Assembly: GCA_026398535.1 (NCBI GenBank) | Contig: JAPLSQ010000122.1 | Coordinates: forward strand, 1 to 64,000 | Source of the DNA: Candidatus Sumerlaeota bacterium | Lineage (GTDB): Bacteria; Sumerlaeota; Sumerlaeia; Sumerlaeales; Sumerlaeaceae | Length of the DNA stretch: 64,000 bases | Direction: 5' to 3' | In this document: piece after piece, positions 1-64,000 of the stretch | Layout: each line of letters begins with the position of its first letter | Position numbering within the stretch: position 1 is the stretch's first letter | Program-made: the position numbers and the translations under genes | Notes under the pieces: generated by a model | Database searches by the model: none | Told to the model about the DNA's origin: nothing | The model's input: only the letters and a program-made list of their open reading frames with translations

Positions 1-435
1 TTCCGCCGTTTCCTTGACATTCTCGGGATCGCCGTATTTCAGAACAAGACGCAACTGGTCATTGACGGGGGTTTCGGCGGGCTGAGAGCTTAGGAAAGAC
101 ACTTGGATGCCGCGTTGCTGATATATCCATGTGTACGGGGGAAGTTTGCTGGGTTTCTTGTTGCCGAGCATCTGGGCAAGGTCCGATTGTTGCATGAAAC
201 GGCCTGACGGATTCCAGATAAGCCGGAACGCATCGGGCTTTCCATACTTGTCGTAGATTTCCTTCTGTGCGGGTGTCAGGTTCTTAATATTGGGCCATTT
301 GGGCCCCGGTGTGACAATATTGACCGAGAACTTGGGATCAATCTTGATATCGTCCTCACAGGATGCGAGAAACAACAGTGATGCGAGAACGGCCAGCATC
401 GCCGGCAGACTCTTTGTGTTTATGATCATTTTCAT
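1..435 (-). CDS. Predicted lipoprotein, N-terminal part
   Basis: Reading leftward from the ATG at 435, 145 codons are open to the window edge, so the C-terminus is missing. The N-terminus is a lipoprotein signal: MKMIINTKSL, then a hydrophobic stretch ending in the lipobox L-A-S-C at about residues 24-27, followed by acidic residues (EDD). The exported part is hydrophilic and contains two similar short phrases, DKYGKPDAFRLIW and VLKYGDPENV, which look like repeats of one small motif. I do not recognise the family. No clear ribosome binding site precedes the ATG. The gene is divergent from the zinc-ribbon gene at 615. The lipoprotein call is from the sequence; function is unknown. Confidence 0.75.
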   Translation of the reverse strand, partial: MKMIINTKSLPAMLAVLASLLFLASCEDDIKIDPKFSVNIVTPGPKWPNIKNLTPAQKEIYDKYGKPDAFRLIWNPSGRFMQQSDLAQMLGNKKPSKLPPYTWIYQQRGIQVSFLSSQPAETPVNDQLRLVLKYGDPENVKETAE

Positions 436-534
436 GGCAAAAGAATGGTGAATGTGAAGGGCATGGTCATGCAAATGGTAATTACGTTCCGCGAATCAAC
501 GATCAAGTTTTGTGTTTTTCCAAACAGCTTGAAC

Positions 535-564
535 TTGCGCTTCATGATTTCAGAAACATATATA
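535..564 (+). promoter_or_regulatory. Candidate sigma-70 promoter for the zinc-ribbon/YkgJ pair
   Basis: TTGCGC (535-540) and TATATA (559-564) are separated by 18 bases within a locally AT-rich stretch of the 180-base divergent gap. A start site a few bases downstream would leave a leader of about 45 bases before the ATG at 615. It would exclude the further upstream in-frame ATG at 510. Position and match are only moderate. Confidence 0.25.
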
Positions 565-614
565 TTTTATGCGTCTGCTCAGAATTTCCTGCACACGCTC
601 GAACTGCAAGTGCA

Positions 615-890
615 ATGAATGCTGAAGAGAAACTGAAGGTCAACTTCACCTGCGTGAAGTGCCGCGGCAAAACGGCGCTGACCCGTGTGGTGCCCTTCAA
701 GCGGGCGCTGAGCGACGTTATATCCCAACCGATCAAACAGAGCCTGCCTGAGGTTTTTGGGACTTCCGGTCAGAAGTTCATATTGGTATCATGCGCCTTG
801 TGCGGATATACTGAAATTTATAATCTCGCCGCTTATGCTCTGCAATCCAAACCCGCGGAAGCCGCCAAGACTGTCCCGCGCGAAATTTGA
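615..890 (+). CDS. Small zinc-ribbon protein
   Basis: A 91-residue protein if started at ATG 615 (MNAEEKLKVNFTC). The open frame extends upstream to 510, but that part is rich in unlikely residues and overlaps a candidate promoter. Two CxxC pairs, FTCVKCRG near the start and VSCALCGYTE near the middle, form a zinc ribbon. Between them is the phrase GTSGQKFILVSC, familiar from small YpzJ-like zinc-ribbon proteins described as nucleic-acid binding. The stop codon overlaps a possible TTG start of the next gene (887), so the two are probably cotranscribed. Function beyond metal binding is not evident. Confidence 0.65.
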   Translation: MNAEEKLKVNFTCVKCRGKTALTRVVPFKRALSDVISQPIKQSLPEVFGTSGQKFILVSCALCGYTEIYNLAAYALQSKPAEAAKTVPREI

Positions 891-925
891 ACAGCATCAA
901 GCCGGGATATGTGAGCGGGCAATGC

Positions 926-2221
926 ATGACTGAACTTCATCTCCCGGAGGACATTTCATTTTCCTGCCACCAATGCGGATTGTGTTGCTCGATTTTTCCA
1001 AGTATTCCTCTTGATGATCTCAGCGCGCGCACGCTCCTACAGTGCGATCTTGAGCGTATTCCAGCGGCGCGCCAGCGCCTGACTGACATCAATGATGCCG
1101 TGGTTGCTGAACTACGCGGTGAAAGCGGGCTGGCTCTGCGCAAGTCTCCTGATGGCGCATGCGTTTTTCATCGCGAAGACAAACTGTGTGAGCTTCACCA
1201 TGTATACGGTGCGCAGACTAAACCTCAAACATGCAGGGACTTCCCCTTTCGTTATCGGGCCGCGCCTGACGGTGTTTACGTTGGATTGTCCTTTGTCTGT
1301 CCGTCGGTGCGGGCAAACGAGGGGGCGCCGATCACACAGCATAGACCGGCTTTGGAGGAAGCACGCGTGCCGGCTTTCGGAAAATCATCTGTCAGCGAAC
1401 CTGTCCTGTTGAATCCGCACATCAGCCTGTCCTGGAAACAATACCTTGCCATCGAAGAATGCATGATCCGCCTGCTTGCGGATCGGAGATTGCCACTCGG
1501 CCGCCGTCTTGTCGCGTGCAATATCCTTCTGGGTTTCTTGGATGGTTGGTTCAGAATAGCCCATGGCGCCCACGCGCCAATGGATGCCGCAAGATCCATG
1601 CCTGACAAGACGCTGGATGAGTTTCTGGCGGCAGTGAACCGTTCTGATTTCGCGGATATCCGGCGCGCTGCCTCGCGTTCCATCCGGTCGCCGCTGCTCA
1701 TACGAATGTTTCTTGGGATGGTAACGAGCTACGGGAATCTTGGCGGACAGCGCCCGAGGGGCAGGTGTGGTCTTGTGGCGGGGCTGATAGGGCAATATGC
1801 GCGCCACGCGCTTGGAACGGGGGGTGTCAGGTTGTCGCCGCTGGCATATCGCGCAACACACTCCCTGCTTAAGCATTCAATCTTTCCATCAGACGGACCG
1901 GCGCTTGAGCTTGTCGGCCGGTATCTGAGACATTGTGTGTTCCGCAAGGATCTCGTGCATGTGGGCACGCTCACAAACGGCCTGAACCGTATGATCATCA
2001 ATGCGGCCCTCATCCGCTGGTATTCGGCGGCGCTTGCCGGGTCGCGCCACCATGATGCGCCGACGTATGATGATTATTCAGACGCCGTTTTGAATGTTGA
2101 GAAGTATTATGGCTTTCATTCGCGGGTGTACCAGTACTTCTCGGAGCATGCCCTGCTTGATGAAATCATGTCGAATTTCATGGGGAGAAAAAATTATCCC
2201 TTCATCATGCTGGCGGACTAA
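926..2221 (+). CDS. YkgJ-family cysteine-cluster protein (FliB-like)
   Basis: The protein carries the CxxCxxCC signature at its N-terminus (CHQCGLCC), followed by ACVFH, KLCELH and TCRDFPFRY, the spaced cysteines that define the YkgJ/flagellin N-methylase-like family and are thought to bind zinc or an iron-sulfur cluster. The remaining 300 residues are alpha-helical and unassigned. The start is uncertain: TTG at 887 overlaps the previous stop, but ATG 926 (MTELHLPEDISFSC) has a GAGCGGG upstream and places the cluster at the usual distance from the N-terminus. Its stop TAA shares bases with the TAG of the convergent cardiolipin synthase gene. The substrate is unknown. Confidence 0.75.
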   Translation: MTELHLPEDISFSCHQCGLCCSIFPSIPLDDLSARTLLQCDLERIPAARQRLTDINDAVVAELRGESGLALRKSPDGACVFHREDKLCELHHVYGAQTKPQTCRDFPFRYRAAPDGVYVGLSFVCPSVRANEGAPITQHRPALEEARVPAFGKSSVSEPVLLNPHISLSWKQYLAIEECMIRLLADRRLPLGRRLVACNILLGFLDGWFRIAHGAHAPMDAARSMPDKTLDEFLAAVNRSDFADIRRAASRSIRSPLLIRMFLGMVTSYGNLGGQRPRGRCGLVAGLIGQYARHALGTGGVRLSPLAYRATHSLLKHSIFPSDGPALELVGRYLRHCVFRKDLVHVGTLTNGLNRMIINAALIRWYSAALAGSRHHDAPTYDDYSDAVLNVEKYYGFHSRVYQYFSEHALLDEIMSNFMGRKNYPFIMLAD

Positions 2222-3660
2222 AGGATGGGATCGAGAAGGCGGGCGGCGCGGACGGCTATTTTGAAAAACACGCCGCGTTTCGCATAGTCCTCGGCGGTAA
2301 CACGATGGCTGTTTTCAAAATCGCGGGTTAGCATTTCGGCAATTTCAGAGGCAAATCCGCGGTCGGCTGCGATCACGGTGATCTCGAAATTCAGGCGCAG
2401 GGAACGGTTGTCAAGATTGGCTGTTCCAACAGTTGCCGCCTCATCGTCGACAAGCAGCACCTTCTGGTGCAGAAAACCCGGCTGATAGCGGAAGATTTTC
2501 ACACCAGCCTGTTCACATTCTTGAATGAATGAAAAACTGGCGAGATAAACCAGTATGTGGTCGGGTTTCTGGGGCAGAAGGATGCGCACATCGACTCCGC
2601 GAAACGCTGCCAGCTTGAGAGCCGCGAGCACGGGCGCATTGGGCACGAAATACGGGCTGGCGATCCACACACGGTTGCGCGCGGCCTGAATCGACTGGAT
2701 AAAGAACATCTCGCAAACTTCCTTGTCGTCAGCCGGGCCTGTCGGCAGAACGAGCACATTCACGACAGGCTCGCTCTGGGCTGGCTGGCAGTTCCCCATG
2801 ATTCCAGGCAGTTCGCGGCATGCCCAATACCAATCGGCAATGAAAACGAGCTGGATGCACTGCACGGCCGGACCAGTGACACGAACATGGGTGTCGCGCC
2901 ATGGGCCGAGATGAGGATCCAGTCCAAGGTATTCATCTCCCACGTTATGCCCCCCGACAAATGCCACCCTTCCATCAACAATGACGATTTTGCGGTGATT
3001 GCGGAAGTTTAACTGAAAGCGGTTGTTGGGGCCGCGCGTAGTGCGGAAGGGCGAAACCTTGACGCCTTCCGATTTCAGCTCGTTCACATAACGGTTGGGC
3101 AGTGAATGCGATCCCACCTCATCGAAGAGCACAAAGATGCGCGTGCCCTCGCGCGCCTTGCGTATAAGGCGTGTTTTAAGCTCACGCCCCAGTTCGTCAT
3201 CACGGATGATGAAAAACTGAACAAGCACATAATCCTTTGCTTCATCAATGGCGGCAAAAATCGAGTCGAATGTGGCTTTTCCGTCCACAAGCAGTTCGAG
3301 GTTGTTGCCGCGGGTGAAGGGCATTTCACCAAGCGTCTCAAGCACGTGGAGATCGGCGCCAACCTTGCCTTCGAGACGCGCCTGCATTTGCGTGATTTGT
3401 GTCAGCGCCTCGTTGTAGCGGACATGGCTTTCCTCGTGGGCTGACCGCAGAGCTTCGACATATCCATTAAACTTGTTGCGCCCGAAAATCCAGTAAAGCG
3501 GCAGGGCCAGATAAGGGAACGTGCAGAGCGATATGGCCCATGCGATGGCGCCTTGCGGCGTGCGAACATCCATGATCGCGCGGAAAGCGGTAAGCATCCC
3601 GAGCAGATGAATTGCCGGTATGATCACCGTGAATATCTCAGTCAGATGCTTTTGAACCAC
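2218..3660 (-). CDS. cls: Cardiolipin synthase, phospholipase D type
   Basis: Joins two phosphatidylglycerols, or a related phospholipid pair, into cardiolipin at the inner membrane. Two N-terminal transmembrane segments (residues about 8-30 and 38-60) precede two HKD phospholipase D motifs: NHRKIVIVDGRVAFVGGHN near residue 222 and LHQKVLLVDDEAATVGTAN near residue 397. Length (480 residues) and the 'RTPQGAIAWAISL' membrane motif fit bacterial ClsA. It is convergent with the YkgJ-like gene (the two share CTAA at 2218-2221) and divergent from nuoJ. Both catalytic motifs are intact, so it should be active. Confidence 0.95.
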   Translation of the reverse strand: MVQKHLTEIFTVIIPAIHLLGMLTAFRAIMDVRTPQGAIAWAISLCTFPYLALPLYWIFGRNKFNGYVEALRSAHEESHVRYNEALTQITQMQARLEGKVGADLHVLETLGEMPFTRGNNLELLVDGKATFDSIFAAIDEAKDYVLVQFFIIRDDELGRELKTRLIRKAREGTRIFVLFDEVGSHSLPNRYVNELKSEGVKVSPFRTTRGPNNRFQLNFRNHRKIVIVDGRVAFVGGHNVGDEYLGLDPHLGPWRDTHVRVTGPAVQCIQLVFIADWYWACRELPGIMGNCQPAQSEPVVNVLVLPTGPADDKEVCEMFFIQSIQAARNRVWIASPYFVPNAPVLAALKLAAFRGVDVRILLPQKPDHILVYLASFSFIQECEQAGVKIFRYQPGFLHQKVLLVDDEAATVGTANLDNRSLRLNFEITVIAADRGFASEIAEMLTRDFENSHRVTAEDYAKRGVFFKIAVRAARLLDPIL

Positions 3661-3779
3661 ACAACACCTTTAAGCCTTAATCTGCGGGCGTGATGCCGCC
3701 AAACCACTTGACAGCATTCATCTACACGGCGTTGATTTGTGGCAATGATTATTCGACATCTGTTTCTGAAAAATCCCCG

Positions 3780-3795
3780 GTGAGCACGCGCTCAC
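3780..3795 (+). promoter_or_regulatory. Perfect hairpin directly 5' of nuoJ
   Basis: GTGAGC-ACGC-GCTCAC forms a 6-bp perfect stem with a four-base loop, ending one base before the nuoJ ATG at 3797. No Shine-Dalgarno sequence is visible outside it, so the hairpin covers the place where a ribosome would bind. It could tune translation, or be chance. Confidence 0.4.
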
Positions 3796-3796
3796 G

Positions 3797-4297
3797 ATGA
3801 GTCCGCAGACTGTGATATTTTACTGCCTTGCGGTCATTATCATATTATCCGCGGTCATTGCCACTTTTGCGCGGAATATCGTGAACGCGGCGTATGGTCT
3901 TTTTTTCACCCTGCTGGCGCTGGGCGGCGTTTATGTGCTTCTAAGGGCTGATTTTCTGGCTGTCACACAGATCGTCATATACGTGGGCGGCATCCTGGTG
4001 CTGCTTTTGTTTGGCATTCTGCTGACAAACAGGCGGCTCGAGGATTTGATCATATCAGGCCAACGTTCCAGTTTGTTGGGTGTTGTCATGGGATGCGTCA
4101 TTTTCGCCGTGCTATTGGCGATCATATTTTACGCGCGCTGGCCGCAATCTGAAAATGCGCAGCTTGAAGGCACTACCGCTCCGCTCGGTTATCTTTTACT
4201 GCAAAATTTTCTTCTGCCTTTTGAGTTCTCATCAATCACGCTGCTTGCGGCGCTCTTGGGCGCCTCATATCTTGTCCGGCCAAGCGAGAGGGATTAA
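3797..4297 (+). CDS. nuoJ: NADH-quinone oxidoreductase subunit J
   Basis: Membrane-arm subunit of respiratory complex I. The 166 residues contain five hydrophobic segments. The conserved core NIVNAAYGLFFTLLALGGVY and the TM3 motif QIVIYVGGILVLLLFGI, typical of NuoJ, are both clear. The start follows a hairpin with no obvious Shine-Dalgarno sequence. It is the first gene of a tight operon: its stop overlaps the nuoK start (TAATG). The usual upstream neighbours nuoH and nuoI are absent; the preceding gene is the divergent cls. Confidence 0.95.
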   Translation: MSPQTVIFYCLAVIIILSAVIATFARNIVNAAYGLFFTLLALGGVYVLLRADFLAVTQIVIYVGGILVLLLFGILLTNRRLEDLIISGQRSSLLGVVMGCVIFAVLLAIIFYARWPQSENAQLEGTTAPLGYLLLQNFLLPFEFSSITLLAALLGASYLVRPSERD

Positions 4298-4644
4298 TGA
4301 CTCTCGAAATCGGCCTTATCCATTACCTTGTTCTTGGAGCCATCCTGTTCGCGCTCGGTATTATTGGAGTGGTGACGCGCAGAAATGCCGTGGGCGTTCT
4401 AATCTCCATCGAAATCATCCTTAATGCCGCAAACCTCAACCTGATAGCTTTCGCGAAGCATGCAGCAAAAGGCCTGGCGTTGCCCGGGCTGCAGGGATCA
4501 GCGGGACTCGATGGTCAGGTATTCGCGATTTTCATCATATTGCTTGCGGCATGTGAGGCCGCGCTGGCTCTTGCCATCATCATCACCATCTTCAACAGGT
4601 TCGGCTCGATCGAAGTGGATTATGCCAACACGATGAGCGGATGA
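4297..4644 (+). CDS. nuoK: NADH-quinone oxidoreductase subunit K
   Basis: Three-helix membrane subunit of complex I, homologous to MrpC/ND4L. The glutamates expected in the helices are visible in ISIEIILNAANLN and LLAACEAALALAIII, both part of the proton path through the E-channel in characterised enzymes. A short insert (HAAKGLALPGLQGSAGLDGQ) lies between helices 2 and 3, as in several bacterial lineages. It overlaps nuoJ by one base and nuoL by four (ATGA), so expression is probably coupled. Confidence 0.95.
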   Translation: MTLEIGLIHYLVLGAILFALGIIGVVTRRNAVGVLISIEIILNAANLNLIAFAKHAAKGLALPGLQGSAGLDGQVFAIFIILLAACEAALALAIIITIFNRFGSIEVDYANTMSG

Positions 4645-6782
4645 GCGCGATGCCTTTGATTGCGTCTGCCATACTCATCATCAGCCTGCCCATCGCGGGC
4701 TTTTTCATGGAAGGATTATTCGGCAATCGGTTGCCGCGCAAGGGCGATTGGCTGGCGACGGGCATCATGGGCATTGTGCTCGGATTGTCACTGTGGGTGT
4801 TTTTCCAAGTGTTCAATGTGAACAGTCCCGATGCCGGCGCCCGCGGTAGCGCGGCATGGTTCAGCATGGCGGGTGATGGCGCTTATCTGTTCGCCGGTCT
4901 GATGATCGACAATCTCACGGCCATGATGCTCGTTGTTGTGAGCGTTGTCAGTTTCCTCGTACATCTGTACTCAGTCGGGTACATGCATGGTGATCCCAAG
5001 TATGTGCGCTACTACGCCGGGCTTCAGCTTTTCAGCGCCGCCATGCTTGGCCTTGTGCTGTCGGACAATCTTCTGACGCTCTATATAAGCTGGGAGATCA
5101 TGGGCTTCTGCTCGTACCTGCTCATCGGCCATTACTTTGAAAAGAAAAGCGCCGCGGACGCATGCCTGAAAGCGTTCATGACCACTCGCGTCGGTGATGT
5201 GCTCATGTTCCTCGGAATTCTGATCATTTTCTGGCGTGTGGGATCGTTGCGTTATGCGGATATATTCGCCGCAGTTGCCAGCGGGACATTGAGCGGCTCA
5301 TGGCAGGTGTGGGCGGGCCTCTTGCTGTTCGGCGGCGCCATAGGCAAGAGCGCCCAGTTTCCTCTTCATGTCTGGCTGCCCGACGCCATGGAAGGTCCCA
5401 CGCCGGTCAGCGCGCTCATCCATGCGGCGACCATGGTTGCCGCAGGAGTCTACCTGATGGCGCGCATGTACCTGCTGCTCACGCCCGAAGTGTTTCTGTC
5501 CATGGCTTATATAGGCGGCTTCACCGCCATCTTCGCGGCAACCATCGGTGTTGTCATGGACGATATCAAAAAGGTGCTGGCATACTCAACCATCTCGCAG
5601 CTTGGTTACATGATGCTCGGACTCGGCGTGGGCGGGTTTGTTCTGACCGGTTACACGGCTGGCGTCTATCATCTGACCACACACGCATTTTTCAAGGCAT
5701 GTCTTTTCCTTGGCTCAGGCAGCGTTATCCATGCCCTGCATACGCAATCCATGAGTGAGATGGGCGGATTGCGGAAGAAAATGCCGGTGACATTCGTGAC
5801 GTTTCTTATCGCGACACTTGCCCTGACTGGTATGCCGCCATTTTCCGGTTACTTCACAAAAGATTCGATCATCGCGTCCGCGATTGAGCTTGGGATGCGC
5901 CAGCCGCGTCATTGGGCGCTGGCTGGTTTCGCGGTTCTGGCGGCGTTTTTCACCGCTTTTTACATGTTTCGTCTGATTTTCCTGACCTTCTTCGGCCAGC
6001 CGCGAAACCATGACGCCCACCGCCACGCGCACGAAAGCGGCTGGGTCATGGCCCTGCCATTGATCATTCTCGCGCTGTTGAGCATTTATCCCATCGGCGG
6101 CGGACACGGCAACTGGTTTTGGTCGCGCAATCCCGCGCCGGCTCAAGAGTCGATCATTAATCACTACGGCCCGAAGTCACATAACCCGTCGGACATGGAT
6201 ACCGCCCCGCATGCGAAACAGCCGGACCATGACATCACGACACTTCGGCGGATGAATAATCCGAAACACGAAACGGACGGCACGCAAAATGACGAACATC
6301 TCGCCCATGCAGCCCATAATGCCGCCGTGACCGTTTCTCTGGCAGTGCTTGCATTGGGCATCGCGTTTGCCTGGTTGACATACATCAGGCGCGCCATCCG
6401 CGCTGAGGATGTGGCACGGCGTTTCGCCGTCATTCATCGCATCCTGCTGAACAAGTACTATATCGACGAATTCTACATGGCCTTTGTGGTCAGACCGTTT
6501 CTGAAGCTGTCGGCATTCATGGGCGGTTTTGACAAGTGGATCATCGATGGCTTGGTGAATCTTACGGGCATACTCACACGCGCCCTTGGCTGGCTTGTCG
6601 GATTGCATGACCGCGTTGTCGTCGACGGCGCGGTCAATGCTGTTGCCGACTCTGCCATGGCGGCAGGGCGCGCGGCAAGCCGGCTGCAAACAGGGCGCGT
6701 CAGCAATTATCTGATGGGCATCCTGCTGGGCATGGTATTTCTCGCGGGCTTCGCATTCTGGATTCTTGGCCGCACAGGTTAA
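4641..6782 (+). CDS. nuoL: NADH-quinone oxidoreductase subunit L
   Basis: Antiporter-like proton-pumping subunit at the distal end of the complex I membrane arm. At 713 residues it is about 100 longer than the E. coli protein. Core features are present: SVGYMHGD, the TM5 region SWEIMGFCSYLLIGHYF, the lysine-containing GKSAQFPLHVWLPDAMEG, and KKVLAYSTISQLGYM. The extra length is a hydrophilic, histidine-rich insert (residues about 455-550, with HDAHRHAHE, HNPSDMD and HLAHAAH) before the last helices, followed by the lateral-helix region. The insert may lie on one membrane face; its role is unknown. Confidence 0.95.
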   Translation: MSAMPLIASAILIISLPIAGFFMEGLFGNRLPRKGDWLATGIMGIVLGLSLWVFFQVFNVNSPDAGARGSAAWFSMAGDGAYLFAGLMIDNLTAMMLVVVSVVSFLVHLYSVGYMHGDPKYVRYYAGLQLFSAAMLGLVLSDNLLTLYISWEIMGFCSYLLIGHYFEKKSAADACLKAFMTTRVGDVLMFLGILIIFWRVGSLRYADIFAAVASGTLSGSWQVWAGLLLFGGAIGKSAQFPLHVWLPDAMEGPTPVSALIHAATMVAAGVYLMARMYLLLTPEVFLSMAYIGGFTAIFAATIGVVMDDIKKVLAYSTISQLGYMMLGLGVGGFVLTGYTAGVYHLTTHAFFKACLFLGSGSVIHALHTQSMSEMGGLRKKMPVTFVTFLIATLALTGMPPFSGYFTKDSIIASAIELGMRQPRHWALAGFAVLAAFFTAFYMFRLIFLTFFGQPRNHDAHRHAHESGWVMALPLIILALLSIYPIGGGHGNWFWSRNPAPAQESIINHYGPKSHNPSDMDTAPHAKQPDHDITTLRRMNNPKHETDGTQNDEHLAHAAHNAAVTVSLAVLALGIAFAWLTYIRRAIRAEDVARRFAVIHRILLNKYYIDEFYMAFVVRPFLKLSAFMGGFDKWIIDGLVNLTGILTRALGWLVGLHDRVVVDGAVNAVADSAMAAGRAASRLQTGRVSNYLMGILLGMVFLAGFAFWILGRTG

Positions 6783-6787
6783 AAAGT

Positions 6788-8416
6788 ATGACCATACCCC
6801 ACATATTATCCTGGATCGTTTTCCTGCCAATCGTCGCCATGGCGGTGATGGCGCTCATTCCGCAACGACTCGGTCCCGCACCGGTGCGCTGGGTCTCGTT
6901 GCTCACCACATTTGTTGTCTTCGCATTCAGTGTGATTCTGACAGTCAACTTCTACGCCATTCCCGCCGCCGAGCGCGCGGCGTTCATCGGTCTCAAGGGC
7001 GCGCAGTTTCCGGCGGGCGCCATGTCTTTTTACGAGGAGCGCGCGCGCTGGATAGGGGAGTATAACATTTGGTACCACCTGGGTGTGGATGGCTTGAGCG
7101 TCATCCTTGTGCTGCTCACGGGAATGCTTTCGTTTCTCGCTGTCTTCTCGGCATGGGGCATCAACAAGGCGGTCAAGGGCTTTCACATGATGTACATGCT
7201 GCTCATCACGGGCATGATGGGCACGTTTGTGGCGCTCGACATGTTTCTCTTCTATGTTTTCTGGGAAGTCATGCTCCTGCCCATGTATTTTCTCATCGGC
7301 ATCTGGGGCGGACCGCGCAAGGAATACGCCGCCATCAAGTTCTTCCTTTATACGCTCGCCGGGTCCATACTCATGCTGGCGGCCATCATTATTATCTACA
7401 TGAAGTATCACTCGTTCTCCATTCCAGAACTTGCCGCCAATCCGCCATTTCGGGACAACATGGCGCTGGCGCACGCGCTTTGGATTGGTTTCTTCATCGC
7501 GTTCGCGATCAAGATCCCCATGTTCCCGTTCCATACCTGGCTGCCCGATGCCCACGTCGAGGCCCCGACCGCGATTTCTGTCATCCTCGCGGGAGTTCTG
7601 CTCAAGATGGGCGGCTACGGCATCCTCCGCGTCAATTTCCCAATCTTCCCCGATTCCACGGAATATTTCATCGGTGTCATCGCTGTTTTCGGTGTCATCA
7701 ATGTGATATACGGCGCGTTTTGCGCCATGGCCCAGAAGGATTTCAAAAAGCTCGTTGCCTATTCATCGGTGTCGCACATGGGCTATGTGCTTTTGGGAAT
7801 GGCGGCGCTAAACGGCGAGGGAATGAACGGAGCCGTATTCCAGATGTTCAACCACGGCATATCGAGCGCCATGATGTTCCTTATCGTGGGCGTGCTTTAT
7901 GACCGCGCGCATCACCGTGAGATTGAGCGATTCGGCGGCATTGGCCTTCAAATGCCCCGCTATCTGACGCTTGCCATCGTCGGCTTTTTCGCGTCGCTGG
8001 GCTTGCCGGGACTGAGCGGATTCATCAGCGAGATCATGGTTTTCCTCGGCGCCTTCAAGTCACAGTCAACCGGTCTTGGCCCGCAGGCATTCGGCTGGGT
8101 TTTCAGCATGAAGGCGCTGACCATGATTTCCGTTTTGGGCATCGTGCTGGGCGCGGCCTACCTTCTCTTGGCCATCCAACGTGTCTACCTTGGCAAATCC
8201 AAGAGCGAGTATGCGAACTTCCCCGACCTGAACAGGTATGAATACGCATCGCTCGTGCCGCTTGCGGTTGTGTCGATTCTACTCGGTGTCTGGCCAAGCC
8301 TTGCGCTGAACATTTTTAATGGGACGATGAACAGCATGCTTGGCATCTGGAGTGCCGGGGGAAGAATGGCGCCGGCGTTGCTGCCCGCGACGTCCAGCAT
8401 CGCAGGGATGCAATGA
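6788..8416 (+). CDS. nuoM: NADH-quinone oxidoreductase subunit M
   Basis: Second antiporter-like subunit of the complex I membrane arm (542 residues). Diagnostic segments are NIWYHLGVDGLSVILVLL, FWEVMLLPMYFLIGIWGG with the TM5 glutamate, KIPMFPFHTWLPDAHVEAP with the channel lysine, and KKLVAYSSVSHMGYVLLG. It starts five bases after the nuoL stop and ends overlapping nuoN by four bases. Long reverse-strand open frames across this gene are shadows. Confidence 0.96.
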   Translation: MTIPHILSWIVFLPIVAMAVMALIPQRLGPAPVRWVSLLTTFVVFAFSVILTVNFYAIPAAERAAFIGLKGAQFPAGAMSFYEERARWIGEYNIWYHLGVDGLSVILVLLTGMLSFLAVFSAWGINKAVKGFHMMYMLLITGMMGTFVALDMFLFYVFWEVMLLPMYFLIGIWGGPRKEYAAIKFFLYTLAGSILMLAAIIIIYMKYHSFSIPELAANPPFRDNMALAHALWIGFFIAFAIKIPMFPFHTWLPDAHVEAPTAISVILAGVLLKMGGYGILRVNFPIFPDSTEYFIGVIAVFGVINVIYGAFCAMAQKDFKKLVAYSSVSHMGYVLLGMAALNGEGMNGAVFQMFNHGISSAMMFLIVGVLYDRAHHREIERFGGIGLQMPRYLTLAIVGFFASLGLPGLSGFISEIMVFLGAFKSQSTGLGPQAFGWVFSMKALTMISVLGIVLGAAYLLLAIQRVYLGKSKSEYANFPDLNRYEYASLVPLAVVSILLGVWPSLALNIFNGTMNSMLGIWSAGGRMAPALLPATSSIAGMQ

Positions 8417-10077
8417 CCGCCGCTCCACAATCTATCATGCCGTTGCTGACGCAAATGACGTTTATCGTCCCGGAATTGATGCTTGCGGTTGCGATTGTCG
8501 TGGTCATCGCGTGCGACATGTTCCTGCCGCGCGAGAAATCGTGGCAATGCGGTTGGGTGGCTTTGGCGGGGCTTGGCATCGCCGCGATGGATGCAGTCTA
8601 TTTATGGAATGTGACATCTGGCAGGATGCTGGGAGGCCCGGCGCGCCTTTTCTGGGGCATGGTCTCCGCTGACAACTTCGCCATGTTCTTCAAGCTGATG
8701 TTTCTTGCCGGCGCGGGAGTGACGATCCTGCTTTCTCTGCGCTCCGCTGAGCTCACCAGGATGCGCTCCGGTGAATATTACGCGCTTCTGCTCACGGCCA
8801 CGATGGCCTCGTGTTTCATGGCATCGTCGTCCAACATGCTCATGCTTTATCTTGCGCTGGAAACGCTCTCGCTGCCTTCGTATGTGCTTGCCGGTTACCG
8901 CAAGAGCGACCGCCAGGCGGCGGAGGCATCGCTCAAGTACATTCTGTTCGGGGCTGTGTCGTCGGGTGTGATGCTTTATGGTTTGAGCCTGCTTTACGGG
9001 CTGGCAGGCTCGCTGGATTACGCCGCGATCACGCGGATCGCAACCGTCAATTACCCCGTTTTCATAGTCACGATGATTTTTCTCATCGCGGGATTTGGAT
9101 TCAAGATGAGCGCGGCGCCTTTTCACTTCTGGGCGCCGGACGTTTACGAGGGCGCGCCCACGCCAATCACAGCTTACCTTTCCGTGGTCTCGAAAATGGC
9201 GGGATTTGCCGCCATCATGCGGCTGCTTGCGCCCTATTTCAGTATGACGACCATAGCGCCATACTTTGACGCGGCGCGCGGGATGCTGGGACGCCAGTTT
9301 GACCTTACAAGCATTTTCTGGCTTCTGGCCGTCCTTACGATGACACTTGGCAATTTCACCGCCCTGCGCCAGACAAATATCAAACGCCTGCTTGCCTACT
9401 CATCCATCGCTCACGCTGGTTACATGCTGACGGCGTTTGTGGCGCACAACAAGGACGCTTTTTCCGCTGTCATGTTTTACTTGATCATCTATTTTATCAT
9501 GAATTTCGGCATGTTTGCGGCCGTCACATTCATTTACAACCGGACGGGAAGCTTCCAGATCAGCGATTGGCGCGGATTGTTCTATCGCTCACCCATTGTT
9601 GTGGTGTGCATGGGCATTCTGCTTGTGTCGCTTATCGGCCTGCCTCCAACGGCGGGTTTCGTGGGGAAATGGAAACTGTTCGTCGCTGTTGTTGAAGAAG
9701 GCCAGCGCTCCGCCAGTCCGTGGTTCTTTTATTCGCTGGTACTCATCGCTCTCGCGAACAGTGTCGTATCGCTGTATTATTATGTCGGCATCATCAAGCA
9801 GATGTGCTTCTATGAGCCGGGGGAAAAGCTCGCCAATTTCAGGTTCAACACCACACAGAAATTAGCGATGCTGTGCTTTGCCGCGCCCATCATCGCGCTT
9901 CAGATCAACTGGCAGCCGCTGAGTCGCTTTGTGGAGCGCGGCATGGGCGCCGCAAGACAGGCTGTCATCATGATCATACCGATGACAACACATCAAAACC
10001 AAACATTGCGGGCTGCTGAAAAGACGCATGGCCCGCAGGCATTCGATATCCGGCACACAGGGGATCATCCGTGCTGA
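8413..10077 (+). CDS. nuoN: NADH-quinone oxidoreductase subunit N
   Basis: Third antiporter-like subunit of the complex I membrane arm. Recognisable blocks are LYLALETLSLPSYVLAGY, EASLKYILFGAVSSGVMLYG, FKMSAAPFHFWAPDVYEGAP and NIKRLLAYSSIAHAGYML. At 554 residues it is longer than common NuoN, through a roughly 35-residue hydrophilic tail (TTHQNQTLRAAEKTHGPQ) after the last helix. The final bases of that tail overlap the GTG start of the next small gene. Confidence 0.95.
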   Translation: MTAAPQSIMPLLTQMTFIVPELMLAVAIVVVIACDMFLPREKSWQCGWVALAGLGIAAMDAVYLWNVTSGRMLGGPARLFWGMVSADNFAMFFKLMFLAGAGVTILLSLRSAELTRMRSGEYYALLLTATMASCFMASSSNMLMLYLALETLSLPSYVLAGYRKSDRQAAEASLKYILFGAVSSGVMLYGLSLLYGLAGSLDYAAITRIATVNYPVFIVTMIFLIAGFGFKMSAAPFHFWAPDVYEGAPTPITAYLSVVSKMAGFAAIMRLLAPYFSMTTIAPYFDAARGMLGRQFDLTSIFWLLAVLTMTLGNFTALRQTNIKRLLAYSSIAHAGYMLTAFVAHNKDAFSAVMFYLIIYFIMNFGMFAAVTFIYNRTGSFQISDWRGLFYRSPIVVVCMGILLVSLIGLPPTAGFVGKWKLFVAVVEEGQRSASPWFFYSLVLIALANSVVSLYYYVGIIKQMCFYEPGEKLANFRFNTTQKLAMLCFAAPIIALQINWQPLSRFVERGMGAARQAVIMIIPMTTHQNQTLRAAEKTHGPQAFDIRHTGDHPC

Positions 10078-10529
10078 GCGTCCCCGAACTTGTCGACAAA
10101 CTCCAACTCGACCTCACACGCAAGACATCATCATTCGCGGAATATCTGACGATGTGTTCCCCTTATGTGCCGTCGGGCGCCGAACCGTTATGGGACCTCC
10201 TGCTGCACGTTCGCGATGAGGAGCGCGTCCACGCCCGGCTTCTTGGGCGCGCCATAGTCGAGCATAACGGAATCCCTTCGCCCGGCGCCTATGACGAAGG
10301 CTCCCCGGATGCGAACTACCTGCATATTTTTTATCTATATGATCTCCTGATCCGCTCCAAGGAGGCGTCCATACGCGTTTTTGAATCGCGCGCGGAGGAA
10401 ACACGCGATTATCCCGCCGCCCATAAGGTCATCCAATCGATACTCGATGATGAGAGAAGGCAATTGCGTGAACTGCGCGATTCCCTGATGCCGGTGCGCT
10501 CAAACTCCACATCTCAAGTCGAAGCTTAA
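10071..10529 (+). CDS. Small ferritin-like helical protein
   Basis: A 152-residue, highly charged, all-helical protein starting with GTG seven bases inside nuoN. The segment VRDEERVHARLLGRAIVEH contains an E-E-x-x-H arrangement like the metal-binding helix of ferritin-like and bacterioferritin-type proteins. The second half has DDERRQLREL, where the matching His is Gln. If it is a diiron protein the site is incomplete. Translational coupling to nuoN suggests a role near complex I, such as assembly or iron handling; this is inference. It is the last gene of the operon, with no strong terminator in the 49 bases before the convergent GH57 gene. Confidence 0.6.
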   Translation: MLSVPELVDKLQLDLTRKTSSFAEYLTMCSPYVPSGAEPLWDLLLHVRDEERVHARLLGRAIVEHNGIPSPGAYDEGSPDANYLHIFYLYDLLIRSKEASIRVFESRAEETRDYPAAHKVIQSILDDERRQLRELRDSLMPVRSNSTSQVEA

Positions 10530-10578
10530 AACTTCACACTTGGCCTGAAATCAAAGTACAGCAGACCAATTCAGCGGA

Positions 10579-11442
10579 TTACTGCAGCATCCAGTCGTGG
10601 ACTTCCGCATTGATCGGAAACGCGAGGAACTCACCCAAATCGATGTTGCCGTCGGAATTGACGGTCGCGGGGACCTGTGTCGAATTGACCAGGCTTCCGC
10701 CGTCACTTGTCCCATATTCGGCAGCGCACAGATAAACGGTGGAAGGCAAAGCCGCGGGCGAAATGCCGCCTGTCGAGTAAAGCTGCCGCAGATCGATTGT
10801 GCCTTCGATGACCTTTCCCGTGCCGCCGGTTATCTTTTCAGTGAATCCTGCGAAATTTGTGCTGCCTGTTGAATCAAACCATCCGCACCAGTTGTTTGTG
10901 GACTCATTGGCAAGGAAAGCGTCCCAGGCTGCCACCGCGCCCGTCTTGGCCCAAGGCGCGCTGCGGGACGCCCCGGGTGAGCGTGCGATAAATATAAAAT
11001 GATCGTTGGCTGTTCCAGCGGCGCTTTGGGCGCCAACGTACAGAATGGATCCTTGAGCGGCGGCCCAGAGCTTCAGGCCGCCGGAAATCTGAGCCCGGAT
11101 AAGCGTGCCGCTTTCAGCGTTGCCGTCAAGCGTCCATGGTGTTGTTGGCGGTGGCGGCGCGCCCGACACAGGGATATGCCAGTCGGCGCCGCTGTTGTTG
11201 TCCCATCCGCCTCCTCCATCGTTGAACACAAAATCAAGCCGGGTTGCGTTTGCGGCTAATGTGATAGTTGTCTCCCAACGCTGCGAAACCGGATTATAAA
11301 CCATTGATGGATCGGGTGAATAGACGATGCTCCAGCCATTGATGCCATAATGCAGCTTGATCGCGCTTGCGCCGCCGAGTGGTCCGCCTGCCTGGTTGTA
11401 TTGAATCATGAACTGCTGGCCTGCCACGGGCTTGTCAGGCAC
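10579..11442 (-). CDS. GH57 protein, C-terminal part with starch-binding module (out of frame with N-part)
   Basis: This frame continues the protein encoded at 11406-13367 after a frameshift near 11,500. The open frame runs back past 11442 to about 11,505 and reads VGDQTGGPDAESRATVVPDK into the visible GTG. Residues 1-80 resemble a CBM25-like starch-binding module: KLHYGINGWS, then VFNDGGGGWDNNSGADWHIP. The last 190 residues form a second extracellular beta domain ending in DGNIDLGEFLAFPI. It is very unlikely to be an independent gene: it has no signal peptide and begins mid-domain. Confidence 0.75.
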   Translation of the reverse strand: MPDKPVAGQQFMIQYNQAGGPLGGASAIKLHYGINGWSIVYSPDPSMVYNPVSQRWETTITLAANATRLDFVFNDGGGGWDNNSGADWHIPVSGAPPPPTTPWTLDGNAESGTLIRAQISGGLKLWAAAQGSILYVGAQSAAGTANDHFIFIARSPGASRSAPWAKTGAVAAWDAFLANESTNNWCGWFDSTGSTNFAGFTEKITGGTGKVIEGTIDLRQLYSTGGISPAALPSTVYLCAAEYGTSDGGSLVNSTQVPATVNSDGNIDLGEFLAFPINAEVHDWMLQ

Positions 11443-13367
11443 AACAGTCGCGCGCGATTCCGCATCCGGTCCGCCCGTCTGGTCGCCAACCCATACATGC
11501 TAGGTTTGGCGTAGATATTGTCCCGCGGGAAGACGCGGCGGTTCATGGCAACTGCTTGCCATGCTCCCACCTCGCTGCCGCCGGCGTAGGTCTCGTTCTG
11601 TGTGCCGCCGAGCGGATTCACGCCATCGTTGTCTGTGCGCCATTTCAACGTTACCGATGTCAGACCGCTTATGTCATAGACAAATGACCATACTGTAAAA
11701 TCGGGACCGAGCACTTTTTGCTGGTAGCCAGTTGCCACGCCAAAGTTCACCGAGCCGGGATTATATGGCCAGCGCTGGGGAATGAAGATGGTGGGATTTG
11801 TTGCGTCATTGAATGATGTTCCCAGCGCCTGGTCAGCCCGCGCGGCCGCATTATTGCAGCCAACCGTGCTGCGCACCTCCATATCGCCGGGTGTCCCATA
11901 GTAGACATTACCGCTGTCGAGGGAGCCGAGATAATAATGCCAGGCGCGCTCGATGTGCGTCGCGGCATCCGTGGGATTAAGAACCTCATCAATGCGCGGC
12001 GGCACGCCAGATGCCTGCTCGGTTGTGCGGATCCGGTTTTCAACGGCCGTAAACATGGCGTATTCACGCGCCTTTTCATGCCAGCCGTTGACAGGGTCTG
12101 GTTGTCCGCTGGCGTTTAGAAGAGGGTAGAGCCAGTTGATAAATGCCGGGGATCCGAAATCTCCGTCGGCATTGACCCATCCGCCATCTTCCACATGAAC
12201 GATGGCATCCGCTGGCACAGGATGATTCGCAAGGTATTGCTCAACCGTGGATGGGCGATGCCCCGCCGCGGCGGCTCCGTTGACGAAGTTCTTCACACAC
12301 TCCATATAGTAGCTGTACCCTCCCGCAAAGGCGTTGTCGCCATCGTGTGAGAGCACGATAAGTTCAGGCCGTGATGCGTCACTTTGAGCCGCCACTGATG
12401 CGATCCCGCCGGCGCCGAAGCATTGATAACCGTCCATCCAACTGAATTCCTGTGCTGAAGGCACGACAACGATTGTTTGCATGCCGCCCGTGTCGGGATC
12501 GATCCATTGGGCGCGCTGTGGGGTATAGGCAAACGGCGCGGCGTTGCATGGGGCGCAGCCCCGAGAAATCTGCTGCCGCCAGTAATAGCTTTGGGCGGGA
12601 TTCATCACATCGGAGCGATTGGGCGGTTCACAATTCTCACCGCCAGAACCAAGCACAAGCGGGAAATTCGCGCAGGCGCGGGAAAGATGATTGCCGGAAA
12701 CGATCGCCCATTCAATGCCCAGTGATTTCAAAACGGGGATCAGCCTTTCACTAAAAGCCATTTCCGCTGGAAAATATCCGCGTGAAAGCGCGGGATTTGT
12801 TCCCCATCGCAACTCCATCGCACGACGATGCAGGCGAATCTCCATTTCGAATGTTTTCCGCGAGTGCAGGGGCGCAAGGGAATGATGATAGGTAAAATTC
12901 ACGATGTCCATGCGCGGTTTGCCGCCGCTCGTCTGCCAGCTGCGCGCCTCAATGAAACTGTTCTGCCACCCTGTGTAATAGCCCCCAAAATTTCCGGCGA
13001 GTGAATTGACATTTTCTATGAGCGCCCCTGAATAGTTCACCTGCGCGCCGGCATCCGGCTGGCCAAGTATTGTCTGAAGCGAATCGCGGGGGCGAAACTG
13101 GTAAGCCGCCACACGGTCGTCGATGCCAAATATCGTGGCGATGCTGTCGGAAGGGTGCGTTCGCCCCGCTGACTGCGCGCGGATCGTGTCCCATGCGGTC
13201 TCATAATGATCGGGCGCTGAACCGCGCTGATCAGGCCAGTAGATCGGCTGGTGCAGATGCCAGAGATATGTGGTGTGGACGGGAGCCGCGCCCAACAGAG
13301 ATGAAATCGAAACAATTGTCATGACGTGCAAGAGGCGCTTGAGTATGTCAATTTTCCGGTTCACCAT
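11406..13367 (-). CDS. Secreted GH57-family glycosidase, N-terminal part (frameshifted)
   Basis: Glycoside hydrolase family 57 enzymes act on alpha-glucans (amylase, branching or amylopullulanase activities). After a signal peptide (LLHVMTIVSISSLLGAAPV) the protein opens with TTYLWHLHQPIYWPD, the family's HLHQP motif. Further family features are GYFPAEMAFSERL (nucleophile region) and LSHDGDNAFAGG (acid/base region). The true frame is lost near 11,500, so the last 30 or so residues here (MYGLATRRADRM...) are not native; the real continuation is in the other frame, to 10579. I chose ATG 13367; in-frame ATGs at 13388 and 13397 are possible, and none has a clear Shine-Dalgarno. Divergent from the secreted protein at 13446. 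Confidence 0.85.
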   Translation of the reverse strand: MVNRKIDILKRLLHVMTIVSISSLLGAAPVHTTYLWHLHQPIYWPDQRGSAPDHYETAWDTIRAQSAGRTHPSDSIATIFGIDDRVAAYQFRPRDSLQTILGQPDAGAQVNYSGALIENVNSLAGNFGGYYTGWQNSFIEARSWQTSGGKPRMDIVNFTYHHSLAPLHSRKTFEMEIRLHRRAMELRWGTNPALSRGYFPAEMAFSERLIPVLKSLGIEWAIVSGNHLSRACANFPLVLGSGGENCEPPNRSDVMNPAQSYYWRQQISRGCAPCNAAPFAYTPQRAQWIDPDTGGMQTIVVVPSAQEFSWMDGYQCFGAGGIASVAAQSDASRPELIVLSHDGDNAFAGGYSYYMECVKNFVNGAAAAGHRPSTVEQYLANHPVPADAIVHVEDGGWVNADGDFGSPAFINWLYPLLNASGQPDPVNGWHEKAREYAMFTAVENRIRTTEQASGVPPRIDEVLNPTDAATHIERAWHYYLGSLDSGNVYYGTPGDMEVRSTVGCNNAAARADQALGTSFNDATNPTIFIPQRWPYNPGSVNFGVATGYQQKVLGPDFTVWSFVYDISGLTSVTLKWRTDNDGVNPLGGTQNETYAGGSEVGAWQAVAMNRRVFPRDNIYAKPSMYGLATRRADRMRNRARLLCLTSPWQASSS

Positions 13368-13445
13368 ACTGGCAAATTTATATATCATGGGCTGCATTTG
13401 GAACGGTCTAAAAGAATATCATTTCCATGAGGGAGGATTCACTTA

Positions 13446-14615
13446 ATGGCAAGAAGAACATGCGCAAACGCATTCGTGGCATTCATATGCATCCCATTAT
13501 TCTTATGCGGTGCGGAGTCAGCCATGTCGGCTGATCAGGCCACATCCGCGCCCCTTGCTTTCGATGCGAGCCGCGGGGGTGGCGTCTTTGGGCCAACAAT
13601 CGCGGTCGATCCGGGATTCGATTATTACAAGGAGCATCCACTGCCGGATATATGCCGCGCCATCCGGCAACAGGGTTTCACGGCGGCGCAACTTATCTGG
13701 ACCGGAGTGACGGCCACAACGAGCACTGTGTTGCGGAAGTACGCGGACGCCATGCGGGCGGCCGATGTGACGCCGGTCTTGCGCATCTATCCGCCCACCG
13801 ATCTGCAGCTTTACCAGGATCATCCTGAATGGCGGCAACTTATGCTTGGCGGCGCTGACGGCAAATTTGACTGGCGAACATATCTCTGCCCCAACAAGCC
13901 GGAATTCGTTAAAGCCTATTGTGATCGCGTGGAAGATATCATGCGCGACGGCGGTTTTGACGCCATCCAACTCGCCGAAGTATGGTGGGAGCAATGGGGC
14001 GGCCCCGAGGAGACGCCGGGCAAACCGCGCGCCGCGTATGCCTGCGTGTGTGACGCCTGCGTGAAAAAGTTTCGCCGCATCTCGGGTGCGGATGCGCGCG
14101 ACATGCTGACCTCCGTCTCAAGCCGATGGTATTGGCGCAAACCGGAGAATGCGGCGCTTTACTCGCGATGGGTGGATTTTCGCGTTCAGACAATCCAGGA
14201 GTTCGCTGAAGCCATCATCTCGGCCGCCCGCCGCGGTCATGCAGGCGCAAACATCAGCATCACCTATCTGGCCGATGCGCGTGTCGAAGCGGACGCGAGC
14301 CGCGAGTATCAGGGCATTGATCTCAATCGCATGGTTGTGGAACTCAAACCCGACATCATCACCTTGGAGGATTCATGGCAGGATTGGTGTCAGCCCGAAC
14401 TCAAACCTGATTTTGTGGCCGATTACGCGCGCGCATATCGCGATCGAATCAAACGTTTGAATCCGGGAATCTGCATCATGTCGCATGCTGACATCGGGTC
14501 ATCGCCGGCATCCAAACGAAGTCCGCAATGGATACACGCGTTTGCCGTGGAGACTGTGAAGAATGGTTTTGGCGCGCCAAGCTTTTATGAGTGGAGCATC
14601 AGCACACTGAAATAA
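13446..14615 (+). CDS. Secreted TIM-barrel glycoside-hydrolase-like protein
   Basis: A 389-residue exported protein with a signal peptide (NAFVAFICIPLFLCGAESAMSA) and a strong Shine-Dalgarno (GGGAGG, 7-12 bases upstream). The body has TIM-barrel-like alternation: QGFTAAQLIWTG, VTPVLRIYPPTD, DAIQLAEVWWEQWG, ITLEDSWQDW and ICIMSHADIG. A CxxC pair (ACVCDACVKKF) sits after the putative catalytic region, as in several uncharacterised GH-like proteins of PVC-type bacteria. Acidic residues at strand ends (E in QLAEVWW, E/D in TLEDSW) are plausible catalytic pairs. The family is not assigned. It ends at the bidirectional terminator shared with L31. Confidence 0.65.
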   Translation: MARRTCANAFVAFICIPLFLCGAESAMSADQATSAPLAFDASRGGGVFGPTIAVDPGFDYYKEHPLPDICRAIRQQGFTAAQLIWTGVTATTSTVLRKYADAMRAADVTPVLRIYPPTDLQLYQDHPEWRQLMLGGADGKFDWRTYLCPNKPEFVKAYCDRVEDIMRDGGFDAIQLAEVWWEQWGGPEETPGKPRAAYACVCDACVKKFRRISGADARDMLTSVSSRWYWRKPENAALYSRWVDFRVQTIQEFAEAIISAARRGHAGANISITYLADARVEADASREYQGIDLNRMVVELKPDIITLEDSWQDWCQPELKPDFVADYARAYRDRIKRLNPGICIMSHADIGSSPASKRSPQWIHAFAVETVKNGFGAPSFYEWSISTLK

Positions 14616-14648
14616 ACAAACCGGTCACACAATGGGACCGGTTGTTTG
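14616..14648. terminator. Bidirectional terminator overlapping the L31 stop codon
   Basis: AACCGGTC (14619-14626) and GACCGGTT (14636-14643) form an 8-bp perfect stem with a nine-base loop. A-rich bases lie to the left and TGTTTG to the right, so it could act in both directions between the convergent genes. The stop of rpmE (14625-14627) lies in the stem and loop. Confidence 0.65.
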
Positions 14649-14915
14649 ACTTTCAGGTATATGCAATAACTCTGACACGGGCGCCGTCTCTGCCGGAACG
14701 GGTTCCGCAACGGCTTTTTGTTTCTGATAGCGCTGACGGAATTTTTCGACACGGCCGGCGGTATCCACAAACTTCTGTTGTCCTGTGAAGTAGGGGTGGC
14801 ACTTGGAGCAGATTTCCAAGCGATATTCCCGTTTGGTGGAGCGCACTTTGAATGATGCGCCGCATGCGCAGGTCACCATGGCAAGAACATATTTGGGGTG
14901 AATATTCTTTTTCAT
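14625..14915 (-). CDS. rpmE: Ribosomal protein L31
   Basis: Large-subunit ribosomal protein. The start is ATG 14915 ([10 protein letters not shown]), supported by AAGGA eight bases upstream; the longer frame to 14954 adds residues not found in the family. It is the zinc-binding form: TCACG and [10 protein letters not shown] provide the four cysteines. The conserved [21 protein letters not shown] follows. At 96 residues it has a C-terminal extension of about 25 residues ([19 protein letters not shown]), partly encoded by the terminator stem. It follows the heptosyltransferase gene on the same strand after a 156-base gap. Confidence 0.95.
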
Positions 14916-15071
14916 ACAGATCATCCTTCGCGCCGGCGCTGATGCGGCCATCATATCTCATACAATACGCATCTGTACGGCGCCGCTATTTGGCACACCG
15001 AATGCTGACATACCAAGCCATTGCAATACGATTCATAAAATCAGGAATTGTTTGTGCTTCCCTGACGCTGC

Positions 15072-16184
15072 TCACGGAATGTTCGTGGCGGCGGCGGAAA
15101 TAAGACTCTCAAGGGCATCGATCACTTGATCGGGACTCAATGATGCCATGCATTTTCCAGGCGGATGATAACGACAATGTCGCGCAAACGAACCGGCACA
15201 TGGCTGTGAGAAGTCCTGAAGGGCGACAAACATTGCGCCATCGAAAGCCGGCGCGTTGCGGCGGGAGTCTGATGGCCCGAACAATGCCACGGTGGGGACG
15301 CCAAGGGCTGCCGCCATGTGCATCGGTCCGGTGTCGCCCGCCACAACGCATGCCGCGTGTTCCCTCAGCAGCGCCGCAAGCTGGCGCAGAGTTGTGGAAG
15401 GCGCAACCATCGCATCCGTGCCGGCAGCGCGAATTCGTTGCGCAATCTGTTCGGCTTTCATCACCTCACCCGGACCATGAATGACCAGAACACGAAGCCC
15501 AAACTTCTTTCCGGCCTCTCGCGTCATGTCAATCCAGTTGGCTTGCTCCCACAGTTTGCTTTGCCAGCCGGCAAATGGATCGATCACCAAAAATCGCTCG
15601 TTTATGATTCCGTATTTGCGCGCCCATGATTCAACGATCTCCATGTCGTCCGCCGTGTATGACAGCACTGCTTTGGCCGCATGCTTGCTGATGCCGATTG
15701 GTTTAAGCAATTCCATGTTCATGCTGATAACACCTGGGGATTGCGGTGCGATCCGGTCAGTCATGAAAAGAGTATTCAGTTCGCGGCTGGCGTTTCCGGC
15801 AAAACCCACACGCCGGGGCGCGCCGCTGAGCCAGGCCGCCACTCCGCTTTTGGTCAGCCCTTGAAAGTCGACAGCCCAATCCCAGCCCGATGAACCGCGC
15901 AACAACTTTCTTAAACCGCTCAGACCAGCCAATCCCTTCCACCCGAAAACTTGTCTTGGGACGATGATGAGCTCATCAATTTGCGGATGGCCTTCGAGCA
16001 GATTGGAGGCGCCGGGATGCACCGCCCAGCCGATGTGCGCCTGCGGCATTGCCGCGCGCAACGCATTAAGGGCAGGCAGGGCATGCACAACATCGCCCAC
16101 CGCACTGAGCCTGACAATCAGAATGCGGGGTGACGCCTGCGTATTCAGACGCAAATCCGGATTTGTTTGAATGCTGACTGTCAT
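15072..16184 (-). CDS. Glycosyltransferase family 9 (ADP-heptose:LPS heptosyltransferase-like)
   Basis: Transfers heptose from ADP-heptose to the LPS inner core or a related acceptor at the cytoplasmic face of the inner membrane. GT9 signatures are present: RILIVRLSAVGDVVHALPAL at the N-terminus, GWDWAVDFQGLTKSG, and the donor-binding VAGDTGPMHMAAALGVPTVA followed by LFGPSD. Length (370) is normal. The gene lies 45 bases downstream of a heptose-phosphate adenylyltransferase on the same strand, which supports heptose as the sugar. Which heptosyltransferase position it serves cannot be told from sequence. Confidence 0.9.
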   Translation of the reverse strand: MTVSIQTNPDLRLNTQASPRILIVRLSAVGDVVHALPALNALRAAMPQAHIGWAVHPGASNLLEGHPQIDELIIVPRQVFGWKGLAGLSGLRKLLRGSSGWDWAVDFQGLTKSGVAAWLSGAPRRVGFAGNASRELNTLFMTDRIAPQSPGVISMNMELLKPIGISKHAAKAVLSYTADDMEIVESWARKYGIINERFLVIDPFAGWQSKLWEQANWIDMTREAGKKFGLRVLVIHGPGEVMKAEQIAQRIRAAGTDAMVAPSTTLRQLAALLREHAACVVAGDTGPMHMAAALGVPTVALFGPSDSRRNAPAFDGAMFVALQDFSQPCAGSFARHCRYHPPGKCMASLSPDQVIDALESLISAAATNIP

Positions 16185-16229
16185 GACACACGCAAACAGT
16201 CATGACGCTCATGCTGAAGCAAGACTTGG

Positions 16230-16742
16230 TTATTGCAGTGTTGCCTGCTTCGAATATCTGTCGATGATCATGGCTATGACGCCGCGAGAGGCGTTCTCCT
16301 TGGGAGGGCCTGCGATATAGGTCTCAATCCCGAGTTCAATCGCAACGTCACGCTCGGGCACCGCCTCGATGGTGTAATCAGTCCCTTTTGCATGCGTATC
16401 GGGCCGGAGTGTCCGAAGAAGATTTTCGCAGGTCATCTCATTGAACACCACGAGATGGTCGACATAGCGTATGGCGTTGAGCAGCTCGATGCGCTCGGAG
16501 AGAGGGAAAATCGGCTTGGCAGGACCCTTGAGTGCTTTTGTGCTCGCGTCGGAGTTGACACCAACAAAAAGAATGTTGCCGCGCGCGCGCGCATCCTCAA
16601 GATAGGAGATGTGTCCGCCATGAAGCACATCGAAGATGCCATTGGCCATGACGACACGCAATCCAGTCTGACGGTATTGTTCACGCGCGCTACATGCCTG
16701 CTCCAGTGTGAGCAGTTTCGCGGGATGATGCAAATCAGTCAA
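16230..16742 (-). CDS. rfaE2: D-glycero-beta-D-manno-heptose 1-phosphate adenylyltransferase
   Basis: Activates heptose-1-phosphate with ATP to form ADP-heptose for LPS core synthesis. The 170-residue protein is the stand-alone version of the HldE C-terminal domain. It shows the cytidylyltransferase-fold motifs NGIFDVLHGGHISYL (HxGH), VGVNSDASTKALKG and the family's KGTDYTIEAVPER. The ENASRGVIAMIIDRY tail is close to the usual SSTxII motif position. It precedes the GT9 gene. The kinase partner (RfaE1 domain) is not in the window; the PfkB kinase at 33,778 is not an obvious match. Confidence 0.93.
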   Translation of the reverse strand: MTDLHHPAKLLTLEQACSAREQYRQTGLRVVMANGIFDVLHGGHISYLEDARARGNILFVGVNSDASTKALKGPAKPIFPLSERIELLNAIRYVDHLVVFNEMTCENLLRTLRPDTHAKGTDYTIEAVPERDVAIELGIETYIAGPPKENASRGVIAMIIDRYSKQATLQ

Positions 16743-16846
16743 AATCGTCTTTCACATTTTATGCTATTAGTCATTTAATCAAGCCGCAAAATTCCAAGGT
16801 CAAGCGCGAGGCGATCCCCCCCTTGAAACATTATGAGATTGCGCGC

Positions 16847-19800
16847 TTAATCACTGATCAGATCGTAACGGCGGATTTCAATCCGGTCGAGCGTATAGTT
16901 GCCTTTTTCAAGGTCCTTGTTCAGTCCGCCGCTGATAGTGTCGATCAGATCGCAGCCGACGCGCAAATCGCGGTGCGAGGGCGCATCAGCGCCAGGACCT
17001 GGTTGAGCCGCAATGTTTGGCATGCGGGTCGTGAGGGGAGTGCCATCGGGATATTCCGGACGAATGCCCGGACTCATCGGCGTATGGACAATCATCGTGT
17101 ACCAACCGCCTGCCGTGTCGGTGGTGTATTTATCAGGATTCTGGCATCCCGCGCCGGGAAGCGCCTGCTGGGCAATTGAGTTGTTCGGATTGAGGTCCGT
17201 GCCGCCCGTTGCCCACGCACCCCCGATTTCGAGTTTCTGTGACCATGCGAATTTGATCGACCGCGCGCGGAATCGCGCTTGGGCGTTCAAATTGGAATAT
17301 TGTGTTGAAGCGGCATGCCAGCGTATCGTGTACTGCTTGTTCTCCTCGACCCGCGCCAAAGACGCGAAGGTGTTCCCCGGGGTGAACTCGCGGTTGATGA
17401 CACCTATGCGGTTGGAGGGCACATTGGCGCACGGAGCGGCTGTGTCCTTGACGGCAAATTCGCCTTCGCTTGCGCCCGCGATGTAATTGCCGGTGTCCAA
17501 TTCCGCCGATGTCTTGACCGCAAGATCGCCGGCGCCGGTTGGTGATGGCTGGTAGACTTTTATGGCCGGGGTGGCCGCACTCAGCATAGAGGCGGGATAT
17601 GTGCCTATCTCGCTCTCGGCCATTTCGATGGATCCGTTTTCCTGCGGCATGGTGGCGTAGACTTCGAATGCACGCTGAATGCCCTCAACACCCGCATTGG
17701 CGGCAAGATAAGGCACATCCACAGGGTCAAAATCCACGCGATAAAGGGAAGGACGCGCCGGATCAGAAGATGGCCGCAACTCGCCAGCGTAAGGATCATT
17801 TGCCGGGTCGCTGTTGAGATGATGGAAGACTTCCAGCATCGAGTTGACCGCTGAGCGGTTTGAAGCGCGAACCCGCAGATTGGGAATGGACAGCGTATCG
17901 GAAGGGTTGGTTTGGCCTGATGCAAACAAGTAATATTTCACGCGCACATGGTTGTTTGCCCCGACATAGGCATATGGCAGCCAGTCGTTGAGATTTGTCG
18001 CAAGGCCCGTGACTCGATATAGTGATGGATTGGCTGCCACAGTTGCCCGCATCGCCTTGTTTGTCTCGTCATAATCAGACCATGCAAAACCCTGTGAGTT
18101 GAAGCCATAACAGCTCCAACCGCTGAACGCTCCCTCGGGCTGGACGTTGTTCGTTGTAAACTGGTCGTCCTGGTTGGGGTGAACACTAACGCAGCATGTA
18201 TAGGGAGTGATGATAAGCGAGAAAGCCCTGACATTGCCTGTATCAGCCCCGGCAAGATCACTGACGTTGAGCGTCCAGGTTCCATTGGGGTTATAGCCAT
18301 TGAAAACAGAAAGCGGATTGGCTGGAGTAAACGTGCCGGTATATGGAGGTCCGAGAGGCGGCGATCCGCTGCTTTGAATGGCGTTTATTGACGCGCCGCC
18401 TGATTGATCATTCAGAAGCGTCTGGCAAAAATTGCGTCCGCTGCCGCCTGAACGATTGATAAGAGTGACGGATTTGCCGCTTGGAGAGGTTAATTTGAAC
18501 ACAATGTCGCCAACATAGGTGTGGTCGACACCCACCGTGGTGGAGCCTGGCGTTGCGCTGCATGATGAACCATCAATGCGGAAATCAATATCGGCTGTTG
18601 TGCCAACAAATCCGCTTACAGAAAGGGGAACATTCACTCCGGCTGAATTATTGTCCGGGATGGTCACCGCGGGTCCCGTGTAGCTGTATGTAATTGCGGT
18701 GTTTGCCTTGCCAAGCTGAATGGACAAGTTCACATCGCCGATTGAGGTCGCGCCATCCCATAAGTGGACAATAACCGGGATGATTTGGCCGCAACTGCCA
18801 AAAGCGCGGAACTTGAATGTTCTGGTTACGGCAGTGTCACCAGGAGTCAGCGCGCCATAGCTGGCTTCGCCGCCATCACGGGGCATAATGTTTGACGATG
18901 TCATCATCCGCGCTTTCAGGTCAACCGTTGGAGCCAATCCGATATTTTTCAGGGGAAGCCCGATTGCCGCCTCTTCATCAGGATCAATCCCGCCATTGGC
19001 GGGGGCGCAACTTTCAGAGAGGAGCGACCAATTCTGCGCCTCTATGACAGGCGCGAGGATTTGCGCGCCATTGCTGATAACAAGGGCAAAATCCTGATCC
19101 AAAGCCCCCCCAACATTCGGCACACCATCGGAATTGATGTTCGCGGCCGTAACAATAATCATGTAACTGCCGCTGACGCCAGCAGGCAGGAAGACACTTT
19201 CAACATTGTTCTTGCGGTCAGCGCTGCCGCCCGTTGCGGAATTTGCGCCGGAGAACACATTGCCAAGATATTGATTTCCGCCAACCGTGACGGCGAGATC
19301 GAGATCGTTTTTATAGGCATTGCCGGAAGTGGCGCCCGGCGCGTCCGTCCATGCGAGTGTGACCCTGAAAGGCTTTGCCGGATCGGGGATCGTTCCTGTA
19401 AAGACGCGGGTTTGTCCGGTGGCGGTGAACATGTCGGCGGATAATTGATCGCGCAGTGTGTGTGATGTCGCCGTGTCGAAAGCCGCGCCAAGATTCATTA
19501 ATCCCATGCCCTGGTTGTTTGAATACAAATTGTCATTGGCGCCGCTGCCGTTCATGTAACGGGCGCTGTTCATGAGAATCGCCTTGGTCATGGCAGGGCT
19601 GGGAGTTGCAAGCCCAAGATTGATAAAAAATTGCCTGACAAGCGCGCAAGCGCCTGCGACTGCGGGTGTGGAGTGACTCGTGCCTGATGAAGCGGTATAC
19701 CATTGCTGGCCGGATGGGAAGAATTTGTCGCCTGAAACACCGCCGCAAACACCCGATCCATCATAGCAGGCAAGTTGCGTGCCGTTCGCGAGGGAGGCGA

Positions 19801-21331
19801 CCGCCTGCGCCACACCGCCGCTGATGTGCGTGCCGGGTGCGACAATGTCAGGCTTGACCCGGCCATCCTTGCATGGCCCCCGGGAAGAAAAGGCGGCCAT
19901 GTCAAATGCGCTGTTGGCAGCGGTGTCAGCTATCCCGCAGCCATCCGCCCCGCCAAATGCCTGCACATTCTCCGACGCGCCCACACTAATGACGTTCTTC
20001 GCCCCGCCAGGTTCGCCCACAGTTCCGGAACCAGATCCGGCATTGCCCGCGGCAAACACAATCGACATTTCCTGGTTGCCAGCGACGGGATACGGCGAGC
20101 CGGACGGTTGCGCATCACGCACAAGAGCATCGTACTCCTGGCAGTCAACGGTATACGCGCCTTTGTTGTCGCCCCCCCAACTGTTCGAGCTGATGCGCGC
20201 GCTGTCTTTATACGCGGTGGAGATGAGCGTCGTGTAATTTGGATCCGTGTAACTGGAGGGATCAAAGATCACGGACGAGCCAATTTTCACAAACGGGCAC
20301 ACGCCAAGACCATAGTGGTAGCCAGCGCTGTCCGTGTGCGGAGAGCCAGATGCCCAATTGTTGAAACCGCCTATAATGTGAGTGTTGATATTCCCGTGGC
20401 CATCGCATCCCGAAAGCGTGCTTCCGGAGTTTGGAGTGCCGGCAAGACGGTTGTAGATGATACGGCTTGAGCCGGGCTTGACACCGCCGGCATAAAGGCC
20501 GAAATGATTGGGGGTGACGGCGCCGTTGTCCACGCCGCTGTCGGATATATCGACCGCAAAATTCGATGCGTTGAACTGCTCTTGTGAGAAACCTGACGAG
20601 CTGAGCCAGGAAAGATATCCAGCTCCGGATGGGGCATTGCCCGAAAGGTTGCCCGCGATGATCTGATCCTGCCGCTCGCACACCTTCCTGCGTTCGGGTG
20701 TGAGGTGGATCGAAACGACGTCGGGCCGCGCGGCGATTTCATGCAGTCTGTCCGGAGGAATCCGTGTTTCCACATTCAGATAATTGAGAACCCGGCTTTG
20801 TTTCCGGATGGGGCTGGTCTTCAGAGAGTGAATAACGGCAAGAGTGTCAGCATTTACCGCGTCATCAGCCACCATTTGAATGGTGAACATGTCCGTTTCA
20901 GGGGTGCGGGGAGCGCCCTTGGCATCAGTGGTTCGGGCGGCTGGCTGGATCTTGTAATCGTCAAGATAATTGCCGTCCCATTTCAAGTAATGCGCTGTAG
21001 CGGATAGTGATTGCAAATTGCTCAACGAGGACGCGCTTCCATACACGAGGTAAGCGTTGTTGGGGATGTAGGTGACAATCTCAACACCCGTGGAGAGAAT
21101 GTTGCTGTGCCATTCGGGCTGTACCGGGCCGTCCAATTGAATCAGATGCAGACGTTTGCCCGAAAAATCCTGCGCTGACAGGCGGGCGGACTGCGTGGGA
21201 GGGTTGCTTGTGTTGACCGGTCCGGTGTTGAGTAGAATCAGGCCGTCATCGGGAGATGCCGTGGCTGCCGCAAGCAGAAAGGTGATCAGACAAACAAATA
21301 ACGCTGTTACACGCATGTGCAATGGGGACAT
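16847..21331 (-). CDS. Large secreted subtilisin-like protease with P domain
   Basis: A roughly 1,494-residue exported S8 serine protease. I chose ATG 21331 because CGGAG lies nine bases upstream and gives a clean signal peptide (MRVTALFVCLITFLLAAATA). A pro-region of about 190 residues precedes the catalytic domain. Its triad is visible: Asp in VDISDSGVD (about 265), His in CDGHGNINTH (about 312) and Ser in SSGTSHSTPAVAG (about 552), with the oxyanion Asn in VFAAGNAGS. A proprotein-convertase-like P domain follows (around 18.2-18.7 kb: HTYVGDIVFKLTSPSGK, NGTWTLNVSDLAG). The last 400 residues are beta-rich and unassigned. Probably an extracellular or surface protease. It starts divergently from nothing; the phosphate permease gene lies upstream on the same strand. 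Confidence 0.92.
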   Translation of the reverse strand: MSPLHMRVTALFVCLITFLLAAATASPDDGLILLNTGPVNTSNPPTQSARLSAQDFSGKRLHLIQLDGPVQPEWHSNILSTGVEIVTYIPNNAYLVYGSASSLSNLQSLSATAHYLKWDGNYLDDYKIQPAARTTDAKGAPRTPETDMFTIQMVADDAVNADTLAVIHSLKTSPIRKQSRVLNYLNVETRIPPDRLHEIAARPDVVSIHLTPERRKVCERQDQIIAGNLSGNAPSGAGYLSWLSSSGFSQEQFNASNFAVDISDSGVDNGAVTPNHFGLYAGGVKPGSSRIIYNRLAGTPNSGSTLSGCDGHGNINTHIIGGFNNWASGSPHTDSAGYHYGLGVCPFVKIGSSVIFDPSSYTDPNYTTLISTAYKDSARISSNSWGGDNKGAYTVDCQEYDALVRDAQPSGSPYPVAGNQEMSIVFAAGNAGSGSGTVGEPGGAKNVISVGASENVQAFGGADGCGIADTAANSAFDMAAFSSRGPCKDGRVKPDIVAPGTHISGGVAQAVASLANGTQLACYDGSGVCGGVSGDKFFPSGQQWYTASSGTSHSTPAVAGACALVRQFFINLGLATPSPAMTKAILMNSARYMNGSGANDNLYSNNQGMGLMNLGAAFDTATSHTLRDQLSADMFTATGQTRVFTGTIPDPAKPFRVTLAWTDAPGATSGNAYKNDLDLAVTVGGNQYLGNVFSGANSATGGSADRKNNVESVFLPAGVSGSYMIIVTAANINSDGVPNVGGALDQDFALVISNGAQILAPVIEAQNWSLLSESCAPANGGIDPDEEAAIGLPLKNIGLAPTVDLKARMMTSSNIMPRDGGEASYGALTPGDTAVTRTFKFRAFGSCGQIIPVIVHLWDGATSIGDVNLSIQLGKANTAITYSYTGPAVTIPDNNSAGVNVPLSVSGFVGTTADIDFRIDGSSCSATPGSTTVGVDHTYVGDIVFKLTSPSGKSVTLINRSGGSGRNFCQTLLNDQSGGASINAIQSSGSPPLGPPYTGTFTPANPLSVFNGYNPNGTWTLNVSDLAGADTGNVRAFSLIITPYTCCVSVHPNQDDQFTTNNVQPEGAFSGWSCYGFNSQGFAWSDYDETNKAMRATVAANPSLYRVTGLATNLNDWLPYAYVGANNHVRVKYYLFASGQTNPSDTLSIPNLRVRASNRSAVNSMLEVFHHLNSDPANDPYAGELRPSSDPARPSLYRVDFDPVDVPYLAANAGVEGIQRAFEVYATMPQENGSIEMAESEIGTYPASMLSAATPAIKVYQPSPTGAGDLAVKTSAELDTGNYIAGASEGEFAVKDTAAPCANVPSNRIGVINREFTPGNTFASLARVEENKQYTIRWHAASTQYSNLNAQARFRARSIKFAWSQKLEIGGAWATGGTDLNPNNSIAQQALPGAGCQNPDKYTTDTAGGWYTMIVHTPMSPGIRPEYPDGTPLTTRMPNIAAQPGPGADAPSHRDLRVGCDLIDTISGGLNKDLEKGNYTLDRIEIRRYDLISD

Positions 21332-21524
21332 TGAATGCATCTCCGAGAGCTTTTGGTTGGCATTAGTATTAATTCTGCTACAATCATATGACAAAGAACA
21401 TCATTCAGGCATGTCCCGGTGTCGATTGGTCGAGTTCCCAGCCTTCGGTTGTTGAGGAGTCGCAAACCATTTCCAGCGGGAGATTGATTATCACCCCCCG
21501 CCTGGTTCCCCCGGTAAAATTGGC

Positions 21525-22559
21525 TTAAAAAGCCGGATGGATCAATGAGATCGCGTAAAAGCAGATGGCGGCGATGAGAGCAGAGAACGGGATTGTGAAA
21601 ATCCACGCCCAGACAATGCGCGTGGCCACGCCCCATTTGATGCCCGACAATTTAGTTATCGCGCCAACACCCACAATCGCGCCGGTGATTGTGTGTGTTG
21701 TGGACACGGGAATGCCAAGATGAGTGGCAAGGAAAAGGGTGACAGCGCCCGCTGTCTCGGCGCAAAATCCGCCAACCGGCTTGAGCTTTGTGATCTTCAT
21801 CCCCATCGTCTTGACTATCCGCCAGCCGCCCATCGCCGTTCCCAAACCCATTGCCGCATGACACGAGAGGATGATCCACAGTGTCTTGGGATCCGTAAGG
21901 GAAAGCTGCACATTCTTGTCAAAGAATCCGGCCGCGACAAGCAGCGCTACGATGATGCCCATCGTTTTCTGCGCATCGTTGCCTCCGTGTCCAAGCGAAT
22001 AGAGCGCCGCGGAAAACAACTGGCCTTTACGGAAAAAACGGTCAACGGCAGACGGCCGCCATGTTCTGAAAATCCAGTAAACGGCAAGCATGATGACAAA
22101 CCCGGTCACGAGACCGATAAGCGGGGCGAGCGGGATGAAGAGCGCTGTGTCGAACAGCTTATTCCATTGGATGATTCCGATGCCTTTATGCGTAAGTCCG
22201 GCGCCCACGAAACCGCCGATGAGCGCATGCGATGAACTGGTGGGAAGCCCCCAAACCCACGTCAGCAGATCCCAGATGATCGCGCCAATCAAACCCGATA
22301 AAACGACATAAACAAAAGCAGGATCGGCAGAGGTGATTTTCACGATTTTCGAGACGGTGTCGGCCACTTTCGGCGCGAACACAAACATCGCGATGAAATT
22401 GAAAAACGCGGCCCACCAGACAGCCTGGAATGGCGTGAGCACGCGGGTTGAGACGACGGTCGCAATTGAATTCGCGGAGTCGTGAAAACCGTTGATCACA
22501 TCGAAGACAAGGGCGATGGCAATCGTGCCGATGACGACTGCGATAAGAAGCGGGGTCAT
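21525..22559 (-). CDS. pit: Low-affinity inorganic phosphate transporter, Pit family
   Basis: An inner-membrane phosphate (metal-phosphate/H+ symport type) permease of 344 residues. The duplicated family motif is clear: FDVINGFHDSANSIATVVST at the N-terminus and YSLGHGGNDAQKTMGI in the second half. The GLPTSSSHALIGG and GIPVSTTHTITGAI repeats are also typical. It lies three bases downstream of a DUF47/PhoU-like gene, the usual genetic partner, here internally deleted. A Pho-box-like sequence about 100 bases beyond that gene points the other way. Confidence 0.95.
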   Translation of the reverse strand: MTPLLIAVVIGTIAIALVFDVINGFHDSANSIATVVSTRVLTPFQAVWWAAFFNFIAMFVFAPKVADTVSKIVKITSADPAFVYVVLSGLIGAIIWDLLTWVWGLPTSSSHALIGGFVGAGLTHKGIGIIQWNKLFDTALFIPLAPLIGLVTGFVIMLAVYWIFRTWRPSAVDRFFRKGQLFSAALYSLGHGGNDAQKTMGIIVALLVAAGFFDKNVQLSLTDPKTLWIILSCHAAMGLGTAMGGWRIVKTMGMKITKLKPVGGFCAETAGAVTLFLATHLGIPVSTTHTITGAIVGVGAITKLSGIKWGVATRIVWAWIFTIPFSALIAAICFYAISLIHPAF

Positions 22560-22562
22560 GGT

Positions 22563-22972
22563 TCAGGAAGCCTCGATGACCACTCCCTGGATGATGTTGG
22601 CCACGTCCTCGCAGCGGTCGACAGCTTTTTCGAGAAGTTCAAGGATTTCCTTCCACTTGATAACCTCGATGGGATCGGACGATTCCTTAAAGAGCCTTAC
22701 GAGTGCCGCGCGAAGAATGACGTCGCCATCGTTTTCAAGCTGGTAGATCATGATGCATTTCTCTTCGATCTCCCGCGCATTTTTCATGTGCACGTGTGCG
22801 TAATGTCGTCCGTTTTGTGCTCGATTTCCTTAATACGGTCGGAACGGGTGGAGACATCCGCGCCATTCGATACCAGTTCGAGCAATTCCTTGCATCCTTC
22901 GATTGTCAGCGAAATGTGTTGCTCGAAATAATCGAAGAAATTCGTTTCTCTTGGAAGAAAACTCCTGAACAT
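22563..22972 (-). pseudogene. DUF47 (PhoU-like Pit accessory) gene, internally deleted and frameshifted
   Basis: Two overlapping frames encode the ends of one DUF47 protein. The first (22972 leftward) gives MFRSFLPRETNFFDYFEQHI to DRIKEIEHKTDDITHTC; the second (to 22563) gives AREIEEKCIMIYQLENDGDV to DRCEDVANIIQGVVIEAS. Family members are normally a little over 200 residues. Here only about 135 remain, and the central helices that should follow the DDITH region (the 'TPLDRDDIH...' part) are absent. The junction lies near 22,785-22,800 at CACACGTGCACA, and the frames are offset. The pit gene beside it is intact. An assembly error is possible, but the loss of about 70 residues makes a single base-call error unlikely. 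Confidence 0.75.
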
Positions 22973-23071
22973 GTTCTACATCAACCCTCTGGAGGATTTT
23001 GTTTTATTCCTCAAGCTCACTAATGATTGAAAATCCGGCGCATACGACGTTATGTCCAACATGAAAATCCG

Positions 23072-23105
23072 CTGTCATCATTTTGTCACAATGGATTTGT
23101 AGTAT
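23072..23105 (+). promoter_or_regulatory. Pho-box-like promoter facing the glycan cassette
   Basis: CTGTCAT (23072-23078), a four-base spacer and TTGTCAC (23083-23089) match the enterobacterial PhoB box, two 7-mers of CTGTCA(T/C) spaced by four AT-rich bases, with one mismatch. TAGTAT (23100-23105) begins exactly ten bases after the box, the distance used in PhoB-activated promoters where the box replaces the -35. The orientation points to the glycosyltransferase at 23169. Whether this organism's PhoB uses the same site is not known. Confidence 0.5.
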
Positions 23106-23168
23106 AGCTGACGAAACCATATTTCAGCTCACATTCACATGTGGGCAGGTTCAGTGTCATATAAGCTC

Positions 23169-24362
23169 ATGAAAATCATTATTCCGACAACCGAATTCCC
23201 GCCCTTTCCCGGCGGAGTGTCAACCGTCGCCTACGAGCAGGCATCTGGTCTTGCCAATCTTGGACACAAGGTTCGGGTTGAAACCATCGACTTTTCGAAA
23301 TACGGCCCGCCCGTCGCGATCGAAAATGCACAGGTGAATTACGCGCCCATTCACGCGCGCGCCATCTTGCGGGTGGCGCCGCTTGCGGCGCAGGTGTGGA
23401 GTGTTTGCCGCCGCGAACGCCCCGATTTCATTTGCTGTCCCACCTATCGCGGTTACGGTCTGCCCGTCCGGTTCGCCGCCGGCGCGCATGGCATTCCCTA
23501 CTCAATCTTCATACACGGAACGGAACTCCGCAGCGAATCCCGGCGTCTGGCCCGCCGCGCCGTGATGAAACATGTATTCGCCAACGCCGCATTCCTTGCC
23601 ACGAATTCCGAAAATTCAAAGCGGATGTTGCATCATCTTTTTCCGGAAGTCACAACACCTGTCAGCGCCATTGTGCCTGGGGTCCATTTTGACCGATTTC
23701 AAGGAGAAGAAGTCAAACGCAACGGACAGCGCATACGAGCCGAATGGTTCGTCAGGACAAGCGCGGCAGCGGACAGTATCGTTCTGCTTTCCACATGCCG
23801 TTTAACCCGCGACAAAGGAATTGATTATGTTCTTCGCGCATTATCTCGGATAATTCATGAGCATCCTGATTTTCCTGCTGTCTATGTCATTGTTGGCAGC
23901 GGTCCCGATTCCGGCCGTTTCAAATCTCTTGCTCATGATCTTGGAATTCCCCAAAATGTCCTCTTTGCGGGAGCTTTGGCATATAATGACACACCATCAG
24001 CCTATCATGCATCGGATGTATACATCCAGCCCAGTCAGCCTGCTGGCGACTTTCTTGAAAGTTTTGGCATCTCATTTATCGAAGCGCAAGCGGCAGGCTT
24101 GCCCTGCATCGGTTCAAATTGGGGCGGTGTGCCTGAAGCTGTCATCAATGGTGAAACAGCCATACTCGTCCCAACAGGCGATATCGATGCAATATCCGAT
24201 GCGATAATGAAAATGGTCACAGAATCAGAAAAGCGACGGCAAATGTCAGCAAAGGCCAAATTGAATGCAGAGAATTTTTCTTGGGAACTCCATGTGGCCA
24301 AGCTTGCGACTGAGATGGAGAACACAATTTACAGGCATAAACGCAATAATGAACAGAATTAA
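23169..24362 (+). CDS. GT4-family glycosyltransferase
   Basis: Retaining GT-B glycosyltransferase, likely adding a sugar to a surface polysaccharide or lipid-linked glycan in the cytoplasm. The N-terminus (MKIIIPTTEFPPFPGGVSTV) contains the family's PP-GG loop. The donor-site motif ESFGISFIEAQAAGLPCIG has the E-x7-E pair. The ATG at 23169 is preferred over the upstream in-frame start at 23139. Base composition changes inside the gene: it is GC-rich to about 23,850 and AT-richer after that, like the two genes downstream. Its end overlaps the methyltransferase start by 14 bases. Confidence 0.9.
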   Translation: MKIIIPTTEFPPFPGGVSTVAYEQASGLANLGHKVRVETIDFSKYGPPVAIENAQVNYAPIHARAILRVAPLAAQVWSVCRRERPDFICCPTYRGYGLPVRFAAGAHGIPYSIFIHGTELRSESRRLARRAVMKHVFANAAFLATNSENSKRMLHHLFPEVTTPVSAIVPGVHFDRFQGEEVKRNGQRIRAEWFVRTSAAADSIVLLSTCRLTRDKGIDYVLRALSRIIHEHPDFPAVYVIVGSGPDSGRFKSLAHDLGIPQNVLFAGALAYNDTPSAYHASDVYIQPSQPAGDFLESFGISFIEAQAAGLPCIGSNWGGVPEAVINGETAILVPTGDIDAISDAIMKMVTESEKRRQMSAKAKLNAENFSWELHVAKLATEMENTIYRHKRNNEQN

Positions 24363-25143
24363 TTGCTCGGGTTTTATTGTGAAAACAGGCACAGCCCGTT
24401 TTTCCATCGACTGGCGTCTTGTTGCTCCCGAATCGTTGTTTACAACAATACGACTTTTATCAGAAATTTTAGCAATGCGGGACAATGCTACTGGGATCAT
24501 GCTCGATGTGGGATGCGGAACTAAGCCATACTGTTGCGTTTTTGAAGGGCTTGTCACTAAGCACATTGGCGTTGATGTGCCAGCGAGTAGACATGATCAT
24601 TCCGCCATTGATGCATATTCCTCAGCGCTTCATCTGCCTTTTTGCAGCGAATCGTTTGATTTCGTATTGTGTACCGAGGTGCTTGAACATCTACCTGATC
24701 CGCTACTATGCGTGCGGGAAATATCACGAGTACTCAAGCAAGGCGGTCGAGTCATTTTTTCCACACCCTTCATGTACCGGATTCATGAATCGCCGTATGA
24801 TTTCTATCGTTACACATGTTATAGTTATGAGAAATTGTCCAAACATGCGGGTCTTGAGCTATTAAGCATCAAGACACGTGGTGGGTATGCATCTGTACTG
24901 TGTGATATTTTAATCAAGGGGGCTGCCATGGTTTTTGGAGGTGTCAGCTATGTGAGTCGCCGAGTGTTCAGAACACGTCGGCATATGCTGAATTGTCATA
25001 TTTTACGTTATTTTTTCTGTCTTCCACAATATCTGCTGGCAAGGTTATTGAAAGCAGAGACAATAAAATCCTCAATGTATACATTGGGTTACGTCGTTCT
25101 CATGTCCAAACCCGATAAACAGGCAAAATCCGGAGAAACATGA
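24349..25143 (+). CDS. SAM-dependent class I methyltransferase
   Basis: A 264-residue methyltransferase started at ATG 24349 (MNRINCSGFI), which overlaps the end of the glycosyltransferase. The SAM-binding motif I is IMLDVGCGTKPY, followed by HIGVDVPASR, then DFVLCTEVLEHLPDP and RVLKQGGRVIFSTPF (motifs II and III). Its place between a glycosyltransferase and a flippase suggests it methylates a sugar or caps a glycan chain, but small-molecule substrates cannot be excluded. It overlaps the flippase gene by ATGA. Codon use is AT-richer than the surrounding chromosome. Confidence 0.85.
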   Translation: MNRINCSGFIVKTGTARFSIDWRLVAPESLFTTIRLLSEILAMRDNATGIMLDVGCGTKPYCCVFEGLVTKHIGVDVPASRHDHSAIDAYSSALHLPFCSESFDFVLCTEVLEHLPDPLLCVREISRVLKQGGRVIFSTPFMYRIHESPYDFYRYTCYSYEKLSKHAGLELLSIKTRGGYASVLCDILIKGAAMVFGGVSYVSRRVFRTRRHMLNCHILRYFFCLPQYLLARLLKAETIKSSMYTLGYVVLMSKPDKQAKSGET

Positions 25144-26576
25144 GTCGAGTACGAATTCATTTTAAGAATACTGCTTCACTGTTGATAGCCGGGGCTACAT
25201 CGAAACTGTTTATTTTTCTCGCAACGGTTCAGATCTTCAAAGCGCTCAGTATCGATGATAACGGAAAGTTCCAGTTTGCTTATACGTTTGGATTCGTGTT
25301 TGCCATACTGACGGAATTTGGTTTGCGCGGTTATGTCATGAGGGAGATGTCACGGCTATCTGATGATTTGTCAAGCGCGCAATCACTATTCAGTAATACT
25401 GTTGTTTTGCGTTTTTTGCTTCTTGTCCCAGTCATCCCGTTGTCACTGATTCTACTGCATGTCTTGGGATACTCACATGAGCTTGTTGTTCTATCAGGCT
25501 GTTTTCTTATTTATGCGTTTCTCGATTCATTCGCAATGATTATGAAGTATATTTTGCGTTCATTCGAACGCATGGAATACGACGCGTTATTATCCTTCTT
25601 GGGACGTGGGATCATTTTAATATTAATCTTCTTGTTCGCCATGAGTGGGCGGATAAATCTGGCAACCATCGCATTATCGCATTTGACCGGCGCGATGCTT
25701 GAAACCATCGGACTCTTAATCACTATTCGCGTTGTAACCGGCCTGCGTCCGTTCGGGAGATTCCGCATTTCTAATTTGAAAAATCTTCTTATCTGTTCTT
25801 TGCCATTTGCCATCCTTAACCTTGTTGGTATTCTATATCTTCGTACGGGAACCTTCGCGCTTTCCAAATATCTTGGCAATGAGGCAGTTGCATGTTTCAA
25901 TACAGCTTCGAAATTACCCGAGGCTTTCAATTTCCTGCCACTCGCATTCGTAAATGCATTAATCCCTTTTTTATCACAGAATTATGATAACATTCCAACC
26001 ATCAGGCGATATTTCAATTTTCAAGTACGTTACCTTGGCTTTATAGGAATTTTTATGGCGGTAATTTTCTTAATAGAGACTCGTTTTATTATCATCTGCA
26101 TCGCCAAGGCGGACTATCTTGTGGCAACGCCCACGTTTCAGTGCTTTGGTCTCTGGATATTATTCACATTTATACAATACATTACCGCAAATATACTTAT
26201 TTGTCTCAATGAGGAACGTGTGGTCATGCGCCAATATATGATGGCGTTAATCATAAATGTGACACTCAACATTTTATTAATACCCAGATGGGGTATAACT
26301 GGCGCGGCATGGGCACTATTAATCAGCGAATGCGCATCAACGACATTCAACCTGATGATGCTGAAGAACCGTACAATAAGTATTCCATGGAATACTATAC
26401 TACAAATTGCAATCATAGGAAGTTCAACAGCGCTGACACTCTTGCTAATGAGAAATCAGGTTGTATTTGTCCGAATTCCCACAGCTTGCGTTGTGGCAGG
26501 CGGAATCACATTGTTTGTAGCATGGAAAGAGGATCGTCAAATTATCATCAATTTGATTCGACGCACAAAACTTTAA
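25140..26576 (+). CDS. Oligosaccharide flippase (Wzx/MATE-like)
   Basis: A 478-residue polytopic membrane protein with about 12-14 hydrophobic segments and the polysaccharide-biosynthesis/MATE pattern: NTASLLIAGATSKLFIFL at the N-terminus, FAILTEFGLRGYVMREMSR, RTGTFALSKYLGNEAVACFN and, near the end, NILLIPRWGITGAAWALLIS. It would move lipid-linked glycan repeats across the inner membrane. It is the last gene of the three-gene cassette and the AT-richest part of it. The histidine-kinase remnant lies 48 bases beyond its stop on the other strand. Confidence 0.88.
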   Translation: MSRVRIHFKNTASLLIAGATSKLFIFLATVQIFKALSIDDNGKFQFAYTFGFVFAILTEFGLRGYVMREMSRLSDDLSSAQSLFSNTVVLRFLLLVPVIPLSLILLHVLGYSHELVVLSGCFLIYAFLDSFAMIMKYILRSFERMEYDALLSFLGRGIILILIFLFAMSGRINLATIALSHLTGAMLETIGLLITIRVVTGLRPFGRFRISNLKNLLICSLPFAILNLVGILYLRTGTFALSKYLGNEAVACFNTASKLPEAFNFLPLAFVNALIPFLSQNYDNIPTIRRYFNFQVRYLGFIGIFMAVIFLIETRFIIICIAKADYLVATPTFQCFGLWILFTFIQYITANILICLNEERVVMRQYMMALIINVTLNILLIPRWGITGAAWALLISECASTTFNLMMLKNRTISIPWNTILQIAIIGSSTALTLLLMRNQVVFVRIPTACVVAGGITLFVAWKEDRQIIINLIRRTKL

Positions 26577-26624
26577 CCACATGCACTTGGAGGCAATGCC
26601 TTTATTGGCATGATAATATGCCCA

Positions 26625-26816
26625 TCATGCTGTGGGCTCCGAATCGAGGATATCCTGTTGAAAACGCTTCAGCGTCGTCTCAATTATCTCTGCCAGCGCA
26701 TTCGGTTTAACTGGTTTGGCGATGTAATTGTCCATGCCCGCTTCCAGATGTCACATCAACCCCATGCCGATCATGATGATGCCTATGCTCAGAAGAGTTT
26801 TGTGGTGAAGGCTCAT
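26625..26816 (-). pseudogene. Collapsed hybrid histidine kinase: first 21 and last 42 residues only
   Basis: From ATG 26816, with Shine-Dalgarno AAGGAG eight bases upstream, one frame reads MSLHHKTLLSIGIIMIGMGLM, then TGA (26751-26753), then HLEAGMDNYIAKPVKPNALA and EIIETTLKRFQQDILDSEPTA to a stop at 26625. The first piece is the signal-anchor start of a membrane sensor kinase, of the MSLRxKTLLIIG type. The second is the end of a receiver domain: the AGMDxYIxKPV motif with its conserved Lys, and the last helix. The whole sensor, kinase core and most of the receiver are missing, while both ends remain in the same frame. This also accounts for most of the 319 bases between the flippase and the M16 gene. 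Confidence 0.8.
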
Positions 26817-26895
26817 CTGGTTCTCCTTATCCGGTAATCAGGGATTCAGGATCATTCCTGCCGGCGTTTTCAGGCGCCATGTGAAGTTCGCGGAT

Positions 26896-28191
26896 TCAAA
26901 AAGTCATGCCATTCAGATAGCGCTCAAATTTCTTGTCCGGACCGATCGACGTGAATGTGACAGGCCGGTCGCGCAGGTATTTGTCCGCAAGATTGCGCAC
27001 ATCGTCGCGCGTCACGGCATTGAGCTTGGCGATGACATGATCCACGGGAACGTATTCTCCGAAATACATTTCATATTCGGCAAGCCGCGCCATGCGGGTG
27101 GAACAGTTTTCCATCCCCAGCACGATGCTGCTCTTGATCTGCTCGCGCGCGTTTTCAATCTCACCGGTCGTCACGCCCTCACCGCAGAATTTTCTTACTT
27201 CGGCAAGACACAGTTCGAGCACTTTGTGGATATTTCGCGGGTTGCAGCCGCCGGATATGGCGAAGCAGCCGGCGTCCTTGAAGGTGCAGTCGAAGCTGCC
27301 GACAGAATAAGCGAGTCCTCGTTTTTCGCGCACTTCCTGGAAGATGCGCGATGATGTCCCGCCGCCAATAATCATATTCAAAATGCTGAATCCGAATCTC
27401 TCCCCGCTGGCCCGCTCCGGGGCGTCGGTGCCAATGCAGAAATGCACCTGCTCGAGCTGCCGATCCTCGTTATGGCTGCTATAGACGGGCGCCGGTCGGG
27501 TCAGGGGATTGCGTTCCCAGCCGTTGGGGCTGATTGGCTCGAAGATGCGGCGAATCTGCGGTTCCACACGCCGCTGGTCAAAGTTGCCGGCAACCGCAAC
27601 CACAATGCGGTCAGGGGCAAACTCGCGTCCAAGAAAACGCTGAATATCATCGCGCTGGAATCGCAGGATGTTTTCCGGAGCGCCAAGGATGGGACGCCCG
27701 ATGGGATGATCAGCGTAAAGGCGGTTCATGAACATATCCACTACCAGCTCATCGGGCGTGTCATTGTACATACTCACTTCTTCGAGCACCACATTTCGTT
27801 CGCGCTCGATTTCATCCTCGGAGAACGCGCTTTCCTGATAAATCTCGGCAAGAAGGCCGATGGCGTGACCGAGATGCTCATCGATGACCTTCGCGCTCAG
27901 GCAGATGTTTTCCTGCGAGGTGAACGCGTTGACGTTGCCGCCGATCAGATTCATCGCGTTTGACAATTCATAGGCATTCTTCCTGAGGGTGCCCTTGAAA
28001 AACATGTGTTCGATGAAATGCGACAGGCCATTCTCGGCATCCTGCTCATTGCGGCTGCCAACATCAATCCAGAATCCCACCGACGCGCTGCGCGTATATG
28101 GGATGCGCTCAAACAGGATTCTGACACCGTTGTGAAGGTTGATTTTTCTGATTATGCCCATGGGTCTTGCCACTGAGGATACCGGACGCAT
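26896..28191 (-). CDS. M16-family zinc metallopeptidase (processing-peptidase-like)
   Basis: A 431-residue (or 420-residue, from ATG 28158) peptidase of the pitrilysin/insulinase family. The inverted zinc site is intact: HFIEHMFFKG (HxxEH) near residue 58, with the distal Glu in ERNVVLEEVSMY. The C-terminal half has the family's inactive-domain motif REKRGLAYSVGSF. No signal peptide is visible, so it is probably cytoplasmic, as for small PqqL/YmxG-like M16B members. It is divergent from the oxidoreductase gene. Start choice is uncertain: GGGAG precedes 28191 closely, while the shorter form matches usual family length at the N-terminus. Confidence 0.92.
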   Translation of the reverse strand: MRPVSSVARPMGIIRKINLHNGVRILFERIPYTRSASVGFWIDVGSRNEQDAENGLSHFIEHMFFKGTLRKNAYELSNAMNLIGGNVNAFTSQENICLSAKVIDEHLGHAIGLLAEIYQESAFSEDEIERERNVVLEEVSMYNDTPDELVVDMFMNRLYADHPIGRPILGAPENILRFQRDDIQRFLGREFAPDRIVVAVAGNFDQRRVEPQIRRIFEPISPNGWERNPLTRPAPVYSSHNEDRQLEQVHFCIGTDAPERASGERFGFSILNMIIGGGTSSRIFQEVREKRGLAYSVGSFDCTFKDAGCFAISGGCNPRNIHKVLELCLAEVRKFCGEGVTTGEIENAREQIKSSIVLGMENCSTRMARLAEYEMYFGEYVPVDHVIAKLNAVTRDDVRNLADKYLRDRPVTFTSIGPDKKFERYLNGMTF

Positions 28192-28337
28192 TGCGCTCCC
28201 GCACCGCCAGGGAAAGGGCCAGTGTCTTGCGATTATGGCTCATTTTCGAAAAGCATCACTGAATCCTTTTCATTTTGCATTTGTCGTCTTTCGGCTTTCT
28301 TTTCATTTCGAATTTATAAATGAGAGGAGATTTGAGA

Positions 28338-29399
28338 ATGGGAAAACCATACCGATTCATTATCGTTGGCACAGGGGGAATGGGCAATTTCTGGTGCCGC
28401 ACTTTTATGAGCAGACTTCAGGAGATGGGCAAAGCCCGTGCTGTTGCCGCTGTGGACATCAATCCCGACGCTCTTGTGAACGCGCGGGAAGGATTGGGTT
28501 TGCCGCCGGAGAAATGTTATACGGACATGAAAAAGGCTTTCGACGAGAATAAGGCGGATTTTGCCATCATTGTCACGCCGCCAGCTTTCCATGAAGCCGT
28601 GGTCGATCTTGCTCTCAAGCATGACATGGATATCCTTTCCGGGAAACCGATCACCGACACCATTGAATCCAGTTGCCGTGTCTATAAAAAGGTCAAAGCG
28701 GCCGGAAAGAAAATGGCCGTCACGCTGTCGCACCGGTTTGATCAGGACAAGCAGAGCCTCGAACGCGAAATCAAGAGCGGGAACTATGGCGATCTCAACT
28801 ACTGCGTTTGCCGATTCACGCACAACTGCCGCGCGTTTGGGAGCTGGGGCAAGTTCCGCCATGAAATTCCCGATCCGTTGCTGATTGAGGGAAGCGTCCA
28901 TCATTTCGATATCTTCCGGGCGCTGTCGGGCAGTGACGCCAAGACGGTCTACACCTTGAGCTGGAACCCGCGATGGGGCGAGTTCGCCGGCGACAGCACG
29001 GCATTTGTGACCATCGACATGATGAATGGCGTGAAGTGTCTTTACGAGGGCGCCAAAGCCAACGCTTGCACCTACAATGGTTGGGGCAATGAATACTTCC
29101 GCGCTGAATGTGAGCATGGGACTCTGGAACTTGACCGGCGCTGGTTGCGTGCGTTGCGCGACAATGGATGGAACAGGCCATTTGCCCAAGACCTGCCCCT
29201 GGCTGATCAGCCCGCATGGGCGAACGCATGGATTTCGGAGATGTTTTGTGACTGGCTCGACGGGGGCGCTCCGCCGCCATGCCACCTCGATGACGAAATC
29301 CAATGCGCGGCGCTTCTATTCGCTGCCATCGAGTCAGCCCACACAGGCAAACCCGTCGATGTTCAGGAATTCCTTAAAAAGTATCTTGCCGCTGTCTAA
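28338..29399 (+). CDS. Gfo/Idh/MocA-family NAD(P)-dependent oxidoreductase
   Basis: The N-terminal Rossmann fold begins with YRFIIVGTGGMGNFW and is followed by VAAVDINPDAL. The GKPITDTIE segment has the Lys-Pro pair of the family's EKP active-site loop, here with G in place of E. The start is ATG 28338, with GAGGAG nine bases upstream; the in-frame ATG at 28320 precedes it. Members oxidise or epimerise sugars, inositols and sugar acids; the C-terminal HxxD-like region (EGSVHHFDIFRAL) is where substrate binds. The next gene, a ThuA-domain protein, often accompanies this family in carbohydrate-degrading bacteria. The exact substrate is not predictable. Confidence 0.9.
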   Translation: MGKPYRFIIVGTGGMGNFWCRTFMSRLQEMGKARAVAAVDINPDALVNAREGLGLPPEKCYTDMKKAFDENKADFAIIVTPPAFHEAVVDLALKHDMDILSGKPITDTIESSCRVYKKVKAAGKKMAVTLSHRFDQDKQSLEREIKSGNYGDLNYCVCRFTHNCRAFGSWGKFRHEIPDPLLIEGSVHHFDIFRALSGSDAKTVYTLSWNPRWGEFAGDSTAFVTIDMMNGVKCLYEGAKANACTYNGWGNEYFRAECEHGTLELDRRWLRALRDNGWNRPFAQDLPLADQPAWANAWISEMFCDWLDGGAPPPCHLDDEIQCAALLFAAIESAHTGKPVDVQEFLKKYLAAV

Positions 29400-29434
29400 G
29401 GCACACGAATCCAAACCTTGCGAAAGGGCGAAAT

Positions 29435-30100
29435 ATGTTCAAGACTGACAATCGATTAATCAAGACTGCCATCATCGATGGTGTTCATCCATACGATGTG
29501 CCCGGATTTCGCGATCTCTTCCGCTCAATTGAAGATATTGATCCTTACCATCAGGCCATCGATAATTGGGCGGTGGATTGCGGTGGCGTTCGTGATGAAT
29601 ACGATGTGCTGCTTTTTTACAACTCAAATCCTGAGCCGAATCCTGAGTGCCAGTTCATCAAGCCGAAACTGATCGAAACCCTCGGTGAAATTGGGAAAGC
29701 CGTCAATCAGGGGATCGTTGTACTGCATCACGGCCTCTTGGCATATCCAAACGACCAAAATTGGTCACAGATAGTGGGCATTGCCAACCGCGCATTCGGA
29801 TTTCACATGGATCAGACGTTTAAAGTGGAAATCGCACAACCAGCGCATCCAATCGTGCAGGGCCTCAGCGACTGGATCATGTTCGACGAAACCTATACGA
29901 TGGACAGCGCGGATGAGGCGAGCGAAATTCTTCTGACGACCCAACACGAAAAGAGTATGCGCACGATCGCATGGACACGGCAATTCCGCAGTGCGCGCGT
30001 TTTCTGCTATCAATTAGGCCATGACGCGCGCAGTTGGATTGATCCCAATTTTCGGGAAATACTCACCCAAGGCATCCGTTGGGCTGCGGGCAGATTATAA
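29435..30100 (+). CDS. ThuA-domain protein
   Basis: A 221-residue protein with the class I glutamine-amidotransferase-like fold typical of ThuA (trehalose utilisation) proteins: KTAIIDGVHPYD at the N-terminus, EYDVLLFYNSNP, GIVVLHHGLLAYPN in the position of the nucleophile elbow (His-His, no Cys), HPIVQGLSDWIMFDE, and VFCYQLGHDARSW near the end. No signal peptide is seen, so it is cytoplasmic. It follows the Gfo/Idh gene by 35 bases and is likely in its operon, probably in metabolism of the same sugar. The biochemical activity of ThuA domains is poorly defined. Confidence 0.88.
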   Translation: MFKTDNRLIKTAIIDGVHPYDVPGFRDLFRSIEDIDPYHQAIDNWAVDCGGVRDEYDVLLFYNSNPEPNPECQFIKPKLIETLGEIGKAVNQGIVVLHHGLLAYPNDQNWSQIVGIANRAFGFHMDQTFKVEIAQPAHPIVQGLSDWIMFDETYTMDSADEASEILLTTQHEKSMRTIAWTRQFRSARVFCYQLGHDARSWIDPNFREILTQGIRWAAGRL

Positions 30101-30147
30101 AAGCGTGATAACAAGATAATCATCGTAACTTCAGGGTTTCTCAGACG

Positions 30148-32178
30148 ATGCGCGACGTATTACATATGAAGATTGCTGTTGTGCTATTGGCTTGGCTGCA
30201 TGGCTTGGCGTCTTTTGCGATAGGCGCGGAAACAACCTCGGTTACCCGCGTGCAAGAAAGCGCGCCCGTTGCTGCCCGCCCGGCGCATCCTTACTTCCGC
30301 ATCACTGTCGTGGATGAGGAAACGAGCCGTGGAATACCATGTGCGCGTCTGTTGACAACCAACGCCACTGAGTATTGGACGGACAGCGCGGGTGTTGCCG
30401 CTTTTTATGAACCTGACCTGATGAACCAGAAGGTGTACTTCGAGGCGGCTTCCCACGGATACACCCATGCCAAGGATGGTTGGTTCGGATTTTCTGGCCG
30501 GATTCTCGACACTGTGCCGGGCGGCAGCGAGGTTATGCAGATGCACCGCGACAATATCGCACAGCGTTTATACCGCATGACAGGAGCCGGCATCTACCGC
30601 GACAGCATACTGCTTGGCGATAAAACGCCCCCTGTTGAGGAGGATGGAAAGCCCCCCGTCGCAGGGCAGGACGGCGGAGATGCCGCGCTTTTCAAAGGCA
30701 AACTCTTCTGGTTCTGGGGCGACACAGTCATTCCCCGTTTCCCTCTCGGTGTTTTCAAGAGCACATGCGCAGTCTCGGATTTGCCCGCAAACGGCGGACT
30801 CGATCCGGAGGCAGGCATCGCCTACAAGTATATGCGCAAGGGGGAGTATGGCGAACCGCGTCCAATCATCGACCTGCCCGGGCGGATATACTGGTATTGT
30901 TTTCCCCGAGTCGTCCGCGACAAGGCAGGCCGCGAAAGGCTTGTGTCCGATTATGCCCAGATTGAGCAACCAATGAGAACGGTGGAGCGCGGCCTGATTG
31001 AGTTCAACGAGGGCAAAGGCGTCTTCGAACTTGTGCGCAAGTATCCCGATGATTGCATGGCGCCATTTGACAGCGCCCAAGGATCGCCATTCCGCCATAA
31101 GACAAACGGCGTTGAGTACTTCTATTACCCCGCCCCCTACCCCTCCATCCGATGCCCCGCCGATTATGAATCGCAGACAAATTTCGGTGTGCGTGAGGCT
31201 TTCAGCTGCCTGAAGGATGGAAGCCGCTTCAATGGATCAGCGGAGCAACTTGACAGGGATCAGAACGGCAATCTGCGCTGGCATTGGAAACGCAACACGT
31301 CTCCGATTGCGGAGAATGAGATGGAAAAGCTTGTGAAATCCGGGGCGATGAAACCCGAAGAACAGTGGTACGCCATCCGTGATGCGGACTCGGGAAAACT
31401 CGTGCGCTCCCACAGCGGTTCGATTTACTGGAATCCATACCGCAAGCGTTGGGTGTGCATACGCCTTGAAAACGGGGGTGAAACCTTTATCGGCGAGGTC
31501 TGGCACCTTGAGGGTGACACGCCGCTGGGTCCATGGGTTTATGCGCGCAAGATTGTCACGCATGCATGGAAGGATCATCATGTCTCCTTCTATTGCACGG
31601 CGCAGATACCTGACTTTGACAAGAATGAGGGGCGCACGATCTTCTTCAAGGGATCGTTTTCCGCCGAGTTTGGCAATGACAAGGTTCCAGTTCCGCGGCA
31701 AAATTACAACACGTTTATGTACAAACTCGCTCTGGATGATCCGCGTCTGTTTCTTCCTGTCCCCGTGTATCGGATTGGAGACAAGGCGCGGACATACGCC
31801 ACAAAGCAGGATCTTCCTGACAATGTGTTTGAGCCGGAGATCGCCTGGTTTGCCCCTGATCGCCCGGGCAAGGACACCGTGCCGATCCACCAAGCGGTTG
31901 ATACTGAGAAACAAACAGTCAGGCTCATCGCGGGCAAGACAGACGGCAGGGGAGACAAGCCGGTTTTTTATGCCGTGCCATTCCGTGATGATTTCAACGC
32001 GAGCTCACCCTTGGCGCAAACAGTGCCTTTGTTTGAGTTTACGCAAGAAAGCACCGGCAGGCGAATTTACAGCACCAAGGACACTATGAATGAAAAGGGA
32101 TTCATCAGATCCCCCGCGCCCGTGTGCCGTGTGTGGCCCAATCCCATCGAGCGATTTAATCCGTATAAAGTGCGGTGA
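30148..32178 (+). CDS. Large secreted protein of unknown family
   Basis: A 676-residue exported protein with a signal peptide (VVLLAWLHGLASFAIGA); ATG 30148 and ATG 30166 are both plausible starts. Residues about 50-125 resemble a carboxypeptidase-regulatory-like beta-sandwich: FRITVVDEETSRGIPCARLL and TDSAGVAAFYEPDL. The rest (about 150-590) has repeated blade-like elements that suggest a beta-propeller: ALFKGKLFWFWGDTV, RIYWYCFPRVVRD, SGSIYWNPYRKRWVCIR and EVWHLEGDTPLGPWVYAR. The GDT and PLGPW phrases recall DUF4185/GH43-like propellers, but I cannot place it. It follows the ThuA gene on the same strand, so a role in extracellular glycan processing is possible. Confidence 0.6.
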   Translation: MRDVLHMKIAVVLLAWLHGLASFAIGAETTSVTRVQESAPVAARPAHPYFRITVVDEETSRGIPCARLLTTNATEYWTDSAGVAAFYEPDLMNQKVYFEAASHGYTHAKDGWFGFSGRILDTVPGGSEVMQMHRDNIAQRLYRMTGAGIYRDSILLGDKTPPVEEDGKPPVAGQDGGDAALFKGKLFWFWGDTVIPRFPLGVFKSTCAVSDLPANGGLDPEAGIAYKYMRKGEYGEPRPIIDLPGRIYWYCFPRVVRDKAGRERLVSDYAQIEQPMRTVERGLIEFNEGKGVFELVRKYPDDCMAPFDSAQGSPFRHKTNGVEYFYYPAPYPSIRCPADYESQTNFGVREAFSCLKDGSRFNGSAEQLDRDQNGNLRWHWKRNTSPIAENEMEKLVKSGAMKPEEQWYAIRDADSGKLVRSHSGSIYWNPYRKRWVCIRLENGGETFIGEVWHLEGDTPLGPWVYARKIVTHAWKDHHVSFYCTAQIPDFDKNEGRTIFFKGSFSAEFGNDKVPVPRQNYNTFMYKLALDDPRLFLPVPVYRIGDKARTYATKQDLPDNVFEPEIAWFAPDRPGKDTVPIHQAVDTEKQTVRLIAGKTDGRGDKPVFYAVPFRDDFNASSPLAQTVPLFEFTQESTGRRIYSTKDTMNEKGFIRSPAPVCRVWPNPIERFNPYKVR

Positions 32179-32366
32179 CCCGGCAGGGCAACATGATGGC
32201 GTCAACAAGCCGGGAAGCGCGAATCCGCGCCCGGGCAACCCGTTGCCACCATTTGGTCATCTTGTGATGAAATCAACATATGGCTGAAATATGCGTCCTG
32301 TTGCCATTTTCAATTGCATTGGGGAATGCCATCTGTTTTAATTTGATCTGTTAATACTAAGAACGA

Positions 32367-33812
32367 ATGATAATGCATGCTCTCAAGCGATATTTAATTG
32401 TTGTGCTTCTTGGCGCGGCGGCGATGGTGTTTTCGTCGTGCGCGACGATCCATGGCGTCGACCAGTCTCAGCCAGCGCGCTCATTCAAATTATCCACGGC
32501 GCATATACAGCTCAATCAACCGCTTTTACCGGGCGAAGAGCGGCCTGAGAGCCTATTTATTCCAAAGAATCCCAACGAACCGCTCATCATGCTGGCGATC
32601 TCGGGGGGTGGCAGCCGCGCCGCATATTATGCTTCGCGCGTCATGCAGGAACTTGACAATGTGCCTTGCCCTTCGGGCCGCGGCAGCGTTCTCGACAATG
32701 TGCGAGTGATTTCGGGCGTGTCAGCGGGCAGTCTTGCCGCCGCGTGGTACATCGTGAATTACGACACCCGCCGTTCCCCGGACTTTTTCCAGCGTTTCTG
32801 CAAAGCCATGGCTGTCAATCTTCAATGGCGCACATATGGCCACATGGTCATTTTTCCGCCTGCGGTGCTTGAGCTTGTCATTACAGGATTAACGCGAACA
32901 GAACTGCTGGCGAACGAAATCGAGAAACTGTTGGGGCGTCCCGCCACATTCAACGATCTGCTTTCGCAACGTTACCACTCGAGTGATCCCCCACCCATTT
33001 TTATTGCCAATGGCACCGTCTACAATACGTGCCAGAGGCTCGTGATGACGAATCTGCCGCCCCAATGTTTTCCGCCCATCATTGATCAGCGTGGCAAGCA
33101 TGTCGCCATGGCGGACGTGGACGCTGAGATGCTCTATCGCATTTTACAGCCGATGCATTTCGAAGATATCGGAAGCGACATCGGTTCATACCGCGTTGCT
33201 GAAGCCGTCGCGGCAAGCGCCGCCTATCCCATTCTGCTTGCGCCCTATCGTCTGAAGGTTTATCCCAACAATGTGCCGGACAAACTCTACAAGCGCCGCG
33301 ATCCTGAACTTCTTCAGTCCTCGTGGGTGCAGGTGGCTGACGGCGGGCTTTATGACAATCTCGGGGTGGACAGCCTGGTCAGTATTATAAAGACCTTCAA
33401 ACGCTCTCAACCGGTGTTGCTCCTCGTCATCGATGCCGACGCAAAAACGGAAATTGTCAAATTGGCCCGTCCGAGAAGCTGGGGTCCCTTAAGCGTCATT
33501 ATGCGGTTATATGACATCGGCGCGTTGCGTCCGCTGGCTTTGTATAGCGATGTGGTTAACACGATCCATGATCCAAACAAATGGGGCGTTGTTTTCATTC
33601 GAATGGAAGCATACGACGCGAAAACGGACAACATCGTTCAGAAAATCCCGACGGCTTTCAAAATTGACAAGAAGCACCGTGAAGTCTTAGACATTGCGGC
33701 GGCACAAAATGTTGCGCGCATGTCCGGCAGTATCATCCAGATACTGAAAGACTTGCGCGGGGATGGCGGCAAGACGGTCAAACGTCAGGGCGCAAGCCGA
33801 ACTTCCCAATAA
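32367..33812 (+). CDS. Patatin-like phospholipase, lipoprotein
   Basis: A 481-residue acyl hydrolase anchored by a lipoprotein signal (LIVVLLGAAAMVFSSC; cysteine near residue 25). The patatin features are all there: the oxyanion motif SGGGSRAAYYA, the nucleophile elbow VISGVSAGSLAAAW (GxSxG), and the catalytic Asp in VADGGLYDNLGVD. The position of the lipid anchor suggests it acts on periplasmic or outer-membrane lipids. It overlaps the convergent PfkB gene by 35 bases at the 3' ends. The 188 bases upstream contain a GCGCG/CGCGC inverted repeat without a T-run and nothing else I recognise. Confidence 0.9.
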   Translation: MIMHALKRYLIVVLLGAAAMVFSSCATIHGVDQSQPARSFKLSTAHIQLNQPLLPGEERPESLFIPKNPNEPLIMLAISGGGSRAAYYASRVMQELDNVPCPSGRGSVLDNVRVISGVSAGSLAAAWYIVNYDTRRSPDFFQRFCKAMAVNLQWRTYGHMVIFPPAVLELVITGLTRTELLANEIEKLLGRPATFNDLLSQRYHSSDPPPIFIANGTVYNTCQRLVMTNLPPQCFPPIIDQRGKHVAMADVDAEMLYRILQPMHFEDIGSDIGSYRVAEAVAASAAYPILLAPYRLKVYPNNVPDKLYKRRDPELLQSSWVQVADGGLYDNLGVDSLVSIIKTFKRSQPVLLLVIDADAKTEIVKLARPRSWGPLSVIMRLYDIGALRPLALYSDVVNTIHDPNKWGVVFIRMEAYDAKTDNIVQKIPTAFKIDKKHREVLDIAAAQNVARMSGSIIQILKDLRGDGGKTVKRQGASRTSQ

Positions 33813-34806
33813 GTTTCATGGTTTCGCCAAGGCTTTTGAGCCCCCCCGTGCATGTGGGATCGCTCAGGCTCATGGCGGCATTGGCCGCCGCCAGTTCCAG
33901 GCATCTTTGAGGCGCCCATCCTTGGTGCAGACCATACAGAATTCCTGCACAAAAGGCATCGCCGGCGCCTGCCGTGCCTTTGATCCATTGCTTGGGAACA
34001 TCCAGTGAAGGCATGTAACAATCTGATCCGGCGGCGCTCAGCCAGAGCGCGGCTTCGGGCGCATGAATGACGACCAGTCGCTGGACGCCCATGTCCAGCA
34101 TCGAAGCGGCCATGCGGCGCAGGTTATCACGAATCAGACGCCCAGAGTTGTCACGCGCCGGAATGCTGGTCAATCCTGAAGCTTCAAGCTCGTTCAGAAC
34201 GAAATAATCGGCATAGGGCAGGACTGGTTTGACGATATTGCGGATTCGCGGACCCAGCAGGGTGACCATGTCGAGCGATGTCAACATTCCCGCAGCGCGC
34301 GCCCGTCCAAGAACGCCAATCCATCGCGGGCGCCCGTTGAACTCGGGATCCGGTTCATCAAGCGACTTGAGCAATAGAAGATAGCCCAAATGCAGGATAC
34401 TGCACTTTAGGGTGTTGAGGTTGATGGAGGCCGGGCCAAAGAGCGCGTTTGCGCCGGGATTATGGAAAAAGGTGCGACGTCCCGTGGACTGCACCGTCAT
34501 GACATCCGTGTGTGATGTTGGCGCGTCAGAAGTCTTGCGAACCTGCCGCGCATCAATATTCAGCGAGGCAAGATGATCGATGATGTGTTGCCCGTCATCA
34601 TCATTGCCGACAATGCCGATTGCTTCGAGTGGCAGAGCCGGATCCAGCGTGGCAAGGTTGACCAGCACATTGTAAGGCGCGCCGCCGGTTCCGCGGCTCT
34701 CGCTGATAATGGTTGTTAATTGCTCCTCCGGGGGCAGTTCTTCGATCAACTTGACATGGTCGATGATCCAGTTTCCGCCTGCGGCTATACCGCGTCTTTC
34801 TGTCAT
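33778..34806 (-). CDS. PfkB-family carbohydrate kinase
   Basis: ATP-dependent kinase of the ribokinase fold. It carries the first signature region as ESRGTGGAPYNVLVNLATL and the second as IKGTAGAGDAFCAGILYGL with the catalytic Asp. The N-terminus (AAGGNWIIDHVKLIEELP) is typical of the fructokinase/adenosine-kinase-like branch. I use ATG 34806 (MTERRG), with 34812 possible. The substrate is not clear; PfkB members in such genomes act on fructose, ribose, adenosine or inositol-like sugars. It converges with the patatin gene, with overlapping 3' ends, and is divergent from L25. Confidence 0.88.
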   Translation of the reverse strand: MTERRGIAAGGNWIIDHVKLIEELPPEEQLTTIISESRGTGGAPYNVLVNLATLDPALPLEAIGIVGNDDDGQHIIDHLASLNIDARQVRKTSDAPTSHTDVMTVQSTGRRTFFHNPGANALFGPASINLNTLKCSILHLGYLLLLKSLDEPDPEFNGRPRWIGVLGRARAAGMLTSLDMVTLLGPRIRNIVKPVLPYADYFVLNELEASGLTSIPARDNSGRLIRDNLRRMAASMLDMGVQRLVVIHAPEAALWLSAAGSDCYMPSLDVPKQWIKGTAGAGDAFCAGILYGLHQGWAPQRCLELAAANAAMSLSDPTCTGGLKSLGETMKLIGKFGLRPDV

Positions 34807-34991
34807 AATCACTTATCCCGGTTTCTCTCTTGGTTGATACCAATGTTCATCGCCGGCATGGACAATCAAGGGAAGAACGAATAACTCGCGGCGGATGATT
34901 GTTCAGGTCTTATCGTGCCTGCACTCGTACGGGCGGCGCTCAAATGACCGGCCGCATGAACTCCAGGCAATCATAAAGAGGAGTCGTTAAG

Positions 34992-35663
34992 ATGAACCGT
35001 ATTTCTGTTTCCGCGGTTTTGCGCACGCAATCGGGAAAAGGTCCCAACCGCCGCCTCCGCGTGATGGGGCGCGTTCCAGCCGTCCTTTACGGGACGGGCA
35101 TGGAGCCTCTCAAGCTGTCGCTGGACACCCACGATTTCAACAAAATGATGGCGGTTGAGGGGGGCAATGCGCTTTTAAGCATCAATATCGCGGGCACAGC
35201 AAGTGTTGCCATTGATGATAATGTTGCCATCGTGCGCGAAGTGCAGCGCGATCCCGTGACACGGCGCACTTTGCATGTTGACCTTTATCGCATCCGCATG
35301 GATGTTGAGAACAATTTCGAAGTTCCGATTCACAGCACTGGCATGCCGGTTGGTGTGCGCGAGGGCGGCATCCTCGAAACGCACTTGTACACGGTGGAAG
35401 TGCGCTGTCTGCCAACGCTTCTGCCCTCTACGATTGAGATCGACATCGTCGGCCTCAAAATTAACAACTCCATCCACGTCAGCGATCTCAAAATGCCCGA
35501 CGGCGTCAAGCCTGTCAGCGATCCCGAAACTGTTGTCTTTACCGTGTTGCCGCCCAAGATCGAAGCCGAGGCTGTCCCGACCGCGGCCGAGGTTGAAGAG
35601 GTGCAGCAGCCTGAAGTTATCACGAAGAAGAAGGCTGAGGAAGCGGAACAGGCTTCTGAATAA
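34992..35663 (+). CDS. rplY: Ribosomal protein L25, CTC/TL5 type
   Basis: 5S-rRNA-binding protein of the large subunit, in the long form with a C-terminal TL5 domain. The N-terminal domain begins NRISVSAVLRTQSGKGPNRR and contains GRVPAVLYGTG. The C-terminal domain has NFEVPIHSTGMPVGVREGG and the conserved VRCLPTLLPSTIEIDI. A charged, Glu/Lys-rich tail ends the 223-residue protein. A strong Shine-Dalgarno (GAGGAG) is positioned eight bases before the ATG. It is followed by a terminator-like hairpin and then rnr. Confidence 0.95.
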   Translation: MNRISVSAVLRTQSGKGPNRRLRVMGRVPAVLYGTGMEPLKLSLDTHDFNKMMAVEGGNALLSINIAGTASVAIDDNVAIVREVQRDPVTRRTLHVDLYRIRMDVENNFEVPIHSTGMPVGVREGGILETHLYTVEVRCLPTLLPSTIEIDIVGLKINNSIHVSDLKMPDGVKPVSDPETVVFTVLPPKIEAEAVPTAAEVEEVQQPEVITKKKAEEAEQASE

Positions 35664-35688
35664 CCGCCCATCCGGTCCGCAACTTCAC

Positions 35689-35729
35689 AAACAAGGGGAG
35701 TCTGTGACATTCATGGATTCCCTGTTTTT
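35689..35729 (+). terminator. Probable terminator after L25
   Basis: AAACAAGGGGA (35689-35699) can pair, with two bulges, with TCCCTGTTT (35719-35727), and the right arm runs into a short T-tract. The loop of about 19 bases is long, so it may only attenuate transcription into rnr, 17 bases downstream. Confidence 0.4.
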
Positions 35730-35745
35730 ATTCGTATGAATTTCG

Positions 35746-38112
35746 ATGCCTGATCTTTTGAAGAATCGCATTCGCGCATGGCTCGCGGAGCGCGGGGGCC
35801 GTACGGCCAGCCTTGGCCAGTTGTTGAATGCGCTCGGTCTGGCGGCGCCGGAACGCAAGCTGTTGCGTCGTGTTCTGCGTGAACTTGAGGCGGAAGGCGT
35901 CCTTGCCAGCCTCAAGGGGCGGCGATACACCACGGCGGGCATGACAAATCATGTCATTGGGGTGATAAGGATTTCTTCAAAGGGGTTCGGTTTTGTCATC
36001 CCGGAAGAGGATTGCATCCAGGGAGATGAACAGTGCCCGATATTTGTGCCGCGCAAACGCATGGCCGACGCGATGCATGGGGATCGGGTGGTTGTCCGCC
36101 TTCTTTTTCAAACGGCGAAAAATCCCGAGGGTGAAATTGCCGAGGTGCTTGAACGGGGGACGCGCGATATTGTGGGCGTTTTTTATCATACGCGATTCGG
36201 CGGTCAGGTTATCCCGCGCGATGACAGATTCACGCGCTCGATCACAACGCCGCGTCCTGACGCGGCCCTGAACTTGTCGAACGGGGATTATGTTGCCGCG
36301 GAAATCATGGAGTGGACCCCGGCCGAGTTACCGCTCAAGGGGCGCGTCATTCAAGCGCTTGGCGATCCGTCAACGCCCGGCATTGATATTACAATGATCA
36401 TCCGTGACGCGGGTGCTGAGCAGGTCTTCCCGCCAGAAGCAGTCGCTGAGGCAGATATGGTTGCGGATGAAATTCCCGTGAGCGAGCTTGCGCGGCGCGT
36501 TGATTATCGCGGAACCATGACATTCACCATGGACGGCGCATCGGCGATGGATTTTGACGATGCATTGTCGATCAGTTTCGAAGCGGATGACATGTGGCGT
36601 CTTGGAGTTCATATCGCTGATGTGGCGCATTATGTGAGCGAGGGAGGGTCTCTTGACCAGGAGGCTTTCAGGCGCGGCACATCGATCTATCCAGTGGACC
36701 GGGTTGTGCCCATGCTGCCTGAGCGGCTGTCAAATGGGGTCTGCTCGCTCAAGCCTGGCGGGGACAGGCTGGCGCTGAGTTGCATAATGACGATCGATGG
36801 GCGCGGGGGGGTGCGCGATTATTCCATCCGGGAAAGCGTCATCCGCAGCAGCTATCGGCTGATTTATGAGGATGTTCAGGCGCTCATGGAGGGCGTGGCG
36901 TCTCCTGCGATCATCCGGGCGGCAGGAAGCGTTCGACCGCAACTTGAACTGCTCTATGGTCTGCGGCGCGCACTGACATCCATGCGGATGAAACGCGGCG
37001 CCCTGGACCTTGACATGTCTGAAACAGAAGTTGTTCTCGACGAACAGGGCGTTGCCCGGGGGCTTGTACGACGCCCAAGACTCGAATCGCATCGTGTTGT
37101 TGAGGAATGCATGCTCATCGCCAACGAGGTTGTCGCCTCACATCTGTTCAACCTGCGAATCCCCGGCATTTTCAGAGTGCACAAGGAGCCTGACATAGAC
37201 AGGTTGCGGCGGCTTCAACCTGTCATTGCCCATCTTGGCGCGCGCTTTCCCGCGAAACATGATATCACTGCGGCGGCGTTGCAGGCCGTGCTGGACAGCA
37301 CCACGCGTCTGGATAACGGCTTCATCGTTCGGCGGCTCATCCTGCAATCGCTGACGCGGGCGCATTATGCCGACGAAAACCTTGGCCATTATGGGCTTGG
37401 AAGCTCCTGTTACACACACTTTACATCGCCCATTCGGCGTTATCCCGATCTGCTGGTGCACAGGTTGCTCAAAGAGGCCATGCGCGAGGGGATGGCGGCG
37501 GATGGATTGTATACGCCGCCCGCGAAAGCCGTGAGGGAGCCTGTGTCCGGCAAAAGGCCTGTTCCATCGGAAGATGCCGCACTGCCTTTGTCCGCGAAAC
37601 GCATGGAATGGTTGCGGGCTCATCTCGGTGAATGGGCAAGACACTGCAGCGAGTGCGAGCGGCGCGCGGAGGAAATCGAACGCCAGGCAACGGATGTCAA
37701 GGCTATGGAATACATGCGCGCATTTGTCGGAGAAGAGTATGATGGGTTTGTGACCGGCGTTCGGAACTTTGGTTTTTTTGTGGAGCTTGTGGATGTGCCG
37801 GTCACAGGGCTTGTTCATGTGCGCACACTTGATGATGATTTCTATGAATATGACGAAGAGCGCATGATGCTCACAGGCAAACATGTTGGGGCGGCGGTGA
37901 AACTCGGTGACCGTGTGAATGTCATGATCGCGAATGTCAACGTGGCTTCACGGGAAATGAATCTGCGCCTTGTTCAGAAACCCGGTTCATCCGGATATCC
38001 CGTCAAACACGCGCAATTGCATGATCAGCGGACGATAAAAAAACAACGTCACGAAAAACGCCGACCGCATCAGGGAGGATTCCAAGCCCGCGGCGGACGC
38101 CGAAAACGCTGA
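35746..38112 (+). CDS. rnr: Ribonuclease R (RNase II family)
   Basis: A 3'-5' exoribonuclease of 788 residues. The domain order is the usual one: an N-terminal winged-helix region, cold-shock/OB domains (IGVIRISSKGFGFVIPE), the RNB catalytic domain, and a C-terminal S1 domain (DGFVTGVRNFGFFVELVDVP) with a basic tail (KKQRHEKRRPHQGG). The RNB aspartates are in DGASAMDFDDALSI; the usual first residues of the D-x5-D-x-D-D motif are modified only around the first acidic position, and the others are kept. The usual linked RNB motif HIADVAHYV and PERLSNGVCSL follow. Likely expressed on its own or with L25. Confidence 0.95.
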   Translation: MPDLLKNRIRAWLAERGGRTASLGQLLNALGLAAPERKLLRRVLRELEAEGVLASLKGRRYTTAGMTNHVIGVIRISSKGFGFVIPEEDCIQGDEQCPIFVPRKRMADAMHGDRVVVRLLFQTAKNPEGEIAEVLERGTRDIVGVFYHTRFGGQVIPRDDRFTRSITTPRPDAALNLSNGDYVAAEIMEWTPAELPLKGRVIQALGDPSTPGIDITMIIRDAGAEQVFPPEAVAEADMVADEIPVSELARRVDYRGTMTFTMDGASAMDFDDALSISFEADDMWRLGVHIADVAHYVSEGGSLDQEAFRRGTSIYPVDRVVPMLPERLSNGVCSLKPGGDRLALSCIMTIDGRGGVRDYSIRESVIRSSYRLIYEDVQALMEGVASPAIIRAAGSVRPQLELLYGLRRALTSMRMKRGALDLDMSETEVVLDEQGVARGLVRRPRLESHRVVEECMLIANEVVASHLFNLRIPGIFRVHKEPDIDRLRRLQPVIAHLGARFPAKHDITAAALQAVLDSTTRLDNGFIVRRLILQSLTRAHYADENLGHYGLGSSCYTHFTSPIRRYPDLLVHRLLKEAMREGMAADGLYTPPAKAVREPVSGKRPVPSEDAALPLSAKRMEWLRAHLGEWARHCSECERRAEEIERQATDVKAMEYMRAFVGEEYDGFVTGVRNFGFFVELVDVPVTGLVHVRTLDDDFYEYDEERMMLTGKHVGAAVKLGDRVNVMIANVNVASREMNLRLVQKPGSSGYPVKHAQLHDQRTIKKQRHEKRRPHQGGFQARGGRRKR

Positions 38113-38225
38113 TGTTCCACCAGTCTTGGGCATAGCGAACTCAGGCCTCAATTGTGGTGCGATCGTTTTGGAGCTCCATCGGAGAAGCAGCCGGATGCCA
38201 CCTCTGCGGTGTGAGCGCCGCAAAA

Positions 38226-38969
38226 CTATTTCATATCACCCGATGCCGTTGTGTCCATATCATATCTGCTGTTTGGTTCATCCTTGGCGCCGAGTTTGTT
38301 GACATCGATGACTTCGACATCCCTGGGCGGTGAAAATTGGAAGTCGGATGGTTTGAGGGCAATGTTGGTTTTCACGTCGTGGTAGACTGTCGTGCCCACG
38401 GATTCACCCGCATCCTCGACGATTTTGCGCGGAAGGCCATCAACTGTTGACACCCATGCTTTGATATTGCGGACAACCGGTTCGCCGGCGGGAATGAATT
38501 TTGTCGTTGTTGTTCCCTCGAACATATAGACGGTTTCGCCTTCCAATTTTTCAGTGCCCTTGAATTTGAGTGTGGCGGTGTCGAGCGCCGGCAGAATATT
38601 GAAAGCGTCGGCCGGTTTGCGGAAGGCTTCCCTGGCCATCGGCGTGTCCGCAGTGGTTTTAATGACCCGCTTTGCCTTGGGAAAATAATCATAGGAGACC
38701 TTGAAATCGTTGTAAACGATATGCTCGCGTCCCGGTGTGCTGTCCTCCATTTTCCATCCCAGTTCCTTTGAGATCACGATAGACGATGATGCTGCCGCAT
38801 CTTCATTTTTCTGTTTTTCCTGGAACTCAAGCTGTGCTGAGAAGCTGTTCACTTTGGCGACGAGTTGGTTGATCTCATCGAGTGCTTTTAAGGCGTCTGT
38901 TTCCGCGGCGTTGACATAAGACACGGCCAGAGCCGCCGTGAAAACCAGAGTACAGATTTTAATTTTCAC
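38226..38969 (-). CDS. Exported LolA-like outer-membrane lipoprotein-sorting family protein
   Basis: A 247-residue protein started at GTG 38969, supported by AAAGGAA seven bases upstream. The signal peptide (KIKICTLVFTAALAVSYVNA) is cleaved before AETDAL. The mature part begins with a helix (DEINQLVAKVNSFSAQLEFQ) and continues as a half-barrel of strands (FKVSYDYFPKAKRVIK, TVYMFEGTTTTKFIP, KAWVSTVDGLPRKIVEDAG, NIALKPSDFQFSPP). This pattern belongs to the LolA/LolB/MucB-like superfamily. It may carry lipoproteins, or act as a periplasmic lipid-binding protein. It is separated from rnr by 113 bases that show no strong terminator. Confidence 0.7.
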   Translation of the reverse strand: MKIKICTLVFTAALAVSYVNAAETDALKALDEINQLVAKVNSFSAQLEFQEKQKNEDAAASSSIVISKELGWKMEDSTPGREHIVYNDFKVSYDYFPKAKRVIKTTADTPMAREAFRKPADAFNILPALDTATLKFKGTEKLEGETVYMFEGTTTTKFIPAGEPVVRNIKAWVSTVDGLPRKIVEDAGESVGTTVYHDVKTNIALKPSDFQFSPPRDVEVIDVNKLGAKDEPNSRYDMDTTASGDMK

Positions 38970-39115
38970 AATTTGTTCCTTTCTGTTGCCTGACAACTGG
39001 AATTTACCACCGGTGAAGTCAAGCAACGAGAATTGATGGAATTTTCATTTTGACATCAAGCCGCGGTTTGACCGCTTTAATTCGGTGTTTTTAAGATAAG
39101 GAGAAAGAAATATTG

Positions 39116-40189
39116 ATGGGCAAGCAACGTTCTTACAATATCGCGGTTATGGGCGGTGACGGCACGGGGCCTGAAGTTGTGCGCGAGGGGCTCAAAGTGC
39201 TTGATGCCGCATCCGCAAAGTTCGGTTTCAAATTGAACTGCACGCATTATGATTTTGGCGGTGAACGTTATAAGCGGACGGGAGAAACTCTTCCTGATTC
39301 CGGGATAGAGGAACTTCGCAAACACGACGCCATCTACCTTGGAGCCATCGGTCATCCGGATGTCGCGCCAGGCATCCTCGAAAAAGGGATTCTGCTGAAG
39401 GCGCGATTTGCGCTCGATCAGTACATCAATCTCCGGCCCGTGAAGCTTTATCCGGGTGTTGAAACGCCCATCAAGAACAAAGGGCCGGAAGACATTGATT
39501 TTGTTGTGGTTCGCGAAAACACACAGGACATGTATTGCGGCATGGGCGGCGTGATGCACGAGGGAACACCCAACGAGGTGGCGACGCAAACGGCCATTTA
39601 CTCGCGTTTTGGCGTCGACCGGTGCCTGCGCTACGCATTTAACTACACGCGCAAACGCGACAAGAAAAAAACATTGATGCTTTGCGGCAAGACGAACGTC
39701 CTGACCTTCGTCTACAGCCTGTGGGAACGGGCGTTCCATGAAATGGGGCAGAAGGAGTATCCTGACATTAAAAGGGAATACGCCCATGTGGACGCCACGA
39801 CAATGTGGATGGTCAAGAATCCGGAATGGTTTGATGTCATCGTCACCGGCAATATGTTTGGCGACATCATCACCGACCTTGGAGCCATGATTCAGGGAGG
39901 AATGGGCATTGCCGCAGGCGGCAACATCAACCCGGATCCCGGCGGTGTGTCCATGTTCGAGCCCATAGGCGGAAGCGCGCCAAAGTACACCGGCAAGAAT
40001 GTCATCAATCCGCTTGCCGCCATCGCGGCCGGGCAGATGATGCTGGAAACACTCGGCGAGGGTGAAGCAGCCGCGGCGATTGAGGAGGCGATTATGCACA
40101 TCACGGCCAACAAGCTCAAGAGCCTTGCCGCAACCAAGATGGGCTACTCAACAAGCGAGGTTGGCGACATGGCCGCTTCGCTGGTGTAA
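39116..40189 (+). CDS. Isocitrate/isopropylmalate dehydrogenase family enzyme, probably 3-isopropylmalate dehydrogenase
   Basis: An NAD-dependent beta-decarboxylating dehydrogenase of about 357 residues. Family signatures are [16 protein letters not shown] at the N-terminus, [33 protein letters not shown] and, with the metal-binding aspartates, [17 protein letters not shown] plus [16 protein letters not shown]. The R-x-x-x-L-x-P pattern suits LeuB rather than isocitrate dehydrogenase, though tartrate-type members are similar. The ATG at 39116 or the TTG at 39113 could be used; AAGGAGA lies upstream. No leuA, leuC or leuD gene is adjacent, so the leucine pathway assignment is by family only. 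Confidence 0.8.
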
Positions 40190-40276
40190 ACCCAAAACGC
40201 GCCAAAATAGCTGCTGTTGCATTTCTGCCTGCAGTGTTTGTCTTGTTAATGTGAGCTTATCATGAGGAGCGCAAAG

Positions 40277-41647
40277 ATGGCGGGTCTCAACGCGCCAGGC
40301 ACACGGCACATATTGATTGTTGATGATGATTTCGAGCTTGTCCGCATCCTGCAGGCCGTGCTGAAGCAGATTGGCACTGAAATACGGGTTGCGAATACGG
40401 GCAGGCGAGCCCTTCAGATGGTAACGGATGAACCCCCGGCCGTGATGTTGCTCGATATGCGTCTGCCTGATATTTCCGGGATGGAAGTGCTCAACCACAT
40501 CCGCAGCACCGGCGGCCTGACAACGGTGATTGTGATGACGGCTCACGGATCGGTGGACATAGCGGTTGAAGCAATGCGGCAGGGCGCTTATGACTTTCTG
40601 ACCAAACCCCTCGACAACAAGCGTCTTGTGATCATGGTGCGCAACGCATTGGAGCGCCATGAACTCATCGAGCAACTCGAGGATTTCCGCAGGCATTACG
40701 AGGGCACACAATTCCACGGGATGCGCGGCTCATCGCCTCCCATGCAGCGCATCTACCAGATCATCCGGAACAGCGCTCCGGGTTCCATGCCCGTCTTCAT
40801 AAGCGGCGAACCCGGAACCGGCAAGCGGATGTGTGCGCACGGCATTCACGCCGAGAGCGGGCGTCGGGCAAATCCCTTCGTCATTCTTGGCTTGGAGGAT
40901 GTCCCCCCCGGTGAAATTGAAACGCGTCTGTTTGGAAGCGCCAACGAACCGGGCTTGCTCATGGAAGCTGACCAAGGCACGCTGTTTATCAGTGAAATAT
41001 GCGCTGTGCCGCTCCAGGTGCAGGCGCGTCTGATGCGGTTCTTGCAGACCAACGAAGTATCAATCAATGGGCAGGAAACCGACACGCGCATTTTCGCGGC
41101 CACGAGCGCCAATCCAAAAACGGAGATTTCCCAGCAACGCTTGGACGAGGATTTCTTCTACAGGATGCATGTGGTTTCAATCCATATGCCCCCATTGCGC
41201 GACAGGGGAGAGGATATCCTCGACCTTGCGGAGCACTTCCTGCGCAGTATTTCCTCCGAAGAGGGTAAAAGTTTCAAATATCTGTCTGATGATGCGGAAA
41301 TCGCCATCTTTGCATATTCATGGCCGGGCAATGTGCGGGAACTGCGTGATGCGATGGCCTATGCCGTGAAGAACTTCAACGCCGAGACGCTCGAACCAAT
41401 CATGTTGCCCAAAGTGGTTGAGGAGGCTGGCGCGGCAAGCCAGGTTCGCACTGTGCGCCGGAAAGAAACCGTTTCTGATCTTACGGCGAAAAAGCTGGTG
41501 CAGCCATTATGGAAAGTTGAGCGTGAGAACATCGAACGGGCCATCGAGTTGTCCGAGGGCAGCATCCCTGATGCAGCCCGATTGCTGGAGATCAGCCCCA
41601 CGACAATATACCGTAAACAGCGCATGTGGAAAGCCCGCGAAGCCTAA
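40277..41647 (+). CDS. NtrC-like response regulator lacking GAFTGA
   Basis: A 456-residue regulator; ATG 40277 is preferred because GAGGAG lies seven bases before it. The receiver domain (about 8-125) is complete: ILIVDDD, the phosphorylatable Asp in MLLDMRLPD, MTAHGS and FLTKPL. The AAA+ domain follows, with Walker A GEPGTGKRMCAHG and the arginine-finger region FFYRMHVVSIHMPPLRDRGED. The GAFTGA loop, which contacts sigma-54, is missing: LFG is followed by SANEPGLLMEADQGTLF. The Walker B Asp is replaced (LFISEI for LFLDEI). A Fis-type helix-turn-helix (DAARLLEISPTTIYRKQRMW) ends the protein. It is probably a DNA-binding regulator that no longer opens sigma-54 promoters. Confidence 0.9.
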   Translation: MAGLNAPGTRHILIVDDDFELVRILQAVLKQIGTEIRVANTGRRALQMVTDEPPAVMLLDMRLPDISGMEVLNHIRSTGGLTTVIVMTAHGSVDIAVEAMRQGAYDFLTKPLDNKRLVIMVRNALERHELIEQLEDFRRHYEGTQFHGMRGSSPPMQRIYQIIRNSAPGSMPVFISGEPGTGKRMCAHGIHAESGRRANPFVILGLEDVPPGEIETRLFGSANEPGLLMEADQGTLFISEICAVPLQVQARLMRFLQTNEVSINGQETDTRIFAATSANPKTEISQQRLDEDFFYRMHVVSIHMPPLRDRGEDILDLAEHFLRSISSEEGKSFKYLSDDAEIAIFAYSWPGNVRELRDAMAYAVKNFNAETLEPIMLPKVVEEAGAASQVRTVRRKETVSDLTAKKLVQPLWKVERENIERAIELSEGSIPDAARLLEISPTTIYRKQRMWKAREA

Positions 41648-41663
41648 ACGGGCTATTGTCGCA

Positions 41664-42923
41664 TTATGCGTTGTCAGACGCCGCCGGATAGGCTTCGAGC
41701 AACAATGGCCGGGTGGAGTCATATACGCGGGACAATTCCGCGGTCAGTTCCACCAAGCCACAGCAATCTCCCTTTTTAACCTTTTGTTGTATAAGGTGGC
41801 AGATGGCCTGCATGCGTCGCGCCCCCAAGTTGCCGGTCCGGCTTTCATACATGTGAGCTGCCGCGTAACAGCCCTGCGTGTCGCCCGCGGCGGCAGTCTC
41901 GCGCATCCTGGCGAGAACTGGAGGAAAATCTTTCAAGAGATTACGCACGAGAGAGGGCACGAAATCCGGATCGTCATCCGCGGTCATCTCCCATAATTCT
42001 TTTAAAGGGGTCGCATCATACAATTCCGCATCGCCGCAGACGCCTTCAGAGGCGGATGCGGCAGCGGTTTGGGAAGGCTCTTTGGCTGTGGGGATGCCGG
42101 GTTCAGGAATTCCCTGTGCGGCCGGCGTCTCCTTGCCTGTCTGAAAATGCTTGGCGATAAGTGCTGAGAGGCTTTTCAAGTCGATGGGTTTATTCAGCCA
42201 ACCGTCCATGCCGGCGCTGATGCAATGCTCATGTTCATCGGCATGACTGAAAGCGGACACACATATAATAACCGGTTGGGGTTGTAATGCGAGGGCGCGG
42301 ATTTCGCGTGTGGCAGTGAAACCGTCCATGACGGGCATTTGGGCATCCATAAGAATCAGACCGAATGTCTGTCGTCTCGCGGCTTCCACGGCCTCGGCGC
42401 CGTTTTCCACGAGCACATATTGGTATCCAAGTTTTGACAGAATTGTGCGAAAAACGGTGCGTGACATGAAATCATCGTCGACGGCCAGGATATTCCGCAG
42501 TTTGCGAGAAGGGATTGTCTGAATTCCCTCCGGCTGTTTCAAGACCGCGTATCGGTTTATTATGGCATCGATCAGCGCTTCAAGGATCACCAGCCACCGC
42601 TGGTTCGTGTCTGTAATTACATAGCTGGTCGAGCCCGATCTAATGATTGATGCCAGGCGCTCTTCCTGCTCCTGGGGCGCGATGACAATGACTGGCGGAG
42701 GGAGCCTCCCCTTGTTGCCGCACTCACATAAAAGCGTCTCCAATAGATCAGCAAAAAGCAGATCGGCAATGACCAAGCTGCCATCCATGTTTGCAGTGTC
42801 GGGCCAGGCGGAGTGCGGCAGGATCCTGATGCCCGGGAATCTTTGCGTCACCATGATGGCAATCTGTGCGCGTTGCGCGCTCTCCGGGGCGATCAGGCTA
42901 ATGCTGTTTATGGGAGTATTCAT
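41664..42923 (-). CDS. Pseudo-receiver/receiver/HPt phosphorelay protein
   Basis: A 419-residue protein from ATG 42923 (MNTPINSIS), whose start overlaps the stop of the GNAT gene upstream (ATGA). Residues 1-135 have a receiver-like strand/helix pattern (LVIADLLFADLLE, PPVIVIAPQEQEE, SYVITD) but lack the conserved Lys. Residues 145-265 are a complete receiver: NILAVDDDFMSR, ILMDAQMPVMDG, CVSAFSHADE and WLNKPID. After a linker rich in Pro, Ala and Ser, the last 100 residues form an HPt domain with AAHMYESRTGNLGAR, where His is kept but the usual following Lys is Glu. The gene converges on the NtrC-like regulator with 16 bases between them. A role in relaying phosphate is likely. Confidence 0.82.
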   Translation of the reverse strand: MNTPINSISLIAPESAQRAQIAIMVTQRFPGIRILPHSAWPDTANMDGSLVIADLLFADLLETLLCECGNKGRLPPPVIVIAPQEQEERLASIIRSGSTSYVITDTNQRWLVILEALIDAIINRYAVLKQPEGIQTIPSRKLRNILAVDDDFMSRTVFRTILSKLGYQYVLVENGAEAVEAARRQTFGLILMDAQMPVMDGFTATREIRALALQPQPVIICVSAFSHADEHEHCISAGMDGWLNKPIDLKSLSALIAKHFQTGKETPAAQGIPEPGIPTAKEPSQTAAASASEGVCGDAELYDATPLKELWEMTADDDPDFVPSLVRNLLKDFPPVLARMRETAAAGDTQGCYAAAHMYESRTGNLGARRMQAICHLIQQKVKKGDCCGLVELTAELSRVYDSTRPLLLEAYPAASDNA

Positions 42924-43420
42924 TTTTGCTGGCCGGATAGAATGGCGGCGAATTGTGGTCGCACAAGCCGGTACGGATACCATTCTTTCAGATGCTTGGC
43001 TCCGAGCTTTTTCCAGAAATTCTGGGCGCGGATGTTCCAGTGCAGGGTCATCCACTCCATGCGCCCGCAGCCGCGGCATTCAGCTTCCGCGACACATTGC
43101 TTGAAGAGCGCCAGCCCGGCGCCTACTCCCCGGTATTCGGGGAGAATGAAAATATCCTCGAGAAACAGCGTCGGCAGGGCGAGGAATGACGAATAGGTCT
43201 CAAACATAATGGCATATCCCACGACCTTGCCGTTCACTTCCGCGAGCAGCGTGGTGAAACGCGGTTTTTTTCCGAAACCATCGCGCACGAGCCGCGACTG
43301 TGTTTCTTCGTCGGGTAATGTCAGTTGTTCAAAATGCGCCAGGGATTTGATAAGTTCCACAACTACAGGAGCATCGTCAGCCTTTGCGCGTCGTGTATTG
43401 ATGCGGTCTTTTGTTGTCAT
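42920..43420 (-). CDS. GNAT-family N-acetyltransferase (diamine-acetyltransferase-like)
   Basis: A 166-residue acetyltransferase. The acetyl-CoA-binding motif A is LFLEDIFILPEYRGVGAG, followed by ALFKQCVAEAECRGCGRMEW and the C-terminal WNIRAQNFWKKLGAKHLKEW. This arrangement resembles the SAT/thialysine N-acetyltransferase group (the LEDLFVxPEYRGxGxG motif) that acetylates polyamines or lysine analogues. Its end overlaps the start of the receiver-HPt gene, so the two are cotranscribed, although no functional link is evident. Divergent from the GNAT gene at 43471. Confidence 0.85.
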   Translation of the reverse strand: MTTKDRINTRRAKADDAPVVVELIKSLAHFEQLTLPDEETQSRLVRDGFGKKPRFTTLLAEVNGKVVGYAIMFETYSSFLALPTLFLEDIFILPEYRGVGAGLALFKQCVAEAECRGCGRMEWMTLHWNIRAQNFWKKLGAKHLKEWYPYRLVRPQFAAILSGQQK

Positions 43421-43470
43421 AGAATTCCATCACATGAAATATTGTAACAACCCATGACGAAAAACATGCC

Positions 43471-43959
43471 ATGCCAGAAACCGTCCCTCAAGTCCGATTA
43501 CGCAAAGCGTCAATTCATGATGTGCCAGCCATCCAGAAGTTGATCAAGATTTATGCTGACCGTGACGAGATGCTGCACCGAAGTCTGAACGAACTCTATG
43601 AAACGTTGCGGGATTTTATTGTGATAGACGACGGCCGCGAGATGCTTGCGTGCGCAGCGATTCATGTGACATGGGATGACTTGGCGGAACTCAAAAGCGT
43701 CACAGTGGCTCCGCACGCCAAGGGGCTTGGGCTGGGGCGCTTGATCGTGGAAAATTGTCTGAAGGAAGCCCGCGAGCTGGGTCTTCGCCGTATATTCGCG
43801 CTAACTTACAAACCCGGATTTTTCGAAAAATGCGGATTTACAACCATCGACCGCAACATGCTGCCCCACAAAGTCTGGGGTGAATGCATCAAGTGTCATA
43901 AGTATCCTGATTGCAATGAAACAGCCATGATGTGTTATTTACAGGAGGAGACGCCTTGA
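43471..43959 (+). CDS. GNAT-family N-acetyltransferase, short ArgA-like
   Basis: A 162-residue acetyltransferase with motif A as LAELKSVTVAPHAKGLGLGR and the C-terminal YKPGFFEKCGFTTIDRNML. The signature HKVWGECIKCHKYPDCNETAM is diagnostic of the short N-acetylglutamate-synthase-like proteins, stand-alone GNAT domains that start arginine synthesis in many bacteria lacking the full ArgA. The cysteines (CIKCHKYPDC) may bind zinc. It overlaps the sppA start by four bases. No other arg gene is nearby. Confidence 0.82.
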   Translation: MPETVPQVRLRKASIHDVPAIQKLIKIYADRDEMLHRSLNELYETLRDFIVIDDGREMLACAAIHVTWDDLAELKSVTVAPHAKGLGLGRLIVENCLKEARELGLRRIFALTYKPGFFEKCGFTTIDRNMLPHKVWGECIKCHKYPDCNETAMMCYLQEETP

Positions 43960-45902
43960 TTCAACGGTTCATTCCAGTGTTCATGATCTTGTGTATGGCC
44001 GTGTCCGGTTTGCATGCCGCCAAATCACCGGGCAGGCAAATTGGCAACAGGAAAAGCTTGGAATCCGCGGCAGTCGGCGCAACAAGCGGCGTGTTGGACC
44101 GCAGGACGTCAGCGTCAAGGATTGTAAGAGACCAGATCAGTTCCATCAGCGAAGAAATCCGCAAGGCTGATTCCAAACCGGAATCTTCGGCGCGCAACGT
44201 TGCCCTTTTATTTGATATTACAGGTGAAATGCGTGAACGGGGCGACACACTGATCGGCCTTGCGCGCCGCCAAAAATCGCTCAAGGATTATCTTGATCTC
44301 ATGCGCAAGGCCTGTGATGACAAGGATGTGCGGACTGTTGTCGTGCGCCTTTCAGCAACTGAACTTGGTCTTGCCAAAGCTCAGGAACTGCGCGGCGCCA
44401 TCAGTGAGTTTCGTAATCGGGGCAAAAAAACCATAGCCATATTCGACGATGACAGTCAGCCCGCCTACTTGGTGGCTTGCGCCTGCGACGAGGTTGTCAT
44501 GCCACCGAGCGGCGATCTTATGCTTACGGGTGTCGCGGCCGACGCCTATTTTCTGCGGGGTCTTCTGACCAAGCTCGGCGTGGAGGCGCAGGTGCTGAGT
44601 GTGGGGAAGTATAAGTCCTTTGGCGAGATGTTTACGGAGGATGATTACACCACGCCTGCCCGTGAAAATATGAGTGAAATCGTCGAGGATGTCTATTCAC
44701 AACTCGTCGAGGTCATTGCCACATCCCGCAAGATGACACCCAACCAAGCCGAAGCGATCGTCAACAGCGGCCCCCGCAGTCCGACCGAGGCGCTCCAGAG
44801 CCGGCTTATCGACAGGATTGCTTACGCGGATGATGTCTACGAATCCCTTGAAAAGGAAGGCTTTACACTTGCTGATGGATCAGATTACTTTAAGCGCGGC
44901 AGGGTCAAGCTTGAAGATGTCAACCTCTTCAGTCTGCTTTCGTTGATCAACAAACCTTCGTTGACTGATGACAAGACGGTGAAATATCCGCAGGTCGCAG
45001 TCGTGTATGCCGTTGGCTCGATCGTGCTTGGCTCGGGGAGTGGCATCGGCCTTGCCGATGATGAGGAAATTGCTTCCAATGATTTCATCGAAACACTCGA
45101 TGAAATCGCGACTGACAAGAAAATCAAGGCCGTGATTCTGCGAGTCGACAGTCCGGGAGGTTCTGCGTTTGCCTCGGACCTGATCTGGAAAAAGATCGAC
45201 GCGCTCAAGCGCATCAAGCCTGTTGTGGCCACCATGGGAGATGTGGCGGCTTCCGGAGGATATTACATCGCCATGGCCGCAAACAAGGTGATAGCCCACG
45301 AAGGCACCATCACGGGCTCCATCGGTGTGGTGGGCGGAAAGATCAATCTTGGAGGCGGATACAACAAGCTTGGCATCAGCAAGTCCACCGTTTCCCGCGG
45401 CGCGTTTGCCAACCTGTATTCAGAAACCACCAATTTTTCCCCTGATGAACGGAAACTCGTCGAAACGATGATGCGCCGCACCTATGATGACTTTGTTGCG
45501 AAGGCGGCGGAATCGCGTAAAATGAAACGCGAGGACATTGATCGAATTGCCCAAGGACGCATATGGACCGGACGGTTGGCCAAAAAGGAGGGATTGGTCG
45601 ATGAAATCGGCGGTTTGGCGCGCGCTGTCACGGAAACAAAGAATCTGCTTGGTTTGAAAAAAGATGACAGGGTGTCACTTGTCACCTATCCCAAGGAATT
45701 GACGGTTTTTGACCTTCTTCAGAAGGCGTTTGGCGGGGCCGCGTCCATCCGTCTGTCTGCGGGAGTGGTTGCGGAAGCCTCCGTGGCTGAAGTATTGCCG
45801 CCCGATACCGCACGGGTCTTATCGTTTGCGCGCAAGGTCGCCAGACTGTTCATTCGTGAGCGCATTCTTGCCGTCATGCCGTGCCTGCCGGTGATCAGGT
45901 AA
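43956..45902 (+). CDS. sppA: Signal peptide peptidase SppA, tandem S49 type
   Basis: A membrane-bound serine protease of 648 residues that degrades leftover signal peptides. The start is TTG 43956: AGGAGGAG lies directly upstream at the right distance, and it overlaps the previous stop codon (TTGA). The upstream open frame has no signal-like N-terminus. The N-terminal hydrophobic stretch (FIPVFMILCMAVSGLHA) is a signal or anchor. The first S49 domain carries the catalytic Lys in SVGKYKSFGE, and the second the nucleophile Ser in GDVAASGGYYIAM, as in the 67-kDa E. coli form. The second domain opens with VILRVDSPGGSAFAS. Confidence 0.95.
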   Translation: MIQRFIPVFMILCMAVSGLHAAKSPGRQIGNRKSLESAAVGATSGVLDRRTSASRIVRDQISSISEEIRKADSKPESSARNVALLFDITGEMRERGDTLIGLARRQKSLKDYLDLMRKACDDKDVRTVVVRLSATELGLAKAQELRGAISEFRNRGKKTIAIFDDDSQPAYLVACACDEVVMPPSGDLMLTGVAADAYFLRGLLTKLGVEAQVLSVGKYKSFGEMFTEDDYTTPARENMSEIVEDVYSQLVEVIATSRKMTPNQAEAIVNSGPRSPTEALQSRLIDRIAYADDVYESLEKEGFTLADGSDYFKRGRVKLEDVNLFSLLSLINKPSLTDDKTVKYPQVAVVYAVGSIVLGSGSGIGLADDEEIASNDFIETLDEIATDKKIKAVILRVDSPGGSAFASDLIWKKIDALKRIKPVVATMGDVAASGGYYIAMAANKVIAHEGTITGSIGVVGGKINLGGGYNKLGISKSTVSRGAFANLYSETTNFSPDERKLVETMMRRTYDDFVAKAAESRKMKREDIDRIAQGRIWTGRLAKKEGLVDEIGGLARAVTETKNLLGLKKDDRVSLVTYPKELTVFDLLQKAFGGAASIRLSAGVVAEASVAEVLPPDTARVLSFARKVARLFIRERILAVMPCLPVIR

Positions 45903-45931
45903 TCCCGCGCGCATCATCATCAATTGTGATT

Positions 45932-47884
45932 TCATATTCTGGCTTCAGAGGCTTCCATTGATTTGAAGGAGAGTGTGAAGCGGGCCCCGCCGGTGTCCAT
46001 ATTATCCGCCCGAACGGCGCCGTCATGAAAATCCTCGATGATTGTGCGGACCCAGCTCAGGCCCAATCCCTCCGATGTTGCCGATTTCGTGGAGTATCCG
46101 TAGGTGAAAATGGCGCTTATTTCTCCTCGCCCAAGGAGTCTGCCATCCGTTGCGCGGATGCCCGGCCCGTTGTCCTCCACCTCGATCCTGTAATCATGCG
46201 TTTCGGGATCATAGGCTGTCCGGACGATAATGCGCGCATCGCCGCCGTTTGTCATTGCGCTGCGCTTTATCGCGTCCAGCGCATTCGTCAGTATGTTGAA
46301 AAAGGCCAGCTTGATCAACCGCGGTTCGAGGATAAGCGTTGGGACATTGCCGCTTAATTGCTGATCGATTGCGATGCGCGCTGACACGGAGGGTTGAAAG
46401 GCCTGCAGGAAATCTTTTACGAGGGCGTTAAGGTCGTACCGCTCATATTGCGGTTTTTTCACGAAGCTGAATGAGCGGTAAATGTTGACGATTTCCTGCA
46501 GGAATTTCATGCTTTGCAGAAGCCCTTCGATGGCCTGTTTGAGGAGGACTGTGCGCTGGTCGCGGTTTTTTAATAAGGTGGTCTGCGCCAAGATTTGCCG
46601 GACTGCCATAAGGTCGAGCTTGCTTGTGGCGATGATGTTGGTGAGATCATGCCCGAGATTGCGCGAGAGGACGATGTTGGCTTCACTGCGCTGGCGGACG
46701 ATGCCCTGCTGATAAGCGCGCCAAATCATCAAGCCGCCCCGTAACGATTCACACGCCTGATTGAAACATCCGATGCGGTATCGGAGATCAGGCACACCCT
46801 CCGCGAGGCGCCCGGTCATGGCAAGTTTGTTTCCCGCGAGATCCGCGAAATAAGAAAACTCCCTGTTTCCATCTGCCTGGAATATTTCCTCTTTGCCGCT
46901 TGTGGCCGGGTCGTGCGCGAGCATCTGAACCTGGTTGAGCAGCTCTTGTGGTGTCATGCTGACCACGTTCGGCGATGAATAAAATCCGGAGATGCTCATG
47001 CCTTCCGTGCCCGTCGTGAGTTCGGCGGCCGCGATGAACTCTCCGCCGAAGGCCTCTCTAATAAGATCGAGCGCGTTGTTGACGGTCTGCGCGCGCGCCG
47101 CGGGCGAGTCCTGGCCGATCATGTCGTACAGCCGTTCCTGAAAACGCTGCAATATGGCCAGACTGGCGATGTCATTATATGAAATCTCAAGGAATCCGTG
47201 CGCCGCTGGAATAAGGCGCGGGTGGTCGATTTTTGATCGTTCGACGTATGAGGTCACATTGCGCACCGGACGCAGCAGGTATATGTAGAAAATGTATGAC
47301 AGCGCGCACCATATCGCGATCAGTCCGAGCGCGTAATACCGGTAGCGGGTGGTAAGGTCGATGATCGGCTGGAAATTTGCGGGGGAAGTGTAGCAGGCGA
47401 TGAGCCTTGCCACTTGAGGAGTTTCGCCTTCGTATTCGCGGGTTTTGGTGATCTGTTGCGCGCTTGATCCCTCGAAAGAGCGCAGGAAAAGGTTATTGCG
47501 CCATGTGTTCAGTCGTTGAGGTTTCGTTGCGTTTTCAACGGTCAGTATTTGATGGCCGGACGGATCCTTGAGCATGAAACGATACATGCTTGCGGCCCCG
47601 TTGACGATGTCCCTGAGCTGGGCGCGCAGACGCTCGATCGCAAGCCGCCTGTCATCATCATTCATCGCATAAACGGCCTGCCGGGCGTAATCGGTAAGGT
47701 CTGTGGGGAGTTTGAAGATTTCGTTGAAATTGTCGATGATGAGCTGGCGTTTCTCCGCCATGTAGCGCTGGCGGTCGAGTTCGTAGAGAGCAAGCGCGAG
47801 AGTGATAAAACAGAAGGCCAAGACCGTGGCAATGAGCACAGTTGGCCGCGCGCGCCGACGAATTTTCACTATTGAGTCGTTCAT
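45932..47884 (-). CDS. Membrane sensor histidine kinase
   Basis: A 650-residue kinase. Two transmembrane segments (residues about 15-33 and 183-203) enclose a periplasmic sensor of roughly 150 residues; a HAMP-like stretch (LRPVRNVTSYVERS) follows. The region from about 245 to 395 looks like a GAF-type cytoplasmic domain. The phosphoacceptor is in LSRNLGHDLTNIIATSKLDL, with the H-box reading HDLTN, followed by the N-box NILTNALDAIKR, the G1 box VEDNGPGI and the G2-like SEGLGLSWVRTIIEDF. No receiver domain is attached. It is probably the partner of one of the two response proteins at 40-43 kb, though not adjacent to them. Confidence 0.9.
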   Translation of the reverse strand: MNDSIVKIRRRARPTVLIATVLAFCFITLALALYELDRQRYMAEKRQLIIDNFNEIFKLPTDLTDYARQAVYAMNDDDRRLAIERLRAQLRDIVNGAASMYRFMLKDPSGHQILTVENATKPQRLNTWRNNLFLRSFEGSSAQQITKTREYEGETPQVARLIACYTSPANFQPIIDLTTRYRYYALGLIAIWCALSYIFYIYLLRPVRNVTSYVERSKIDHPRLIPAAHGFLEISYNDIASLAILQRFQERLYDMIGQDSPAARAQTVNNALDLIREAFGGEFIAAAELTTGTEGMSISGFYSSPNVVSMTPQELLNQVQMLAHDPATSGKEEIFQADGNREFSYFADLAGNKLAMTGRLAEGVPDLRYRIGCFNQACESLRGGLMIWRAYQQGIVRQRSEANIVLSRNLGHDLTNIIATSKLDLMAVRQILAQTTLLKNRDQRTVLLKQAIEGLLQSMKFLQEIVNIYRSFSFVKKPQYERYDLNALVKDFLQAFQPSVSARIAIDQQLSGNVPTLILEPRLIKLAFFNILTNALDAIKRSAMTNGGDARIIVRTAYDPETHDYRIEVEDNGPGIRATDGRLLGRGEISAIFTYGYSTKSATSEGLGLSWVRTIIEDFHDGAVRADNMDTGGARFTLSFKSMEASEARI

Positions 47885-47942
47885 TTGTTTGTTTCATGTA
47901 TAAGAAATGATGTCTTGAACGAATTTGGCAACAGGCATTCTT

Positions 47943-48287
47943 ATGGATGAAAGCATATTTGAAGCAATAGAGCGAAGCCGCTTGGTTGACACGGTGTTGC
48001 TTGTTTTGGCGATCGCGGCGCCAGCGGTCATTATCATCATTCTGCGTTTATTCCGCACGAAGATGTTTGTGGCATGCCATCGCCATCACTGGGCTCTCGC
48101 TTTTGTTGCCGCACCCATGCTTTTTCTGCTTTGGAAAGCATACAATGCTGTTGCGGATCGTTACGGTCTCGACAGCGTTTTCGGGCTTTTTGTCAATGTG
48201 ACGATTTTTGCCGCCGCCACAGCGGTGATGATAGTTCTCGATTTCATTTTTTATGCAATATTCACACACAAACCCCGGCAAGGCTGA
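47943..48287 (+). CDS. Small integral membrane protein of unknown function
   Basis: A 114-residue protein from ATG 47943 (a TTG at 47925 would add six residues). Three hydrophobic segments are visible: VDTVLLVLAIAAPAVIIIIL, WALAFVAAPMLFLLWKAY and a C-terminal LFVNVTIFAAATAVMIVLD. No known motif was recognised. It lies three bases before the pyrE-like fusion gene and may be cotranscribed with it. It is divergent from the histidine kinase gene. Confidence 0.6.
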   Translation: MDESIFEAIERSRLVDTVLLVLAIAAPAVIIIILRLFRTKMFVACHRHHWALAFVAAPMLFLLWKAYNAVADRYGLDSVFGLFVNVTIFAAATAVMIVLDFIFYAIFTHKPRQG

Positions 48288-48290
48288 AAG

Positions 48291-50039
48291 ATGAATGTGA
48301 TGGGACATGAAGCGCAACTTGCCGTGCCGCATGACCAGGCTGTTGAACTGTTGAGCGGAGCGGGCGCTCTGTTGAGCGGGCATTTTCTGCTGAGTTCCGG
48401 TCTTCACAGCGCGCAATATTTTCAATGCGCTCCGCTCATGGAAAGGCCGGATATCGCGGAGAGAATCGCGTGCCCGATAGCCGCAATTGTCTTGCGCTGG
48501 CGGCCTGACATCGTGCTGTCACCAGCGCTGGGCGCGATACTTTTCGGCTATGAATTGTCGCGTTCTCTGGGTGTTCGCAATATATTTGCCGAACGTCCTT
48601 CGGGTGGGCGCTTCGAGTTGCGCCGGGGATTTTCGCTCAACGAGGGGGAACGGGTTATTATTGCTGAAAACGTGGTTACGACTGGCGGCAGTGCGGATGA
48701 AGTGGCGCAGATGGCAAGGAATCTGGGCGCGAAGGTCGTCGGTTATGCCATTATCGTGGACAGGTCAGGCGGGCGTTACGCGCCGGCAGACCCTGTCGCG
48801 GCGTATGCCGCACTTGATGCGCAGACTTTCGCGCCGCAAGACTGTCCGCAGTGCAAGGCCGGCACGCCCCTGATAAAACCGGGCAGCCGTATCTTCACGA
48901 ACAAGCAGATCACATCACTTCCAATCACGCAGACAAGGACACCGGAAATGCCGATCACACCAATGACGACAAGGGAACGCTTTAACCGCATCATGCATTG
49001 GCAGAAACCAGACAGGGCGCCCAATATGGATTTTGGCTATTGGGATGAGACCATTGCTGAATGGCACAAGCAGGGTCTGCCTGAAAGTGTCAAAACAGGC
49101 GCTGATGTGGAAAGACATCTTGGCCTCGAAGGGATGGAAACCATCCTTATAACGCCCGTATGGAATGGACTTTATCCATGGTTTCAGCCTGAAACGCTGG
49201 AGGAGCGTGCCGATACCAGGATCGTCCGCGACCATGAGGGCAACATCTGTGAAGTTTCCAAGCATGGCGCGTCCATTCCCCGTTATATAAAGTATGGCTT
49301 GGAAACACGCCAGGACTGGGAGCTTCTCAAGCGTGAGCGGCTGGACTACACACGCGAGGATCGGGTGGGCGATGTGAAGACGGCCGTTGACAACGCCCAC
49401 GCCGCGGGCATGCCCATCGCGTTCGGCTGTGGTTCCCTTTATGGATGGCTCCGCAACTGGATGGGTGTTGAAAATCTGTCGATTGCCATCATTGAGGAGC
49501 CCGCATGGGTTGAGGAAATGATGGAGCATCTGACCCAAATGACGCTTTATCTAATCGGGAAGGCGCTTCCGGGTGTGGAGGTGGATTTCGGATGGTGGTG
49601 GGAGGACATGTGTTACAACAACGGCCCGTTATTATCGCCGGCTATGTTTGAGCGACTGATGACGCCGCGTTACCGAACAATTACCGATGAATTGAAACGT
49701 TATGGCATCGATGTCAATCTGCTCGACTGCGACGGCTCTATCTACAAGCTTGTGCCGGGTTGGCTGAAGAGCGGCATTAATTGCATGTTTCCGATCGAGG
49801 CCGCACATACCGATCCGGTCAAGCTTCGGGAATCATATGGCGAGCAGGTGCTTCTGGTCGGCGGAGTGAACAAGGTGGAACTGGCCCGCGGCAAGGATGC
49901 CATTGACCGCGAGATAGAGCGTCTGCGTCCGCTTGTCGAGCGTGGCGGATATATTCCCACGGTTGATCATCGTGTCCCGCCTGATGTGTCCTATGACAAT
50001 TATATATATTACATCGAGAAGAAGAAGACGGTCCTGTAA
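48291..50039 (+). CDS. Orotate phosphoribosyltransferase fused in frame to a UroD-like domain
   Basis: One 582-codon open frame. Residues 1-205 form a complete PyrE: SGLHSAQYFQCAPLMERPD, the catalytic loop ERPSGGRFELRRGFSL, the PRPP loop VIIAENVVTTGGSADEV (usual ED is EN here), and the typical PyrE ending CPQCKAGTPLIKPGSR. A 15-residue linker follows without a stop. Residues from 220 on are a uroporphyrinogen-decarboxylase-like TIM barrel: TTRERFNRIMHWQKPDRAP, FGCGSLYGWLRNWMG and LLVGGVNKVELARGKDAID. AAGGA lies eight bases before the internal ATG 48948, so the second domain might also be made separately. PyrE makes OMP in pyrimidine synthesis; the role of the UroD-like part, related to corrinoid methyltransferases, is unknown. 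Confidence 0.85.
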   Translation: MNVMGHEAQLAVPHDQAVELLSGAGALLSGHFLLSSGLHSAQYFQCAPLMERPDIAERIACPIAAIVLRWRPDIVLSPALGAILFGYELSRSLGVRNIFAERPSGGRFELRRGFSLNEGERVIIAENVVTTGGSADEVAQMARNLGAKVVGYAIIVDRSGGRYAPADPVAAYAALDAQTFAPQDCPQCKAGTPLIKPGSRIFTNKQITSLPITQTRTPEMPITPMTTRERFNRIMHWQKPDRAPNMDFGYWDETIAEWHKQGLPESVKTGADVERHLGLEGMETILITPVWNGLYPWFQPETLEERADTRIVRDHEGNICEVSKHGASIPRYIKYGLETRQDWELLKRERLDYTREDRVGDVKTAVDNAHAAGMPIAFGCGSLYGWLRNWMGVENLSIAIIEEPAWVEEMMEHLTQMTLYLIGKALPGVEVDFGWWWEDMCYNNGPLLSPAMFERLMTPRYRTITDELKRYGIDVNLLDCDGSIYKLVPGWLKSGINCMFPIEAAHTDPVKLRESYGEQVLLVGGVNKVELARGKDAIDREIERLRPLVERGGYIPTVDHRVPPDVSYDNYIYYIEKKKTVL

Positions 50040-50072
50040 CGGCAGGGGAAAGGCGGCGCCATGGTGGTTGTC

Positions 50073-50103
50073 TGCCTGTTCAATATCGTGCAGGGGACAG
50101 GCA
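50073..50103. repeat. Inverted repeat TGCCTGT...ACAGGCA
   Basis: A 7-bp perfect stem (50073-50079 and 50097-50103) with a 17-base loop, between the convergent fusion gene and dut. The right arm is in GCAGGGGACAGGCACA. A run of eight T lies 30 bases beyond, too far for a classic terminator. It could be a weak terminator or a remnant of a short interspersed repeat. Confidence 0.4.
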
Positions 50104-50178
50104 CATCGCGCACTCCGATGACGACATCTCCATTTTTTTTCATGCGGATCAGCTCATGGCCGATTCAGGCGGGCGATT

Positions 50179-50631
50179 TTACTGGATGCCCGTGTGCCCA
50201 AAACCGCCGTCGCCGCGATCTGTCATTTCAAGTGATTGGGCGGCCTCATATCGCACCGATGTGACAGGGGCCATCACAAGCTGGGCGATGCGGTCGCCAT
50301 GATTTACGGTAAATATCTGGTGGCTGTGATTAATCATGATCACTTGGACAATGCCGCGGTAATCCGAGTCGATTGTTCCCGGCGAGTTCAGCAACGTGAC
50401 GCCATGGCGCGCGGCCAAACCGCTGCGCGGACGCACCTGTCCCTCAAAGCCTGGGGGGATTTCAAGTCTGATTCCCGTGGTTATGATGCGCCATTTGCCA
50501 GGAGGAATGTCCACCGGCTCATCCAGCGCGGCGCGCAAGTCAGCGGCCGCGGCGCCTGGCGTCATGATTGCTGGGACGCCAAGGTCGCGGGCTACAGACT
50601 CAACCAGAACTTTAATGATAATATCGTTCAT
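50179..50631 (-). CDS. dut: dUTP diphosphatase
   Basis: Hydrolyses dUTP to dUMP and pyrophosphate, keeping uracil out of DNA and supplying dUMP for thymidylate. The 150-residue protein has the five trimeric-dUTPase motifs: AAAADLRAAL (motif 1, with the usual SAGYDL modified), VRPRSGLAARHG (2), NSPGTIDSDYRG (3, with the catalytic Asp), GDRIAQLVM (4) and the C-terminal RGDGGFGHTG (5). The start ATG 50631 gives the family's normal N-terminus. It precedes the tRNA-Leu gene on its upstream side, with 20 bases between them. Confidence 0.93.
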   Translation of the reverse strand: MNDIIIKVLVESVARDLGVPAIMTPGAAAADLRAALDEPVDIPPGKWRIITTGIRLEIPPGFEGQVRPRSGLAARHGVTLLNSPGTIDSDYRGIVQVIMINHSHQIFTVNHGDRIAQLVMAPVTSVRYEAAQSLEMTDRGDGGFGHTGIQ

Positions 50632-50651
50632 GATGAGAGATTGATGAAAGA

Positions 50652-50735
50652 TGCCGGAGACAGGACTTGAACCTGCACACGGTTGCCCGTACTAGAACCT
50701 GAATCTAGCGCGTCTGCCAATTCCGCCACTCCGGC
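50652..50735 (-). tRNA. tRNA-Leu (anticodon CAG)
   Basis: An 84-base gene on the minus strand. The acceptor arms GCCGGAG and CTCCGGC pair perfectly. The anticodon arm is CTAGA/TCTAG around TTCAGGT, giving anticodon CAG for CTG codons. A long variable arm (ACGGGCAACCGT region) marks a class II tRNA, and GGTTCAAGTCC is the T-arm. CCA is not encoded. It lies upstream of dut on the same strand. Confidence 0.95.
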
Positions 50736-50880
50736 GCGATTCGAGGGCAAAACACTTTTACCCGCCAGCCGAAACAAAAATTCCGCGAATTGTCAAAAAG
50801 TCATGCGTGATCACATCAGCAAGCGATGGATTGTCTGGTTGACAATGGCCACCCTGCCATATTGAGACAATGAATCCGTT

Positions 50881-51999
50881 ATGGATGTGTCCATTAAAAA
50901 GGTGGCCTTTGATGCGCGAATGGTTCACAATTCGGGCATTGGAACATATATCAGGGGGCTGAACGAGGCCATCATTCATGGTCATCCGGCGGGGAGCCGT
51001 CCGGATTTTCTTTACCTTGGTGATCCGCGACTGCTCACCGATTATGAGTATTTCCGCAGCGGGGGAGAGATCGTTCCAGCCCTGATGCCGATTTATAGTC
51101 TCCGGGAACAGTTGTTTTTCCCTCAACCAGCAGGGGCGGCCTTCTTTCATTTTCCCCATTACAATGTGCCTCGGCGGTTGGCGCGTCCTTATATGGTCAC
51201 GATTCATGATCTCGTGCATCAGAAGTTTCCGGAAGTGCTGGATTCTCGTGTCAAATGGGCAGTCAGCCGCGCCATGTTGCGACATGCGGCAAGGCATGCT
51301 TTGGTGATTATCACAGCCAGCGGGAGCTCGCGGCGCGACATCGCCGATTATTGCGGCGTCCCTGAAAGTTCGATTCGCATCATATATCATGCCGTCGCTC
51401 CCTCGTTCAGGCAAGTCTCTCTTGAGGATGCAGAAAGTTTCCGTCAAGACATGCGTCTTCCAAAGCGCTATCTGCTTGCGGTGGGCATCAACAAGCCTCA
51501 CAAGAATTTCCCATTTTTAATTGAGGCGTTCATCGACTGGACACGGCGCAATGGGGGCGGCATCGATCTTGTCATAAGCGGAATGAATGAATCTGACCGG
51601 CAATTATTGGGCAGATTCATCATGGAACGCGGTTGTGCCGACCGCGTTCATTTGATTCCATATGTGACCTGCGGAAAGCTCTCCGCACTTTATCAGGCCG
51701 CCGAGGCGCTTGTTTATCCCTCTCTGTGTGAAGGATTCGGCATCCCCATCATCGAGGCGCAGCGGGTGGGCACGCCAGTGATTTCATCCAACACATCATC
51801 GATGCCGGAGGTTGCTGGCGACGGCGCGCTCTATTTTGATCCCCGGAGCAAAACAGAATTCCATGCGCGGCTTGACGAATTCTTTGGTGATGAAAGCGCG
51901 CGTTCCGGGCTTGTGCGGCGGGGTTATGAAAACGAGAAACGATTCTGCTGGGGAATCGCGGCGGCGCTGACATTGCGGGAATATCAGCGGTTTCTTTGA
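50881..51999 (+). CDS. GT4-family glycosyltransferase
   Basis: A 372-residue retaining glycosyltransferase. The N-terminal half has VAFDARMVHNSGIGTYIRGL, where GIGTY is the typical glycine-rich acceptor-side loop, and the HDLVH motif (MVTIHDLVHQKFPE). The C-terminal half has the donor-binding Lys in GINKPHKNFPFLIEAF and the E-x7-E motif in CEGFGIPIIEAQRVGTPV. These fit GT4 mannosyl- or rhamnosyltransferase-like enzymes. It stands alone between tRNA-Leu and a convergent membrane protein gene, so the glycan it builds is unknown. Confidence 0.9.
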   Translation: MDVSIKKVAFDARMVHNSGIGTYIRGLNEAIIHGHPAGSRPDFLYLGDPRLLTDYEYFRSGGEIVPALMPIYSLREQLFFPQPAGAAFFHFPHYNVPRRLARPYMVTIHDLVHQKFPEVLDSRVKWAVSRAMLRHAARHALVIITASGSSRRDIADYCGVPESSIRIIYHAVAPSFRQVSLEDAESFRQDMRLPKRYLLAVGINKPHKNFPFLIEAFIDWTRRNGGGIDLVISGMNESDRQLLGRFIMERGCADRVHLIPYVTCGKLSALYQAAEALVYPSLCEGFGIPIIEAQRVGTPVISSNTSSMPEVAGDGALYFDPRSKTEFHARLDEFFGDESARSGLVRRGYENEKRFCWGIAAALTLREYQRFL

Positions 52000-52061
52000 T
52001 ACTGGCGTCCGCTCGGGCAAGCTGGCCCCGTGATGATCAGCCCGAGTGAGCGTCATTCCCT

Positions 52062-53744
52062 CTATGGGGGCGCCATGAGGACAAAACGGCCGCGTTGTGT
52101 CACCGTGCGCCATCCCTGCGTTGCCAGTTTTTCGATCATTTCCTGCTGTTTGTCCACGATGGCCAGGTCCACTCCCAGATCGCGAACTGTGCGTCCCTCG
52201 CCATTCAACGCCCGGTGAAGAATGTCCGCCCGCTCCTTCCAGAAGGGAACGACCATGCTTTCGGGCGCGTCATAGGGAACATGGTCGGAGAAAGCCGAAA
52301 TGATGAGGCCAGTCCCGATGATTTCATTCAGGATCAGCCGTCCCGGCGGATAACTGTTTGTGGCTGACAGTATCCAGGCGTAATCCCTGCTTGCGAAACC
52401 AACCCATACCCCGCCCAGTGAGCGCAGGAAAAAGAGCGCCTGGTCTGGCAGGGTCAGGCTGACGGCGACAATCAGCCATACTGGCACGATCCTGCGGTCT
52501 TGCGCCCACGAAGTGGCAGCGCGCCAGAACACGACGACAAGACCGAACTCGAGGCAACCCCGGTTGTAGTGGAACGGCTGGATGGCGTGTTCCCCAAGCG
52601 CGATTCCCTGCATCAACAGAACAAGCTGTGTGGCGGCAAGCAGACCAAACAGCCTCCAAGCCGGACGTCCCCACACCCGCCGCCGTCCTGCGGATGTGAA
52701 CACCGACCAGATCAGTCCCGCAAACCATGGACAGACAAGCAGAAGCAATTTAACTGGTGAAAGCATTCCCGTGACAGGGATTTTATAGAGTTTCGCAAGT
52801 TCGCGAAGCCCCTCCCATTGCCCGAGAAGAACGTGATAATACCCGATGGCAAGAGCAGTGATTGCGGTCCATCCCGCCAGATTCCATATACAGTCGCGTC
52901 GCTCGCGCCCGCTCGCTGTCAGCGCGGCCCATGCCCACCATGCGAGCACGGGCATTGTGAGCGCGGCGGCAGTGAAAGGATGTGAAAACCAGGCGGCCAA
53001 TCCCAGCCCCAGCGCCAATTTGTTGCGTCTGGCCATCAGGGCCGCCATGGCACAGAAAAGCACGGCATGATAAATTGGTTCGATGGGCAGGGTGATATTT
53101 TCAAGCACGAAGGGGAGCCATGAATACAGCGGTCCCATGAAGCGCGGCACATATTCCGCCCATTCAGTGAGCCCATCGACTCCCGCCACTTCGATTGCCA
53201 AGCCGGCGGCGCCCCATGTGAACCAACCCCCGCCAAGCACCAGGGCAATCCAGAACCATTTGCGCCATCTTGCGCCGGGACAAAGCTTTGCGCCAATGAA
53301 ACCTATGGCTGATCCGCAGACGGCGGCGCCCGCCACACGTCCGATTTCGAATGCGGCGGGCAATCCGGTCAGGCGCGCGATCCATGCAAGGACGGTAAAA
53401 TGCGCTTGAAACATGACAGCAGGTGTTGACCAGAACAGCGTAAATGGGTAGCAGTAGGTTAAACCGTTGGGACTGCGCCACAACGCGCGAATCATGGAAA
53501 AGTAAACCCACTGATCCTGGCCTTGGGGCGCGCCCGTGAAGAACATTTCAGGTGTTTCGTTGAGCCTTGGCTGTATCTGGCTGTACAGCGTCACTGCCAG
53601 GCCCGCAGCCAAACCCCACAACGCTCCGAGACACATCGCCCGCCGTGACGGATCACAAGGCAGGCATGCACGGCGGCGCATATCACGAATGATTTGATAT
53701 GCACTATTTAGGCAACCTGGCGGATCGCGCCTTACAGCTTGCAT
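52062..53744 (-). CDS. Polytopic membrane protein, GT-C-like
   Basis: About 560 residues with ten or more hydrophobic segments and a C-terminal soluble domain (GEGRTVRDLGVDLAIVDKQQ onwards). The first loop after the first helix contains FFTGAPQGQDQWVYFSMIRA, an acidic/aromatic loop typical of GT-C glycosyltransferases, and a later DHVPYDAPESMVVPFWKER resembles the large extracytoplasmic region of such proteins. The family cannot be named. Starts at 53780, 53744 and 53681 are possible, none with a clear Shine-Dalgarno. It is divergent from gltB and convergent with the GT4 gene, and may act on the same glycan. Confidence 0.65.
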   Translation of the reverse strand: MQAVRRDPPGCLNSAYQIIRDMRRRACLPCDPSRRAMCLGALWGLAAGLAVTLYSQIQPRLNETPEMFFTGAPQGQDQWVYFSMIRALWRSPNGLTYCYPFTLFWSTPAVMFQAHFTVLAWIARLTGLPAAFEIGRVAGAAVCGSAIGFIGAKLCPGARWRKWFWIALVLGGGWFTWGAAGLAIEVAGVDGLTEWAEYVPRFMGPLYSWLPFVLENITLPIEPIYHAVLFCAMAALMARRNKLALGLGLAAWFSHPFTAAALTMPVLAWWAWAALTASGRERRDCIWNLAGWTAITALAIGYYHVLLGQWEGLRELAKLYKIPVTGMLSPVKLLLLVCPWFAGLIWSVFTSAGRRRVWGRPAWRLFGLLAATQLVLLMQGIALGEHAIQPFHYNRGCLEFGLVVVFWRAATSWAQDRRIVPVWLIVAVSLTLPDQALFFLRSLGGVWVGFASRDYAWILSATNSYPPGRLILNEIIGTGLIISAFSDHVPYDAPESMVVPFWKERADILHRALNGEGRTVRDLGVDLAIVDKQQEMIEKLATQGWRTVTQRGRFVLMAPP

Positions 53745-53832
53745 TTTTGCGTGCCTGTTATGCCAGTACGTTGCACGCATTTATGAACATGACCGATGGT
53801 GTTTTGTTTGAATGATTTGAGGTAATTTGAGA

Positions 53833-56800
53833 ATGAGTTTTTGCGCGGGTCTTCCAAGCAGGCAGGGACTTTACGCTCCCGATTATGAACACGATTCGTG
53901 CGGTGCGGGTTTTGTCGCCAACATCAAAGGCAAAAAATCGCATGATATTATAATCCAGGCGATAGAGATTCTTGTCAATCTTGCGCACCGGGGCGCCTGC
54001 GGGTGCGATCCGGATACGGGTGATGGCGCGGGAATTCTTCTGCAAATCCCCCATGAGTTTTTTAAGAAGGAGTGCAGGAAGCTTGGAATAGTGCTGCCCC
54101 GACCAGGGGGATATGGCGTCGGTGTTGTTTTTCTTTCCCATGATGAAGAAGCTCAGGCTGCCTGCCGGCTTGTTATTGAAGAAACGATTGTGGAATTTGG
54201 TTTGCGGCTCATCGGCTGGCGCGATGTGCCCGTCCGGCCTGAAGTTATTGGCAAGGTTGCCCGCGAAGCCATGCCCGCCATACGCCAGTTTTTTGTGAAG
54301 AAAGCCGATCAGGCCGGCAACCAGGACTCTTTTGAACGACGCCTGTTCATGATCCGCAAATGCGCCAACAGGCGCATCAAGGACGAAAACGTTCCGGGCC
54401 AGGAGATGTTTTATGTGCCGAGTTTTTCGAGCCGGACAGTCATTTACAAAGGCATGCTCGTCGCCCACCAGATGGCGCCTTTCTATCCTGATCTGGCGGA
54501 CAAACATTTTGTAAGCGCGCTGGCCCTCGTGCATTCGCGTTTTTCGACGAACACCTTTCCTTCCTGGGAGCTTGCCCATCCCTACCGCATGATTGCCCAC
54601 AATGGCGAGATCAACACCCTGCGCGGCAACCGCAACTGGATGTATGCCCGTCAGGCCACGCTGAAAAGTCCTCTTTTCGGTCCCGACATCGGCAAGCTTT
54701 TTCCCCTTGTGACGGAAACGGGCAGCGACTCCGCGACATTTGACAATGCGCTTGAATGCCTTGTCATGGGCGGCCGGAGCCTTCCCCATGCCATGATGAT
54801 GATGATCCCGGAAGCATACACCAAGGATCCCATGATGGATGATGACAAGAAGGCTTTCTATGAATATCATGCCTGCCTCATGGAGCCTTGGGATGGCCCT
54901 GCCGCCATCGCGTTCACCGATGGAGTGCGCATTGGCGCGGTTCTCGACCGCAATGGATTGCGTCCCGGGCGCTACTGGGTCACCCGTGACGACCGGCTGA
55001 TTTACGCCTCAGAAACCGGTGTGCTTGATGTGCCCGTCAAGGATGTCATCTACAAGGGCAAGATGCAACCGGGCCGGATGCTTCTCGCTGATCTGAAACA
55101 CAAGCGCATCATTGGCGATGACGAGTTGAAGAAGGCCATCGCAACCCGCAAGCCTTACCGCGAGTGGGTTGACAAGAACATCATCGATATTGAGGGTCTG
55201 CCTGATCCGCCCCTGGACTTGCTCAAGGAACCGGACCATGACACACTGTTGCAGAGACAGCAGATATTCGGTTATTCAATAGAGGATCTGCGGTTCCTGA
55301 TGGCGCCCATGATCACGCAGGGTGAGGAAGCGGTCGGCTCCATGGGCAATGACACGCCGCTGGCCGTTCTTTCCAACCGCCCCCAGCTTCTCTACAACTA
55401 CTTTAAGCAGCTTTTTGCCCAGGTCACGAATCCGCCCATTGATTCGATGCGTGAGGACATGGTCATGTCCACGCACAATTATGTGGGAAGCTGGGACAAC
55501 ATTCTGGCCGAAACACCCAGGCATGCCCACATCGTGCGTCTGCGCCATACGATTTTGACAAACAGGCAGATCGAACAGCTCCGGCATATCAAGCGGGGGG
55601 TGTATAGAACGATCACGATTCCCATGTTGTTTGATGTGCGTGATGGTGAGAGGGGGCTGGAGAAGGGGATGGTGCAGTTGTGCGCAAAGGCTTCCCGAGC
55701 ATGCCGCGAAGGCTACAGCATCATCATATTGTCCGACCGCGGCGTTGATGAGCACCATGCGCCCATACCGGCGCTGCTTGCCACTTCAGGCGTGCATCAT
55801 CATCTTATACGGGATGGGCTGCGCGGCGCGGCGGGCCTTATTGTCGAGACCGGCGAGGCGCGCGAGGTGCAGCATTTCGCTTTGCTGATCGGTTATGGCG
55901 CCGGCGGCATCAACCCATACCTTGCATTTGAAACCATCTCAGACATGGTGCGCCATAAAATCCTGCCGGTGGAACTTGTGTCCGCCGACGGACTCAGTGT
56001 TGAGCAGGCTTTCAATAATTATGTTAAAGCCGTTGACAAGGCGCTTCTCAAAGTCATCGCCAAGATGGGCATTTCGACAATCCAAAGCTACGAGGGCGCC
56101 CAGATTTTCGAGGCGATCGGACTTAACCGCATGGTGATCGACCGCTACTTCCCCAAAACCGCCTCGCGCATCGAGGGCGTCGGTTTCGATATCATCGCCC
56201 GCGAAACCCTTATGCGGCACAAGAACGCGTATCCTGAGGACCGGCTCGCGCGCATTGAGCATCTTGATTGGGGGGGACAGTACCAGTACCGCCGTGACGG
56301 CGAATATCATTTGATCAATCCCGATTCCATTTTCAAGCTCCAGCACGCCGTGCGCACGGACGACTACAGGACGTTCAAAGAATACAGCTCGATGATCAAC
56401 GATCAGAGCGAGCAGATGTGCACGCTGCGGGGATTGTTCAAGTTTCGAAAGGGCGACTCCATATCCGTCGATGAGGTTGAACCGGTCGAGTCCATCGTCA
56501 GGCGGTTTTCCACAGGCGCGATGAGTTTCGGCTCCATCAGCAAGGAGGCTCACGAGACGCTGGCCATTGCGATGAACCGTCTTGGCGCGCGGAGCAATAC
56601 TGGCGAGGGAGGCGAGGATCCGGAGCGATTTTCAAGGGATCCGAATGGTGACTGGAGGCGGAGTTCCATCAAACAGGTGGCCAGCGGACGGTTTGGCGTG
56701 ACCACCAATTATCTGGTGAATGCCGACGAACTGCAAATCAAGATGGCACAGGGCGCCAAACCCGGCGAAGGAGGGCAGTTGCCCGGCCACAAGGTGGACA

Positions 56801-58416
56801 AGGTTATTGCCCGCGTTCGCCATTCAACTCCTTATGTTCAACTGATCTCGCCCCCCCCGCACCATGATATTTATTCGATAGAAGATCTGGCTCAGCTCAT
56901 CTATGATCTTAAGAACGTCAATCGGCAGGCTCGCATCAGCGTGAAACTTGTCGCCGAGGTTGGCGTGGGAACGATTGCGGCTGGCGTGGCCAAGACGCGC
57001 GCCGATGTTGTGCTTATCAGCGGACATGATGGCGGCACCGGCGCATCACCTCTCACATCGATCAAGCATGCAGGAGTTCCCTGGGAGCTTGGTCTTGCGG
57101 AAACGCAACAGGTTTTGGTGATGAACGACCTTCGCGGGCGCATTATCGTCCAGACGGACGGTCAGCTTAAAACCGGGCGCGACATCGCCGTGGCGGCTCT
57201 GCTCGGCGCCGAGGAATGGGGCTGCGCGACCGCGCCGCTTGTGGCCCTCGGATGCATCATGATGCGCAAGTGCCACCTCAATACATGTCCTGTCGGCATT
57301 GCCACACAGGATCCTGTGTTGCGCGCCAAATTTGCCGGAAGACCGGAGCATGTCATCAACTTCTTCCGTTTTCTCGCGCGGGAATTGCGCGAGATCATGG
57401 CCGAAATGGGATTTCGCACTATTGCCGAGATGATCGGACGAGTTGACATGCTTGACATGGCGCCGGCTCTTGAGCACTGGAAGGCCCGCGGACTGGATTT
57501 CAGCGAAATCTTCCATCAACCGAATGCTGGTCCGGAAGTTGCGCGCAGTCATGTCACAACGCAGGAGCATGGACTTGAGGGCGCGATGGATTTTGAACTT
57601 ATCAAGGTGTGCCAGCCCGCCATCGAACAGGGACAACGCGTGCAGTTTGAAAAATCCATATGCAATGTTCACCGTACGGTGGGAGGGATGCTCAGCGGAG
57701 AACTGGCAAGGCGTTATGGTGAGCATGGTCTGCCCGATGACACGATACGCGGTGTTTTTCAGGGTTCGGCAGGGCAGAGTTTCGGAGCATGGCTTTACAA
57801 GGGTGTGACGTTCACGCTCATTGGCGACGCTAACGATTATGTTGGCAAGGGAGTCAGCGGAGGAAAGCTGATTATCATACCGCCGCCTGATGCCGGTTTT
57901 GTGCCCGAGGAAAACATCATCATCGGCAACACCTGTCTCTATGGAGCAACTGACGGCGAGGTCTATGTGCGCGGTCTGGCGGGCGAGCGCTACGCCGTGC
58001 GCAACAGCGGCGCCAAGACGGTCATCGAGGGCGTGGGCGATCATGGCTGCGAATACATGACCGGCGGTGTGGCTGTCGTGCTTGGCCGCACGGGCCGCAA
58101 CTTCGCGGCGGGCATGAGCGGCGGCATCGCGTTCGTTTATAATGAGGACGGACTTTTTGAGAAAAGGTGCAACAAGGCGATGGTTGACCTTGAGGAGGTT
58201 AATGAGCCCAAGGACATCCAGTTGCTCCTCTGCCTGATAAGCAATCATGCGAAATACACGGGCAGCGCACGCGCCCGAATGATCCTGGATCGGTGGGATG
58301 ACAGTGTGCGGCGCTTTGTGAAGGTCATGCCAAGGGAATACAGGCGCGCCCTTGCCCAGCTCGAAAAAGAAGAGCAGGCCGACTTGGAGGCCAGGCTCAT
58401 GCCGGTCCCGGCGTGA
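53833..58416 (+). CDS. gltB: Glutamate synthase, large subunit
   Basis: Makes two glutamates from glutamine and 2-oxoglutarate. The 1,527-residue protein has an N-terminal propeptide of 22 residues before the nucleophile Cys ([17 protein letters not shown]), which must be cleaved off to expose it. The glutaminase domain contains [12 protein letters not shown] and [12 protein letters not shown]. The FMN domain has [10 protein letters not shown], and the 3Fe-4S cysteines are in [15 protein letters not shown] (near residue 1,140). The C-terminal beta-helix (GxxxG repeats, [20 protein letters not shown]) is also present. Start ATG 53833 has GAGG ten bases upstream. The small subunit gltD is not adjacent. 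Confidence 0.97.
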
Positions 58417-58483
58417 GAGTGGAATCGTCTTTTTTTCTTGCGATTGGCACAAGATGGGATGACATGAGAGTCCATCCATACTC

Positions 58484-59617
58484 ATGCTGACAAACACACA
58501 AAAAGATGAGCTCTGGCATGCATATCATGAGCATCGCCCGACGCGAATACCCGTCATGCTTCGCACCAATCCGCGGATCATCGTTCTTGACGCGCAACTG
58601 AACCATAACGGGTATAAGTTTGAACAGGTTCAGACTGATGCGTGCGCGCATGTCGAAATTTCGCTTCAACACGCGCATTATGTCCGCACTGTGCTGAACC
58701 AGTTCACCGACGGACCGGCCGGTTTGCCGGATTGCTGGGAAGTATATTATTATTGTTACAACATCTATGAGGCTGCGGCGTTTGGCGCTGAGGTGTGTTA
58801 TCCTCCCGATCAGGTTCCCTGTACTGAACCGTTTCTCACAGAAGCCAACAAGCGCGAGATTTTTGACTGTGACATTGAGCATCCCTTTGAAAACCGTTTT
58901 ATTAAACAGTCGCTGGCATTCTGGCGCGAGATGGAGCGGATATGCGCGGACATGCGTTATGAAGGGCGCCCTGTGAGGCTTATGCCGTTCGCGCTGACGG
59001 GCACGGATGGGCCGTTTACGGCGGGATGCAACCTCCGAGGGGCGGATTTCCTGCTGGATTTCATGGAGGACGCCGATTATGCGGCGCGCCTGATGGAGCT
59101 GGTAACACGCGCCGCGACCATCCGACGCCGCACCTTTGAGCGTTATTGGGGAAACCGCATCGCCACGGGCAATTGGCTCGCCGACGATTCATGCGCCATG
59201 ATAAGCGTGCCGATGTACCGTGAGAGAGTCATGCCCTATCATCGCCAATACTACGATGCCGCAGGCGGGGACATTCCGCGATGGATGCACTTGTGCGGAG
59301 ATGCCACGCATCTGTTTCCAGTGATGAAGAATGAGCTTGGCGTATCCAGTTTCGACACCGGATTTCCGGTGAATCACGGAGAATTGCGCCGCAGCCTCGG
59401 GCCGGACGTTGAGATTGCCGGGGGGCCCGAGGCGGGACTTCTGCTCAATGGCACGCCAGACGATGTCTGGAACCGCACCCGTGACATCCTGCTCAGCGGA
59501 GTGAAATCCGGGGGGCGTTTCATTCTTGCCGAGGGCAACAATCTTCCTCCGGCATGTCCGCCCGATAATCTCAAGGCCATGTATGCGTCATGCCTTGAAT
59601 TTGGCTTTTGCGAATGA
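58484..59617 (+). CDS. Uroporphyrinogen-decarboxylase-like protein
   Basis: A 377-residue TIM-barrel protein of the UroD/MtaA superfamily. It has the H-x-C motif (WMHLCGDATHLFPVM), where corrinoid methyltransferases bind zinc, then FDTGFPVNHGEL, GGPEAGLLLNGTPDDV and the family's end GNNLPPACPPDNLKAMY. True haem-pathway UroD has a different N-terminal arginine/aspartate pattern, so this is more likely a methyltransferase-like or unknown member. The start ATG 58484 has no clear Shine-Dalgarno. It follows gltB after 67 bases. It differs from the UroD-like domain of the fusion gene, which lacks H-x-C. Confidence 0.82.
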   Translation: MLTNTQKDELWHAYHEHRPTRIPVMLRTNPRIIVLDAQLNHNGYKFEQVQTDACAHVEISLQHAHYVRTVLNQFTDGPAGLPDCWEVYYYCYNIYEAAAFGAEVCYPPDQVPCTEPFLTEANKREIFDCDIEHPFENRFIKQSLAFWREMERICADMRYEGRPVRLMPFALTGTDGPFTAGCNLRGADFLLDFMEDADYAARLMELVTRAATIRRRTFERYWGNRIATGNWLADDSCAMISVPMYRERVMPYHRQYYDAAGGDIPRWMHLCGDATHLFPVMKNELGVSSFDTGFPVNHGELRRSLGPDVEIAGGPEAGLLLNGTPDDVWNRTRDILLSGVKSGGRFILAEGNNLPPACPPDNLKAMYASCLEFGFCE

Positions 59618-59828
59618 TGGCATACCCCCTGTTTCCGCCCCTGCCAAGTTCTTCAAATAATCCTACGGCGTCGGCATTGACACCCATTAAAAATTCATTA
59701 GCGCTGTTTCGCGGGAATTTGATGACCAAACATTTATACGACGCATGATTCTGATTTTATATAGGTGTTCATGATGATCCGCGTGCCTGAGGTGAATATG
59801 TCAAGCGGCACAGCAGCAGGATGGATTG

Positions 59829-60473
59829 ATGTTTATTAGGAATCGCCTTGCCTTCACTTTGCTTGAATTGCTGATCGTGGTGGCCATCATCGCAGTTCTT
59901 GCGGCAATAGCGGTTCCCAATTTCAACGAATCGAGCATTCGCGCCAAAGCAGCGCGCGCACGGGCGGATATGAAAACGATTGCCACGGCCATCGAATTAT
60001 ATCGCACCGATAACACAAGTTATCCTCCCCCGTATGGTGTTGTCGTGGAGGGGCGCGATTCATGGGCGGTGCTCTCGACGCCCTGCGCCTATCTTAGCAC
60101 TGCCCGCACGGTCGACCCCTTCGCAAAGCGCGGAGGCATGATCGCCCAAGTCACTTACACCTATGAGCCAGTCAACAACCGCAATCAGATCATTGAGTCG
60201 TCCGCGCAACCGCCCAATTCCGTCGCGCCGGAAGGGCAGTCGATCGTATGGTGGTGGGTCGCGAGCCGCGGGCCTGATTCGCAATATGGCTTCAAATCAC
60301 CCGCTTTGGATCCCGAGGCGGACATCCGGGTGAAATTCCACGAATCCGATGATCATCCGGATGCATGGTTGTCAGTTGTTTATGATCCGACGAATGGTCC
60401 GGCCAGTCTTGGCAACCTCTACAGGGCGGGAGGCATGCCCACGGGATACGCGGGACGCACCATGTTGTGGTAA
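59829..60473 (+). CDS. Type II secretion/type IV pilin-like pseudopilin
   Basis: A 214-residue protein starting at ATG 59829. A short basic leader (MFIRNRLA) precedes the prepilin motif FTLLELLIVVAIIAVLAAIA, with Glu at +5. The residue before the cleavage site is Ala rather than the usual Gly, as in related pseudopilins of this kind. The next region, NFNESSIRAKAARARADMKT and IATAIELYRTDNTSYPPPYG, is the GspG-like helix and loop. The rest is a soluble beta domain. No secretion machinery genes are nearby; such stand-alone pseudopilins are numerous in some PVC-like and Sumerlaeota genomes. The 211 bases upstream hold no other gene I can see. Confidence 0.88.
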   Translation: MFIRNRLAFTLLELLIVVAIIAVLAAIAVPNFNESSIRAKAARARADMKTIATAIELYRTDNTSYPPPYGVVVEGRDSWAVLSTPCAYLSTARTVDPFAKRGGMIAQVTYTYEPVNNRNQIIESSAQPPNSVAPEGQSIVWWWVASRGPDSQYGFKSPALDPEADIRVKFHESDDHPDAWLSVVYDPTNGPASLGNLYRAGGMPTGYAGRTMLW

Positions 60474-60583
60474 AGCGGATTATGAGTGGGATTCTGCTTG
60501 ATGTTTTAGTCTTACAGCGCAACATGTTCAACACAGCAAGCATTTGAAAAGATAATGCGTGCGGAAACACGCTGGAGGAACAA

Positions 60584-61252
60584 ATGAACGAGCATAGATT
60601 CGACATCCGGGCGGTGATGCCTGTTGTGGCGCTGGGTTGTGCCTGGGGGGTTGTTGAGTCGTTCGCGGGTGTGTCTCTGCGCGGCAGTTGCGCGCGCATG
60701 TTCACAGGCTCGCTGCTGACCGGCGCCAGCATATTTTTCTTCGCGGCGGCTTCGGGATACGGCTTGCGCCTGATCATGCTTTCTGTTCTGCCGCTGATTG
60801 CCGGCTCCCTGCGGATTTATACGGGTTTTCTTCTTGACCAGAAGATCATGAGCGGCGCCGTGGCCAACCCCGTGTTCGCGTTCTGGATGGAGTGCGCGGC
60901 ATTTATGCTGGTTTTTTTCGTGGCGAGAAAATGCCTTTCGCGTGGTTTGACCGCAGGCATGACGATGGGAGCCTTTACAGCCATCCTGGCCGCGGTCCTG
61001 TTCCTTCCTGTCAAGGTGTTTACGGGCATACCAGCCTGTGTTGTGCCTGGCGGCTCCACGCCCCTGGCTGTCTGGGGCATGCCGGTCGGAGCTGTCATGG
61101 GCGCCGTCATGATGCCTTTTGGATTATGGGCCGGGCGTTGTCTGCGAAATGCGAGCGCAACAACCTCCCGCCGCCGTTGTTGGATGGCGCTCGCTTGTGA
61201 GACAGCCGTAAGTGTCCTGTGCGTGGTTGTTTTAACGCTTGTTTATGTTTGA
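60584..61252 (+). CDS. Integral membrane protein of unknown function
   Basis: A 222-residue protein with about six hydrophobic segments and a good Shine-Dalgarno (GGAGGAAC). Small, glycine/alanine-rich helices (VVALGCAWGVVESFAGV, GAVMGAVMMPFGLWAG) recall substrate-binding components of ECF-type transporters, but no family motif was recognised. Its stop overlaps the start of the NTPase gene by eight bases, and that gene overlaps the PgeF-like gene in turn. The tight coupling suggests a shared process, possibly nucleoside or cofactor handling. Confidence 0.6.
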   Translation: MNEHRFDIRAVMPVVALGCAWGVVESFAGVSLRGSCARMFTGSLLTGASIFFFAAASGYGLRLIMLSVLPLIAGSLRIYTGFLLDQKIMSGAVANPVFAFWMECAAFMLVFFVARKCLSRGLTAGMTMGAFTAILAAVLFLPVKVFTGIPACVVPGGSTPLAVWGMPVGAVMGAVMMPFGLWAGRCLRNASATTSRRRCWMALACETAVSVLCVVVLTLVYV

Positions 61253-61841
61253 AAACACGGCAACGGGGATTTCCCGCATTGCCGAACGAATCCGCTCATC
61301 TCCTGGGCAAAACTGGCTTCTCACAGGAGTGGTCAACAGCGGTAAATCCTTTTGCCTGAAGTATCTTGTCAATATGTTGAATCGTGATGACGCCACGCCA
61401 TACGCCGGCGGATTGATCAGCGAAGCTGTTTATCTGAAAGATGAAAAAGCAGGATACAGGGGAATTAATATGATAACGGGCGACACCTTGCCGCTTGCGC
61501 TTCGGGAGGATCTTGGCCCCGATATGGCGCTCGGTGTTTTCGGTGTTCCTCCAGATGTGTATGAAACATCGGGCAAAGACTTGATTGTCGGTCGTTGGCG
61601 GGTGTTTTCCAGTGGTCTTAAAGGGGGGATAGATGCTCTTTTTGACGCCGTCAGCGCAGGATGCGCTCTTGTTGTGCTTGATGAATTTGGGCCGCTCGAA
61701 ATTTCGGGTGACGGTTTTCGCCACGCTGTCGATTCCCTCTTTATCAGGAATATTCCATTCCTTTTGGTTGTCAGACTCAGTCTTGTTGATCAAGTCATGA
61801 ATGTTTATCCGTCAATTGCGGTTTTACACACTTGCCCCTGA
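61245..61841 (+). CDS. THEP1-like P-loop NTPase
   Basis: A 198-residue nucleotide hydrolase. Walker A is LLTGVVNSGKSFCLKYLV and Walker B is ALVVLDEFGPLEISGDGF, where the 'DE-x-GPLE' form is characteristic of the THEP1/DUF2478-type nucleoside-triphosphatases. Between them are GGLISEAVYLKD and RGINMITGDTLPLALR, the usual THEP1 order. I use ATG 61245, overlapping the previous stop; the 61239 TTG is also possible. Its own stop overlaps the PgeF-like start. Known THEP1 enzymes hydrolyse several NTPs, but the cellular role is unknown. Confidence 0.82.
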   Translation: MFENTATGISRIAERIRSSPGQNWLLTGVVNSGKSFCLKYLVNMLNRDDATPYAGGLISEAVYLKDEKAGYRGINMITGDTLPLALREDLGPDMALGVFGVPPDVYETSGKDLIVGRWRVFSSGLKGGIDALFDAVSAGCALVVLDEFGPLEISGDGFRHAVDSLFIRNIPFLLVVRLSLVDQVMNVYPSIAVLHTCP

Positions 61842-62602
61842 TTATCTATTCCCCTGATGGTCTGATCGCCCAGTCACCGTTTCTGGCGCGGTTGCCATGG
61901 TTGCGGCATGCCTCGACGGCGCGGAAGTTTTCCCCCCCAGACGCGCCCCGATCCGATGAAATTCACATGTTGCAGAAGTATCTCGGCTTGCCGCGCCATC
62001 CAATCGTTTTTGCCCAGCAGAAACACACGAATCACGCGGGGGTTGTTGACGAAACAGTATTGGCGCACATGAGCCGGGAGGGGCGTTTCATTTTTCACGA
62101 GACGGATGCCATCATTTGTCCCATCCCGGGGATCACGATCTCCGTCTTCACGGCTGATTGTGTTCCGGTGTTTCTTGCGGATCAGGAGTCGCGCGCAATT
62201 GCGCTTGTTCATGCCGGATGGCGCGGAACGTTTGCCCGCATCGCGCAACGAACAGTTGACAGGATGCGGGAAATTGGCTGTGCGCCCCGGAACATCATCG
62301 CATGGCTGGGGCCGGCGATCAGCGGTTCGTGTTACGAGGTGAGCGCGGAACTTGCGGATCAATTCACGCGGCAATTCGCGGATGCGAAGTCCCAGGGCAT
62401 TGCATTTGTCCGTGGGCGACGGCTCGATCTGCCCGCACTGAATGTTTTTCAGCTTGTTTCAGCCGGCATACCTTCATCGAATATCACTGATTGCGGCATC
62501 TGCGCATTTTGTGAGGCGAGCAGGTTCTATTCCTATAGAGCCGATGGTGAAGGCACGGGCCGCATCGTCTCGTCCATGACGGTTGACATCGGCGGATCCT
62601 GA
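61832..62602 (+). CDS. pgeF: PgeF/YfiH-family protein (laccase-domain, purine nucleoside phosphorylase-like)
   Basis: A 256-residue member of the multicopper-oxidase-like YfiH family, which in studied cases cleaves purine nucleosides with phosphate and may help edit peptidoglycan precursors. The signature residues are VFAQQKHTNHAGVVD, HETDAIICPIPGI, VFTADCVPVFLAD and ALVHAGWRGTFARIAQ with His and Cys, then LGPAISGSCYEVS. The start is TTG 61832, overlapping the NTPase stop. The C-terminal CGICAFCEASRFYSYRADG adds the family's CxxC-like region. It is coupled to the membrane protein and NTPase. Confidence 0.9.
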   Translation: MPLIIYSPDGLIAQSPFLARLPWLRHASTARKFSPPDAPRSDEIHMLQKYLGLPRHPIVFAQQKHTNHAGVVDETVLAHMSREGRFIFHETDAIICPIPGITISVFTADCVPVFLADQESRAIALVHAGWRGTFARIAQRTVDRMREIGCAPRNIIAWLGPAISGSCYEVSAELADQFTRQFADAKSQGIAFVRGRRLDLPALNVFQLVSAGIPSSNITDCGICAFCEASRFYSYRADGEGTGRIVSSMTVDIGGS

Positions 62603-62698
62603 CTCGTTAACCGTTCTGGCAGCATCCGCAACGAGCACATAATCATAAAACCGGTCAGCGAGTACGCCATCAGGCCAGAGAAAATATGGAGTCAGGCA

Positions 62699-64000
62699 AT
62701 GAAAGTCCCAACCGACACAAGCCCCCAATTACAATGTCATGTGATCTCCAACACCCATTGGGACCGCGAGTGGCGCTATCCGTTTCAGACCTATCGCATG
62801 GATCTTGTGGACATGATGGACCGTCTGCTCGACATTCTGGAAACCCAGCCGGCATATCGCGCTTATTATCTCGACAGCCAGACGGTCATGCTCGAGGATT
62901 ACCTGGAAATCCGGCCTGAGAATGAGAACCGTATCAGGAAGCTGGTGAAAGCCGACCGTCTGCAGATCGGGCCGTGGTATACACTGCCGGATGAATGGGG
63001 ATGCCATGGTGAGGCGCTTGTGCGGAATCTGCTCATGGGTCACCGCGTGGCGAAACGCTTCGGCCCTGTTTCCAAAACGGGGTATACGCCGTTCTCCAAT
63101 GGGCAGATATCGCAGCTTCCCCAGCTTTATCGAGGTTTTGGCATCGATTCATGCTTCTTCTACCGTGGTATTGGAAAGCATTTGGCAAAGAGCGAGTTTA
63201 TCTGGGAGGGAGCTGACCGCTCGCGGGTGTTCGGATTCCGCTTTGGCGATTATGCGCGATACAATTATTATTACCTGGTTTACAGGCCTGGTTTGCTTGG
63301 GCGATTTGCGAAGGACAGGGATTACATCTGGAACCCCGATGAGATCCCTTACAAGGTTGCTGTCGCGCAGTCAGCGGATCGGCAATACCGGTGGATGAAC
63401 CAGAAGCTGAAAGTGCATCCTGGCAATCTCATGCAGGCCGCGGATGATGCCCGGCGGTTCACAGAAGCGGATGCGACAACACGCCATTTGCTCTATATGA
63501 TGGGGCATGACCACTCATTTGCCGCGCGGGAGGAAATCCCACTTATCGATGCGTTGCGCAAGGAATTGGGCGACGGGCGCGAGATCATCTTCCACAGCTC
63601 GCTTAATGATTACATGAAGGCGTTCCGCAAGGAGGCTCGTGTTCGATCCGTTGTCCGGGGCGAAATGCGCCACACGCTCAAGGAAGGATTGTGGACGACA
63701 CTCATGGCCACAATTCTCTCCTGCCGGCTTTACCTCAAGCAACAGAACTGCCGTGTTAATTCGATGATAATCAATGCTGCTGAGCCGCTTGCGGCGATGG
63801 CATGGTTGAGCGGTTCGGAATACCCCGCGCGCCATCTTGAGATCGCTTGGAAGAAACTGCTTGTAAACCATGCGCACGACGCCATCGGCGGATGCAGCGT
63901 TGATCAGGTGCACACGGAGATGCAGGCGCGCTGGAGCGAGGTGGAGGCGATCAGCGATGAATTGTGCCGCCGCTCGATGCGCGACCTCATCTGCCGCATA
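62699..64000 (+). CDS. GH38 alpha-mannosidase-like protein, N-terminal part, with altered catalytic signature
   Basis: 434 codons open to the window end, so the protein is truncated. The start is ATG 62699 (MKVPTDTSPQLQCHV). The N-terminus has the GH38 zinc motif NTHWDREWRYPFQTY. The nucleophile region differs: instead of the canonical PDSFGH or DPFGHS, it reads GYTPFSNGQISQLPQLYRGF, so the Asp nucleophile and the zinc His are replaced. GH38-like folding continues (FGIDSCFFYRGIG, GHDHSFAAREEIP, VNHAHDAIGGCS, with His-Asp from the later zinc region). No signal peptide. Upstream are the PgeF-like gene and a 96-base gap. Whether it is an active mannosidase is uncertain. Confidence 0.85.
   Translation, partial: MKVPTDTSPQLQCHVISNTHWDREWRYPFQTYRMDLVDMMDRLLDILETQPAYRAYYLDSQTVMLEDYLEIRPENENRIRKLVKADRLQIGPWYTLPDEWGCHGEALVRNLLMGHRVAKRFGPVSKTGYTPFSNGQISQLPQLYRGFGIDSCFFYRGIGKHLAKSEFIWEGADRSRVFGFRFGDYARYNYYYLVYRPGLLGRFAKDRDYIWNPDEIPYKVAVAQSADRQYRWMNQKLKVHPGNLMQAADDARRFTEADATTRHLLYMMGHDHSFAAREEIPLIDALRKELGDGREIIFHSSLNDYMKAFRKEARVRSVVRGEMRHTLKEGLWTTLMATILSCRLYLKQQNCRVNSMIINAAEPLAAMAWLSGSEYPARHLEIAWKKLLVNHAHDAIGGCSVDQVHTEMQARWSEVEAISDELCRRSMRDLICRI

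Follow-up and report, generated by a model that had tools for sequence, protein, structure and literature searches.

Orotate phosphoribosyltransferase (OPRT, PyrE) is joined to another enzyme in UMP synthase (PyrE–PyrF), where the partner performs the next step of the pathway. Barrels of the UroD superfamily, the scope of which has been outlined elsewhere (PMC10418091), are found in uroporphyrinogen decarboxylase (HemE) and in corrinoid methyltransferases of the MtaA–CmuA type (PF01208, NF004889, TIGR01463); the zinc in MtaA has been described (PMC539065). The stretch of 64,000 nucleotides analyzed here (hereafter, the window) carries a reading frame in which PyrE is fused to a UroD-like barrel. 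It resembles UMP synthase in joining OPRT to another enzyme, but the barrel has no known pathway link. We found no paper reporting a PyrE–UroD fusion, and as far as the searched literature shows, this domain combination is undescribed. The features of the locus are as follows.

48291–48905, plus strand: PyrE (orotate phosphoribosyltransferase) domain, residues 1 to about 205 (TIGR01367, 4paw, identity within the family, pLDDT)
48651–48695, plus strand: PRPP-binding loop region RVIIAENVVTTGGSA, residues 121–135 (compared with seven same-family PyrE)
48891–48962, plus strand: 24-codon linker IFTNKQITSLPITQTRTPEMPITP (alignments, composition, pLDDT)
48936–48950, plus strand: possible internal ribosome-binding site AAGGA and start codon ATG 48948 (duplex energy)
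48963–50036, plus strand: UroD-superfamily barrel of the D-x-D-G subfamily, residues 225–582 (PF01208, homologue alignment, predicted structure)
50037–50039, plus strand: stop codon TAA of the fused frame (translation)

The fused frame and its junction

Translation of the assembled sequence gives a single open frame of 582 codons at 48291–50039 (plus strand); the 582 residues encoded by 48291–50036, read without a stop, comprise PyrE (residues 1 to ~206), a 24-residue linker and the barrel (residues 225–582). The first-pass annotation had proposed just such an in-frame fusion, with PyrE reaching its natural end at KPGSR and running on, and the assembled sequence confirms this: residue 200 is the last of KPGSR, and both domains are complete and score above the cut-offs of their profiles (TIGR01367 and PF01208).

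The junction is present in a single copy in the genome, lies mid-contig and shows no repeats suggesting misassembly. We regard a sequencing or assembly error, by which a true stop or frameshift between two genes would be missing from the consensus, as quite unlikely. Such an error would suit a draft genome of 145 contigs and the separation of the two genes in every relative, and the CAG codon of residue 206 (48906–48908) is one transition away from TAG, close to the point where one same-family PyrE ends (KPGSRKIRTK, then a stop). However, the position of the junction and the correct frame on both sides of it speak against this explanation, and deep assemblies seldom contain single-base errors in the consensus.

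The linker has no homology to sequences on either the PyrE or the barrel side (alignments A3 and A2). Its GC content at first codon positions is 0.33, calculated over only 24 codons, versus 0.65 in PyrE and 0.59 in the barrel, and it is predicted to be disordered (pLDDT 33–42); both properties would be expected if it once was intergenic DNA. In 14 of 34 separate homologues, the start is preceded by at least 24 codons that are open by chance, so that the open linker needs no special explanation and an uninterrupted frame is in itself a weak sign of selection. A promoter scan of the locus yielded no match.

A motif AAGGA (48936–48940) is located 7 nt upstream of ATG 48948, with a duplex energy of −5.1 kcal/mol, lending weak support to internal initiation; 41% of sampled gene starts and 20% of the internal ATGs in the window match this energy. 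Fused DNA could thus yield in effect two proteins, a separate barrel started at ATG 48948 being added to the obligatory long chain. We consider this unlikely, despite the good spacing of the motif and the fact that the resulting product MPITPMTTRERF would match the separate homologues but for five additional residues: one in five internal ATGs has an equally good upstream site, and an internal start leaves the fused product in place, as there is no stop between the domains. The motif behind the earlier suggestion that there is room for both products is thus confirmed in the sequence.

The PyrE domain

The N-terminal half scores 182 bits against TIGR01367 (pyrE_Therm; curated cut-off 150.25), has the OPRT 4paw as its best solved relative and is 60–68% identical to PyrE of genomes from the same taxonomic family; its structure is predicted with confidence (pLDDT about 90). 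It shares with PyrE of the TIGR01367 kind a full-length domain, the CPxC motif, the KPGSR C-terminus and the PRPP loop, and differs in being extended C-terminally and followed by a second domain. In PyrE proteins of this kind, a conserved C-terminal C-x-x-C (CPxC) precedes KPGSR, as seen at 48843–48890 and in the relatives of alignment A3; it is possibly structural or metal-binding.

The PRPP-binding loop is present and reads AENVVTTGG. This EN variant, previously remarked upon as a departure from the ED of most PyrE proteins, does differ from TIGR01367 PyrE and from the outer relatives in alignment A3, which carry ED, yet it is shared by all seven same-family PyrE proteins. Hence EN is a family trait having no connection with the fusion.

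A profile search of the contigs of the genome revealed no OPRT over the cut-off other than the fused one. Since it is the sole candidate for this activity, the fused PyrE very likely functions while joined to the barrel. A second, weaker OPRT match, on contig C59, reads as an adenine phosphoribosyltransferase.

The UroD-like barrel

The C-terminal half scores 41.5 bits against PF01208 (URO-D; cut-off 23.9). Modeled alone with AlphaFold, it reaches a pLDDT of 95, and the folds nearest to the predicted barrel are MtaA of Methanosarcina mazei (4ay7) and uroporphyrinogen decarboxylases; the full-length prediction, with too few barrel rows, is informative for PyrE and the linker only. More specific models fall far below their cut-offs: NF004889 gives 31.7 of 244 bits, MtaA 20.2 of 400, and the HemE model TIGR01464 15.8 versus 302.95. 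Thus, the barrel shares its fold and weak profile matches with the MtaA–CmuA type and its fold with HemE. A search for solved relatives by sequence and for a specific NCBIfam model of its subfamily returned none.

In alignment A2, 26 homologues begin at the equivalent of M225, and none of the residues invariant among them has been lost from the barrel, suggesting that it is probably active too. It lacks the H-x-C zinc motif of the MtaA–CmuA type, as had been pointed out before; the stretch found there is D-C-D-G, and D255, D257 and G258 (barrel numbering) are invariant in the 27 aligned sequences. The absence is therefore a trait of the whole subfamily rather than decay, and is not specific to the fusion. 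As hhalign of A2 versus the UroD-like protein at 58.5 kb produced no convincing alignment, the correspondence of D-x-D to H-x-C was set by eye; compared in this way with the H-x-C-G of MtaA-type proteins, the barrel has two Asp in place of His and Cys. In a profile alignment with human UROD, which is weak (E about 1), the D-x-D-G stretch faces AKDG and the invariant DH faces GH, so that the C-terminal His of D-H-R-V-P-P corresponds to that of G-H-G, a likeness to HemE. The D-x-D-G motif is suggestive of a metal site that has been altered or lost and speaks against standard zinc/thiol methyl transfer in the manner of MtaA.

The subfamily can be recognized by a conserved W-E-D-M, the invariant D-x-D-G and a conserved D-H-R-V-P-P-D-V (48963–50036 and loci L031–L070), and it is widespread, occurring in many bacterial phyla and in archaea. 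Its member closest to the barrel (71% identity, Elusimicrobia; L032:6001–7089) spans two open frames, which suggests a frameshift or a sequence error in that record.

Separate genes in relatives

In all seven of the nearest genomes compared, which belong to the same taxonomic family, pyrE is a separate gene with a stop 1–5 codons past KPGSR. In some relatives, the apparently long open frames in the pyrE region (413 and 550 codons, for example) proved on reading to lie upstream, with the stop of pyrE again a short way past KPGSR. Barrel relatives, up to 71% identical, are likewise encoded separately, their starts coinciding with the equivalent of M225, and come from Elusimicrobiota, Aerophobota, Sumerlaeota, Acidobacteriota, Ignavibacteriota and archaea, among others.

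The search for single-chain PyrE–UroD architectures, recommended in the first-pass annotation, detected no second fusion in 386 whole genomes (three candidates scored per genome), in 39 genomes of the class, in 40 loci from a scan of 84,980 species by short exact peptides, or among plasmids and viral contigs; the sensitivity of this search is limited, with UroD subfamilies other than that of the barrel covered less than exhaustively. A conserved fusion family, which would require this architecture to recur in a second genome or more, is thus not apparent in this sample. Two barrel matches extending into query residues 168–210 were rejected: in L038 and in G358 this part is unrelated upstream sequence (read through in the former), and the 431-codon frame of G358 is also too short to accommodate PyrE. 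Among 69 barrel loci, only that of the window has pyrE beside the barrel gene.

The two genes in relatives are therefore separate and have clear stops, which argues against a conserved functional fusion. They are not adjacent, however, contrary to what had been envisaged as grounds for dismissing the fusion, and so its existence in this one genome is not refuted.

Origin of the fusion

The PyrE half, closest to its own taxonomic family, is vertically inherited, judging from sequence relationships; a conserved pyrE neighborhood or synteny within the family was looked for and not found. The barrel, in contrast, clusters in the tree with homologues from Elusimicrobiota and Aerophobota of up to 71% identity (SH-aLRT 95), and the homologue from a Sumerlaeota genome of the same class (G030) lies outside this group. 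Horizontal gain is therefore likely, and we infer that the barrel was probably acquired in this way.

We think it probable that the frame represents a recent fusion, private to its lineage, of a vertically inherited pyrE and a probably horizontally gained UroD-like gene, with domains that act independently. The loss of a stop codon between two adjacent genes, offered initially as the alternative to a meaningful fusion, is in our judgment probably the right reading. The pyrE gene and a separate UroD-like gene would have come to adjoin in the same reading frame, and the pyrE stop may have been lost via a point mutation, a small deletion or the insertion event itself; deletions are named as one route to gene fusions in bacteria in a preprint (PMC12803068). 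What used to be intergenic DNA would now supply about 24 residues of flexible linker. Because the domains are not separated by a stop, ribosomes that begin at the pyrE start must produce a single chain of about 64 kDa, both domains of which may fold and work independently. Selection would maintain PyrE as the only OPRT, and the barrel would retain the function of its own subfamily.

If the DNA is right, this is a clean natural case in which gene gain beside an essential gene produced a two-domain protein in one step, and the essential enzyme tolerates a tail of about 380 residues.

Gene surroundings and a possible functional link

A functional fusion, in which the barrel modifies or delivers something tied to pyrimidine metabolism or regulates OPRT, seems to us highly improbable. 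Both domains are intact, as would equally be expected of a useful fusion, and this would count against a private accident; UMP synthase elsewhere (e.g., 3qw4) provides a precedent for a PyrE fusion. Corrinoid-activation (RACo) genes are located near a few barrel relatives (three of 40 loci, e.g., L037), making a methyl-transfer role conceivable. However, the fusion is seen nowhere else among the 386 genomes and 69 barrel loci, no corrinoid gene adjoins the barrel, and none of the other URO-D matches of the source genome (roughly 30 in all) is fused to PyrE. Barrel relatives have varied neighbors, the sugar-related ones including GH3, mannitol dehydrogenase, PfkB, ThuA and MocA/aldo-keto reductase; neither a pyrimidine-pathway gene nor any other pyrimidine link was detected in the scanned loci. 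No B12-binding domain was found on the contig of the window (C84), all such matches of the genome being on other contigs.

The idea of a corrinoid or methyl-transfer step coupled to pyrimidine synthesis is consequently unsupported, as no relative pairs the genes, no corrinoid protein adjoins the barrel, unlike in the MtaA–CmuA type, and the zinc motif is missing. We give equally little credence to a bifunctional enzyme combining OPRT with a D-x-D-G barrel of altered metal site that would act on or near pyrimidine intermediates in the genus. Two ordinary genes joined by a private accident are the most likely case, rather than a new linked pathway, and a "Rosetta stone" inference drawn from the co-occurrence of the two domains in this one draft genome would falsely tie pyrimidine synthesis to a UroD-like enzyme.

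The source genome (4.2 Mb) shows a large expansion of the UroD family, with about 30 URO-D matches over the Pfam cut-off, and also possesses two RACo genes and several B12-binding proteins. On another of its contigs (L084, G000:C114:15090–16824), a D-S-D-G paralogue of the barrel directly adjoins a UroD-like gene of the zinc type (H-S-C-G), and an apparent sugar ABC permease is located near this pair. The second UroD-like gene of the window (58484–59617) contains H-L-C-G, and its neighbor at 53827–58416 looks like the large subunit of glutamate synthase. At 28320–30100, genes for a MocA-type oxidoreductase and ThuA lie side by side; ThuA is also found near a barrel relative in L031.
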